From positions 1 to 44,833 of the forward strand of contig VGSG01000022.1 of NCBI GenBank assembly GCA_016875095.1: a stretch of 44,833 bases of DNA. Reading direction: 5' to 3'. The notes under the pieces are model-generated. The model had not been told where the DNA came from and ran no database searches. It worked only from the letters and a program-made list of their open reading frames with translations. This document shows positions 1 to 44,833 of this stretch, one piece after another. Within the stretch, counting starts at the first letter, position 1, and the number at the start of each line of letters is the position of its first letter. Source of the stretch: Deltaproteobacteria bacterium (GTDB taxonomy: Bacteria > Desulfobacterota > Desulfomonilia > Desulfomonilales > Desulfomonilaceae). A program made the translations under genes and the position numbers.

Positions 1-154
1 GCGAACGGGTCTCCGTTGTTACGCGCTTCGAGCAAAATGAGGCCATTTTGGGCAGTTAGTGATTCACTTGGAGACGGGCCTCGGGCGCTCACGCTTCTTT
101 CACTATTTTTATGTCTAAAATCACCGTGATATATTAATTTCTTAAAGTATTCTC

Positions 155-183
155 TTGACTTTTCATCAGAGGTCACCTATATT
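155..183 (+). promoter_or_regulatory. Sigma70-like promoter
   Basis: TTGACT at 155-160 and TATATT at 178-183 are separated by 17 bases. Transcription would start near 190 and run into the set of inverted repeats at 193-364. No large plus-strand ORF follows, so the product would be an RNA or the leader of the 25-codon ORF at 381. The call rests on the match to the consensus only. Confidence 0.55.
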
Positions 184-189
184 CCAGAA

Positions 190-365
190 CCGTGAGAACG
201 TCGTTTGGCGTAAGCCAACCTTTTGACCTCTGTCCCGGGATGGACACCCTCCCTCCCCCATAACCCCCCCATCCAGGGACGGGAGGTCATTTCAATCATC
301 GAGCCTTTCCTCAGGCTCAATTCATACCCTTCTCAACAGCGGCGCTTAGTCAGGCCGCTGTTGAC
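190..365 (+). ncRNA. Candidate structured RNA with C-rich loop hairpin
   Basis: I do not recognise a known family. The stretch holds several nested inverted repeats. TTGGC-GTAA-GCCAA (205-218) is a hairpin with a GNRA-type tetraloop. Bases 224-243 pair with 269-289 in 19 pairs, interrupted only by one bulge (281) and one G-A mismatch (237/275). They enclose a 25-base loop that is almost all C, with two CCCTCC-type runs. A weaker hairpin is GAGCC/GGCTC at 301-305/314-318. A strong one pairs 333-343 with 354-364 over 11 pairs. TGAGAA (193-198) can pair with TTCTCA (330-335) as a closing stem. The T231-G282 wobble favours folding of the plus strand. A promoter at 155-183 sits at the right distance. 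There is no U-tract after the last stem, so it may be a leader rather than a terminated RNA. Both ends are estimates. Confidence 0.45.
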
Positions 366-380
366 GCGTCCGGGGTGGGC

Positions 381-458
381 ATGAAATACAGCTTTTCACT
401 CTTCGTGACAGCGCTCTTTCTTATCGCGGCCATTTTGTTCTTGCGCTGGCTGGCTTGA
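381..458 (+). CDS. Possible 25-residue single-span membrane peptide
   Basis: The ATG at 381 opens 25 codons ending in TGA at 456-458. The peptide starts MKYS and then holds about 18 mostly hydrophobic residues (leucine, isoleucine, alanine, phenylalanine) before RWLA. It could be a one-span membrane microprotein. Upstream GGGGTGGGC is only a weak ribosome binding site. It lies downstream of the promoter at 155-183 and the structured stretch at 193-364, so that structure could act as its leader. A peptide this short can arise by chance. Confidence 0.25.
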   Translation: MKYSFSLFVTALFLIAAILFLRWLA

Positions 459-525
459 TCGGCATCCGGATGCGTCCGGGCGCGCTCATACGCGTTCCGG
501 TCTCTTGCGTCCGCGCTTCACCGGT

Positions 526-1407
526 TTACTCAGTGAGCCCTTTCAGAAGGTTCTTCAGGCCACTATGCAAGAGGTAGGCTCCCTCCTGTAAGAGCGACAG
601 AATGCCCAACTCCCGATCCGTAATGGAGACTGCCACCGGCTTATTCAGCCAGTGGTACGAGCCCCGGTCGTTCTGCTTCAAGGTTCCGACGCCCACAAGA
701 CGAATGAGGGCCGATTTGAATGCGCACGGGTCGGGGAGCCGGATACACCCACCGGAAACTTCGCCCTCGGTCTCGGGCCGAATGCGCGAAGGATGGGGGT
801 AGGCGGACGCGTCGAAGCCGTGTATCCCGAGATCCTGGTATCGTTCGCATCGGCCGTGTTTGTCGCAGAGGAGCAAAGGAGCGAAGAAGCCGTTATAGAG
901 AGCGGGGATCTTCTGATTCCCCTCCGCGAAGAAAAAGACATCCGGGTAAGGGTACACGTGATTGATGATGAATTGCCCCGTAGGCGTGGGAGTGCTCCCC
1001 TGTCCCACACCGACCGGCGTCTCGTAGATGGTCTCTACGGAGTCGTCCCCGCGAATCCCCAGTAGCGTCAGGGTGAATCTATTTAAGTCCAGCACGATTT
1101 CCGCGCTCCTGAAATCACCCCATTCCGGGCTCTCACGCTCCATGCGCGAGAGTTCATGCCAGTTCCAGAAGAGAGGGGGCAGGCATGGGTCATGTGGCGG
1201 CAACCCGGGGACCTGCTGAGCAGGGCCGGCGGCAAGGGCCCGCTCTGTTTCCGAAGGCGTGGCCACCATCAGCGCCGCGGCCCCCAGACCTTGTGCGCCG
1301 CGACAGACCTGCTCGCAGTAGGCCACTGCCGGCGTCGCGAATGCAAACGACGCAACCAAGGTCATCCCTAGGGAGATGGCGAGACCGCGATGGGCCTTGA
1401 GCATCAT
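526..1407 (-). CDS. Secreted L,D-transpeptidase (YkuD domain)
   Basis: The C-terminal half carries the YkuD catalytic signature: GIHGF with the conserved histidine, then SGGCIRL with the nucleophilic cysteine (about residues 196 and 221 from this start). Enzymes of this family form 3-3 cross-links in peptidoglycan or attach proteins to it, using a cysteine acyl-enzyme, in the periplasm. The N-terminus is a signal peptide ending near TPAVA. Several extra cysteines sit in the mature N-terminal part and in a short insert (LLLCDKHGRCER) just before the HG motif, so a disulfide is possible. I chose the ATG at 1407, which has AGGG about nine bases upstream and leads directly into the signal peptide; an in-frame ATG at 1428 is the alternative. 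Its substrate cannot be told from sequence. Confidence 0.85.
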   Translation of the reverse strand: MMLKAHRGLAISLGMTLVASFAFATPAVAYCEQVCRGAQGLGAAALMVATPSETERALAAGPAQQVPGLPPHDPCLPPLFWNWHELSRMERESPEWGDFRSAEIVLDLNRFTLTLLGIRGDDSVETIYETPVGVGQGSTPTPTGQFIINHVYPYPDVFFFAEGNQKIPALYNGFFAPLLLCDKHGRCERYQDLGIHGFDASAYPHPSRIRPETEGEVSGGCIRLPDPCAFKSALIRLVGVGTLKQNDRGSYHWLNKPVAVSITDRELGILSLLQEGAYLLHSGLKNLLKGLTE

Positions 1408-1522
1408 GGCCGACGCCCTATCGAACATTAGAGTGAATTGGCGCCACCACTCTAGTGAGGTGAAGACGGAGAGTCAATGTGCGGCAATCGTTGCGCGCGC
1501 CTACCAATGATGGTGAGCCCAG

Positions 1523-2107
1523 TTACTCCGGCGAAAACGGAAATCGACACAATGCCGTGTACTCCGCGCCGGTCGGTCTCAAGATGCTTTGGAACAGGGT
1601 GGCTTCATGCGCGGTAAACGCGGGTCCTTCGATTCCCGCCACGCGTGTCACGGCCTGGATGAGATCGGAACTACGTTTGAGAGACTTGAATCGCGCCAGA
1701 GTCAGATGAGGATTAAACGGCCGCTTTTCCCTGGCGATTCCGAGCGGTTCCAGAGCGGAATCCACTTGGGCCGCGAGCGGGACCAGCGCTTGGTCAGGGT
1801 CGTTCAATCCCGCCCAGAGCACTCGCGGCCTTCGCATGTCAGGGAAGCCTCCCGTTCCTAACACGCTCAGAGCAAAAGGCATTTGTCGAGCACAGACCGG
1901 GGTGAGCGCGTCCCGAAGATCGCCGACGAGGTCCGGGTTGATATTGCCTAGAAATTTCAGGGTGATGTGTATCCCTTCCGGACGTGTCCAACGCACATCA
2001 CCGCCGAATCCTTTGAGACGGCGACTCATATCCGAGAGGAATGTTTTCACTTCACCCGGAATCTCAATCGCCACGAATGACCTGATGTGGGTTGTTTCCA
2101 CGCCCAT
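1523..2107 (-). CDS. thpR: RNA 2',3'-cyclic phosphodiesterase
   Basis: This is a 2H-phosphoesterase of the LigT/ThpR family, at the family's usual length (194 residues). Both catalytic motifs are present: HITLKFLG near residue 46 and HLTLARF near residue 133. The opening RSFVAIEIP is typical. The family hydrolyses 2',3'-cyclic phosphate RNA ends to 2'-phosphates and can join tRNA halves in vitro; the physiological role is not settled. AAAGGAGG lies five bases before the ATG and fixes the start. It is a cytosolic protein with its own spacing on both sides; the M48 protease gene upstream ends about 95 bases away. Confidence 0.9.
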   Translation of the reverse strand: MGVETTHIRSFVAIEIPGEVKTFLSDMSRRLKGFGGDVRWTRPEGIHITLKFLGNINPDLVGDLRDALTPVCARQMPFALSVLGTGGFPDMRRPRVLWAGLNDPDQALVPLAAQVDSALEPLGIAREKRPFNPHLTLARFKSLKRSSDLIQAVTRVAGIEGPAFTAHEATLFQSILRPTGAEYTALCRFPFSPE

Positions 2108-2202
2108 GACGGCCTCCTTTAGGATTCAGGTTCACTCGGCGGAGCGTAGAATTTGGACGCTGCGGCAGCTCTCCGAAAAGCTCCTCCGTTTGGCCGCGGC
2201 CG

Positions 2203-3072
2203 CTACAACGGCCCCCCGACCCCGTGCTTTGCGCCTGCGTCCCGATAGTGCTTCATGGCATCCGGGAGGAACTCCTTCAGCTTCTCAACGCGATCCGAAT
2301 CCGCGGGATGAGTGGAAAGCCAAATGGGGATCGGCGGCTTCTTGATCTTTGACATCCGATCCCAGAGTCTGACGGACTGCTCGGGATCGTATCCTGCGGC
2401 GGCCATGTAGATCTGCCCGATTTTGTCGGCTTCGAATTCATGGGTGCGTGAATAGGGCAGAAGGATACCCACGCTCCCTCCCATGCCCAGAGCGGACAGT
2501 GCGAGCTTCGTTCCGGCGCTGACACTGCCGTCTTCCTTGCGTAAGACCTCACCACCAATGCCGAGGGCGCCTTCCAGGGCAAGCTTTTGACTCAGGCGTT
2601 CCGCTCCATGCTTTGCCACCGCGTGAGCGATTTCGTGCGAGATGATTGCCGCTAATCCCGCTTCGTTTTTCGCATAGGACATGATCCCCGTGTGGACGAC
2701 GATCTTTCCTCCGGGCAAACAGTATGCATTCGGTGTTTCGTTTTCAACAATGGCCACTTTCCAGTCCAACCCCGGTTTGTCTATGCGCTCAGCAGCTTTG
2801 ATCACATTATCCGCCACCTTTTTCACGGTGGCATTCACTCGCTCGTTTCTGGACTGCGGTTCCTTCATTACGATTTCATCGAACACCTTCAAGCCCAGAG
2901 CATTCAATTGCTTGTCCGAAACCATGTTGAACTGCCGGCGGCCCGTATGGGGCACACTGGCGCAGGCGAAGGTAACGAGCGCCAGGGCAATCGGCAAGAG
3001 CACGCGGAGACTTCTCCTCGGTCGCTCTTGTTGTGCAACGCGCCACATGCATTGATCTTTCAAAGGGTTCAT
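2203..3072 (-). CDS. M48 family metalloprotease, probable lipoprotein
   Basis: HEIAH near residue 146 is the zinc site of M48 proteases (HtpX/Oma1/LoiP group), and the downstream glutamate lies in HEFEADKIG. The N-terminus is basic then hydrophobic and ends with LVTFACAS, a plausible lipobox, so the enzyme is probably anchored to a membrane facing the periplasm. The conserved GRRQFNMVS stretch after the lipobox is common in LoiP/YfgC-like envelope quality-control proteases. Two starts are possible, ATG 3072 and ATG 3048; neither has a clear ribosome binding site, and the second gives a more normal signal peptide. The zinc-ribbon gene at 3126 is divergent. Confidence 0.85.
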   Translation of the reverse strand: MNPLKDQCMWRVAQQERPRRSLRVLLPIALALVTFACASVPHTGRRQFNMVSDKQLNALGLKVFDEIVMKEPQSRNERVNATVKKVADNVIKAAERIDKPGLDWKVAIVENETPNAYCLPGGKIVVHTGIMSYAKNEAGLAAIISHEIAHAVAKHGAERLSQKLALEGALGIGGEVLRKEDGSVSAGTKLALSALGMGGSVGILLPYSRTHEFEADKIGQIYMAAAGYDPEQSVRLWDRMSKIKKPPIPIWLSTHPADSDRVEKLKEFLPDAMKHYRDAGAKHGVGGPL

Positions 3073-3125
3073 GCTAATCTTGATTTAATTGGTTTAAAGA
3101 CCTCAGCGTTCATCGGAGGTGTGCG

Positions 3126-3374
3126 GTGAAATGTGATAGGTGCGGCTTCGTGAGCTTCGATTACAATCTAAGGTGTCCCGCGTGCGACCGGGACCTGAGC
3201 CTCCTTCGGAGGAAACTCGGGGTCTACCAAGAGCCTCCCGAAGTGATCCTGGACGAGGTCTTCACAGGAGGATCCGGGATCATGAAGACCATGGAGACCG
3301 CCACACGCCGCGATGAGGCTGAGCTGGATCTGGAAGATGTGGGCGAAGACTTCGAGTTCACCCTCGACGACTAG
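3126..3374 (+). CDS. Small zinc-ribbon protein with acidic tail
   Basis: This 82-residue protein begins with CDRCG, followed 13 residues on by CPACDRD, a four-cysteine zinc ribbon (residues 3-22). The rest is acidic, ending in an Asp/Glu-rich tail. The start is GTG with GGAGG six bases upstream. I do not recognise a specific family; such proteins may bind nucleic acid or protein partners. It is transcribed away from the M48 protease gene, with only about 54 bases between them that must hold both promoters. Confidence 0.7.
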   Translation: MKCDRCGFVSFDYNLRCPACDRDLSLLRRKLGVYQEPPEVILDEVFTGGSGIMKTMETATRRDEAELDLEDVGEDFEFTLDD

Positions 3375-3500
3375 TCGAACTCCGCACCGGCAGACCGCCA
3401 AATGAGCGATTCACCGACCGCTCTGCGCTCCGCTCGCCCGCGTCTGTGAGACAGCGGACGGCTCGTGCTGCGCTATCGAGATCTCCTGGTCCATTCAGCC

Positions 3501-3899
3501 CTACGCTTCAAGCGCTAGGGGCCACTGGCCTCTTTCTTGAAGCGTTTCCCGCAAAACCTTAAGAGCTTGGTTCACGCACGGCATCCCGCCATAGATCCCA
3601 CACTGGAAAATGACCTCGGCCACATCTTTCGGTGCGCAACCCACGTTGAGAGCCGCATATATGTGTAACTTCAATTCCTCCGTCCGTCCGAGGACAGTGA
3701 GCGCGGCGATTGTGATGAGCTGCCGTGTGGTGTGAGGGATTCGCTCCCTCGCGTACATCTGTCCGGTGATGAACAACGACAGGTCTCTCGCCAGGCCCTT
3801 GTCGAAGGAACGCCAAAGTTCGAAAGGCGCTTCTTGTTTATAGCCTTCAAAGTAGAGTCTCGCTGTCCTGGCTGTTTTTTCCTTCAGGTCTTCGCCCAT
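3501..3899 (-). CDS. Carboxymuconolactone decarboxylase (AhpD-like) family protein
   Basis: The 132-residue protein matches the CMD/AhpD helical fold in length and pattern. It has RQLITIAALTVLGRTEELKLHIYAALNVGCAPKDVAEVIFQ, with the usual His and alternating hydrophobics (quoted here only as its key part: HIYAALNVG then EVIFQ and YGGMP). The AhpD-type CxxC pair is absent; a single Cys sits at GCAPKD and another at PCVNQ. The family includes 4-carboxymuconolactone decarboxylase and peroxidase partners, so the reaction cannot be assigned. AGAGGAAATC before the ATG supports the start. Confidence 0.75.
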   Translation of the reverse strand: MGEDLKEKTARTARLYFEGYKQEAPFELWRSFDKGLARDLSLFITGQMYARERIPHTTRQLITIAALTVLGRTEELKLHIYAALNVGCAPKDVAEVIFQCGIYGGMPCVNQALKVLRETLQERGQWPLALEA

Positions 3900-4032
3900 G
3901 ATTTCCTCTCAGTTCAGCTTCTCGACAGGTGGTTCTTCTCACTCCGTAAGGAAGTGCCAGATCATGGCGCCGGCTCGGTCCGAAATAACGCCTAGCCCGC
4001 GCGCTCAATACGCGGTCGGCATTTCCGGGGTT

Positions 4033-4950
4033 TCACACCCGCACCCTAAGTCCGTCCTTTGCTACCACGACGGGGGGAAGGTCCAGTTCTCTCCTGATTC
4101 GATCTATCACAGCCTCCCATTCGGCCTGGCACGTGGGCACAGGGTAAGGCTCTCCGGTAAGAGGCGAAAGAAGCGGCGACAAGGGCTCGGACTTGTTCAG
4201 CGCATTGTTGGCGGGATCGCCGACCACTTGATCTCCCGCGGATATGTGGACGAGGTAGGCGCCTTTCATCGGTTTCCATCGTCGGATGTAGTCAATAGCT
4301 CTCTGGAAGCTCATGTGATAAGGCCGGTTGTTCATTGGCTCATTGAGCCAGTGCGATTGTATGATCAGCACGTCGGGATCCAAGAGTAAGGGGGGCTCAG
4401 CATCGACGCGAAGAAAATCCGAGGTGTACACAAGCTTACGAGAGCTGTTGCCCCGGTTTTCCTCGATCACGTACCCTACCGAGCCCGCGGCGGTGGGGCC
4501 ATGAAAAGTCTTGAAAGGCGTTACGCGTAAGGCCAGTCCTTCCAACGGATTGCCGGGCACGGCCTCCCTCTTCTCGAGGAGTGAGCCGACCAGGTACCCG
4601 AAACGCATATCAATAGCTTTCCAGCAAGTCGCGGTGGCGTACATGGGGATCGGGACCCACGCGTCTCTCGGCACGGATCGGCGGAACGCCAGCAAGTCGT
4701 CCACGCCTAAGAAGTGATCCGCGTGTTCGTGGGTGATGAGCACGGCGTCCGGACGACCAACGTCGTAAGCCTTCATCTGTCTTTGTATGTCGGGGCCGCA
4801 ATCGACAAGCAGCGTCTCATCGCTCTCCACGAGGAAAGAGGTGCGAGCGCGCTCCTCGCCTCTGCGCCTCATCTCCAGGCAAATCGCGCATCGGCACGAA
4901 TGCTCGGGTAAGCTCCATGCGCTTCCGGTTCCCAAGAAGAGGATCTCCAT
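4033..4950 (-). CDS. MBL-fold metallohydrolase, PhnP-like
   Basis: The first residues MEILFLGTGSAWSLPEHSCRCAIC resemble PhnP/PqqB-type beta-lactamase-fold enzymes. They include a cysteine cluster C-R-C-x-x-C that can hold a structural zinc. The metal-binding motif THEHADH is near residue 80. Later histidines appear in KTFHGPTA and QSHWLNEP. These enzymes hydrolyse cyclic phosphodiesters or related substrates; the substrate here is unknown. The ATG at 4950 has AAAGG seven bases upstream and is preferred over a GTG seven codons earlier. The gene lies downstream of infA in the same direction, about 195 bases away. Confidence 0.8.
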   Translation of the reverse strand: MEILFLGTGSAWSLPEHSCRCAICLEMRRRGEERARTSFLVESDETLLVDCGPDIQRQMKAYDVGRPDAVLITHEHADHFLGVDDLLAFRRSVPRDAWVPIPMYATATCWKAIDMRFGYLVGSLLEKREAVPGNPLEGLALRVTPFKTFHGPTAAGSVGYVIEENRGNSSRKLVYTSDFLRVDAEPPLLLDPDVLIIQSHWLNEPMNNRPYHMSFQRAIDYIRRWKPMKGAYLVHISAGDQVVGDPANNALNKSEPLSPLLSPLTGEPYPVPTCQAEWEAVIDRIRRELDLPPVVVAKDGLRVRV

Positions 4951-5145
4951 GAAACTGCCTTTCGGTCTCACGCGCTTCTTTCAAGACGGCGCAGGCCGGC
5001 CTCCGTGCAGGCGCGCCTTGCTCGATTAACCTCGACTGTAGAGCTCGGCGTTTCAGTGAGAAGACGAGCTCGGTAGCGTAATTTCGATGCTCAAAAGCGT
5101 CAAGGATTCCGTATCGAGCCGCTGCGAACGGGGTCACTGATGAGG

Positions 5146-5364
5146 TTACTTGTTTCGGTAGACGATCAGGCCGTGGGAAAGATCGTAAGGAGAGAGAGCC
5201 ACTGTCACGCGATCCCCAAGGAGAACCTTGATTCTATAGCGCGACATCCTGCCGGACAGCTTCGTCCGGATGCTTCTTCCGTCATCTGTTTCCACCTGGT
5301 ACATTCCGCCTGAATGCACTTTAACCACAGTGCCTTCGACCTTGATGTTGTCATCCCTTGCCAA
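5146..5364 (-). CDS. infA: Translation initiation factor IF-1
   Basis: The 72-residue protein is a single S1/OB-fold domain of exact IF-1 length. Conserved segments are KVEGTVVKV near the N-terminus, GRMSRYRIKVLLGDRVTVALSPYD in the middle (key part RIKVLLGD) and GLIVYR at the end. IF-1 binds the 30S A site and helps select the initiator tRNA. The gene lies 138 bases after kdsB and may have its own promoter overlapping the end of kdsB. Confidence 0.96.
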   Translation of the reverse strand: MARDDNIKVEGTVVKVHSGGMYQVETDDGRSIRTKLSGRMSRYRIKVLLGDRVTVALSPYDLSHGLIVYRNK

Positions 5365-5481
5365 TGCGGATCACGCTCCTCTGCGCCAGGGCCGTCAGCG
5401 CGAGAAATGTCAGAGCCGGACTTGCGGCGGCCGGACGCCGGCGCGGCGTTTTATCTTGCGCCCTTCTCGTCTGCGTATAAT

Positions 5482-5511
5482 CCCATATCATTTGGATTTT
5501 GGCTATGTCAA
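5482..5511 (-). promoter_or_regulatory. Possible infA promoter
   Basis: On the minus strand TTGACA (5511-5506) overlaps the last codons and stop of kdsB. TATGGG (5487-5482) follows after an 18-base spacer. The -35 is perfect but the -10 matches only in part. If used, infA would be transcribed separately from the Kdo8N genes with a leader of roughly 110 bases. Confidence 0.35.
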
Positions 5512-6279
5512 TCGCTCTCTCGCCAGAACGGCTCGCACGCGTTCCAGGTCCTGAGGAGTATCAACCTCGATGGAATCCTTGTCCGTAATGATCACCTTAA
5601 TCCGGTAGCCGTGCTCTAGGGCTCGAAGCTGTTCCAGTCGCTCGGCTATTTCCAGCGGGCTGGGAGCCAATCGAGCAAATGCCTGCAGAAAATCGTTCCG
5701 GTACCCATAAATGCCGTGATGCTTGTAGTATTGGGGCCCCGGTTCCTGCGCGCCGAAATGAGGAATGGTGGCCCTGGAGAAGTACAAGGCGAAGCCGTCA
5801 CGATCGAATGTGGTTTTCACCGCGTTGGGATGATTGATCTCTTCGTCTCGGACGATCCGATAAATGAGCGTGCTCATGGGGAGGTAAGGATCATCGAGGA
5901 GAGGTCGCGCCACTTCCTCGATCATGGTCGGTTCCAAGAGGGGCTGATCTCCTTGAATATTCACCACGATATCATCAGGCTGCAAGCCGATATGCCGGGC
6001 AGCTTCAGCCACACGGTCCGAACCGGACGGATGCGCCGTTGCGGTCATGACGGCCTTCCCATGATGTTGGCGAACAGAGTTGAATATGGCCTCCGAATCC
6101 GTGGCCACCCACACGTCGTCCAGGAGGGGTGACTGAGCGACCCTCTGCAGAACTTGCACGATCATGGGTTTGCCGAGGATGTCCGCCAGAGGTTTCCCAG
6201 GGAATCGTGAGGACTCCGCTCGGGCAGGGATGAATCCAACGATCCGATTGGGTCGCGGGCCGGTGGGTAGGGCTTTCAA
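5503..6279 (-). CDS. kdsB: CMP-Kdo/Kdo8N synthetase (3-deoxy-manno-octulosonate cytidylyltransferase)
   Basis: The protein opens with VGFIPARAESSRFPGKPL, the nucleotide-binding signature of KdsB, and has NIQGDQPLLEP and the KHHGIYGYR segment. Its length of 258 residues is normal. KdsB activates Kdo with CTP for transfer to lipid A. Here it follows kdnA, and the stop of kdnA (TGA) overlaps its TTG start in a TTGA arrangement with AGAGG just before, which indicates translational coupling. In Shewanella the KdsB paralogue encoded with KdnA and KdnB is specific for the 8-amino sugar Kdo8N. By context this enzyme probably activates Kdo8N, but sequence alone does not show the preference. Confidence 0.92.
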   Translation of the reverse strand: MKALPTGPRPNRIVGFIPARAESSRFPGKPLADILGKPMIVQVLQRVAQSPLLDDVWVATDSEAIFNSVRQHHGKAVMTATAHPSGSDRVAEAARHIGLQPDDIVVNIQGDQPLLEPTMIEEVARPLLDDPYLPMSTLIYRIVRDEEINHPNAVKTTFDRDGFALYFSRATIPHFGAQEPGPQYYKHHGIYGYRNDFLQAFARLAPSPLEIAERLEQLRALEHGYRIKVIITDKDSIEVDTPQDLERVRAVLARERLT

Positions 6280-7481
6280 AGGACCTCTTCCGCGGTGGAC
6301 TGGAGGGCCATCACCATCTGGCGAATACGCTCTTCATCCATTTGAAGCGGAACAGGCATGACCAGCGCCCGCGCCAGGAGAGCGTCGGTCTTTGGAAGCA
6401 TCTCTGAGGAATATCTTATGTCGCCTCCGGAAATGGGTCCGCCCAAGGGATGTGGATGTGTCCACGCTGTCTTCTTCTCAATAAAATGCTGCCAATTCGC
6501 CAGGTAGTGCCAAAAGTTGTTCTTGAAATATACGGCGTTTACCCCGTCTTGAGCCAGCCGCTTCTGAAAAGCGAGGGCTTTTTCCGCGTCGGGCAAGTAG
6601 AAGCAGATATGAGTGTAGCTATCCTTCCCGTCTTCCGGCAGGGCTCTCATGGTGATCCCGTCGATGCTCTCCAAGGTCTCTCTGATCATGGACTGGTTCT
6701 GCTTCTGCCGTAGGATCATCTCATCCACTTTTGAAAGCTGAGCCACGCCCAACGCGCCCTGAAGCTCCATCATCCGGTAGTTAAACCCTAAGAAGTTCCG
6801 CCCTTCGAGAGCCCTCCCCACATTGGGATTATGGTCATGGCCGTGGTCTGCGTACTCGGATGCGCGGATGTATAGGTCGCGGTCATTGGTCACCACCATG
6901 CCGCCTTCTCCGGTGGTGATGGTTTTGTAAAAATCAAAAGAGTAGGCGCCCATATCACCCCAGGTCCCAAGCTTCTTTCCTCCAACCGCCGCGCCCACCG
7001 CCTGGGCGGTGTCCTCCAGAATCTTGATGTTGCGTTTTCGCGCAATCTCAATGATCTCCTGGATGCGGGCAGGTGACCCGAGCATGTGCACCGGAATGAC
7101 AGCCTTGGTTCTGTCGGTGATCTTTTTTTCAAAGTCGGCCGGATCCATGTTCAGGGTGTCATCAATCTCAGCCGGAACCGGAACCGCTCCTGCCTCAATG
7201 ATGGCTTCATACGTGGCGATAAAGGTGAATCCCTGGGTGACCACCTCGTCACCGTGTCCCACATCCAGAGCAGCCAGGGCCACCCTTAGGGCGGCGCTCC
7301 CGGAGGAGACCGCGTGAGCGTACACCGCGCCGTTGTAACGAGCGAATTTCTCTTCAAATTCACGTACCTTGTACACACCCTTTCGCTCTGTCTCAAATTC
7401 GTATCGGAAAAGAACGCCGGTCTCTAAAACCTCGCCAATCTGTTCCTTTTCCAGTTCACCCATCCACTCGTGTCCTGGCAT
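6276..7481 (-). CDS. kdnA: PLP-dependent aminotransferase of the DegT family, probable KdnA
   Basis: This DegT/DnrJ/EryC1/StrS-type sugar aminotransferase has the PLP lysine in SFDFYKTITTGEGGM (Lys186), the substrate/PLP region HAVSSGSAAL near residue 56, and EDTAQAVGA near 156. It lies between an iron-type alcohol dehydrogenase and kdsB. The same trio forms the Kdo8N pathway in Shewanella oneidensis, where KdnA aminates C8 of 8-oxo-Kdo using glutamate. AGGAGG lies four bases before the ATG. DegT proteins are numerous and the assignment depends on the cluster, so a different keto-sugar substrate cannot be excluded. Confidence 0.82.
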   Translation of the reverse strand: MPGHEWMGELEKEQIGEVLETGVLFRYEFETERKGVYKVREFEEKFARYNGAVYAHAVSSGSAALRVALAALDVGHGDEVVTQGFTFIATYEAIIEAGAVPVPAEIDDTLNMDPADFEKKITDRTKAVIPVHMLGSPARIQEIIEIARKRNIKILEDTAQAVGAAVGGKKLGTWGDMGAYSFDFYKTITTGEGGMVVTNDRDLYIRASEYADHGHDHNPNVGRALEGRNFLGFNYRMMELQGALGVAQLSKVDEMILRQKQNQSMIRETLESIDGITMRALPEDGKDSYTHICFYLPDAEKALAFQKRLAQDGVNAVYFKNNFWHYLANWQHFIEKKTAWTHPHPLGGPISGGDIRYSSEMLPKTDALLARALVMPVPLQMDEERIRQMVMALQSTAEEVL

Positions 7482-7568
7482 GGGGCCTCCTGCATGTAAC
7501 TTCCCAAATTCAACCCTTCCCGCGAATCCGACGTTCGGCGGGGACGCTCCGGCCGGTAAGGACCCGTG

Positions 7569-8732
7569 TCAACCGAATGCCCGCTCGAAAATGGCTTCCG
7601 CCTCCTTCGCGCCCATGAATCGGGGGTTGTTTTCCACCGGTCGTGTGACCTTGAGCGCGCCTTCAACCAGTATTGGAATGTCCGAACGCGGGATGTCCAG
7701 TTCATTGAGCGAATGCGGTATGCCGATGTCGCGGCTCAATCTGGCGACTGCTTCCACGGCCAGGCTGCCCGCCAATCCCGGGGGTAAACCTTCGACCGCT
7801 TCGCCCATACTTCTGGCTATCATGGCAAACTTCTCTTCCGCGGCGGGAAGATTGAACTTCATAACGTGCGGGATCAACACGGCATTTGCCAGCCCGTGAG
7901 GTATGCGGTAATGGCCCCCGAGAGGATAAGCAAGGGCGTGCGCGGCCCCCACCCCGGCGTCAGCGAGTCCCATCCCCCCGAGAAGGCTCCCCATGAGCAT
8001 GCCTTCCCGGGCCTCGCCGTCGTTGCCGTGAAAGACCGCGCGACGCAGGTGACGGCTGATCAGTCGAATCGCGGCGAGTGAGAGCGCCTCGGTAAATACG
8101 GCGCTCGACCGGCTTGTATAGGATTCTATGGCATGAGTGAGAGCATCCATGCCGGTCGCGGCAGTTATCGCCGGAGGCAGCGAGAGGGTGAGTTCCGGGT
8201 CCACCAGCGCACGATCGGGAAAGAGACGCGGGCTGTTGATCCCCCCTTTTGCCTTGGTCTGTCGATTGGTAAACACGGCCGTAAACGTGACTTCCGACCC
8301 GGTTCCCGCTGTGGTGGGAACCATGATGGTCGGTAGACCGGGGCCGGGGACCAGGTTCAGACCCACGTAGTCCGCAGCGTGGCCGCCGTTTCGGATCAGC
8401 GCCGCCGCGGCCTTGGCGGTATCCATAACCGATCCGCCCCCCATACCGATCACCAGCTCTACTTGCCCGTCGCGCCCGAGCTGCGCCGCTGCGTCGGCAT
8501 TGTCAAGATACGGCTCCGGTTCCGTTCCGAGGAACTCCGTGATGCGGACGCCCGAGTCTCGCAAGATGCCGCGAGCTTTGTCCAGTACGCCTGTCTCTTC
8601 CAGAGCTTTGTCCGCCAGAAGCAGGCAGGCCTTCGCGCCCAGTTCGGACGCCAGTTCACCCAGAGAGTGGATCGCGTCGCGACCGAACACTATCTGCGTC
8701 TTTACGTGAAATCTACGGAATTGCGCAATCAT
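7569..8732 (-). CDS. kdnB: Iron-type alcohol dehydrogenase, probable KdnB
   Basis: The Fe-ADH family features are clear. GGGSVMDTAK is the NAD(P)-binding glycine motif. The metal ligands are the Asp and His of MDALTHAIES, the His of GAAHALAYPLG and the His of RIPHGLANAVL. In the Kdo8N pathway KdnB oxidises the C8 hydroxyl of Kdo to an aldehyde, which KdnA then aminates. The gene is first in the kdnB-kdnA-kdsB order, 87 bases before kdnA. I chose the ATG at 8732; a GTG six codons upstream (8750) is the alternative and neither has a strong ribosome binding site. Alone it would be only a generic group III alcohol dehydrogenase. Confidence 0.8.
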   Translation of the reverse strand: MIAQFRRFHVKTQIVFGRDAIHSLGELASELGAKACLLLADKALEETGVLDKARGILRDSGVRITEFLGTEPEPYLDNADAAAQLGRDGQVELVIGMGGGSVMDTAKAAAALIRNGGHAADYVGLNLVPGPGLPTIMVPTTAGTGSEVTFTAVFTNRQTKAKGGINSPRLFPDRALVDPELTLSLPPAITAATGMDALTHAIESYTSRSSAVFTEALSLAAIRLISRHLRRAVFHGNDGEAREGMLMGSLLGGMGLADAGVGAAHALAYPLGGHYRIPHGLANAVLIPHVMKFNLPAAEEKFAMIARSMGEAVEGLPPGLAGSLAVEAVARLSRDIGIPHSLNELDIPRSDIPILVEGALKVTRPVENNPRFMGAKEAEAIFERAFG

Positions 8733-8890
8733 AGCAGACGTATCCCACACACAGGCGCATCGGAGCAGACTTATCTTATAACAGAAAAGCCCAATGCGGG
8801 CAAGCGAAGAAAATACTTACATTTTACGTGTCCCTATGCTAATGGAATGTTCTTCGGGAACGCCTATTCCCGCGTATGGGAGGTTTCTAA

Positions 8891-10426
8891 GTGCTCGAAA
8901 TCCTAAGCAAGGGTTTTCGAGATGTTCGAAGTCATCTGCAGGGCATGCGCACAATCACGGAAGAGAATCTCTCTGACGCCCTGCAGATGATACGCGTCTC
9001 TCTGCTGGAAGCGGACGTGGAGTTCCGGGTAGCCGGCGCATTCCTGGATCGAGTGAAAGAAAAGGCGCTCGGAGATATCGTTCTCACCCGGGTGAAGCAC
9101 AAAGAGAAGAAATTACGCGTATCACCCGGAGATCACTTCATAAAACTGTGTCATGACGAGTTGATTCGGCTCATGGGTCCGGAAGACTCGTCACTGACTT
9201 TGCGCACCCGTCCGGTCAGCTCCATCATGATGGTGGGTCTTCAGGGATCAGGCAAGACCACCACGGCCGCCAAGCTTGCCAAGTACCTTTCAAGGACGGG
9301 GAAGTATCCTATGTTGGTTGCCGCGGACGTGTACCGACCCGCGGCTGTGCAGCAGTTGGTCAAACTCGGTTCAGACCTGGGCGTGCCGGTCTTTACCGAT
9401 GGCGGCGCCAGCCCGCCGGAAATATGCGGCCGATCGCTCGAAGATGCCTATAGGAAAGGCTGTAATGTCACCATATTCGACACCGCGGGGCGTCTGACCA
9501 TTGATGAGCCGCTCATGGACGAACTCCGTCTCATCCAGGAGAAAACGGCTCCGGACGATATTCTGCTCGTATGCGACGCCATGATCGGTCAGGAATCCGT
9601 CAACATAGCCAATGCTTTCAACGAGCGGATCAAACTTACCGGATTCATCCTCACCAAACTGGACGGTGACGCACGGGGCGGAGCCGCGATCTCCATCAAG
9701 GAAGCGACAGGAGTCCCCATCAAATTCGTTGGAATGGGCGAGGGCCTGGACCGCCTCGAGGAATTCCGGCCCGACGGACTGGCCTCCCGCATTCTGGGGT
9801 TCGGAGACGTGGTGGGGCTGGTCAAGGACTTCGAGGAGGTCGTAGACGAGAAGAAAGCGGAAGAAGACGCCCTGCGGATGCTCCAGGGACAGTTTGATCT
9901 TAGCGATTTCCTCAACCAGATCAAGACGATTAAGAAGATGGGTCCCCTCCAGGATGTGGTGGAGAAACTGCCCTTTTTCTCCGGCGGTATTCCCGATGCG
10001 GCGAAAACCGACGACTACGAACTGGTCCGCATGGAGTCCATGATCAGCTCCATGACTCCGGCTGAGCGGAGGCGGCCGGAGATTATTGACGAAAGCAGGG
10101 TCCGACGCATCGCGCAAGGCTCTGGGCGGAAGGAGTCAGAGGTCAAGGAACTGCTGGGCAAGTTCAAGGACATGCGCGATCTCATGTTCGCCATGGGAGG
10201 CGGCAAGCTCCGGGGTCGTTGGAAGCGCATGAAAGGGGTCAGGAATCTTTTTGGGGGTGGTCTCGACGGCGGAATCGGCGCCGATCACCCCATGATGGGA
10301 TCGGGAGGGCCTTTGGGCATGCCGGAGGTCGGTCGAGGCAAAGTTGTTTCCAGGAAGGCGCTGGAAAAGCGCAGAAAGAAGAGTAAGGAGGCGAAAAAGG
10401 CCCGAAAGAAAGCTCGCAAACGTTAG
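8891..10426 (+). CDS. ffh: Signal recognition particle protein Ffh
   Basis: The N domain is followed by the SRP GTPase domain with the P-loop GLQGSGKTTTAAKLA (residues 116 on), FDTAGRL, TKLDGDARGGAA and the closing GMGEGLDRLEEF. The methionine-rich M domain starts near residue 325. At 511 residues it is longer than Escherichia coli Ffh (453). The extra part is a glycine-rich segment and a very basic Lys/Arg tail. The protein binds 4.5S RNA and delivers nascent membrane proteins to FtsY. The start is GTG with GGGAGG about seven bases upstream. The gene is divergent from kdnB; the two share an upstream region of about 158 bases. Confidence 0.96.
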   Translation: MLEILSKGFRDVRSHLQGMRTITEENLSDALQMIRVSLLEADVEFRVAGAFLDRVKEKALGDIVLTRVKHKEKKLRVSPGDHFIKLCHDELIRLMGPEDSSLTLRTRPVSSIMMVGLQGSGKTTTAAKLAKYLSRTGKYPMLVAADVYRPAAVQQLVKLGSDLGVPVFTDGGASPPEICGRSLEDAYRKGCNVTIFDTAGRLTIDEPLMDELRLIQEKTAPDDILLVCDAMIGQESVNIANAFNERIKLTGFILTKLDGDARGGAAISIKEATGVPIKFVGMGEGLDRLEEFRPDGLASRILGFGDVVGLVKDFEEVVDEKKAEEDALRMLQGQFDLSDFLNQIKTIKKMGPLQDVVEKLPFFSGGIPDAAKTDDYELVRMESMISSMTPAERRRPEIIDESRVRRIAQGSGRKESEVKELLGKFKDMRDLMFAMGGGKLRGRWKRMKGVRNLFGGGLDGGIGADHPMMGSGGPLGMPEVGRGKVVSRKALEKRRKKSKEAKKARKKARKR

Positions 10427-10559
10427 ACCCTCCTCGCCGCGAGTTTCTTCGCTGAACTGAGCAGAGCAGGACCGGCCGTTCACCCGTCCCGCGCCTTAGG
10501 TTACGCAGCCCTCGATAGCATCAAGAGGAGGCCCCACAGATTCTACACGGAGGACTACT

Positions 10560-11093
10560 ATGCTCTTATACCTGATCGCCATGTTGGTTCTGGGTTTATT
10601 GAGCGCAGCTCTCAGTTACCAGGGAAGGAATTACTATGTGCGGCTATTCGACGACATCCTGGGCCGTGAAGAAGAGGAAACCATGGCTGCCAAGGTGGGC
10701 CGCGGCTTCGTGTATGGGTTTCTCTTTCCTATCTATTTTGGATTAATTCTGATCGGGCTCATTTCTCTCATCATTTTTCTACTGGTGGCCGGTGTGGTGG
10801 CGGCAATCGTCTTCGCACTGGTGTGGGCGACGGAAAAACTCGTTCCCAAAGAACGGCTCGGAGAAATCGTATGCGGCCTTTTCGACAAGATGGGCCTTAC
10901 GAGGTATTCCCCAGCCCCGGAACTCGTCCGACCCGGCCTTTCCCCGGGAATGTCTCCTGCGCATCCTTCGGAATCCGCTCTTCCTCCTGAGACTAAACCT
11001 GCGGGCGAGCCTCCGCGGCCGGCAGAGTCCGACGATCAAGGCCCATTTCCGGGTGGAGGTATCAATAGGACGCGACGTCACTCGTTGGACTGA
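10560..11093 (+). CDS. Membrane protein of unknown function with Pro-rich tail
   Basis: The 177-residue protein has a hydrophobic N-terminus (residues 1-20), a polar part, and one or two long hydrophobic stretches at about 52-95. The C-terminal 65 residues are rich in proline, serine and charged residues and look disordered. GGAGG lies six bases before the ATG. It follows ffh by about 130 bases. I do not recognise a family. Confidence 0.65.
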   Translation: MLLYLIAMLVLGLLSAALSYQGRNYYVRLFDDILGREEEETMAAKVGRGFVYGFLFPIYFGLILIGLISLIIFLLVAGVVAAIVFALVWATEKLVPKERLGEIVCGLFDKMGLTRYSPAPELVRPGLSPGMSPAHPSESALPPETKPAGEPPRPAESDDQGPFPGGGINRTRRHSLD

Positions 11094-11343
11094 AAACGAG
11101 GAGCGCATGCGCGCCATAGTGGCTACCGGGCAAAGGATTTCCGGTAAGGATTTCCAGGGAGACCCTTCACAACCCCCCGATCTTCGCGTTCGAAGATGGT
11201 AGGCCGGGATCTCCGGCTCAGTAAAGAGCAAGAATCGACAAACACTCCCGATTTCCTGCAAGCGCTTCCGGCGCTTGCGCCTTTTTTCGCGCCATGAGAT
11301 GCAATTTGCTCGTCTCACAAACCGCTACGGAGAGGAAGTTGCT

Positions 11344-13140
11344 ATGATTGAACACAAGAGGCTCCAAGAATGGGTCGAAGAGATCGCCCGAATGTGCCTG
11401 CCTGATGAAATCGTCTGGTGCGATGGGTCGGACCGGGAATATCAACAGATGGTCAGGCTGATGATCCAGACCGGCACGGCGATTCCACTAAACCCTTTCA
11501 AGCGGCCCAACAGCATCTACATCCGGTCCGACCCCGGGGACGTGGCGCGCGTAGAGGACCGAACCTTTATCTGCTCGAAGAGCAAGGAAGAGGCCGGCCC
11601 AACGAATAATTGGGCGGATCCTGAAGAGATGAAGAGGCTCCTCGGGGGGCTGTTCAAGGGATCCATGAAGGGCCGGGCATTGTACGTGATCCCATATCGG
11701 ATGGGTCCGCAGGGATCTCCCATCGCCAAAGTAGGCGTGGAGCTTACCGACTCTCCGTACGTGGTGACAAACATGCACGTCATGGCCCGGGTGAGCGGCA
11801 AGGTGTTTGAGGAGATGGATCCGGAAGAGGAGTTCGTCAGAGGTCTTCACTCGGTTGGGGCCCCACTGGAGCCCGGCGCGGCAGACTCTGCGTGGCCGTG
11901 TAACGCTCAACATAAGTATATCTGCCACTTCCCGGAGACCCGGGAGATTTGGTCGTTTGGCTCGGGATATGGCGGCAATGCCTTGCTGGGTAAGAAATGC
12001 CATTCTCTCAGGATTGCGTCGGTTCAGGCTCGAGACGAAGGTTGGATGGCCGAGCACATGCTCATCTTGAAGCTGACCAACCCCAAGGGACAGATTCGCT
12101 ACATTTGCGGCGCTTTTCCCTCGGCCTGCGGAAAGACCAACCTGGCCATGCTCAGGTTCTCCATCCCGGGCTGGAAAGCCGAAACCATTGGCGACGATAT
12201 CGCATGGATGAAATTCGGCCCGGATGGACGGCTGTACGCGATAAATCCCGAGAACGGTTTCTTTGGAGTAGCCCCGGGCACAAGCTTGAAGTCCAATCTC
12301 AATGCGCTCCTCACCACCGCTACGAGTTCCATCTTTACGAACTGCGCCTTGACCCCCGACAATGACATCTGGTGGGAAGGAATGACCGACGATGAGCCCG
12401 AAGAACTGATTGATTGGCTCAGACGCCCCTGGAAACCGGGTTGCGGACGCCCCGCGGCCCATCCAAACGCGCGTTTCACAACTCCCGCCAGACAGTGCCC
12501 GGTCATTGCCTCGGACTGGGAAGACCCTGCAGGCGTGCCTATCGACGCGATTCTCGTGGGAGGTCGCCGCGCCACGGTGATTCCACTGGTGACAGAAGCT
12601 TTTGATTGGGAGCACGGCACGTTCCTCGCCTCGATCATGAGCAGCGAAACAACGTTTGCGGCCGCGGGTAAAGTGGGCCGAGTCCGCCGTGATCCGATGG
12701 CCATGTTGCCGTTTTGCGGATACCACATGGGCGACTACTTCGCTCACTGGCTGAAAATAGGCACGGTGACCGAGAGGTCCAAGTTGCCGAAGATCTACTA
12801 TGTGAACTGGTTCCGCCAAGATTCCAACGGGAAGTTCCTTTGGCCCGGATTTGGGGAAAACAGCCGGGTGCTCAAGTGGGTCTTCGAACGTTGTGGGGGA
12901 ACCGGAGAGGCCGTTGACAGCCCTATCGGCCGCTTGCCGACTCCGAACGCTCTGGACATGAGCGGTCTGGATTTGGCCCCTGATGTCCTGGAGGAACTCT
13001 TGAGTGTCGATGTGGAAGGCTGGTTAGCTGAGGTCCCCACAATCCGGGAGCACTACGAGCAGTTCGGGAATCGCCTCCCGAAAGCCTTGGAACGGCAGTT
13101 GTTACTCCTGGAGGAACGACTCCGGAAGGCCGCTCGTTGA
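11344..13140 (+). CDS. pckG: Phosphoenolpyruvate carboxykinase (GTP)
   Basis: The protein has the GTP-type PEPCK signature [13 protein letters not shown], which holds the P-loop and the reactive cysteine, and [10 protein letters not shown] for the second nucleotide/metal motif. The 598-residue length is typical. It interconverts oxaloacetate and PEP with GTP and so links the citric-acid-cycle or carboxylation reactions to gluconeogenesis. The start at 11344 has GGAGAGG upstream and gives the usual short N-terminus; the reading frame stays open 23 codons further upstream but that part is not expected in the family. The gene stands alone. Confidence 0.96.
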
Positions 13141-13410
13141 GCGCCGCTCCATAGAGCGTGGACTCCCCAGGAGTATCAGGGCGTTCACATGGGGTTTCTG
13201 CCGCTGGTCAATTCGGCGTGAAGCCCTGAAGCCACCCATGTTGTCTTTTTGACAGAAAAAGGATACCAGTAAACCATCTTGAATGGGGAAACGGGCTCAC
13301 CGGCCGAGGATCTTCCGACTCGGCCACGTGTAAGCCCCGGGGCCATGCCTGCAAGCATGAACGCAGCACGCGACCAACAAGTCAGGATTGATCGGGGCAG
13401 TGACAAGAAG

Positions 13411-14076
13411 ATGCGGGTTAGGTTGACGGCCGTTGCCTTGTGCGCTTTGTGGCTCACGGCATGCATCCCGTTTCTGTTCGGTTCAAAGCAGACACCTCCT
13501 GGGGAAGATCGTCTATCCTCTTCGGCTAAACTAATGAAGCCCACGCTGGAAGACGATTCTGCGTCAGCAATCCCTCCAAAAGAAGGCCCTGCGCCGAAAG
13601 ATCAGGAACCAAGGCCTGCGGGCACGGACCGAGAGACTCTCGCCGACAACCCAACGAAACCGGAGGCCGCTGGATCATCGCAATTGCCTACGAAAACCGA
13701 AGCCTTAGCCGCGACGGATTCCAGCGGCGCAGAAGAAAAGAAGGACAAGTCCGCGCGACCGGACCCGGGTATCAAGAAACACGATCACGCGGCATACAAG
13801 AGACAGGTAAAGAATAAGGCCATCGACATCGTCAATAATGACGCAAAGTGCTCTCTGGCGAAGCTTTGCAAGGATTTCATCACTGAAGAATGGACTCTCA
13901 CCCTATTCACTAAGGGCGATAAAACATTTTCCTTTACGGCGCATGTCTGGGACCCCATCGGAGAGAAATGGAAGCAGACTTTCACGTCCACACCAAGGCC
14001 CATAAAGAATTGGGTTACCCATTTGCGGGTCACATCGTCCGGCAGAGAATGCGAGTTGCTGAAAGGGCGTGAGTGA
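13411..14076 (+). CDS. Lipoprotein of unknown function
   Basis: From the ATG at 13411 the product begins MRVRLTAVALCALWLTAC, a short basic start, a hydrophobic core and a lipobox with Cys18. About 110 residues of low-complexity Pro/Lys/Glu/Ala-rich linker follow. A C-terminal region of about 95 residues appears folded, with two cysteines close together (AKCSLAKLCKDF) and one near the end. The frame is open further upstream, but the lipoprotein signal decides the start. I do not recognise the C-terminal domain. Confidence 0.65.
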   Translation: MRVRLTAVALCALWLTACIPFLFGSKQTPPGEDRLSSSAKLMKPTLEDDSASAIPPKEGPAPKDQEPRPAGTDRETLADNPTKPEAAGSSQLPTKTEALAATDSSGAEEKKDKSARPDPGIKKHDHAAYKRQVKNKAIDIVNNDAKCSLAKLCKDFITEEWTLTLFTKGDKTFSFTAHVWDPIGEKWKQTFTSTPRPIKNWVTHLRVTSSGRECELLKGRE

Positions 14077-14162
14077 ACACTCCGATATCAGCCTGTCGCA
14101 CAATGGAGGCAAGCAAGCTCCGGATGAGAGCTTTGCATGGGAAATGAGGCGAGAGCCACCCC

Positions 14163-14972
14163 ATGAGAAGACTAGTCGAGCATACTCTGATAGGGGCCTA
14201 CGTTCCCACGGAATCGTGGGTGCATCGGCTCGACCCGCGAGTAAAACTGCTCGGGGCGCTTACCGTGCTCGCAGGGCTGTTTTACGGCGCAAACAGCGCT
14301 GCAATCATCATCACCGGCCTGACGATTCTCGGCGCCGCGTGGATGAGTCGCGTGGGATGGAAGCTCTGGGTCGCAGGGCTCCTCAGGTTCAAGTGGATGT
14401 TGGCGCTGGTGGCTCTCCTCAACGTGGTATTCATCTCCGAAGGGACCGCGATTGCGGTGGGAAAATGGGCGCTTCCCATTACGCACGAGGCGCTCGGTTC
14501 CAGCGCGCTTCTCACAGCGCAGCTCGCGGAAGCCATTGCTCTGGCGATGCTGCTCACTTTCACGACCACTCCCACCGCAATCACCCGTGGCGTGGAGCGT
14601 TTGGGAAGGCCCCTGAAATCTTTGGCCGTCCCTGTGGAAGAGATGGCGCTGGTGATACAATTGGCCATGCGGTTTGCACCCATAATTGAGTGGGAGTTGA
14701 AAGGCGCCATTGAAGCTCAGAGGTCGAGAGGCGTAGAATTCGAACAAGGGAACGCGGTCTCTCGCGTAAGCCTGTTCGTGTCTGTACTGACTCCGGCGCT
14801 CTTTGGAGCGCTCAGGAGAGCCGATCTCCTGTCGTCGGCAATGCGAGCGCGAGGATTTGAGCCTGGCCGACCGCGAACGGAGTTTCGACCTTTGCGCCTG
14901 GCGGCTGGTGATTACCTGGCGGTGTGCGGGCTGGCGATTCTCTTCGTCTTGCAGGTTCTTGCCTTGACGTAA
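14163..14972 (+). CDS. ecfT: Energy-coupling factor transporter T component (EcfT)
   Basis: This 269-residue membrane protein has the CbiQ/EcfT features. The N-terminal LDPRVKLLGAL motif is present, as are about five hydrophobic segments. Two coupling motifs contain Arg-Gly: EAQRSRGVEF near residue 190 and MRARGFEPGRPRT near 224. These bind the ATPase subunits. EcfT couples ATP hydrolysis to a vitamin-binding S component. No ATPase or S component is in the window, so this T component must work with partners encoded elsewhere, and its substrate is unknown. Confidence 0.88.
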   Translation: MRRLVEHTLIGAYVPTESWVHRLDPRVKLLGALTVLAGLFYGANSAAIIITGLTILGAAWMSRVGWKLWVAGLLRFKWMLALVALLNVVFISEGTAIAVGKWALPITHEALGSSALLTAQLAEAIALAMLLTFTTTPTAITRGVERLGRPLKSLAVPVEEMALVIQLAMRFAPIIEWELKGAIEAQRSRGVEFEQGNAVSRVSLFVSVLTPALFGALRRADLLSSAMRARGFEPGRPRTEFRPLRLAAGDYLAVCGLAILFVLQVLALT

Positions 14973-15006
14973 TGCGGACGGATTGCGAAATGCGGGGAGG
15001 ATTCAT

Positions 15007-15276
15007 ATGGGGTCGCAGGAATCGCCGTGGGGCGACAAAGTCCTGGAGAGCATGGAACCCGGCAGTGTCACTTTTTCATGGGATGATGATGAGGTGCGCA
15101 CTCTCGCTGCGCCTCACGGAACCCTTGATACCATGAAATCAGCTTGGGAATGGATCGACAAGAAACTTAAGGAACTCGAACGAGAGAAGGGACGCCCGCG
15201 AATCGTTTGCTTCCGGCTCGCCAGCGGTGAATTCAGGGGCCTCAAGTTCCCCGATTGGAACCCGGGAGCCCTATAG
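15007..15276 (+). CDS. Small protein of unknown function
   Basis: The 89-residue product from the ATG at 15007 is supported by GGGAGG six bases upstream. It contains an acidic patch (WDDDE), a helical stretch rich in Lys and Glu (IDKKLKELEREKG) and a short C-terminal part. It follows ecfT by about 35 bases on the same strand and may be cotranscribed. There is no signal peptide. Family not recognised. Confidence 0.55.
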   Translation: MGSQESPWGDKVLESMEPGSVTFSWDDDEVRTLAAPHGTLDTMKSAWEWIDKKLKELEREKGRPRIVCFRLASGEFRGLKFPDWNPGAL

Positions 15277-15313
15277 CAGACGCCTCAGGCGATAGAAGCG
15301 CTTTCGTCACGTT

Positions 15314-15784
15314 TCACCTGGTGGGTCCCCGGCCCGCGGAAGTTTTCGCAATCCCCAGATTGGCGTCCTTGATTGAGAGATCGTTCCCCTGCAACGAGAG
15401 AATCACGCCCTCACGCACCACCGAACTCTTCTCGGCCAAGTCTAGATCGTAGGTCCTGTTCAACTCTTCCAGGATCTTCTCTTTTTCTAACACTTCCCTC
15501 ATAGTCAGAAGGATTTCGGTCAGAACGCCGTTCTCGTTGAAGCGGTAATGGGCGTGCCGAAAGAGCTTGTTGTTCTTCACCAGAAAGCTGAAGCCGTTGG
15601 GCTCCGTCAATACGGCGGGCTCACTCCCCTTCGAACTCTGAAGCACGTCAATCGCCTGAGACATCTTCATACCGAGCTCGATTCCCTGGAAGCCTCGAAG
15701 AACCTTTGCGGAGAGAGCGGCGGGAAAAAGGGTTACCGACATTCCGAGCAGGATGATGCAAATACACCACTTGAGTGATCGCAC
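15314..15784 (-). CDS. Secreted protein of unknown function
   Basis: The 156-residue product has a clear signal peptide (hydrophobic core ILLGMSVTLFPAALSA). The mature part begins with GFQGIELGMKMSQAIDVLQ, a pattern seen in short periplasmic proteins that monitor or bind a partner, without an assignable function. The start is GTG with AGAGGA five bases upstream. It converges with the small gene at 15007. Confidence 0.65.
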   Translation of the reverse strand: MRSLKWCICIILLGMSVTLFPAALSAKVLRGFQGIELGMKMSQAIDVLQSSKGSEPAVLTEPNGFSFLVKNNKLFRHAHYRFNENGVLTEILLTMREVLEKEKILEELNRTYDLDLAEKSSVVREGVILSLQGNDLSIKDANLGIAKTSAGRGPTR

Positions 15785-16125
15785 GAAGTCCTCTTTTTGT
15801 GTGGGCTACTATATCAATTTTACGATGATCGCCGAGATTTGTCAAACCTGATCTTCCTCTTGAGCGACCCGCCACCGCTCGCGACGACTCAGACCGAGCT
15901 AGACCGGTTTCTTTCTCCGAGTATCGAGAATGCCATAAGAGCCGATACGGCAGTCTCCCGTTATTCGTCCAGGCGGCGCCGGAAGTGTTCTCCGATTCAT
16001 CGGACGGGAAAGCATAATGGCTGTGAGAGAAAGCGCGAAACGGGAGACTCGACTCGTTTGGCCACAGTGAGCCCTAATAAAACCCCAAGAGGGGCAAGAC
16101 CGCCCCATAATTGCGTCCAACACCG
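15785..16125. other. Intergenic stretch without a recognisable gene
   Basis: Between the secreted-protein gene and the left target duplication of the IS element I see no convincing ORF, RNA gene or strong promoter. A short CCCC-AAGA-GGGG hairpin is near 16083-16094. Before the insertion this stretch would have been joined directly to the sequence starting at 18806. Confidence 0.5.
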
Positions 16126-16133
16126 CAAAACCT
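16126..16133 (+). repeat. Target-site duplication, left copy (CAAAACCT)
   Basis: CAAAACCT directly abuts the left inverted repeat, and the same eight bases recur at 18806-18813 directly after the right repeat. Eight or nine bases is the size expected for IS1-family insertion. Confidence 0.85.
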
Positions 16134-16150
16134 GGTAGTGTCCTAATTTG
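16134..16150 (+). repeat. Left terminal inverted repeat
   Basis: GGTAGTGTCCTAATTTG matches the complement of 18789-18805 at all 17 positions. The transposase stop codon (TAG, 16145-16143) lies inside it, so the gene runs to the very end of the element. Confidence 0.9.
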
Positions 16151-16964
16151 CCATTTCGAGGATTTCTTGTAGAGACCATAACCTATCCGTGACTCCCGCT
16201 TCCATTGCAGGAGTGACCTTCAACGCCTTGTGAATCCGCACGAAGTTGTAATGGGCGAAGTGCAAGGCCACAGCCGCTTGTAGGTTTTCCACTTTCTTGC
16301 TGAAGGCGTTCGTCAATCGTGTGAAACGGCGCATATTCATGCGCATTGTGAGATTCTGGCGCTCCACGAAAGAGGTTGAGGTCTTAGCAAGGTCAGGATT
16401 GCCAGAGATGCGCGTCTTCTCCACAGAGACCACTTTCGGTGGGCTATACCTACCCGGCCCAATTGGCTCCGCTTCATAGGTTTTTACGATTTGAGCAAAA
16501 TCCACATCCGCCCCGAACCTTTGTTCAACCGCTTCAACATAAAGCGGGAGCTTGTCGGCGCTGAGCTGAATGCGATTGAGAAGCCGGGAGTCAAGATCAT
16601 TGATGAGAGACCGCGCTGTGGCGCTATCACGCTTGCCCACCCGGTAAACGGGAACAAGCTTCGTCTCTGCGTCGAGGGCAACCCAGGTCCAGAAATCCCC
16701 CACGGTGGACGGATCATCGGATTCCCTGACATGGCGCTGCTTTTTACCGACGTAGCACCATATTTCGTCAAGCTGGATATGGCGGCATGAGAGATTCCAC
16801 ATCTCTCGGTCCATAATCTCCTCGCAAGCGTGGCCGACGCGCACCATGAGGCGCATGATGGTGTCACGGTGTATCCCGGTCATGCGTTCAACCGACCGGA
16901 TCGAGGAGCCCTCCACAAGCGCGCTCACGACCGCCGTTTGCTTGTCCAGGCTCAATTTATTCAT
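16143..16964 (-). CDS. IS1-family-like DDE transposase, single ORF
   Basis: An N-terminal HTH (about residues 8-45, with [17 protein letters not shown]) is followed by a DDE catalytic domain. LDEIW holds the first Asp (66), ADKLPLY probably the second (137), and [12 protein letters not shown] the Glu (201). [13 protein letters not shown] is characteristic of this transposase group. Classical IS1 makes InsAB' by frameshifting; here one uninterrupted frame of 273 residues encodes the whole enzyme. The ATG at 16964 has AGGGAG seven bases upstream. The gene lies at the left end, and its leader contains the tRNA-like structure at 16999-17072. Confidence 0.88.
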
Positions 16965-16992
16965 TGCCAATCTCCCTGTTTCGTCCTATACT
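16964..16992 (+). promoter_or_regulatory. Promoter for the plus-strand RNA of the IS element
   Basis: TTGCCA (16964-16969) and TATACT (16987-16992) each match five of six consensus bases and are separated by exactly 17 bases. The expected start site, about 16999, coincides with the edge of the structured block. The promoter overlaps the transposase start codon and ribosome binding site on the other strand, so the two transcripts would be convergent or antisense over this region. Confidence 0.55.
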
Positions 16993-16998
16993 CAGGAC

Positions 16999-17072
16999 TG
17001 GTGGAGCGCCGGGGTATTGAACCCCGCAGAACCGGGTGTAAATCCCAGACTGGGCAGCCCATTCCGCGCCCC
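16999..17072 (-). tRNA. tRNA-like structure, UUA anticodon, encoded CCA, reduced D arm
   Basis: On the minus strand, 71 bases plus CCA fold as a tRNA. The acceptor stem is 17072-17066 with 17009-17003 (seven pairs including G3-U70, the alanine identity element). The discriminator is A, followed by encoded CCA. The T arm has five pairs and a TTCAATA loop. The variable loop has five bases. The anticodon stem has five pairs with loop ATTTACA, giving anticodon UUA (17041-17039), complementary to the stop codon UAA. Weak points are an abnormal D arm (a possible TGGG/CCCA stem with a three-base loop, no GG), G at position 8 and C at position 37. Both imperfect pairs are G-U only on this strand (A-C on the other), which favours this strand as the one that folds. 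It may be a tRNA, a tRNA mimic in the transposase leader, or a decayed gene. Confidence 0.45.
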
Positions 17073-17087
17073 ACTGTTGCATTGATG

Positions 17088-17120
17088 AAACCCCCGTTCT
17101 GACCAACGGGGGTTTTCTAT
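17088..17120. terminator. Hairpin terminator inside the IS element
   Basis: AAACCCCCGTT (17088-17098) and AACGGGGGTTT (17105-17115) form an 11-pair stem with a six-base loop. On the plus strand it is followed by TTTTCTATTT and would end the small RNA. On the minus strand it lies ten-odd bases after the stop of the P63C gene and could also reduce readthrough into the transposase, though the T-run there is only TTT. Confidence 0.7.
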
Positions 17121-17129
17121 TTCCCCATC

Positions 17130-18269
17130 TCACGAATCGGTCTTTGTCGTGGGCGGCAAGTATAGCGTGATCTGGGTGGGCACCCGCCCGAATTGCTCTG
17201 CCATTCTCTGCCGCAACTCGGTTATGTTCTGGCATGTTTTCGCCATGCCAATGAGCATCCAAATATGCTCCACCAGCCTCTTCAATCCATACTGACTGCT
17301 GAGCCATTGGTGATAATTCTGTCCCGTGCGGGGCTTGGGCGCGTGCGACTTTAGCCATTCTGCAACATCTGGATCAAGATAGTCATAGACTAATTCCATG
17401 ACCAGTTTTCCCCAATACTTAGGTCTTTGATGCGCAGACCCTTTCCAGTTGGTGAGACGACCAAATTCAATCCACAGAGCATCGGGAAAGGTCTTTTCCC
17501 ATTTCCGCATCTCCTCTTCCAAGAAGAGTTTCAATTTGAACTGGAGCGCATCCTCCATTCTCTCGTACTGATAACCAGTGGCCTCATCCACGAGGGCTAT
17601 GATTCCCACCTTGGCGCACGCTCGGAGGAACGAATTTGCCCTGACGGCAATCTGTTTCTGCCGCGGAGTTAGTTCCTGGTGTTCTGCTGCGGCAGAATAG
17701 GCAGAGCATAAGTCCATGAACTTTTCCACGGGCAATCCTAAAGCATGTTTTGCCCAACCCCCACTTCCTGTATCGAAACGCATAAGGGCCGGAATGCGGC
17801 CATTTTCCTCAGGAGTTAACTCAGCAGAAAGATGAGGTTTTAGGGGTGCCACCATCACATAATCCTCAAGCGGTCCCCCATGAATACCAATCAACCCGAC
17901 CATAATCCCTTTGAGGCTGAATACCCGTTCCCCCGTTTCAAGGACATAGCACGGGAGTGTTGCGTCACCGATCTGCAATTCGCCTCCATGTGTCGCTCGC
18001 GGAACGCGGAGGTTAGAGGGCGAATCCGCTGCATATTTCTCCACCAATTCTTCCTCACCTATCTCGGCGTCGGTAGACTTTTGAAAAAAATCCTCAGGGC
18101 CGATCTCTATGTTTATCTCGCGCGCCAGTCGAAGAAGTTCATTTTGCCATTTTGCGGGGATAACTCCCTTGGCATACCAATTCTGAATAGTGCTTTGCTT
18201 CTTCCCAAGCAGTTTGGCGAGGGCACTTTGCCCCCCAAACTTCGCTATGATCTTGGCTGCCGGTGACAT
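17130..18269 (-). CDS. P63C-domain protein with N-terminal HTH, IS passenger
   Basis: Residues 1-50 form a Cro-like HTH (GGQSALAKLLGKKQSTIQNW), suggesting sequence-specific DNA binding. The C-terminal third matches the P63C domain: YQYERMEDALQ near residue 229, RKWEKTFPDALWIEFGRL, RPKYWGKL and HQWLSSQYGLKRLVEHIW. P63C proteins occur in phages and mobile elements, often fused to DNA-binding or antirepressor-type parts, with no settled function. The ATG at 18269 has AGGGGG just upstream. The promoter at 18340-18312 has a palindrome in its spacer, which fits autorepression. It is 379 residues and intact. Confidence 0.75.
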   Translation of the reverse strand: MSPAAKIIAKFGGQSALAKLLGKKQSTIQNWYAKGVIPAKWQNELLRLAREINIEIGPEDFFQKSTDAEIGEEELVEKYAADSPSNLRVPRATHGGELQIGDATLPCYVLETGERVFSLKGIMVGLIGIHGGPLEDYVMVAPLKPHLSAELTPEENGRIPALMRFDTGSGGWAKHALGLPVEKFMDLCSAYSAAAEHQELTPRQKQIAVRANSFLRACAKVGIIALVDEATGYQYERMEDALQFKLKLFLEEEMRKWEKTFPDALWIEFGRLTNWKGSAHQRPKYWGKLVMELVYDYLDPDVAEWLKSHAPKPRTGQNYHQWLSSQYGLKRLVEHIWMLIGMAKTCQNITELRQRMAEQFGRVPTQITLYLPPTTKTDS

Positions 18270-18311
18270 GGGGCCCCCTCGTTCTACCTATAACCTCGTT
18301 AGTTGTTCTTC

Positions 18312-18340
18312 AGGCTACCCACTTTGCGGGTAGGTGTCAA
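18312..18340 (-). promoter_or_regulatory. Promoter of the P63C gene with operator-like palindrome in the spacer
   Basis: On the minus strand TTGACA (18340-18335) and TAGCCT (18317-18312) are 17 bases apart. The inverted repeat CTACCC-N7-GGGTAG (18315-18333) lies almost exactly between them. Further GGGTA copies are at 18351-18355 and 18383-18387, in the shared region before the divergent small ORF. The arrangement is that of a site where a repressor blocks RNA polymerase; the HTH of the P63C protein is the obvious candidate. Confidence 0.5.
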
Positions 18341-18441
18341 GTGTTTTTGTGGGTAATGGCGAAAATACTTCCATGCACGAGCGGGTATAGTCAAACGCTA
18401 TCCTTCACTTGTTGGGATAAACCTGATATAGGGCGGCTGAA

Positions 18442-18750
18442 ATGAAATCACCCGAAGTTTCAAAAGAAGCATTGGCTAGGGCTATCCGAGAGCTTCACGG
18501 CTGCGAAGCGACGTGGATTGAATCCGTCCCGGTAAAAGAGGTTTTTGAGGGGGAGACCGTATGGGAAGGCATTGTCCAGGTCTTTTCTCTCATCGGACAT
18601 CCCACAGCTACTCGCTCCTATGCCTGGTCTCATCTCGTGGACGATTCAGGCAAGCGCAAATTCTTCGCCGTCCTTCACCAAGGGCCTGTTGATTCCCCCC
18701 GGGCTGCTGTCCGCGCTGCAATCGTAGCTGAGCACCGAAAGAAGGCGTGA
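18442..18750 (+). CDS. Small protein of unknown function, IS passenger
   Basis: The 102-residue protein lies divergent from the P63C gene and ends about 40 bases before the right inverted repeat. It is a mixed alpha/beta-looking soluble protein with several tryptophans and a basic, helical C-terminus (RAAVRAAIVAEHRKKA). The start has only a weak GGGCGG upstream. It shares the 172-base regulatory region with the P63C gene. I do not recognise a family; its place inside the element suggests a role in the element's upkeep or control. Confidence 0.6.
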   Translation: MKSPEVSKEALARAIRELHGCEATWIESVPVKEVFEGETVWEGIVQVFSLIGHPTATRSYAWSHLVDDSGKRKFFAVLHQGPVDSPRAAVRAAIVAEHRKKA

Positions 18751-18788
18751 CGTGCGCGTACGCGTTCATCCTCCTCGAACCCTGATTT

Positions 18789-18805
18789 CAAATTAGGACA
18801 CTACC
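18789..18805 (-). repeat. Right terminal inverted repeat
   Basis: This is the exact complement of 16134-16150. It is followed directly by the second copy of the target duplication. Confidence 0.9.
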
Positions 18806-18813
18806 CAAAACCT
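18806..18813 (+). repeat. Target-site duplication, right copy (CAAAACCT)
   Basis: It is identical to 16126-16133. Deleting 16134-18813 would restore an uninterrupted site that runs straight into TTGACA at 18816. Confidence 0.85.
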
Positions 18814-18815
18814 GG

Positions 18816-18845
18816 TTGACAAGATAACAAACGAAGCTGCATGAT
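18816..18845 (+). promoter_or_regulatory. Possible promoter of the radical SAM gene
   Basis: TTGACA (18816-18821) and CATGAT (18840-18845) are 18 bases apart; the -10 is weak. The IS element ended only two bases after the duplication from this -35 box, so anything upstream that once helped this promoter has been displaced by 2.7 kb. Confidence 0.4.
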
Positions 18846-18928
18846 AGAATTAGATTATATTAGATCCCCCGGGTGTCACCAGACCCAAACAATAATCAGC
18901 AAACTTCGTGGAAAGGACTTTCGTCCGC

Positions 18929-20485
18929 ATGAGAGCGTTACTCGTGAACCCGAAGGCGGAATCTCTTTTCTGGTCTTTGCCCGTTTCCTGCAAGCTCACG
19001 GGCAGCAAGACCATCTCGCCTCCTCTTGGTCTGATCACGGTTGCCGCATTGCTTCCTCAGTGGGAACTAAGACTTGCCGACATGAATTGCCGGCGGCCGG
19101 CGGAAGCCGACTGGGAATGGGCCGAGATTGTAATGATCTCGGCGACGCTCGCCCAAAAGCCAAGCGCGCTGGCTGTTACGAGAGAAGCAAAGCACAGGGG
19201 AAAGACGGTTGTGCTGGGCGGTCCTTACCCGACCATGATGCCGGACGAAGTGCTTGCCGCGGGCGGTGATTTTTGTGTTCGGGGAGAGGCGGAGAACACA
19301 GTTCACCTGCTCTTGTCAGCGCTCACGGACGGCAGCCGCAAAGTGGTCATCGAGAATGATCGCAGACCGGACCTTTCGGCATCTCCCGTTCCTCGATTTG
19401 ACCTCTTGCGATTGAGGGATTACCAATACCTGACGATTCAGACATCCAGGGGCTGCCCTTTCAGTTGCGAGTTCTGTGACATTGAGAGCCTTTACGGACG
19501 CAAGCAACGATACAAGAAGCCTGATCAAGTCGTCAATGAATTGGAGGCGCTCTACAGGGTTGGCGGCCGTGGTCCGGTCTTCATCAGCGACGACAATTTT
19601 ATCGGGAGCAGGAGCAATGCCTGCGCCATCCTGCATAAGCTGACTCCTTGGAACAAGAGCCTCGGGGAGCCGTTTGGTTTTTTCACCCAAGCTTCGGTGA
19701 ATCTCGGCCGGGATGAGGAGCTGATAGATCTTCTTACCGCTGCGAATTTCAGTACCGTTTTTGTGGGAATAGAATCTCCGGACGCCGAGGTGCTTGAGAA
19801 TGCGGGGAAACATCAAAACCTACGAGATCCTGTAGTTGAATCCGTTACCAATATGAATCGGAACGGCCTGACGGTTCAGGCCAGCTTCATCATCGGCTGC
19901 GACGGCGAAAAAGAAGGACTGGGTGATCGAATCTGCGAACTGGTCGAAAAGACCAATATCCCCATACTAATGATAAACGGATTGCGGGCTTTGCCGAATA
20001 CGCGGCTATGGCATCGTTTGAGGCTGGAAGGTAGGTTGCGGGAAGACGCGGATCTTGGAGATCAACTGAGCGGCGCGCAACCAAACTTCGTTCCGAGCCG
20101 TCCCGAAGCCGAAATCGTTCACGACTACATGAAAGCCTGGGATTACCTGTACGAACCGTCGCGCTTTCTGGCGAGAGTGTACCGTTACTATCTCAATATG
20201 AGGCCTACACGTGACGCTTTGGCCGCCAAGAACGGAGAGATGCCTTCGAATGGAACCAAGACCTGCAAGCGTTCGTTTGCCGCTCGGTACTTCTACGCCA
20301 CGGCTTTTCTTAGGCTTGTTTGGCGGCAGGGAATTCGCCCGTCATATCGGCGCCAGTTCTGGGGACAACTAACCGGAATCCTGAGGCGAAACCCCAGCCG
20401 CGCCCTAGACTATCTCATCTGGTGCGGGATGGGGGAAGATCTCTTTCGGATGAGAGAAATGGTGCTCCGACGACGAGAACTCTGA
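18929..20485 (+). CDS. B12-binding-domain radical SAM protein
   Basis: The N-terminal 130 residues resemble the cobalamin-binding domain (MRALLVNPK, then VVLGGPYPTMMPDEVL). A radical SAM domain follows with CPFSCEFCDIE (cysteines about 176, 180 and 183), GRKQRYKKPDQVVNELE and FVGIESPD. The C-terminal 150 residues match the DUF4070-type extension often found in this group. Such enzymes use a 4Fe-4S cluster and SAM, often with cobalamin, for methylation or rearrangement of lipids or natural products; the substrate is not evident. The ATG at 18929 is preferred because it begins the conserved domain; a GTG seven codons earlier is possible. Confidence 0.85.
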   Translation: MRALLVNPKAESLFWSLPVSCKLTGSKTISPPLGLITVAALLPQWELRLADMNCRRPAEADWEWAEIVMISATLAQKPSALAVTREAKHRGKTVVLGGPYPTMMPDEVLAAGGDFCVRGEAENTVHLLLSALTDGSRKVVIENDRRPDLSASPVPRFDLLRLRDYQYLTIQTSRGCPFSCEFCDIESLYGRKQRYKKPDQVVNELEALYRVGGRGPVFISDDNFIGSRSNACAILHKLTPWNKSLGEPFGFFTQASVNLGRDEELIDLLTAANFSTVFVGIESPDAEVLENAGKHQNLRDPVVESVTNMNRNGLTVQASFIIGCDGEKEGLGDRICELVEKTNIPILMINGLRALPNTRLWHRLRLEGRLREDADLGDQLSGAQPNFVPSRPEAEIVHDYMKAWDYLYEPSRFLARVYRYYLNMRPTRDALAAKNGEMPSNGTKTCKRSFAARYFYATAFLRLVWRQGIRPSYRRQFWGQLTGILRRNPSRALDYLIWCGMGEDLFRMREMVLRRREL

Positions 20486-20654
20486 CCCTTGATCCGAGCG
20501 CCGCGTTTTTCCCTTGCCTCAAAGACAGGATACCGATCAGATCTATTGTCCGTTTTACTATTGCCGTTTGTGAAAATCTTGGGCCGTGAGGCGCGCCTCT
20601 CTCCCTTGGCAAGAGGGGGACGATCGTTCACTCCGGGAGAGCTATGAGTGAGTG

Positions 20655-20762
20655 ATGAGAAAGCTCTTGGGCAGATTTAGCTTGCGGAGCGCCGATCCGA
20701 AGGAGAAGATCGTGCGCACCGGGAAGCGGAGAGCGGCACGTGCCGGTCAAACTACATATTAA
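20655..20762 (+). CDS. Possible 35-residue basic peptide
   Basis: ATG at 20655, TAA at 20760-20762. The peptide has about ten Lys/Arg residues (MRKLLGRFSLRS at the start). A GAGTGAGTG sequence precedes the ATG but is not a good ribosome binding site. The low length makes chance likely. Confidence 0.2.
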   Translation: MRKLLGRFSLRSADPKEKIVRTGKRRAARAGQTTY

Positions 20763-20842
20763 TCACTTTATATCAATGAGATAAGATTATTATTAGAATA
20801 TCAACATGAAATAATGTCCCCAACAGCTTGTAAATATTTGTA

Positions 20843-20870
20843 TTGATGTCCTCACGTTTTGTGTTATAAT
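20843..20870 (+). promoter_or_regulatory. Sigma70-like promoter upstream of the secreted protein gene at 20978
   Basis: TTGATG (20843-20848) and a perfect TATAAT (20865-20870) are 16 bases apart, inside an AT-rich block. The leader would be about 100 bases. Confidence 0.5.
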
Positions 20871-20977
20871 AATCGCGCGCGAGCAAAACTCTCACCTGTA
20901 ATCGTTGATGAGAACGCTCCGCATCAAGCCTCGTTCCACACGTGATTCGAACGAGGGACGTAAGAGGAGCCAAGACC

Positions 20978-21271
20978 ATGCCGAACACGACCAGATGGCT
21001 GACCGTGGCCACGCTTATCCTCTTGACCGCGTCTGTCACCCAGCCGGTTTACGCTGAGTGCGTTGAGTGCAAGAGCTGCCCTGAACTGATTCGCATGGCC
21101 CAGAACTACCAGCAGGACATCAAGACGGTCGACATAGTTCTCGGGTCCGCCATTGACGCAGGGTCATTGCAGATGATCCGGAGCTACAAACTGACGAAAG
21201 GGACCATGAAGCGGCAGCTCGAATCAGTGATGCGTGAAATCGAGCACAAAGGCTGCGTGGCAAAGCGGTGA
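20978..21271 (+). CDS. Small secreted protein with clustered cysteines
   Basis: The 97-residue product has a signal peptide ending near PVYAE, then ECVECKSCPEL with three closely spaced cysteines and a fourth Cys near the C-terminus (KGCVAKR). The mature part is short and helical. AAGAGGAG nine bases before the ATG at 20978 fixes the start. The cysteines may form disulfides or bind a metal or cofactor in the periplasm. Family not recognised. Confidence 0.65.
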   Translation: MPNTTRWLTVATLILLTASVTQPVYAECVECKSCPELIRMAQNYQQDIKTVDIVLGSAIDAGSLQMIRSYKLTKGTMKRQLESVMREIEHKGCVAKR

Positions 21272-21336
21272 ACCCGGCTGATTAAGCCTTCTCGCCCTCA
21301 CACTCGTATCGGTAACCCGGGCGGCCGAAGGCGGTT

Positions 21337-21834
21337 CTACTTCCCCTTCTTCTTCAGACGCTGGGCCCTGTACAGAACGGGCCTGACAACGCGGAAGACA
21401 TTGATTTCGCACCGGGTTGTTGGAAGGAGGACCGGCTTTACCGCGCCCAGTTCCCTTTCCTTCTGATCATCCGCGTTTCGCACAAAGATTCTCGCCAATT
21501 GATTGTCCGCGATCCGGCAGTAGAGTTTCTCCGTTTCGTTTTCCAGCGAATCGAGGAGGCCCTCTTCTTGAGGCGAGAAGAGACTCGTTCGCAGCACCGC
21601 CTGCGCGTATCGAAACGCCTTGCCGGACTCTACCCCGAGTCCTTTCATGATCGTCGCAAGTTTGAAGATCATGATCTGGTCCAGACGGTATTTCCCTCTT
21701 ACCGGCGCCGTTTCTCCAATTTCGCCCCAGGGGACCGCGGCCAGCTCCTCGGTTGATGGCAGGTCCAAGAGGTATGCTGCGTCCTGCAGGCTCATTCTCT
21801 GTTCAAACATTGGGACACCATGGGACGTGGCCAC
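21337..21834 (-). CDS. Protein of unknown function, possibly HTH-containing
   Basis: The 165-residue protein starts with a segment (LQDAAYLLDLPSTEEL) like the first helices of small HTH or excisionase-type domains, followed by a helical region with KLATIMKGLGVESGKAF. The end is strongly basic (RAQRLKKKGK). There is no signal peptide. The GTG start at 21834 has GGGAG about eight bases upstream; an ATG eight codons in is possible. No family assigned. Confidence 0.55.
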   Translation of the reverse strand: MATSHGVPMFEQRMSLQDAAYLLDLPSTEELAAVPWGEIGETAPVRGKYRLDQIMIFKLATIMKGLGVESGKAFRYAQAVLRTSLFSPQEEGLLDSLENETEKLYCRIADNQLARIFVRNADDQKERELGAVKPVLLPTTRCEINVFRVVRPVLYRAQRLKKKGK

Positions 21835-22179
21835 GATTCGCGCTCCCGCTCTTGAGTCCGTCCGGACCGCCGATTATGACCGCAAGGCGCTCTCGCAGTG
21901 CGGAAAAGAGACGATTGTAGCTTCTCGGACACGGTTAGCACGGGTCTATCGTCTGGTCAAGGGAAAGAGCTTCCGTTGATTCGGCCCGGTTTCCAAAAAC
22001 GGACAAGGAACAGGCCGATCCTCTTACCTAAACCGAATTGTCGGGTAATAACTCATTTACCTGTTTACATGAGAAGATTGACAGTGATCAATGACTCATG
22101 ATATGCTAGCCCAGCTAAATCAAATCATTATGTTGTTTCACTCATCAAGCTACTTAGCTTGGGAGAAAAGGAGTCGGGT
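21835..22179. other. Intergenic stretch of about 345 bases
   Basis: It contains no convincing ORF. Its right half is AT-rich and holds the promoter at 22078-22107 and a small hairpin CAAGCT-ACTT-AGCTTG (22146-22161) directly before the ribosome binding site of the next gene. Confidence 0.5.
22078..22107 (+). promoter_or_regulatory. Sigma70-like promoter of the Pro-rich secreted protein gene
   Basis: A perfect TTGACA (22078-22083) is followed after 18 bases by TATGCT (22102-22107). The leader of about 65 bases includes the hairpin at 22146-22161, which could influence translation. Confidence 0.5.
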
Positions 22180-22488
22180 ATGATAAGTAAAGTAACCATT
22201 ACCATTACGATTCTGGCCATCGCGGCCGGCGCATGTCAACTCGCCCACGCATACACCATGTACAAGGGAGAGATCAAAACCTACGAGCTTAGGGGAACAG
22301 CCGCCACGCACGCGCCCTATTCCTATTCCGCTGTGCAAGCTCCTGCGACTTGCCCGCCGCCCGCATGCCCACCGCCGGTCGCCCAGAGTATGCCGCCCGC
22401 GGCGCAGCACGCGGCTCCAATGTATAACGCGATGCCGATGCAATACTACCAGCCGCCACAGAACGCGGGTAGGCCCATGTGGCGCTAG
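22180..22488 (+). CDS. Small secreted Pro/Ala-rich protein
   Basis: The 102-residue product has a signal peptide (ITITILAIAAGACQLAHAY). Its mature part is rich in Pro, Ala, Tyr and Met, with CPPPACPPP and a C-terminal run of Met/Gln/Tyr/Pro. AAAGGAG lies six bases before the ATG at 22180. Composition and layout resemble the secreted Pro/Cys-rich protein at 42935. There is no known fold; a cell-surface or periplasmic structural role is possible. A terminator follows at 22547. Confidence 0.6.
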   Translation: MISKVTITITILAIAAGACQLAHAYTMYKGEIKTYELRGTAATHAPYSYSAVQAPATCPPPACPPPVAQSMPPAAQHAAPMYNAMPMQYYQPPQNAGRPMWR

Positions 22489-22546
22489 TGTACGCGCTCT
22501 TTGAGGTCCACTCGCACGCTCGCGACCGAGCCCGTCAAGAACCGAG

Positions 22547-22592
22547 AAACCCCAGTGTGCTTCCCCATTCGGAATGGAAGACCGGGGTTTTC
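22547..22592 (+). terminator. Rho-independent terminator after the Pro-rich protein gene
   Basis: AAACCCC (22547-22553) pairs with GGGGTTT (22584-22590), and the interior can form a second stem CCATT-CGG-AATGG. It is followed by TTTTCC. It is about 60 bases after the stop codon at 22488. Confidence 0.5.
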
Positions 22593-22707
22593 CACGATCC
22601 CTCAAGAGCATTGCGCCCTGTCCACGGAGAGACTTACGTTTCCCTTTGGACGACGTCCTTTCTTCGGCGGGTGCCTCAAGAAATCCCCAGGTCCGTCTTA
22701 TCCGTTC

Positions 22708-23457
22708 TCAGGGCTGTCGTTTCTTCGTTGGGGCCGGTTTCTTGCCGTCAGGCTCCTTCTTCTTGGTCTCTTGCTGCAGCTCGGGCTTGGTTCGCTGCTC
22801 AGGAGGCGCCGGAGCCTTTATTTTCCCGATCTGCTCATTGAATGCCTTCCAGGAAGCCGCATACTCGATCGCCTGATCCCGAAACTGCTCCAGGGCTGCC
22901 TTTGCCTCCAGAAAAGCCTTGAGAGACTTTAGATCCTGAGCCACGTCTATACGCCAGGGGGAGTCGGGGTCCTTGCGGGTCAGCCGAAGGAGTCGAAATC
23001 CCCCGCGAAGGGTGCGGATCTGTAACAAAGCTTCCGTGTCCGCGGATTTCTTGACCACAGGCGAGGCAGCCGGGTCGAGGATGTTGAGAAGAGCAAGATT
23101 TTCCGGCGGCTGGTTCAATTTGTGATCTCTGGCCAGGCTCAGGGCAAGATCCTTGGATTCGTCCGTAAGAAGACTCCTGGCCTTATCAAACTCCGAATTC
23201 TTCATGCGTTGGCGGTAGAGGACAAAAAGGTCGTCCGGTTTGGGCGGGACGACCTCGCAGCTCGTGATGATCGCAAGTGTCCAGACGGAGATGAAACAGA
23301 AAGCGGCGAGTCGGAGGGTACTCCACGTGGGCTTCGACAGAGTAAGCATGTATGCGGCGAGTTTGCGACGCCGGCGTGGCGCACGCTTCTGAGCCACCTC
23401 TCGGCTCAGGGGGGATGAGCGAGACCGGGAAGCGGAGGATGGCGTGTGTCGGTTCAT
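22708..23457 (-). CDS. Membrane-anchored or lipoprotein of unknown function
   Basis: The first 36 residues are very basic. A hydrophobic segment ending IITSC then follows, which looks like a lipobox. The middle part (about 110 residues) resembles small NTF2-like or DUF4878-type domains in pattern, with YRQRMKNSEFDKARSLL and a conserved SPWRIDV ending; this is only a resemblance. The tail is Pro/Lys-rich. If translation begins at the ATG at 23349, the product is a normal lipoprotein. If it begins at 23457, it is coupled to the response-regulator kinase, seven bases after that gene's stop. Neither has a clear ribosome binding site. Confidence 0.6.
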   Translation of the reverse strand: MNRHTPSSASRSRSSPLSREVAQKRAPRRRRKLAAYMLTLSKPTWSTLRLAAFCFISVWTLAIITSCEVVPPKPDDLFVLYRQRMKNSEFDKARSLLTDESKDLALSLARDHKLNQPPENLALLNILDPAASPVVKKSADTEALLQIRTLRGGFRLLRLTRKDPDSPWRIDVAQDLKSLKAFLEAKAALEQFRDQAIEYAASWKAFNEQIGKIKAPAPPEQRTKPELQQETKKKEPDGKKPAPTKKRQP

Positions 23458-23464
23458 CGCTTCA

Positions 23465-24661
23465 TTATGCAGGCGGCGTCACGTAGGGTTTGTTTTGCCC
23501 TGAAAAGTATTCGGGAATTGCCGTAGATTTTCCTTGGCTTGCGTCCACTGCCTTGCGCGCGCCGGAATGATCGGGAACAGGGAACCATATGGTCACGATT
23601 GTGCCCTGAGGTTTCGCCGAAACGATTTCCAGCTTGCCTCCATGCAGTTGGGCTATTTCCTTACATATGGAAAGCCCCAGCCCAGTGCCGGTCTCGCCTT
23701 CCGTGCCTCTTTCTCGGCCCCGGTGAAAACGCTGCAAGACCTTCTCCCGTTCTTCGGGACGTATCCCGATGCCATTGTCTTCAACCTGGAGTTCCACACC
23801 GCTTCGAGCGTCACGATTCGCGCATCGAGTCCTCACGGCCAATCGACCTCCTCGGCGCGTGAACTTGATTGCATTGCTGATCAAATTGCCCGCGAGCTGG
23901 GCGATTTTCGCCAGGTCTCCCTCGATGGCGGGCAGGCGCTCCGCAAGATCGACCGCGACTGAGATTCCTTTCCCCTCTGCCAGTATACCAAGACTCTGGA
24001 GTGACTGATTCACCGGGAGGTTGATATCCACATTTCTTTTCCGGATGCCCGTGGAGCCGGACTCCAGCCTGAGCAAATCCAACAGGGAGTTTATGAAGGC
24101 AAGTTGATCCTTCGCGCATCCGTGCAGGAAATTGACCCTTTCTGCAGCTTCGGGCGGAATCGCGCTCTTCTTGAGAAGCTCAATGGCGCCCAAGAGCGCC
24201 TGGAACGGCGCCCTCACATCATGGGAGAGCACCGACAGAAGCTCCGCCTGTCGCAAACTGGTTTCCTCCCACTGGCGTCGGAGCCGGTTGCGTTCCACCA
24301 AGTTCTCGATCATCAGGACAATTTTCCGTGGATCGAGCCCGAGCAGTTCCCGTTTCTCCAAGTATCCGTCGGCTCCTGCTTGGAATGCCTGGTTCCACGC
24401 ATCCACGCTCTCCAGCGAGGAAGATATCACTATGGTAGTGTAAGGATCGCGAGCTTTTGTTTCCTTGCAGATGTCGATGCCGTTGCCGTCGGGGAAGACA
24501 ATGTCCAGGATGATCGCTTCGTGCCCGTTTCGGCATGCCGCACGCGCGCGTTCCGCGGTGGCCGCTTCGGTGATATTGAAGCGGTCCCCGAGCATCAACG
24601 CCACCCTGCGGCGAATGATCGGTTCGTCGTCCGCGACGAGCAATGAAATTGCGCGCTTCAT
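23465..24661 (-). CDS. Response regulator-histidine kinase, REC at the N-terminus
   Basis: Residues 1-120 are a receiver domain with Asp11/Asp12, phospho-acceptor Asp53 (ILDIVFPDGNG) and Lys103. A coiled linker leads to a HisKA domain with the phospho-accepting histidine in LSVLSHDVRAPFQ (His147). The ATPase domain has the N-box NLISNAIKFT, DNGIGIRPEE and GTGLGLSICKE. There is no membrane segment, so the protein is cytosolic. The receiver-first order is that of kinases controlled by another kinase's phosphoryl transfer. It starts two bases after the stop of the upstream kinase gene, so the two are translationally coupled and probably act together. Confidence 0.9.
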   Translation of the reverse strand: MKRAISLLVADDEPIIRRRVALMLGDRFNITEAATAERARAACRNGHEAIILDIVFPDGNGIDICKETKARDPYTTIVISSSLESVDAWNQAFQAGADGYLEKRELLGLDPRKIVLMIENLVERNRLRRQWEETSLRQAELLSVLSHDVRAPFQALLGAIELLKKSAIPPEAAERVNFLHGCAKDQLAFINSLLDLLRLESGSTGIRKRNVDINLPVNQSLQSLGILAEGKGISVAVDLAERLPAIEGDLAKIAQLAGNLISNAIKFTRRGGRLAVRTRCANRDARSGVELQVEDNGIGIRPEEREKVLQRFHRGRERGTEGETGTGLGLSICKEIAQLHGGKLEIVSAKPQGTIVTIWFPVPDHSGARKAVDASQGKSTAIPEYFSGQNKPYVTPPA

Positions 24662-24663
24662 CG

Positions 24664-26610
24664 CTACTCCGTAGCAAGGGACAGCCGCAGAGTGAAACAG
24701 GCGCCCTGCCCCGGTCTGTTCTTAACGTCTATTTTTCCCCCGTGGGCATGGGCTATCCTCTGCGCCAGGTACAATCCTCGGCCGGCGCCGTTGGTGGTGA
24801 ATCCCAATTGGAATATTTTGCCGAGGTTTTCCCTGGGAATTCCGGGGCCGTTGTCTTCCACCGCAATGAATGCCTGCCCGTTCTCCTCGGTCCCCAGAGA
24901 TACTTCGATCTCAGATCCTTTGTCGCAGAACTTGATTGCATTCCTGATAAGATTATCCAGAGCCTTCTTGAGAAAGGATTCTTCGCCTCGGACAGTCACT
25001 CCGGGAGTGTGGAGATGGTTGGATCTCAGCCTGATCCCTTTTACAGCCGCGGATTCGACATAGTTGTTGACGCACTTGTCCACCACGAGGTTCAAGTTCA
25101 GCGCGGCAGCACGGATTTGGAAAGCGTCCGAATGCAGTCGAATGAAGTCGATTCGTTCTTCGAGCATGGTGACAAGCTCGCTCCGCTTGGCTTCCACGTG
25201 CTCCAGGGCCTCGGCTGCTTCCTTGCTTCGTGCTTCCTGAATCAGTTGTCGAGCGGAATTCACCCCGATTCCGAGCACGTCGAGCGCGGCGCCCAGCTCG
25301 TGCCGATAAAGCCTCCCGATCTCCTCATCGATGAGGCGCTGGTCCGTCACGTCCCGCAAGAGGACGATCTCTGGGCGAAGCTCCACCTCGAACCTGCGGC
25401 CGTTGCTTGACATGCGCGCGCGGTCGCCGAAAAGCTCCACCTGCGGGTCGCCTTCCCCCGCGTTCGCCAGTCGAGAAATCGCCTCTTCCCGTGTGTAATG
25501 TAGCGCCGCGGTCTCCAGGGGCCCGGCGCCAAAGAGCTTTTCTCGGAGAACGCGGTTTGCGGTGAGCATTCTTTCCGCGGCGGGATTCATGTAATAGAAC
25601 ATTCGGCTGGAATCCACGCAGATGATCCCTTCAGGCACAAGTTCAAGGGCCTGCCTGTCCAATTCGCTCCTTCGGACCTTGGATTCACGCGCCTCTCGCT
25701 GGCGCTGCGCGCTGAGGTGTTGGACCGTATGTTTGGCAATGGGATAGGAATCGTACAGGAATTGGCGGACCAGCCTTTGCTTGGCAATATCCGTGGACAG
25801 CAGAAAACCGCCGTTGTACGCTTCGACCACTCCGGCCAGCGCCAGACGCTGAAAATGATAATGGTCAATCCAACTCAGGAAGAGGGAGGACCATTCCTTT
25901 TCAGAAAGCGGCACGCAAAAGAGCGAAACCAAATACAACGTCCGCGTGAAGGAAGACAACTCCTCCACATCTTTCACGCTTCTCACCAGGTCGTGGAAGT
26001 CCACAGCCTGTTGTTTGTTGGGCAGGCTCGGGATCACCTTGCGGCCCGGTATGCCGGGGCGCCATTGCGAGAGAAAGTCTACTCCGGGGTAACGCGATTG
26101 GAGGCCGCGGATCAGATTGGGGGCGCCTCCGGAATCCAACAGGCGCAGCACACAAAGCCTGGCCGCGTTGCGAAGCTCTTCTTGAGCCTCGTTTCGGGAT
26201 ACATACCTTTCCATGAGAAACGGTATCGCGGCGGCAGGCTCCGCCTCTTTGAGGAGCATAATCTGCATGAGCGCCATTTCCGGAGACGGGCAATTCCCCA
26301 TGATCCGCTCGGGGGCGCCGCGCGTCTGCTTATATGCCCAGAGACATGAGGGAGTCCGGAAACCTCTCTTGAGGATTGCATTTCTTAGAACTACTTTTTG
26401 CGAAGATGACGACCAGTGTGCGCCCGCCTGCGCCGCGACGGATTGGAAAGAGGGCTCGCCCTTTTCCAGGAAAGCCATGAGCTGGGAGAATCCCTTTTCC
26501 GAGAAGACCAATCCTTTGGGCCTTACTTCTGAGAAGAGGGGTTTGGAGCGCTCCAGAAGTGGCTGGATTGCCGGACGCTTCTCCAGTTGTTTAAGAAAAT
26601 CAAGTAACAT
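24664..26610 (-). CDS. Sensor histidine kinase with PAS domain and unassigned N-terminus
   Basis: Residues 1-300 are a soluble, mostly helical region without a recognised sensor domain. A PAS domain (about 320-425) follows, with VPEGIICVDSS and MNPAAERML. The histidine box is EIGRLYRHELGAALD (His437) and is not a standard HisKA sequence. The ATPase domain has NLIRNAIKF, DNGPGIP (586-592) and GAGRGLYLAQRIA. No transmembrane segment is visible. Its stop is two bases before the receiver-kinase gene, so it may be the partner that phosphorylates that receiver. TTGACA lies upstream at 26646-26641; the transcript might have a very short leader. Confidence 0.85.
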   Translation of the reverse strand: MLLDFLKQLEKRPAIQPLLERSKPLFSEVRPKGLVFSEKGFSQLMAFLEKGEPSFQSVAAQAGAHWSSSSQKVVLRNAILKRGFRTPSCLWAYKQTRGAPERIMGNCPSPEMALMQIMLLKEAEPAAAIPFLMERYVSRNEAQEELRNAARLCVLRLLDSGGAPNLIRGLQSRYPGVDFLSQWRPGIPGRKVIPSLPNKQQAVDFHDLVRSVKDVEELSSFTRTLYLVSLFCVPLSEKEWSSLFLSWIDHYHFQRLALAGVVEAYNGGFLLSTDIAKQRLVRQFLYDSYPIAKHTVQHLSAQRQREARESKVRRSELDRQALELVPEGIICVDSSRMFYYMNPAAERMLTANRVLREKLFGAGPLETAALHYTREEAISRLANAGEGDPQVELFGDRARMSSNGRRFEVELRPEIVLLRDVTDQRLIDEEIGRLYRHELGAALDVLGIGVNSARQLIQEARSKEAAEALEHVEAKRSELVTMLEERIDFIRLHSDAFQIRAAALNLNLVVDKCVNNYVESAAVKGIRLRSNHLHTPGVTVRGEESFLKKALDNLIRNAIKFCDKGSEIEVSLGTEENGQAFIAVEDNGPGIPRENLGKIFQLGFTTNGAGRGLYLAQRIAHAHGGKIDVKNRPGQGACFTLRLSLATE

Positions 26611-26860
26611 ACCGCATTAATTAGTTGAAATTACGTCAAATGTCAAGCGGTAAACACACGCGCCGGACGCCTCGCGCTCTGTTGAGCCCCGTGTTCAAAG
26701 AAGCCCCGGTGATAGTAGGGACGAATGATTGAAAGCCAAAGGTCCTATGAAGCCATTCCCGTTTCGTAACGGGACAAGGCTGGAACTCTACGTCTCGTTG
26801 CGCAGGCAAGAGATCCCGCGGGGGTAACTCTCGGCAGGTATGCGGAAGATCGCCGGAGCG

Positions 26861-27163
26861 TCACTCCTCCTCGTCATGAGAATGGTCATGGGAATGATGA
26901 CCAGGGTGGTGATGATGGTCGTGACCCCTGTGTTTCGTTTCGGATGGGTGGATCTCGGAAGAGCCTCCCAAGGATTCGAGCGCGGAAACGAATTCTCGAT
27001 TCGCTTCTTCCATAAGACTTATTGCTCGCCTGATGGGACCCGAAGCCGCGACCCGGCCATGCAGATCGAGGAGGTCGGCCACTTCTCGGTAACCCTTGAG
27101 GTGCTCCAGGTTGTGGTCAATCCAATGCTTGAGACGTATCTTAATCTTTTGGACGTCGTCCAT
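26861..27163 (-). CDS. Small helical protein with histidine-rich tail
   Basis: The 100-residue product has a helical N-terminal part (KIKIRLKHWIDHNLEHLKGYREVADLL, key residues W and several His) and a last 25 residues with more than ten histidines in HD/HH repeats, ending in DEEE. Such tails bind nickel, zinc or copper and are typical of metal storage or insertion proteins. GAGGG before the ATG at 27163 supports the start. It begins 13 bases after the end of the amidotransferase-like gene and is probably cotranscribed. I cannot name the family. Confidence 0.65.
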   Translation of the reverse strand: MDDVQKIKIRLKHWIDHNLEHLKGYREVADLLDLHGRVAASGPIRRAISLMEEANREFVSALESLGGSSEIHPSETKHRGHDHHHHPGHHSHDHSHDEEE

Positions 27164-27176
27164 GGTCACCCTCTCG

Positions 27177-28019
27177 TTACTTGCTTTTCCGCGCCGCAAC
27201 CATTGTGAGGAAGTTTCCCAGTAATTGCTTGCCCTCGCATATTACCGCGCCGTTACAACCTGAATTGCTCCAGCACCGCTCCGGGTGGAACGCTACCCCG
27301 TACACGGGTTTGGCGCCGAGGCGGATAAGCTGCACCGGCGACAGAAGGCTCCTTGCAAGGTTCACAAACCGCGGAGGAAGACGCTTCACCTCTTCGTAAT
27401 GGCTTTGGACAGCTCGGAAGCCTCCGGGATAGCCTGCCACTCCGGCAAGAATCGGGTCGGGGGCCAGGGTTTCCAACCAGACAACACCTCGCTCCGAGAC
27501 AGCGTCCCGTGGGTACTTTTGGACTTCCTTGCCCACAAGAGCCGGGTCGATGAAATCCACTTCACCGCCGAACGCGAGCGCGAGGAACTGATGCCCGCCG
27601 CAAATGCCTAAGACAGGCAGGCTGCTTTCACCGATCGCATCCTTGAGTTGTGTAGCGAAGCGATCAAGGCCGCGCCGCGATTCGCCCTCGTACACGCGCC
27701 ACGGGGTCGCCTGCGGACTCAATATGAGAAAATCAACCTGCTTCGGGCTCAGCATTTCACGCGTCACGTGAGGGAAGTGGCAATAGGAAAGTTCTACCTC
27801 GAACCGACCGAGCGCAGGGATTTCAGCAGGGAGTCGGACAGTAAGCGCGTCCCGCAGTTCCTTGTGCCGAGAAGAATTCGGTCCTTCCAGCTCCAAGTCC
27901 ACAAGCAGTCCGCGCATGGTCGCTTTCTCGGGAGGGAGGGCCAAGTAGACAATCAGCCCGGCGATTACGAGGCACAGAATAAAAAGAAGAATGATCCTGG
28001 TCCAAGGGGTCGGTCCCAT
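27177..28019 (-). CDS. Membrane-anchored class I glutamine-amidotransferase-like protein
   Basis: An N-terminal hydrophobic segment (residues 9-28) would anchor the protein. The rest is a GATase1 domain with the nucleophile elbow GICGGHQFLA (Cys140) and the His/Glu of AFHPERCW (His245, Glu247), so the catalytic triad is complete. Free-standing GATase1 proteins hydrolyse glutamine or gamma-glutamyl compounds, or have peptidase-like roles. If the hydrophobic segment is a membrane anchor, the domain might face the periplasm, which is unusual for a glutamine-dependent synthase subunit. It lies between a secreted-protein gene and the His-rich gene. Confidence 0.75.
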   Translation of the reverse strand: MGPTPWTRIILLFILCLVIAGLIVYLALPPEKATMRGLLVDLELEGPNSSRHKELRDALTVRLPAEIPALGRFEVELSYCHFPHVTREMLSPKQVDFLILSPQATPWRVYEGESRRGLDRFATQLKDAIGESSLPVLGICGGHQFLALAFGGEVDFIDPALVGKEVQKYPRDAVSERGVVWLETLAPDPILAGVAGYPGGFRAVQSHYEEVKRLPPRFVNLARSLLSPVQLIRLGAKPVYGVAFHPERCWSNSGCNGAVICEGKQLLGNFLTMVAARKSK

Positions 28020-28133
28020 CGTTATCCAGCGGACTCATGTTCCCGCATTGGTGAAGTCTGTTTCAAAAGCGATTTAAAAACGTGGATGAAGAAGTCGCGT
28101 GGAAAGCCCCCAACGCCGTCCCGCACAACGGGA

Positions 28134-28556
28134 TCATTGGTACCAGCCGCCGTAAGGGTAGCCTCCCCACTGCGGATACGCAGGCCGCCGCAAGAACACG
28201 CGATAGATCTCGCCGTCTATGGCCTTCACCGCGCCCCGGATGGTACCGTCGGCGTAGAGGAATCCTTGAAAGTAATTCCCCTCTTTCTCTCCAACTATGT
28301 AATTTCCACGGACTTTTCCAGCGATATCGAACTTGGCCTTGCCGAGGAAATTCCCGCCCTCCACCACTCCATGAATCTGCTCACCGCGCTGATGGGTGAT
28401 GGTGACACTCCCTTCCGCGCCGAAAATGGGCCCTTTCGCGTTGCCCACCCATGTGCCGCGGAGATCGAACGCCCGCGGCTCGGCCGCGTGGGCGATACTG
28501 AGCGCGGCGATCAAAGCCGGAACGAGTAATGATTGCAGGATGTGACGGGTAATCAT
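28134..28556 (-). CDS. Secreted protein of unknown function, Gly/Tyr-rich end
   Basis: From the ATG at 28556 the product has a signal peptide (LLVPALIAALSIAHA). The mature part is a beta-rich domain of about 90 residues with repeated short motifs (GTWVGNAKG, GVVEGGNFLGKAKF, GNYIVGEKEGNYF) like a small lipocalin-type or DUF-type barrel. The C-terminus is Pro/Gly/Tyr/Trp-rich. It is upstream of the GATase-like gene in the same direction. ATG 28586 is a possible earlier start. Neither has a clear ribosome binding site. Confidence 0.6.
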   Translation of the reverse strand: MITRHILQSLLVPALIAALSIAHAAEPRAFDLRGTWVGNAKGPIFGAEGSVTITHQRGEQIHGVVEGGNFLGKAKFDIAGKVRGNYIVGEKEGNYFQGFLYADGTIRGAVKAIDGEIYRVFLRRPAYPQWGGYPYGGWYQ

Positions 28557-28862
28557 AATCAGATAATATATCATACCGTGGCTCATTCGGACAGAAAAAC
28601 ATATGTTCTTGTCATGTGCTAGATCGACAAGTTCACCGATAGCATTGCCTTATGACCGCGTAAGGTCGCCCAACGAATGGTGGAGCTTTGAGCGTAATGT
28701 TTGGCCTCAATCGCGAGTTGTGCTTGCCAGCGGAGCCACAAAGTTCTATGTTCAAGCCGTTCGGCCGTGTGCGGTCACCGCGCTCGTCCTTACGGGCCGC
28801 ATACGGCCGACCTTCTGTTCTTGAAGTGAAGCGACCTGATTCCAGGGAGCGAGGAGACCCTT

Positions 28863-29984
28863 ATGCGTGGCGTGAACATCGTTCTGGTGGACAATAGGGC
28901 TGATATGAAGGCCTTTATCGACCTCCCCTGGAAGATCTATGCCGGGTACTCAAATTGGGTCCCTCCTCTCAAGGCGGAAGTGGGAAAGTTGCTTGATACG
29001 GACCGGCATCCTTTCTGGAAGTTTTCGCGGCGCGCTCTTTTCCTTGCCCGACGGGATTCGGAGACGATCGGCAGGATAGCTGCGGTGGTGGATGACAACC
29101 ACAACCGCTTCCACCATGAAAGCTCCGGCGCATGGGGTTTTTTCGAGTGCGTGAGCGATCCTGACGCAGCCGCCGGGCTTTTTCAAGCCGCCGAGGATTG
29201 GCTCCGCTCCCAAGGGATGACCTTCATGAGGGGTCCCCTCAATCCGTCTACCAATTACGAGTTGGGTTTGCTCGTCGAAGGTTTTGAATATCCCCCTGCG
29301 GTGATGATGACCTACAATCCCCCCTATTATCAGGAGCTTGTCGAATCATGCGGTCTTTCCAAGGAGAAGGATCTTAGGGCGCTCGTCCTTGAACAACTTG
29401 GGCTTAACAGTGACCGAATCGAGCGCCTGGCCAAACGTGTCGCGCAACAGAACCGCGTCTCGATTCGCACGTTCAATAAGAAGGATTTCCTCTCAGAGCT
29501 TTACCTCCTCAGGGAGATCTATAACGACGCGTGGGGAGATAATTGGGGTTTTGTGCCGCTCACGGACGATGAGCTAACCCAGATCGCCGCGAACCTGCGC
29601 CGTATTGCGGACTTCGATCTGGTCTTCTTCATCTACCTGGGAGACGAGCCGGTGGGCGTGGCGCTCGTGTTGCCGGACATCAATCCCTTGCTCAAGCGAT
29701 TGAACGGTGGAATCGGCCTGCTGGGGCTCTTCAAGATACTGCTGTATCGGAAAGAGATCAGGGGCGTGCGATGCTGCCTATTCGGCGTCAAGAAGCAATA
29801 CCAGAAGCTTGGTATTCCCCTGGTGGTTTTCGATTACCTGCATCGCATGAGCCTACGGAAAAAAGAATACAAATACCTGGAACTGAGCTGGACGCTCGAA
29901 GATAACGTCGCGATAAACCAGTTCGCGGAGGAGCTGGGTGGTAGGTTTTACAAAAGGTATCGGATATTTGGCAAATCGCTCTGA
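28863..29984 (+). CDS. GNAT-type N-acetyltransferase family protein
   Basis: The 373-residue protein belongs to a family of large GNAT-like proteins, similar in layout to YghO. WVPPLKAEVGKLLDTDRHPFW is found near the N-terminus (key residues WVPPL and HPFW), RGPLNPSTNYELGLLVEGF in the middle, and the acyl-CoA-binding region RGVRCCLFGVKKQYQKLGI and YKYLELSWTLEDN near the end. Substrates for this group are not well known. GAGGAG six bases before the ATG sets the start. It converges with the potassium channel gene. Confidence 0.8.
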   Translation: MRGVNIVLVDNRADMKAFIDLPWKIYAGYSNWVPPLKAEVGKLLDTDRHPFWKFSRRALFLARRDSETIGRIAAVVDDNHNRFHHESSGAWGFFECVSDPDAAAGLFQAAEDWLRSQGMTFMRGPLNPSTNYELGLLVEGFEYPPAVMMTYNPPYYQELVESCGLSKEKDLRALVLEQLGLNSDRIERLAKRVAQQNRVSIRTFNKKDFLSELYLLREIYNDAWGDNWGFVPLTDDELTQIAANLRRIADFDLVFFIYLGDEPVGVALVLPDINPLLKRLNGGIGLLGLFKILLYRKEIRGVRCCLFGVKKQYQKLGIPLVVFDYLHRMSLRKKEYKYLELSWTLEDNVAINQFAEELGGRFYKRYRIFGKSL

Positions 29985-30030
29985 CAGTCAGCCCGCCTGC
30001 CGGCGCGCGTTCTCCGCGGCCGCGGCGGTC

Positions 30031-31029
30031 CTATGCAGAGGCTCGCTCCCGGAATATTTCCAGCATCTCTTGCTTGCCCATCGCGATGAGGGTGTCTTGG
30101 GCGTCTACGACGGTTGCGGGCCCTGGATTGAAGACCATTGTCCCATCTTTTTTCTTTGCGCCGATCACGATCAGGTCTAACTCCTTGCGGATATCCGTAT
30201 CCACAAGTCGCTTGCCCACATAGACCGATTCGCCGGCCACACAGACCTCTTCCAGTTCCACATTAAGCTGCCGGCTGTCCATGACCACTTCCAGGAAGCT
30301 CACCACCGTGGGTTTCAGGATCCCCAGGACAAGTCGCATTCCGCCTATCTCGTACGGATTGATCACGCGTGAGGCCCCTGCCCTAACGAGCTTCTTCACG
30401 GCCGCGTCCTCGGTGGCCCGCGCCACTACATCCAAGTTCGGATTTATTTCTTTGCAAGTCAGAATGGTATAGACATTCTGAGCATCCGTGTTCAGAACAG
30501 ACACCACGCCTCGCGCCCTGTCCACTCCCGCTGCTCGGAGCACTTCTTCCTCAGTGGCGTCGCCGGGTGAAAGGAGATACCCAAGTTCCACGATGCGTTC
30601 CTGCACGTGCTGACCGTTCTCCACCACCACGAATTGGATCCCTCTCTGGTGGAGCTCGTGGCAAATAAAGGAGCCCATTCTACCGAATCCACAGATGATC
30701 ATGTGGTTCTCGAGCCTTTGAATGGTCTTCATCGATCTGCGCCTCTTGAAAATGGCATTTATTTCGCCTTCCACAATAAGTCGTGTGGCGGTCACCAGAG
30801 TGTAACCAACCACACCTACACCAACGATAATGAGTCCTAGCGTGAAAATCTTTCCAACGCGGTCGAGCGGTCGGACCTCTCCAAATCCAATAGTTGTCAG
30901 GGTGATCACCGTCATGTACAGAGCATCCAAGAAGTCCCAGCCTTCAATCGCCCTGTATCCCAAGGTGCCGAATACGAGCACCACCAGCAGAGCAAGTAAT
31001 GCCTTGATAAGCGCAGTGTCATAAGTCAC
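30031..31029 (-). CDS. Potassium channel with RCK (TrkA-N/TrkA-C) domains
   Basis: Two membrane helices (about 7-25 and 58-85) flank the pore helix and selectivity filter TTIGFGE (residues 45-51). From about residue 108 a TrkA-N domain begins with HMIICGFGRMGS, the Rossmann glycine motif, and a TrkA-C domain fills the last 80 residues. This is the MthK-type architecture, in which ligand (Ca2+ or nucleotide) binding to the RCK ring opens the pore. The GTG start has GGAG seven bases upstream. Confidence 0.9.
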   Translation of the reverse strand: MTYDTALIKALLALLVVLVFGTLGYRAIEGWDFLDALYMTVITLTTIGFGEVRPLDRVGKIFTLGLIIVGVGVVGYTLVTATRLIVEGEINAIFKRRRSMKTIQRLENHMIICGFGRMGSFICHELHQRGIQFVVVENGQHVQERIVELGYLLSPGDATEEEVLRAAGVDRARGVVSVLNTDAQNVYTILTCKEINPNLDVVARATEDAAVKKLVRAGASRVINPYEIGGMRLVLGILKPTVVSFLEVVMDSRQLNVELEEVCVAGESVYVGKRLVDTDIRKELDLIVIGAKKKDGTMVFNPGPATVVDAQDTLIAMGKQEMLEIFRERASA

Positions 31030-31137
31030 GCTGAGGCTCCGCCGGACAATACCGCGGCATTCGTCCGAAAATGACGCGACAAGTTGATCGGAATCCGTTC
31101 AGGGTTTCACCACGAAGGTGGCGCCGGCCTCCGAGTC

Positions 31138-31671
31138 TTACGAGCCGATATCCTCAAGAACATAAATATCGCCGGTTTGTCTACCGAATTCATTGCAGTC
31201 GAGCCCATAACCGACCACAAACCCTTCCTCGATCCTGAAACCGCAGTAATCGAGGTGAACATGCTTTTCGCGGCGTCCGGTCTTGTCAATGAGCGCGATG
31301 GTTTCGATGGAGCGCGGAGACCTGGCTTCCAGCGCCTGACGATATTCATTCAGGGTCAGACCCGAATCCACGATGTCGTCAACGAGTATCACGGCTCTAC
31401 CCTCAACCGGTATGCTCGTGTCCAGAAGGATGTTGAGCTTCCCGCTGGAGGCCGTTCCCGATCCGTAAGATGAAATCTTGACGAAGTCCACTTCGCAAGG
31501 CACGCTCAGGCGCCGGACAAGATCGGCCATGAACATGAAAGCTCCCTTCAGGATACCGATCAGCAGAATTTCGCCCTCCGGATGTCTTGCGGATATCTCC
31601 GCGGCCAATTCCTCCACCCGCGAGCTTATCGCCTCGTGATCGAAGAGAACCTTTTTTCTGTAATTCCGCAT
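31138..31671 (-). CDS. hpt: Hypoxanthine phosphoribosyltransferase
   Basis: The PRPP-binding signature VILVDDIVDSGLTL is at the centre, and the family elements LIGILKGAFMFMADL, DFVKISSYGSGT and DYCGFRIEEGFVVGYGLDCNE are present. The 177-residue length is normal. It salvages hypoxanthine and guanine to IMP and GMP in the cytosol. GGGGAG eight bases before the ATG at 31671 sets the start; the open frame further upstream is not conserved-looking. It follows tsaD by about 140 bases in the same direction. Confidence 0.95.
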   Translation of the reverse strand: MRNYRKKVLFDHEAISSRVEELAAEISARHPEGEILLIGILKGAFMFMADLVRRLSVPCEVDFVKISSYGSGTASSGKLNILLDTSIPVEGRAVILVDDIVDSGLTLNEYRQALEARSPRSIETIALIDKTGRREKHVHLDYCGFRIEEGFVVGYGLDCNEFGRQTGDIYVLEDIGS

Positions 31672-31811
31672 TGGTTCCAGCTCCCCGTTCTCTCTTCCGC
31701 CTCTCCGTAGCGCAGGCGTTTTACCGATCCACCCCGCGGACACCGACCGGATTCAACGCGGTGGGCCCAGCGCCGGCGCGAGATGTTGACATGCCTTTAT
31801 GTAAGAGGATG

Positions 31812-32873
31812 TTACCATCGGCTCTTCGCCCCGAAGCCAACATTGTCCGTAATACCGGATGTGAGCAGCATGTCCGCTCGTGCCGCGATCATAGCCGCAT
31901 TGTCCGTACAAAGAGCCAGTGACGGAAATATCGCCTCGATGCCAAGTTCATCACTCATGGCCGTGACGCGCGTTCTTAGAGCGCTATTGGCCGCAACGCC
32001 CCCACAGACAAGCAACTGGTTTACACCCCATCTCCGCGCGGCGCGGAAAGCCTTTATGGCCAGGACTTCAGTAACCGCGTCCTGAAACGCGGCGGCTATG
32101 CTTCCGATGGCATGGTCCGTCACGTCGGTCGCGCCCGGTTCGATCAACGGATGAAAGCTCCCGGGCTTTGTTTTGTTCCGGGACAACTCGAACCGCTCCT
32201 GAACGTGGCGCAGCACAGCGGTCTTCATGCCTGAAAAAGAGAAGTCCAAATCGTTCCCTTCCGCGAGGGCCCTGGGAAAACGGAATGAAAGACTCGCCGG
32301 ATCTATGCCCTTAGCCCATTGCTCAATCGCTACACCGCCCGGATAGCCCAACCCGAGCAACTTGGCAACCTTGTCGAAGGCCTCACCCGCGGCATCGTCT
32401 CGGGTCTTGCCGATCAATTCGATATCTAAGGGGCCTTTCACGTGGTACAGGTTCGTATGTCCCCCTGAGACGACCAGTCCCACAAATGGGAAGCGGATGT
32501 CATCTCGCTCAAGATGGGCTGCAAAAAGGTGCCCATGCAGGTGATTGACCCCGCATATGGGACGGTTCAACGCGAGGGCCATTCCTTTGGCGGCTGCGAT
32601 TCCTACGAGCAAAGAGCCTATCAGCCCAGGGCCCCTGGTTACGCCGATCCCTTCGATTTTCCGAGGATCCAGATCTGCCCGGACCAGGGCTTCCTCGATA
32701 ACGATCGATATGGCTTCCACATGCTTGCGCGAAGCCAGTTCCGGCACCACCCCCCCATACTTCTTATGCGCGTCGATCTGGGAAACGACCACGCTTGAAA
32801 GAACGCCCGTCCCATCCAACACCACAGAGGCCGCGGTTTCATCGCAGGAGGTCTCGATGGCCAGGACGAGCAT
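31812..32873 (-). CDS. tsaD: tRNA N6-adenosine threonylcarbamoyltransferase TsaD
   Basis: The opening LVLAIETSCDETAASVV, the metal-binding NHLHGHLFA histidines near 110-114 and VVSGGHTNLY identify TsaD (Gcp, YgjD). With TsaB and TsaE it transfers threonylcarbamoyl to A37 of ANN-decoding tRNAs. The 353-residue length is usual. Its ATG overlaps the TGA of the upstream AAA+ ATPase gene (TGATG), so it is translated together with that gene, an uncommon partner for tsaD. Confidence 0.96.
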   Translation of the reverse strand: MLVLAIETSCDETAASVVLDGTGVLSSVVVSQIDAHKKYGGVVPELASRKHVEAISIVIEEALVRADLDPRKIEGIGVTRGPGLIGSLLVGIAAAKGMALALNRPICGVNHLHGHLFAAHLERDDIRFPFVGLVVSGGHTNLYHVKGPLDIELIGKTRDDAAGEAFDKVAKLLGLGYPGGVAIEQWAKGIDPASLSFRFPRALAEGNDLDFSFSGMKTAVLRHVQERFELSRNKTKPGSFHPLIEPGATDVTDHAIGSIAAAFQDAVTEVLAIKAFRAARRWGVNQLLVCGGVAANSALRTRVTAMSDELGIEAIFPSLALCTDNAAMIAARADMLLTSGITDNVGFGAKSRW

Positions 32874-34615
32874 CAGGGCTGCCTCATAGAGACCCTGATT
32901 TCTTGGAGACGCGCCTCGATCTGCTCTTTAGACAGATTAGCGTATCGCGCGGGGAGGATCTCCCGCGACGTGCATTCCAGGACAGCCAAGAGCTCCTGAT
33001 ACTCGCGCTGTCTGGCTATATCGGCGGGGATGAAGTCCCGCGCCTCTTCCAGAACAATGCCCGGAGTGAGCCGTCCTTCCAGAAGCGCCCGCCTTTTCAG
33101 CTCCACAAGCACATGGTCAAAATCGGATGGGAAATACTCGGCGGTGAGTCCGAGGAACTCCTCGCGCTGCTCCGGAGAGAAGTCATCCAGGCTCATGCCC
33201 GCCTGCGTCAATACGTGCCTGATGAAGGACTCCTTTTCTTCTCCTTCATTGTCGAAGACGGGAAGATGCTCGCCTGCCCGTCCCGATCTCTTGATGTCCG
33301 GCTCCAAACGATCGGGCCGGGCGGTAATGATAATCCAGACGATCTTGCCTCGGTTTTGATCGTCGGACATCATCCGCAACATGTTCCCGAAGAGCCTTCG
33401 GTCAACATCATGGGTGGTAGGGCCTCGGCCGCCTATCTCCGTGTCGGCCTCATCGTAGATCACCATGACATTGCCCATAGCTTCGAGCACCGACCTGATC
33501 CGTTCCCAGTTTTTCTCGGTTTGCCCCACGTAAGGCCCGCGAATATTTTTCAGGACGACGGCCACCCATCCGCATTCCTTGGCAAAAGCCTTGTAGATGA
33601 AGGTCTTGCCTACGCCGTTCGCGCCCGCCACGAGTATACCTACCGGCATAATCCGGGGATCGTTGCCCCTGAGGCATTCTCTCAGCTCCCTCAGTTTCTT
33701 CAGGAGACGCGATGCGCCGATTACCTTTTCAAAGCCGAACGAAAGGCGAAGGAACTCGATATGCCCTTCAAGCTCCTTCTCGATAATCTCCTTTGTCTTT
33801 TCCGAGATGACCTCCAGCGTTATCGCCTGCCGTCGGTACCCGGCCTGTAAGAAGATCTGCCGCAACGACAGGAGCGTCAGTCCCGCGCTGCCGTACGCGA
33901 GCTGATCCGGCGAGAGGCTGGTCTCCACCTTCTCTTCCGCGATCAGCTTCCGGATGTATTGCATTCGAGCGTCCTGATTGGGACGGTCGATTTGAATCGG
34001 GGCGGTGTACGGCAAGTCAACAATCCGTTCATTGATGCCGTTGAGAGTCTCACCGATCAAGAAGACGATGTCAGAAGATGCGACAAATGCGCTGTCTGAA
34101 AACCAATTCTCCAAGGTCAAGACCTTCAAACGCTCTGAATCGAGCATCAGCTCGCCGCGAGCCGGCGGCGCCACGGCCTCCGCGTATCGGATGATAAAAG
34201 CGAAATCCTTACGTATCTTGGCGCTGGGATCGTCAGATCGCGGGATCGTCACATCGAGTCTCGTGAACTCACGGAGAGTTGCGCACGCGGTCACAATGTC
34301 GCGACGCGACGCGGAAAGTATTTTGTCGAGCCGATCTTCGCCGATTTCCCTTGCCACAAGCTGCCGATCGAGAGGATTGCGAAAAGATATGCCTGTGGCG
34401 GGATCGTACACGATTACAATGCGTGGGGCTGTCGGTCGATCCGGTTTGATGAGCGCTTCTACGAGAAAATCGACCAAAGGAACGTACGAACCGGAAGGCA
34501 ATTGATAGACATCCTTCGTGTTCCCATAAACCAGAAAGACGTTAGACTGGGACGATACGTATTTCTCTACGATCTTGGCCGCAAATTCAGGTTGGTGGGA
34601 GGGTTCGTCTGTCAT
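32873..34615 (-). CDS. AAA+ ATPase, partner of the PspA-like protein
   Basis: The C-terminal AAA module is intact, with Walker A GANGVGKT, Walker B VMVIYDEAD, sensor-1 region IIITARPDRLEP and an arginine-rich SGRAGE finger region, like classical VPS4/FtsH-type AAA proteins. The first 280 residues look like a second, degenerate AAA module without a P-loop (NVFLVYGNTKDVY, DIVFLIGETLNGINERI, then a lid-like helical part). It lies 87 bases after the PspA-like gene and overlaps tsaD by one base. The likely role is remodelling of the PspA-like polymer or another complex at the membrane. The ATG at 34615 is chosen; a GTG nine codons upstream is the alternative. Confidence 0.8.
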   Translation of the reverse strand: MTDEPSHQPEFAAKIVEKYVSSQSNVFLVYGNTKDVYQLPSGSYVPLVDFLVEALIKPDRPTAPRIVIVYDPATGISFRNPLDRQLVAREIGEDRLDKILSASRRDIVTACATLREFTRLDVTIPRSDDPSAKIRKDFAFIIRYAEAVAPPARGELMLDSERLKVLTLENWFSDSAFVASSDIVFLIGETLNGINERIVDLPYTAPIQIDRPNQDARMQYIRKLIAEEKVETSLSPDQLAYGSAGLTLLSLRQIFLQAGYRRQAITLEVISEKTKEIIEKELEGHIEFLRLSFGFEKVIGASRLLKKLRELRECLRGNDPRIMPVGILVAGANGVGKTFIYKAFAKECGWVAVVLKNIRGPYVGQTEKNWERIRSVLEAMGNVMVIYDEADTEIGGRGPTTHDVDRRLFGNMLRMMSDDQNRGKIVWIIITARPDRLEPDIKRSGRAGEHLPVFDNEGEEKESFIRHVLTQAGMSLDDFSPEQREEFLGLTAEYFPSDFDHVLVELKRRALLEGRLTPGIVLEEARDFIPADIARQREYQELLAVLECTSREILPARYANLSKEQIEARLQEIRVSMRQP

Positions 34616-34702
34616 CGGTCGAATGTTGATGCTAGCGCTCACAAAGGGAGCGAACGCGTACCGGGCGTGACCTGCTCAAAGAGCGACCACGGCGCAGGGT
34701 AA

Positions 34703-35449
34703 TCAACCCAAGTCTCGCTCTTTTTCCGGAGCGCCGGCAGGCGCTTCCGTGCGAGCCTTGAGCAGTTCGTCGAAGCGGGCGGCGGCGTCCCTTTCCGCTC
34801 CGATCCGTTCATACGCTACGTCTTGAGTTCCAACGGTGGCGCTGCGCATCTCCGTGGCGATCTTGGCTTCCGCCCTGAGGGCTCCAACCTTTTCTCTGAT
34901 CGCTACGATCGATTCGTCCACCCCCGTCTCTCCAAGGCCTTTGAGGCGGTCCTCCAACTGAATGATTTGCCGGTGAGAAATAAATTCAGCCACCAGTTCA
35001 CCTTGCTCTCTCTTGAGCTTGTCGATTTCCTCGGTGAAATCACGGAGCTTTGTCTTGTAGTCTTCCACTTTCTGAGTCTGTAGTTCCAAGTCCTTGGCGA
35101 GGAGCGCTTGTTTGGCGTCGATATCCTTCATACGAGTGATATACCGCGTCCCCGCTTCCCTGTGCCCCGGGTTGTTCGGCTCCCCCTGGGCCATCGCAAG
35201 CGCGCCCTCCAACTTGCGCTGAAGGTCTTTCTCTTCATCGTCGAGCTTCTTGAGGGCGACGTCGGTTTTCTCGCGTTCCCTGGCGAGGAGCGCCACCGCT
35301 TCCTGCATTTCTTTATAGCGCCTTTTCGCTTCGTCGATGGCGGTTGCGTACGTTGCCCGGATAGCTTCGGGACTCGATGAAACCAAGTCATCTCCGCGCC
35401 TGATGAAGAACCCTCGAATCAGAGCGACCAATCTGTCTATGAAGCCCAT
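34703..35449 (-). CDS. PspA/IM30-like coiled-coil protein
   Basis: The N-terminal helix MGFIDRLVALIRGFF is amphipathic and similar to the membrane-binding helix of PspA and Vipp1. The next 200 residues are almost all long, charged helices with heptad patterns, as in PspA, a bacterial relative of ESCRT-III that forms membrane-bound rods. The C-terminal 25 residues are disordered-looking. It is 248 residues, near PspA length. AAGGAGG six bases before the ATG at 35449 fixes the start. It is the first gene of a probable operon with the AAA+ ATPase and tsaD, under the promoter at 35541-35514. Identity as a true PspA is likely but not certain. Confidence 0.75.
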   Translation of the reverse strand: MGFIDRLVALIRGFFIRRGDDLVSSSPEAIRATYATAIDEAKRRYKEMQEAVALLAREREKTDVALKKLDDEEKDLQRKLEGALAMAQGEPNNPGHREAGTRYITRMKDIDAKQALLAKDLELQTQKVEDYKTKLRDFTEEIDKLKREQGELVAEFISHRQIIQLEDRLKGLGETGVDESIVAIREKVGALRAEAKIATEMRSATVGTQDVAYERIGAERDAAARFDELLKARTEAPAGAPEKERDLG

Positions 35450-35513
35450 CACATGCCTCCTTGCTCACCCCGAAGACCCGATACTCGCATGGTCAGTATG
35501 AATGGCCGACACA

Positions 35514-35541
35514 ATTGTATATCCGATCAGCCACGTGTCAA
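35514..35541 (-). promoter_or_regulatory. Sigma70-like promoter of the pspA-like/AAA+/tsaD operon
   Basis: On the minus strand TTGACA (35541-35536) and TACAAT (35519-35514) are 16 bases apart. The transcript would start about 55 bases before the PspA-like start codon. I see no sigma54-type GG/GC elements, so this operon is not under the PspF-type control known from Escherichia coli. Confidence 0.6.
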
Positions 35542-35636
35542 GCTGCGGTATGGGTGTTGTTACATGCCGAGAAGCACGGCAAGCAATCGGCGCTTGTGAC
35601 TGTCGGTTCGTTCTCGAGCGGCTTGGAACCGGGCCC

Positions 35637-36194
35637 TCATCGAAGATGATCGAAGTACCAGGCTTCCAGTTCTTCCCAGCTCGCAAAGCGCTCGGTTACA
35701 GCCTGCGAGTAATCTCGGTTCCAGGGACGATGCATGAGGCCGACCCGAATTCCCGCATCCAGGTACTCTTGCACGTGTTTGACATCGTCCTCCACCATGA
35801 ATTCCACCAGATGATCCGCCAGGTATTGGGTCTTGTTCCGGTCGCCGCCCGTAACGACCATTTTCGGAACGGTTGGATTCCAGTTCAGAGCTTGTAGCTG
35901 GCGTTGCGCAGTTTGAGGATCCGACCTCCCGGTTATAAACAAGAGCGGTTCCCGCGTTTCGCGGTGTATGCGGGAAAGGGCCCGCGTAGCGCCCTCATAA
36001 GCTGCAATGACCGGAGCCTTGTACATCCATTCCACTGCTCGCCACAAGGTCTTGACGTCGATCCCAAGAACTTCCAGGTCCCACGTGCCCAGCTCGTCAA
36101 TTCTTATGCGCCGGCCCGTTATCTCCCCTATGTGTTCAAGGATTACTTCGATTGAGTTCAGGACGACTCCGTCCACGTCAAAAGCTATCTTCAT
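35637..36194 (-). CDS. HAD-superfamily 5'-nucleotidase-like hydrolase
   Basis: MKIAFDVDGVVLNS carries the nucleophile Asp and the second Asp of the HAD motif I. FITGRSD is motif II, and MVEDDVKH is motif IV. The layout and size (185 residues) resemble 5'(3')-deoxyribonucleotidases (NT5C type), which act in the cytosol on nucleoside monophosphates. The ATG at 36194 starts the domain directly. It lies upstream of the PspA-like gene but the promoter at 35541 separates them. Confidence 0.75.
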   Translation of the reverse strand: MKIAFDVDGVVLNSIEVILEHIGEITGRRIRIDELGTWDLEVLGIDVKTLWRAVEWMYKAPVIAAYEGATRALSRIHRETREPLLFITGRSDPQTAQRQLQALNWNPTVPKMVVTGGDRNKTQYLADHLVEFMVEDDVKHVQEYLDAGIRVGLMHRPWNRDYSQAVTERFASWEELEAWYFDHLR

Positions 36195-36585
36195 CGGCAA
36201 TCGACCTCGCATTCAATCCAGGTCGTCTTCTCGCATCGTTTGCACGGCGAGCGACGAAGCTCGGAAAAGCGGCTCCTCGCATTGTGCGCCCTGTCCTGAA
36301 CACATCTCAGAGACGGGCAAGCATCGCCTTGAAATCCACATTAGCATATGAACCGGCATGTCGCTACCGCGTCGAGAGGCCAAATGCGTCTACCCCTTCC
36401 AACCTATCCTCTGCGCGATCCAACGAAAACGAATCGCTCGGCGAACTATCCTTGTGCGAGAGACCTGTGATACATTTCAGGCTATCGGCAATCCATTCTT
36501 CGAGGGAGATCGGGAGCAAAATGACGGCGTGGAATCACTATTCCGCCGGGATGTCCAACCAACCATTCGTGTCCAGGCTTATTAG
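36195..36585. other. Intergenic stretch of about 390 bases between divergent genes
   Basis: I see no convincing ORF; the open frames here lack codon pattern and ribosome binding sites. It must hold the promoters of the HAD gene (minus) and of the gene at 36586 (plus), but I see no strong consensus match. No repeats stand out. Confidence 0.45.
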
Positions 36586-37380
36586 ATGATTGAGAACGAC
36601 GCCACCGGCCCTGCGGTCGAATCATCGGACGTGAGCGAATTGATCGCCGCCCTTTCCGCGGTTCCGGACGCGCATCAAAGAAGCCATGCCCTTGCCGAAA
36701 GGTTGAAGGAACTGGACGATGGCGCGGTTCTGGAGGCCATTCGGATTATCTACGAGAAGACGCTTACGGGTAATCGAGATTTCGCGCTCCTCTATAACGG
36801 GCTCATCCTCTCCGGCGCCCTTGTTCGGGGCCTCGGTTCAGAGAAAATGTCGCGGCTTGTTCATCGTGCGCAGGAAGCGGGTGACTTCGAGATCGTCTCC
36901 ATTCTCCTGGATCTTCCTTCGGAGCATCCGACTGAGAGCGGGTTTCGGTCTTCGGCAGGGCCCGATCTCAGAGATATTCCCCTTGGAGTGCGGAAGGCGC
37001 TTGCTCGGAAGCCCGACTTTAGATCGATCGAGCGCCTTGCTCGCGACCCGGATCCACGCGTGATTCACAATCTGCTGAAAAACCCTAAGCTTACGGAGCG
37101 GTTGGTGATCGGCATTGCCGCCGCTCGGCCGAGTAACGGGGATGTGCTGGAGGAAATTTACAATCATCCAAAATGGATAGCTCGCTATGACGTCAAGAAG
37201 ACTCTGGTCATGAACCCACACACGCCACTTTCCATCGCGCTTAAGCTGTTGGTATTCATGAAGTTGCCGGATCTGGAAGAGATTCTGGAAGTTCCGAACC
37301 TGCCGGAGCAGGTGAAAAGCGAGGCTCGGAAGATCGTCGGCAAAAAGACCGCGTACGGCCTGGATAACCACGCCGACTGA
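36586..37380 (+). CDS. HEAT-like helical-repeat protein of unknown function
   Basis: The 264-residue soluble protein is made of helical repeats, with LARDPDPRVIHNLLKNPKL, IYNHPKWIARYDVKKTLVMNPHTPL and similar segments like the leucine-rich-repeat-variant or HEAT type. These usually serve as protein-binding scaffolds. The ATG at 36586 has only a weak CCAGG upstream. It is followed 30 bases on by the membrane protein gene at 37411. Confidence 0.65.
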   Translation: MIENDATGPAVESSDVSELIAALSAVPDAHQRSHALAERLKELDDGAVLEAIRIIYEKTLTGNRDFALLYNGLILSGALVRGLGSEKMSRLVHRAQEAGDFEIVSILLDLPSEHPTESGFRSSAGPDLRDIPLGVRKALARKPDFRSIERLARDPDPRVIHNLLKNPKLTERLVIGIAAARPSNGDVLEEIYNHPKWIARYDVKKTLVMNPHTPLSIALKLLVFMKLPDLEEILEVPNLPEQVKSEARKIVGKKTAYGLDNHAD

Positions 37381-37410
37381 CGCTCGGATACCATCGCGGA
37401 GACACGTGGA

Positions 37411-37974
37411 ATGCTTCAGCAGACCATAGGACTGATCGTTCTCTTGATATGCTATGTCTGCTTCGCGGTGATCGTGTTTTCGCCAACCATCTACGTAGCA
37501 TGGCTCTATGTGGCAAGTCGACGCACGCCGAGCGAGGCGCCGGTTCGGCCGAGGATCCTTGTGTCAACGCTCGTGGTAAATGCGATATTAGGCTATTTGT
37601 TGGCGTATCTGGCCTATGACTACTTCGTGATCACTCAAGTCGCGGAACAGGACGCGACCGCAGTGGCAGCGGTTCGGGAAGCGATAGAGTCTGAACGACG
37701 ATACTTCGCGGCACAGGGAAGGTACTACGAAGTCGGCCCTGTAAGAGGCCCGTATGAGAATGAGCACGGCCTGAAAGTGAGCGCAAACGTGATCCTGGAG
37801 GTGGTCTCCGGGTGGGACGCCCAGGAAGAAAAGGAGACCTTCCAGGCCTACGCAGCCCATGTGCGTGGGAGGAAAGCCGTACAGGGAGGGCCCGACGGAA
37901 ACGTGGAGCAGATAGGGCCGAGTTCCACGCGCGCTTTTTCCATCCGCTCCAAGTTGATGAACAGCGTCAAATGA
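37411..37974 (+). CDS. Membrane protein of unknown function with two N-terminal spans
   Basis: Two hydrophobic spans (about residues 5-35 and 48-75) precede a soluble C-terminal domain of about 110 residues, beginning AVAAVREAIESERRYFAAQGRYYEVGPV. That helix followed by short strands resembles the globular part of minor pilins (the Type IV pilin assembly pattern 'YFAAQGRYY'), but there is no prepilin cleavage site at the start. It follows the HEAT-like gene and may be cotranscribed. Function unknown. Confidence 0.6.
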   Translation: MLQQTIGLIVLLICYVCFAVIVFSPTIYVAWLYVASRRTPSEAPVRPRILVSTLVVNAILGYLLAYLAYDYFVITQVAEQDATAVAAVREAIESERRYFAAQGRYYEVGPVRGPYENEHGLKVSANVILEVVSGWDAQEEKETFQAYAAHVRGRKAVQGGPDGNVEQIGPSSTRAFSIRSKLMNSVK

Positions 37975-38127
37975 AGCTCATGCCGCAGGCATCGCTTGGG
38001 GGCCTCTCCCGGACGATAGCGATGATCGTGTGGGCGCAAACCTGTTGCAGCTTGGCGTTCGCTGGCCTATAATGCTGTCCCCTATCCGACAGAGCCACGC
38101 GAGGGCCGGATTGCAAGCGGGGAGCAT

Positions 38128-40794
38128 ATGAAAAAGCTGCTGGAGAAGTACCTCAAGGTATATTCCCACGAATTTTCCAAATTCGCGTGGCTCGCCGCGA
38201 TCTTCTTCGTCATCTTCTTCGTGACCGCCATTTTCCGCACCTATGTGGATGCCGCGTTCCTCAAACGCTACGGACCCGATTACATACCGATGATGCTGGT
38301 TATCAACGCCTTGTTGACCTTCGTGGTCCTCGGGGTGGTGGATCGGCTCTCTAGGCGGTACTTGGACCATTTCCTGCTGTCCGGTTTCTTGGGATGCCTG
38401 GGCGTGATGGTGTTCATCCTCTTTTGGATGGTGAAATCCGGATTCAGCATTGCATATCCAATTCTTTATCAACTCCTGTATCTCCTTGACTCAATCCTGC
38501 TGGTTTACCTGTGGAACATGGCCGGGGACCTGTTCGACACCCGCCAAGGCAAGCGGATCTTTCCACTTGTGACCATGAGTCAGGTTCTGGGGACAACGAC
38601 CGGCAGCTTTATCACCAAGCCCGTCACGCTCCTTATAGGTGAAGACCCGACATTGCTGGTCTTCGCTGTAGTTTGCCTCGCAACTGCTTTCTTCTTGGGT
38701 CGAACCGGCCCCGAAATATTCAAGGGTCAGAAACCCAAGGCCGCTTCCACCACGGCTCGAGGTGATAGCGGGAGGATACCGCTTTCGCGGGTCCCCTCGC
38801 TGATCGCTGAATATCCGATGGTGCGGTACCTCATCGTCACCGGCCTGATTCCCAATATATTGCTCCCGATCTTCTTGTATCAATTCAGCGTGATAGCTAA
38901 TCACACTTTCGCTTCCGAGCAGGCCCTCATTTCATTCCTCAGCATCTTTCGAGGAATGACCACCCTCATGACTTTCGTCTTGCTCTTCTTTGTGGGTCGT
39001 CTCTACTCGACGATGGGGCTGGCCAACGCGTCTTTGGTTCATCCGATCAACTTCGCCCTCCTGTTTGGGTCCTTGCAGGCCTTCTTTAACATCTATGTGG
39101 CTTGTTACGGACAGTTCACCGCCATACTGATCCAGAGAGCGATCTCAGGTCCGGTCAATAAGATATTATACAATGTGCTGCCGAAAGAACTTATTGCATG
39201 GAGCCGCACATTCATTCGCGGAACAGTCCTGAAGGTGGGCATGCTGGCCGGCTCCATGTCCATGATCATACTCAAGCCGGTCGTGGACGCGCGTTCCTTC
39301 TCCTATCTCGCTTTTGTGTTGTCGATCTGGTGGGTGGTGGAGACCCTCATCTTTCGCAGGCATTATAAGAGAATCCTGAAACAGGTGATCGCGGAGAAGG
39401 AGATCGATTTCGATCAGGTCGAATCCGTGCGCGCCTTCGACAGCGGCGGCGCGGCTATGGAACTTGGCCCCGTGCCTGTGGAAGACAGGACGGAAGAAGC
39501 CGCTGCTGTCGGCACAGGCAAGGCGCCTGCCATTGAGCCGGAAGTGGCGCTCAAGATGATGGACGATCCCAACCCGAACACGCGAGCGGAAGCTGCCGCA
39601 TCGTTCGCGATGACCCAAGATGTCCGGGCGGTGAGAAAACTTGTTCAATTCCTGGACGACACGGACATCCATATTCGCAACGCCGCAATTGAGGCTTTGA
39701 TTGCCTACCGGGACAAGATCCTCCCCTATCTCGAAGTGTCGCTGATCGATTCCACGCCAAGAATCAAACAGGGAATTCTCGAAGTCATTCGCCTCTCGGG
39801 GCTCAAGGGCTTTGAAGTGGTTCCATTCCTGGCAAAAGAGCTTAACGACGCGTACTCGAATCTGGTGGTGCTCAGGCGCATGCAGTCGGAGAGTGACGGC
39901 GTGAGCATCACGATGCTCAAGGAGCACCTTCGGGAGACGAATGACGAGATACTCAGGCTGATCTTCTATGCGCTCTGGGTGTACCATGCGGACATGCGGC
40001 TCATTTACAACGCGCTCAAATCCGAGACAGCGTCCATTGCGGTTGAACTCGTGGAGAACTCCATAGAGAAAGAGATCACGCCGTATCTGATCCCGTTGAT
40101 AGAAGACGTGCCCCTGGATGAGAAGATCGAGAAAGGCCGCCAGCATCTTCCGCTGATTCGGAAGGACAATCCGGAGAGGCTCCTGACCTTTCTCGCTGAA
40201 TCCGACGATCCGGTCACCCGGATTATGGCGCTTTTCGTCATTGCGGAACATATGCCTTACGAGAGCTTCATCCCTGTGATCGAGCAACGCTTAACGGACG
40301 AAGATCGCGGGGTCCAGGAGTTAGCCAGGTACGCCCTTGCGAGAACGAGAAACGAGGTGGCCCAGATGCCCGAGATCATAGAAATGATCAACAAATTGAG
40401 GAACTTTACTCTTTTCGAGGACATGGGGATCCGGGAACTCCACGCCATCGCCACCGTCTTGAAAGTGGAACGCTTCAACGCCGGAGACCTGATGATTGTG
40501 GAAGGCGAAGAGAACTCCACCATATATCTCGTGATGTCCGGGTCGGTCAGAATCGTGAACGGCTGGGGCACACCCGATGAAAAGGAACGAGCCGTGATCG
40601 GCGCGGGCTCCTTTCTCGGCGAACTGAGCATGTTCACCCGCATGCCTCCCAATGCCACATGTATCGCGGCGGAAGAGACTGAAGCTTTCTTGTTGCCCCA
40701 CCATCAATTCATCGAGATTATGAGGGTTTATCCGCAGATCGGAATCAATCTTTGCCGCTTCTTTAGCATGAAATGCCGGCAGGCGATCTATTGA
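38128..40794 (+). CDS. ATP/ADP-translocase-like transporter fused to HEAT repeats and a cNMP-binding domain
   Basis: Residues 1-420 form about ten to twelve membrane spans of the nucleotide transporter (Npt/TlcA, MFS-like) type. Residues about 455-740 are helical HEAT-type repeats, with DPNPNTRAEAAASF and DDTDIHIRNAAIEAL. The last 130 residues are a cyclic-nucleotide-binding domain, with FEDMGIRELHAIATVLKVERF and GSFLGELSMFTRMPPNATCIA, whose GEL and R/A residues form the phosphate-binding cassette. The 888-residue fusion suggests a transporter gated by a cyclic nucleotide or similar ligand. GGGGAGC precedes the ATG. Related fusions occur in deltaproteobacteria and other free-living bacteria, so nucleotide uptake from a host need not be implied. 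Confidence 0.85.
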   Translation: MKKLLEKYLKVYSHEFSKFAWLAAIFFVIFFVTAIFRTYVDAAFLKRYGPDYIPMMLVINALLTFVVLGVVDRLSRRYLDHFLLSGFLGCLGVMVFILFWMVKSGFSIAYPILYQLLYLLDSILLVYLWNMAGDLFDTRQGKRIFPLVTMSQVLGTTTGSFITKPVTLLIGEDPTLLVFAVVCLATAFFLGRTGPEIFKGQKPKAASTTARGDSGRIPLSRVPSLIAEYPMVRYLIVTGLIPNILLPIFLYQFSVIANHTFASEQALISFLSIFRGMTTLMTFVLLFFVGRLYSTMGLANASLVHPINFALLFGSLQAFFNIYVACYGQFTAILIQRAISGPVNKILYNVLPKELIAWSRTFIRGTVLKVGMLAGSMSMIILKPVVDARSFSYLAFVLSIWWVVETLIFRRHYKRILKQVIAEKEIDFDQVESVRAFDSGGAAMELGPVPVEDRTEEAAAVGTGKAPAIEPEVALKMMDDPNPNTRAEAAASFAMTQDVRAVRKLVQFLDDTDIHIRNAAIEALIAYRDKILPYLEVSLIDSTPRIKQGILEVIRLSGLKGFEVVPFLAKELNDAYSNLVVLRRMQSESDGVSITMLKEHLRETNDEILRLIFYALWVYHADMRLIYNALKSETASIAVELVENSIEKEITPYLIPLIEDVPLDEKIEKGRQHLPLIRKDNPERLLTFLAESDDPVTRIMALFVIAEHMPYESFIPVIEQRLTDEDRGVQELARYALARTRNEVAQMPEIIEMINKLRNFTLFEDMGIRELHAIATVLKVERFNAGDLMIVEGEENSTIYLVMSGSVRIVNGWGTPDEKERAVIGAGSFLGELSMFTRMPPNATCIAAEETEAFLLPHHQFIEIMRVYPQIGINLCRFFSMKCRQAIY

Positions 40795-40807
40795 TGGGGA
40801 GTTCGTA

Positions 40808-42670
40808 TCAGCCGCGGCGGCGGAGCTTGACCATGAGCGCCGCAATGGCGGCAGGGGTAATTCCGGGGATGCGGGATGCCTGACCCAAGTTGGCCGGTCG
40901 GATAGCCTTCAGTTTTTCCCGCAGCTCTCTGGAAAGCCCGGAGACCGCGTCGTAGTCGAGATCTTCCGGTAGAATAGCTTTTTCCATTCTCTTGAACTGG
41001 CCAGCCTCGCGACGTTGTCGCTCGATGTATCCTTCGTATTTCAGCTCAATTTCCAGTCGTCGAGCCACGTCCTGGGGGATGTCCACCGGGACTAGGCCCG
41101 GATGCATAAGATCCGCGACCTGAACTTCGGGTCTTCGCAGTAATTTGGCAGCGCTTACCGCGTCCTGAAGCTCGGAGCCTCCCCTATTGCGGAGAAGTTC
41201 GTTCAGTTCAGGGGACGGCTTCACCACGACGGCCTCCAGAACCTTAAGATAGCGCTGAACCTGGTTCATCCGAGTATCCAGCCTTGCAGCCTGCGTTTCG
41301 GAAACAAGCCCTAGCGCCTTCCCTTTGTGCAGAAGCCGCTCGCCGGCGTTGTCCTCTCGCAGGAGCAGCCGGTACTCAGCCCGGGATGTGAACATCCGAT
41401 ACGGCTCCGTAACTCCGAGTGTGACCAGATCATCCACCATCACGCCCATGTACGCTTCGGACCTATCCAGGATGAACGGCTCGCGCCCCAGCACGGCCAA
41501 CGCGGCGTTGATCCCGGCCCATAAGCCTTGCGCCGCGGCCTCTTCGTAACCCGATGTGCCATTTATCTGCCCCGCGAAATACAGGCCTTGGTACCGCTTG
41601 GTTTCAAGCGTGAGCTTCAAACAGGTGGGGTTGACGTAGTCATACTCGATCGCGTATGCGGGCCTTACGATCTCAGCCTGCTCCAACCCGGGAACCGATC
41701 GAACCAGCTCCATCTGCAGATCCGCAGGAAGTGAATTCCCCAGGCCCTTGACGTAAACTTCAGACGTGAGCAACCCTTCTGGCTCCACTACCACCGGGTG
41801 GCGCTCCCGATCGGAGAATCGGGCCACCTTGTCTTCCAGAGAAGGGCAGTATCGCGCAGGAGTTCCCTTAATGATTCCCGAGTACAGCGGTGATTTATCG
41901 AGATTGTTTCGCACGATTTCGTGGGTGCGGCTCGATGTGTGGGTCTTGAAACAGGACTTCGTAGGGCGATCGATGCTCTGTGTCCGCAGCGAGAACGGGC
42001 GCGCGACTGCGTCTCCCGCGTCCTCCTCCATGATCGAGTAGTCAACGGTTGAACCCTTGAGCCTCGGGGGCGTTCCGGTCTTGAACCGACCCCAGGGGAG
42101 TTCCATCGCCTTCAACTGAGCAGCCAAATCCCTGGCGGGGAATTCGCCGGCTCGCCCCGCGGGGAACGAGCGTCCTCCCACATGGATCATGCCGTCCAGA
42201 AAGGTCCCGGTGGCAAGAATCACTGCGGCGGCAGTCACTTCGTGCCCGGATCGCTCTTTCACGCCCACACAGCGATTGCCTCGCAGTAAAAGAGCGTCAA
42301 CCATCTCCTGGCGAACCACGAGGTTCGGTTCCTGTTCGACCGCGTACTTCATCGCCAGGGCATAGTCGCCGCGGTCGCACTGCATTCGGGATCCTTGCAC
42401 AGCAGGGCCTTTCCTTGTGCCGAGCGTCTTGTACTGGATGCAGGAGGCGTCCGCCGCGAGACCCATCTGCCCGCCAAGAGCGTCAACCTCTTTTACCAAA
42501 TGCCCTTTTCCCAGCCCTCCGATGGACGGGTTGCACGGCATGAGTCCGATGGTGTCCACGTTCAGGGTGTACATCCACACCCTGAGATCCATCCTCGCGG
42601 GCGCCAAAGCCGCTTCGCACCCGGCGTGACCTGCGCCGACCACAATGATGTCAACGTCCGGTTTCGTCAT
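40808..42670 (-). CDS. mnmG: tRNA uridine 5-carboxymethylaminomethyl modification enzyme MnmG
   Basis: The FAD-binding [14 protein letters not shown] at the start, [24 protein letters not shown] (key part [10 protein letters not shown]), CPSLEDKV and GYEEAAAQG near the C-terminal half are diagnostic of MnmG (GidA). With MnmE it makes the cmnm5 group on U34 of several tRNAs. Length 620 is normal. It converges with the transporter gene; only 13 bases separate the stops. Confidence 0.97.
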
Positions 42671-42842
42671 GATTACCCGGCAGGCATGTGCGGAAGAAAT
42701 CCCATGTCCAGTTTAAGTCAATACGCGACAAATGCAAGAGGAGCCATGCGTTTTCAGCGGGGTGGCTGTTATGACCATCAGGCGAGGCCCTCCGGAGGAA
42801 GTGAGCATACTCCACGGAAGCCGGCATAGCTCATGAATATCA

Positions 42843-42871
42843 TGGACTTTTAGAGAAAAGCATGATAAAAT
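42843..42871 (+). promoter_or_regulatory. Sigma70-like promoter of the Pro/Cys-rich secreted protein gene
   Basis: TGGACT (42843-42848) and TAAAAT (42866-42871) are 17 bases apart. The leader would be about 55 bases. Confidence 0.45.
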
Positions 42872-42934
42872 CGAACAGAATTAAATCGCTATACGGTTCT
42901 CTTGAAGTTCCTTCTTATTGAGGAGTGCACGGGT

Positions 42935-43285
42935 ATGGATCTAAAATATTTGCTCGTTCCTCTGATTGTCGTCATCGCTGCTTCGGCGCCGGGCCTGATC
43001 GCCGCGCAGCCATGCGCGGTAGAGTGCTACCCACATTCCACCGTGCCCGTGTGTAGGCCGCCCGTGGCACCTAGGAGCGCTTGTTGCGCAAAGAGTCCTC
43101 TCTACCCTCCTCCCCCTCCCCTGGTAGCGCCTATCATTGAGCCTCCCAGACCGCTTGTCTGGTCGTGCGCGCCGGTTCCGCCGCCCCCGGGGTATGCGCC
43201 GATGATCCCGCCGGCGAAAACCAGCGCGGCAAAGGCGCCTTCAGCCCCGCGGGACGCCGTGAGGCCATATTCTCTGACCCGATAA
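42935..43285 (+). CDS. Small secreted Pro/Cys-rich protein
   Basis: The 116-residue product from the ATG at 42935 has a signal peptide (LLVPLIVVIAASAPGLIAA). Its mature part is about one quarter proline, with cysteines at AQPCAVECYPH, PVCRPP, ACCAKSP and WSCAP. GAGGAG nine bases before the ATG supports the start. Composition, size and promoter layout recall the protein at 22180. No known fold; an extracellular or wall-associated structural role is conceivable. Confidence 0.6.
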   Translation: MDLKYLLVPLIVVIAASAPGLIAAQPCAVECYPHSTVPVCRPPVAPRSACCAKSPLYPPPPPLVAPIIEPPRPLVWSCAPVPPPPGYAPMIPPAKTSAAKAPSAPRDAVRPYSLTR

Positions 43286-43359
43286 CCGAATTTCACCTGA
43301 ACTGTTCCAAAGGTTTTCCGGAACGGCCCTTCAGGGGCGGACTATCCAGGAAGCGGCTC

Positions 43360-44019
43360 TTAGAGGATGAGGACCTTCTTAATGGCCGTGACTGCCTGTT
43401 CCGGGGTATCAACGAGCTGAAAGAGGTCCAAGTGCGCGGGGTCGATCATCTTGCATTTCTTAAGCATTTCCCGCCTGATCCAGAAGATGAGGTCTTCCCA
43501 ATAGTCCTTACCGACCATTATCACGGGAAACGGTTTTATGCGCATGGTCTGAATGAGAGTGAGCGCCTCGAACAGCTCGTCCAGAGTGCCGAAGCCGCCC
43601 GGCAGGATCACGTATGCCACGGCGTACTTCACGAACATCACCTTGCGGATAAAGAAGTATCTGAAATCAAGGCGAATATTTGCGTACTGGTTTGCTCGCT
43701 GCTCCTGAGGCAGTTGAATGCACAGGCCGATTGACTTGCCACCTGCCTCCGCGGCGCCTCGATTCGCCGCCTCCATGACCCCGGGACCGCCGCCGGTAAT
43801 CACTGCGAACTCGTTCTTAGCCAACAATTTGCCGAGCTTGTGGGCAAGTCGGTAGACAGGTTCTTTCTCTTTCACCCGAGATGAACCGAAGACGGAAACC
43901 GCGGGGCCTATCTCGGCCAAAGTCTCGAATCCGTCCACCAGTTCGGAAATGATTCGAAAGACACGCCAGCTTTCCGCTTTGCTGAATTCATCGATGAGGT
44001 ATTTCCCTTCACGCATCAT
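43360..44019 (-). CDS. LOG-family (TIGR00730-type) Rossmann protein
   Basis: VSVFGSSRV, VITGGGPGVMEAANRGA and the hallmark PGGFGTLDELFE identify the lysine-decarboxylase-like LOG family, which includes cytokinin-activating phosphoribohydrolases and nucleotide 5'-monophosphate nucleosidases (PpnN type). The 219-residue length is normal for the bacterial group. The likely reaction is release of a base from a nucleoside monophosphate. AAAGG lies just before the ATG at 44019. Confidence 0.9.
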   Translation of the reverse strand: MMREGKYLIDEFSKAESWRVFRIISELVDGFETLAEIGPAVSVFGSSRVKEKEPVYRLAHKLGKLLAKNEFAVITGGGPGVMEAANRGAAEAGGKSIGLCIQLPQEQRANQYANIRLDFRYFFIRKVMFVKYAVAYVILPGGFGTLDELFEALTLIQTMRIKPFPVIMVGKDYWEDLIFWIRREMLKKCKMIDPAHLDLFQLVDTPEQAVTAIKKVLIL

Positions 44020-44195
44020 GATTCCTTTCAGGATTAAGAGGTTATGCCCGGATTGTGAGGTGGCTCTTCATGCAAACGAGGCGAATGTTAGGCTGAGGCC
44101 ACGACATTGTCAACCTCAATGCCATAATCTCTCCGCAGGCTGCGATCGTAAAGCGCCCGGTGCGTCTTGGCCTTCTCGGCGGGGCTTTTTTCGGA

Positions 44196-44224
44196 TTGAT
44201 TAATCGTGTGGGTCTGCGTATGAT
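44196..44224 (+). promoter_or_regulatory. Promoter of tRNA-Leu
   Basis: TTGATT (44196-44201) and TATGAT (44219-44224) are 17 bases apart and end 33 bases before the tRNA 5' end. Confidence 0.6.
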
Positions 44225-44257
44225 GGTTGTGTGTTTCGACCGATGTGAGCCGCGCGT

Positions 44258-44344
44258 GCTCGGATGGCGGAATCGGTAGACGCAGTGGACTCAAAATCCA
44301 CCGCCCGCAAGGGTGTGCGAGTTCGACTCTCGCTCCGAGCACCA
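44258..44344 (+). tRNA. tRNA-Leu (CAA anticodon)
   Basis: The acceptor stem is GCTCGGA (44258-44264) with TCCGAGC (44334-44340), followed by discriminator A and encoded CCA. The anticodon stem GTGGA/TCCAC encloses CTCAAAA, giving CAA. The long variable arm (CGCCCGCAAGGGTGTGC region) is that of a class II tRNA-Leu. The T arm is GCGAG-TTCGACT-CTCGC. Promoter and terminator flank it. A tyrosine recombinase gene faces its 3' end. Confidence 0.97.
44318..44344 (+). other. Candidate attachment site in the 3' end of tRNA-Leu
   Basis: Tyrosine recombinases usually integrate at the T arm and 3' end of a tRNA gene, and this one lies 40 bases away pointing at it. The second att copy, if there is one, lies outside the window, so the limits given here are the T arm to the CCA by analogy only. 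Confidence 0.35.
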
Positions 44345-44353
44345 TGACATGAT

Positions 44354-44385
44354 AAGGGAATTCGGACACACCGGATTCCCTTTTT
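44354..44385. terminator. Terminator between tRNA-Leu and the recombinase gene
   Basis: AAGGGAATTCGG (44354-44365) pairs with CCGGATTCCCTT (44371-44382) with one G-T pair and a five-base loop, followed by TTT (five T in all from 44381). It ends the tRNA transcript and, read the other way, can end the recombinase gene, whose stop codon begins inside it. Confidence 0.8.
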
Positions 44386-44833
44386 CATTCCGCCTTAGCC
44401 GTGGTGTCCATATTGGTGTCTATGGTCCGCGTCTTCTCCGGCCATTTCACTTCTCGGAGTTCCTTTTCGGTCACAGCGTTGTACCGCTTGAAGACGCTCA
44501 TCGTCTTGTGTCCGCTAATGGCCATAATGCGGAAGAAGTCATTCCCCGCGAGGCGTAGGTTATTAACTGCGCAGTGTCTCAAATCGTGAAATGTGAAATC
44601 CTTTAGTCCAGCCCTTACACAGGCGGCGGTAAATGCATTCTTGAATTCCTTAACCGGCTTGCCCCCGTGCAAGAAGACCCGATCCGTGTGCAATCCGCGG
44701 GGGAGCCCTTGGAGTATCTCCCTTACTCGTGGATGAATCGGGATCGAGCGTGCGGTCTTGTTCTTCGTCCGAGTGCTTCTGAGGCGAATAAACCCTGCTT
44801 TCAGGTCAACTTCTTCCCACGTCAAGCGCACGA
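44385..44833 (-). CDS. Tyrosine recombinase (phage-type integrase), N-terminus beyond the window
   Basis: The 149 residues present are the catalytic C-terminal part: VRLTWEEVDLK, FHDLRHCAVNN (His and Arg of box II), SGHKTMSVFKRYNAV (third His and the nucleophilic Tyr). The box I arginine would lie just outside, so the gene is cut by the window edge, not necessarily broken. The protein directs integration of a genomic island or prophage, most likely at the adjacent tRNA-Leu. The rest of the element should lie to the right. Confidence 0.88.
   Translation of the reverse strand, partial: VRLTWEEVDLKAGFIRLRSTRTKNKTARSIPIHPRVREILQGLPRGLHTDRVFLHGGKPVKEFKNAFTAACVRAGLKDFTFHDLRHCAVNNLRLAGNDFFRIMAISGHKTMSVFKRYNAVTEKELREVKWPEKTRTIDTNMDTTAKAE

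Follow-up and report, generated by a model that had tools for sequence, protein, structure and literature searches.

A compact, alanine-type tRNA-like RNA opposed by a predicted antisense unit in an IS1-type cargo transposon

The window analysed here is a stretch of 44,833 nt from contig VGSG01000022.1 of a deltaproteobacterium (Desulfomonilaceae; assembly GCA_016875095.1). An IS1-type cargo transposon with terminal inverted repeats and a target-site duplication occupies positions 16134-18805 and encloses a tRNA-like block. Along the minus strand, the gene order is P63C-domain protein, tRNA-like RNA, transposase, and the features of the element are arranged as follows:

16126..16133 and 18806..18813, no strand: first and second copy of an 8-bp target-site duplication, CAAAACCT, identified from the sequence
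16134..16150, no strand: 17-bp terminal inverted repeat GGTAGTGTCCTAATTTG, with the transposase stop codon inside it
16143..16964, minus strand: IS1-type DDE transposase (Pfam PF03400), a single ORF of 273 aa with stop codon TAG
16964..16992, plus strand: antisense promoter TTGCCA-N17-TATACT, its predicted start being the complement of the tRNA-like 3′ end (from shuffles and conserved position)
16999..17072, minus strand: compact alanine-type tRNA-like RNA with encoded CCA
16999..17123, plus strand: predicted antisense RNA, i.e. the complement of the tRNA-like RNA plus the terminator (ends approximate; inferred from promoter and terminator)
17003..17009, minus strand: 3′ half of the acceptor stem; its third base, counted from the 3′ end, is U70, the partner of G3 (17070)
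17010..17026, minus strand: covarying T arm, CGGGG-TTCAATA-CCCCG
17037..17043, minus strand: anticodon-type loop AUUUACA, with anticodon UUA at 17041-17039 and C37
17066..17072, minus strand: 5′ half of the acceptor stem, GGGGCGC, with G3 at 17070
17088..17120, plus strand: intrinsic terminator of the antisense RNA, AAACCCCCGTT..AACGGGGGTTTT and then TCTATTT (from the sequence and T-rich tails in relatives)
17130..18269, minus strand: cargo gene of 379 aa, 5′ of the tRNA-like RNA, with a Cro/YdaS-like HTH (weak matches) and a P63C domain (PF10546, E = 5e-25)
18442..18750, plus strand: 102-aa cargo gene at the far end of the element, conserved in close relatives
18789..18805, no strand: terminal inverted repeat of the opposite end

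The transposase matches PF03400 with 41 bits (cut-off 24.1; E = 3e-10), its homologues lie at 41-68%, and those on plasmids are annotated as 'IS1 family transposase'. Classical IS1 elements join the insA and insB′ ORFs by a frameshift; here the transposase is a single 273-aa ORF, and we therefore describe the element as an IS1-type relative with cargo rather than as a classical IS1. Of its three genes, the 102-aa and P63C genes stop with TGA and the transposase gene with TAG, in line with a preliminary description of this DNA. The 102-aa protein had no match in Pfam or PADLOC, and PADLOC returned no significant defence match for the genes of the window. Homologues of the 102-aa gene occur in L016, L019, L065, L302, L303, L304, L306, L307 and L231, and in close carriers of the RNA the protein retains the motif ..HGCxAxWxE..GHPxAxxxYAWS..AVLHxGPxDSPxxAVRAxIV. 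Related elements measure 2.0-4.3 kb and have the same type of ends, with cargo changing between them. In elements L303-L330, the cargo reads like toxin-antitoxin pairs, DNA methylases and serine-protease-like proteins (a reading of the sequences, some of which were scanned against Pfam), and a small protein with the pattern GGLKGGKARA..RxEIAxKAAxxRW recurs. Contig C152 (L003, L015) of the window's own genome bears a further IS1-type transposase in the form of a degenerate fragment that is ~67% identical, has an internal TAG and lacks the tRNA-like RNA.

The minus-strand tRNA-like block at 17072-16999 is real. Read in this direction, it comprises the acceptor 5′ half GGGGCGC, GGAATGGGCTGCCCAGT, the anticodon arm CTGGG-ATTTACA-CCCGG, TTCTG, the T arm and GCGCTCC-A-CCA, which bears out the earlier description of a 7-bp acceptor stem with G3-U70, an encoded CCA, a canonical T arm and the anticodon UUA. 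With both strands searched, the window contains only two tRNA-like structures, this block and a genuine tRNA-Leu at 44258. The chance expectation from resampled sequence, counting any 5-bp T stem with an NTCRANN loop and a 7-bp acceptor at tRNA-like spacing, is 0.05 per window, and 0 when CCA must be encoded. Neither ARAGORN nor Rfam, even at E up to 10, called a tRNA at 17072-16999, nor did they report a tmRNA at the block, the RNA being 71-74 nt long. Two Rfam near-matches, to rnk_pseudo (E = 0.035) and hammerhead III (E = 1), are explained by the terminator hairpin and by chance, the hammerhead core being absent. The RNA of the window has a compact D arm, no 8-9 linker and a C at position 37. 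Folded by itself, its sequence does not adopt the cloverleaf at minimum energy: acceptor and T arm appear, but the middle refolds (z = -1.84), and so the case for a tRNA-like fold rests on relatives.

Some 30 relatives were found in seven or more phyla, which by record titles include Verrucomicrobiota, Chloroflexota, Acidobacteriota, Nitrospirota, Myxococcota, Fibrobacterota, Pseudomonadota and deltaproteobacteria. They were collected in five ways, namely by BLAST among transposase loci, with a degenerate DNA pattern, upstream of transposase homologues, via the 102-aa gene (L302) and with covariance models run on whole genomes. About half of the members came from the pattern search, which forced GGGG..CTCC and TTACA, so that the invariance of these strings in pattern-found members is not independent evidence. 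The same pattern also returned tRNA-Val(UAC), tRNA-Ala(UGC) and tmRNA 3′ ends, which were removed by eye and with ARAGORN; L238/L243 (phage contigs), L237 and the weak scorers L230, L140 and L209 were not taken as sure members. When 395 genomes from the phylum of the window were scanned with model R1, no more than six matches exceeded 49 bits (host tRNAs scored at most 41.5), and all six adjoin an IS1-type transposase or its truncated start. In these genomes, the RNA lies upstream of the transposase in six of the eight closest homologues, one of the other two being cut by a contig end, and in several elements it falls within the inverted repeats and target-site duplication. Control loci, mostly IS1-type transposase loci without a known RNA, gave no convincing covariance-model match. 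In plasmid homologues from cultured Mesorhizobium, Methylocapsa, Acidiphilium and Hoeflea, the transposase is present and the RNA absent.

The common fold consists of a 7-bp acceptor stem, a 3-4-bp D stem without linker and with a WGGN loop, a long and imperfect anticodon stem with a 7-nt loop, a variable loop of 0-5 nt and a 5-bp T stem with a TTCRANN loop; A73 is invariant in the compact family. Because a full MAFFT alignment of all members (A3) misplaced the acceptor stem, the analysis relied on a seed alignment together with covariance models. In alignment A5, made with MAFFT and not fitted to a covariance model, 91.3% of cells are paired, 16 of 25 pairs show two-sided changes and the covariation score is 0.632, as compared to 0.203 for shuffled alignments. 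The corresponding values for alignment A8 (34 sequences) are 92.5%, 20 of 25 pairs and 0.635 versus 0.153, with slid-partner controls reaching at most 0.128. The preliminary description would have fallen had homologous elements lacked compensatory changes in the stems; across relatives, the stems do show them. As to strand, the minus reading of alignment A7 contains, outside pair 3-70, 41 G-U versus 15 A-C appositions (eight of the latter at the loop-closing pair), and the larger A8 contains 39 versus 19, a weaker bias than in A7. This excess of G-U over A-C argues that the structured RNA is that of the minus strand; together with the fixed G3-U70 pair, it establishes on comparative grounds that this strand carries the structure.

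All 31 compact members have G-U at pair 3-70, whereas pairs 4-69 to 7-66 vary; pair 4-69, for instance, becomes G-U in L302 and C-G in L372, with 3-70 unchanged in both. Between 11 and ~15 of the members with G3-U70 were found without this pair being demanded (the window, L016, L005, L019, L246, L247, L248, L302, L334, L364 and L367, by BLAST, transposase, 102-aa gene or covariance model), the covariance models themselves somewhat favouring G-U at 3-70. G3-U70 is the main identity determinant for alanyl-tRNA synthetase (AlaRS), and an invariant G3-U70 beside changing neighbour pairs makes recognition by AlaRS the natural reading. The pair had been singled out beforehand as an alanine identity feature, and its retention throughout the compact family supports the predicted recognition.

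The anticodon, in contrast, is never an alanine one (NGC). Most members have UUA, with CUA in L302, UAG in L364 and L386, UGG in L367 and L387, and UCU in L369; all of them correspond to stops or to typically rare codons. C37 is frequent, and U33 is nearly constant but replaced by C in L019, L065, L219 and L248. The unusual C37, the occasional C33 and an anticodon arm longer than the canonical one make ribosomal decoding doubtful. The earlier proposal of an alanine-inserting ochre suppressor thus holds insofar as UUA dominates, but is too narrow, because CUA, UAG, UGG and UCU are also represented and C37 sets the family apart from normal suppressor tRNAs. A putative alanine tRNA reading something else would be the better description.

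On the plus strand, the promoter at 16964-16992 and the terminator at 17088-17120, both proposed previously, are present, and their positions are conserved across the family. TTGCCA-17-TATACT scores better than all 200 shuffles and ends 9 nt before the complement of A73. Among 34 carriers, 15 have an antisense promoter with P ≤ 0.05 (Fisher 1.7e-15; same region in sense direction, 0.44), matches being weak in several GC-rich members (L177, L189, L302). Only when read along the plus strand does the hairpin at 17088-17120 run into TTTTCTATTT. In the family, a terminator hairpin lies just past the 5′ end of the RNA, and of 36 relatives, 31 have its T-rich tail on the antisense side, as compared to two with a sense-side tail. 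Given this placement of promoter and terminator, the antisense unit spans the tRNA-like RNA almost exactly. Judged by sequence, then, both signals are conserved and convergent with the tRNA-like RNA.

In the case of IS10, antisense RNA-OUT, acting on RNA-IN, has its promoter near the transposase start. The antisense promoter of the window likewise lies near the transposase start (start codon at 16964) and overlaps the transposase ribosome-binding site. However, with a predicted start at ~16999, at the 3′ end of the tRNA-like RNA, the antisense RNA would cover that RNA and not the ribosome-binding site. Of the previously suggested antisense regulator, the plus-strand unit itself is therefore upheld by conservation, while transposase control of the IS10 type fits poorly.

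We favour, at about an even chance, a reading in which the block, as transposon cargo, encodes a tRNA mimic that is charged by AlaRS, decodes stop or rare codons, is restrained in cis by an antisense RNA and possibly belongs to an addiction-type module. The RNA would probably be transcribed from the upstream cargo gene (encoding a P63C or winged-helix protein), released by RNase P and 3′-end processing, and aminoacylated with alanine by AlaRS. Rather plausibly, the plus-strand RNA, starting opposite the tRNA-like 3′ end, would pair with the minus-strand RNA and lower its level or disturb its fold. Once in translation, the charged RNA may perhaps act as a donor of non-cognate alanine at stop or rare codons, a reading suggested by an anticodon that is always a non-alanine one (UUA, CUA, UAG, UGG or UCU). 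A benefit to the element, as a poison paired with an antisense antidote or as comparable cargo for addiction or defence, is put forward tentatively, and that decoding would be poisoned or altered when the antisense restraint is missing is speculative. It is a somewhat doubtful extension of these ideas that there might be a class of selfish cargo made of tRNA genes whose alanine charge mismatches their anticodon and which are silenced by cis-antisense RNA, that is, toxin-antitoxin modules with a miscoding tRNA as the toxin.

Alternatively, the RNA could serve as a cis-acting transposase leader, in which RNase P and 3′ processing, binding of AlaRS or EF-Tu, or convergent antisense transcription sets the transposase level while the RNA is inert in translation. 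In the window and its closest relatives, the RNA lies on the transposase strand and ends 35-59 nt short of the transposase start, which would agree with this, as would the overlap of the antisense promoter with the ribosome-binding site. In other members, however, 124-289 nt separate the RNA from the transposase, and some lie beside an IS1595-type transposase in another orientation, or without any IS1-type transposase within 1.5 kb; moreover, G3-U70 would be superfluous for a signal that serves processing alone. We regard this explanation as unlikely.

Less probable still is that only the plus-strand RNA matters, acting in an RNA-OUT-like or guide-like manner, and that the tRNA features of the minus strand are a relic of a captured tRNA. 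Although no transcription signals in the family are more regular than the plus-strand promoter and terminator, the tRNA fold is kept by compensatory changes, the minus reading favours G-U over A-C, the T-loop and D-loop consensus are those of the sense tRNA, and G3-U70 becomes a C-A mismatch in the plus RNA.

We give even less weight to suppression of the element's own stops, whereby the RNA would let an in-frame UAA or UAG in the cargo or transposase be read as alanine. The UUA or CUA anticodon of most members would suit this role, the transposase stop of window-type elements is a TAG inside the inverted repeat, and the carriers L177 and L198 have an in-frame TAG in the transposase. Yet in-frame stops also interrupt the transposases of L361, L366, L290 and L281, which have no RNA, the anticodons UAG, UGG and UCU are unable to read stops, and no gene of the window's element is visibly split by TAA or TAG. 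A proposed link between a UUA RNA and in-frame transposase stops failed, as such stops are also found without the RNA, and no gene clearly needing the RNA emerged. As a separate observation, the unrelated IS1-type transposases of L344 and L367 have an in-frame TAG in place of the same conserved lysine (after VDYGQIV and VDFAQLI, respectively).

That the block is a captured tRNA-Ala or tmRNA end in decay, or else an attachment site, is hardly credible. Even though the 3′ half resembles tmRNA and tRNA-Ala 3′ ends and the search pattern also picks up tmRNA ends, the family shows strong covariation (which rules out a degraded host tRNA or tmRNA attachment site), both acceptor halves, consistent unusual D and anticodon arms, and a spread over several phyla.

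The putative AlaRS-charged mimic can be set against known RNAs. With tRNA-Ala it shares the 7/5 acceptor and T arms, G3-U70, A73, the T-loop TTCRANN and, in some members, an encoded CCA; it differs in having no alanine anticodon, no 8-9 linker, a D loop of ~4 nt, an extended anticodon stem and almost no variable loop. ARAGORN fails to recognise most family members, and RF00005 does not recognise the family. A reduced D arm, G3-U70, GGGG..CTCCACCA ends and a helix replacing the anticodon arm are reminiscent of the tRNA-like domain of tmRNA, but the family is ~70 nt long, lacks an mRNA-like domain and pseudoknots, has NUUUACA as its terminal loop and gave no tmRNA match worth counting. In tRNA-Pyl, a short D arm, a lengthened anticodon stem and a minimal variable loop are combined with a stop anticodon. 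The family resembles it in all four respects, but has G3-U70, A73 and a canonical T loop. Finally, allo-tRNAs are non-canonical bacterial tRNAs with an 8/4 or 9/3 acceptor branch, some of which have G3:U70, and with it AlaRS identity, together with non-alanine anticodons (PMC7609411). In contrast, the branch of the present family is 7/5, there is no long variable arm, and the gene is transposon cargo with a cis-antisense unit.

The surroundings of the RNA vary. Directly 5′ of it, on the same strand, usually lies a gene for a small coiled-coil/winged-helix, DUF5343-like or P63C protein (most Pfam matches are weak). The initial assignment to an IS1-like element does not extend to the family as a whole: the RNA is not tied to IS1, because relatives also adjoin IS1595-type transposases (L189 and L388) or sit in a type I-C cas locus. 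L388 carries compact tRNA-like RNAs at 7503-7571 and 4898-4966 and L189 one at 2197-2265 (with the anticodons UCU, UAG and UUA among them), beside IS1595-type transposases or elsewhere in the same genome, and in L390 a compact G3-U70 RNA (UUA) at 5179-5249 is flanked by cas7 and cas1 within a type I-C CRISPR-Cas locus (as read from protein sequences).

Between the upstream gene and the hairpin, nine relatives have a strong Shine-Dalgarno sequence, an ATG/GTG-AGA-AGA mini-ORF and a stem-loop, where 0.09 would be expected. The carriers are L306, L019, L065, L304, L307, L314, L329, L194 and L124, with the mini-ORF 80-130 nt 5′ of the tRNA or tRNA-like RNA. This is the same anatomy as that of CreT, an RNA toxin that sequesters tRNA-Arg(UCU) (PMC8501985). 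The window itself lacks an AGA-AGA mini-ORF of the CreT plan (strong Shine-Dalgarno sequence, AUG, two rare codons, stem-loop). The nine mini-ORFs, the position of L390 between cas genes and the notion of an RNA-only poison on tRNA function recall CreTA (PMC8501985); unlike in CreTA, the antidote would be an antisense RNA rather than a Cascade guide. The mini-ORFs, together with the cas-locus and IS1595 neighbours, suggest RNA-level cargo aimed at translation.

The open literature, as far as its incomplete coverage reached, described no RNA of this kind from cargo elements of the IS1 or IS1595 type, so that the family is likely, rather than certainly, new. It adds an RNA family missed by standard annotation, on mobile elements in many phyla. 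Were the RNA charged and active, it would constitute a natural, mobile and antisense-controlled source of stop-codon readthrough or mistranslation, with a bearing on the persistence of mobile elements and on bacterial tolerance of ambiguous decoding. Being compact, of AlaRS type and naturally diversified in the anticodon, the members would in that case also be relevant to suppressor-tRNA design.

Other IS1-type elements carry tRNAs of canonical shape (L314 7516-7589; L322 1934-2006; L309 1934-2027; L318 7825-7897; L329 2864-2936; L023 3798-3871), 85-150 nt upstream of the transposase and, in L314 and L309, inside the inverted repeats. They score 46-66 bits with standard tRNA models. Their anticodons are odd: GCU in L314 and ACU in L322, both on a body with a short variable arm, and UAU in L309 on a serine-like body with a long arm, while L318 has a 9-nt anticodon loop. 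L309 has a strong terminator, but its promoter at the corresponding position is not strong; L314, L322 and L318 share the antisense promoter and terminator arrangement.
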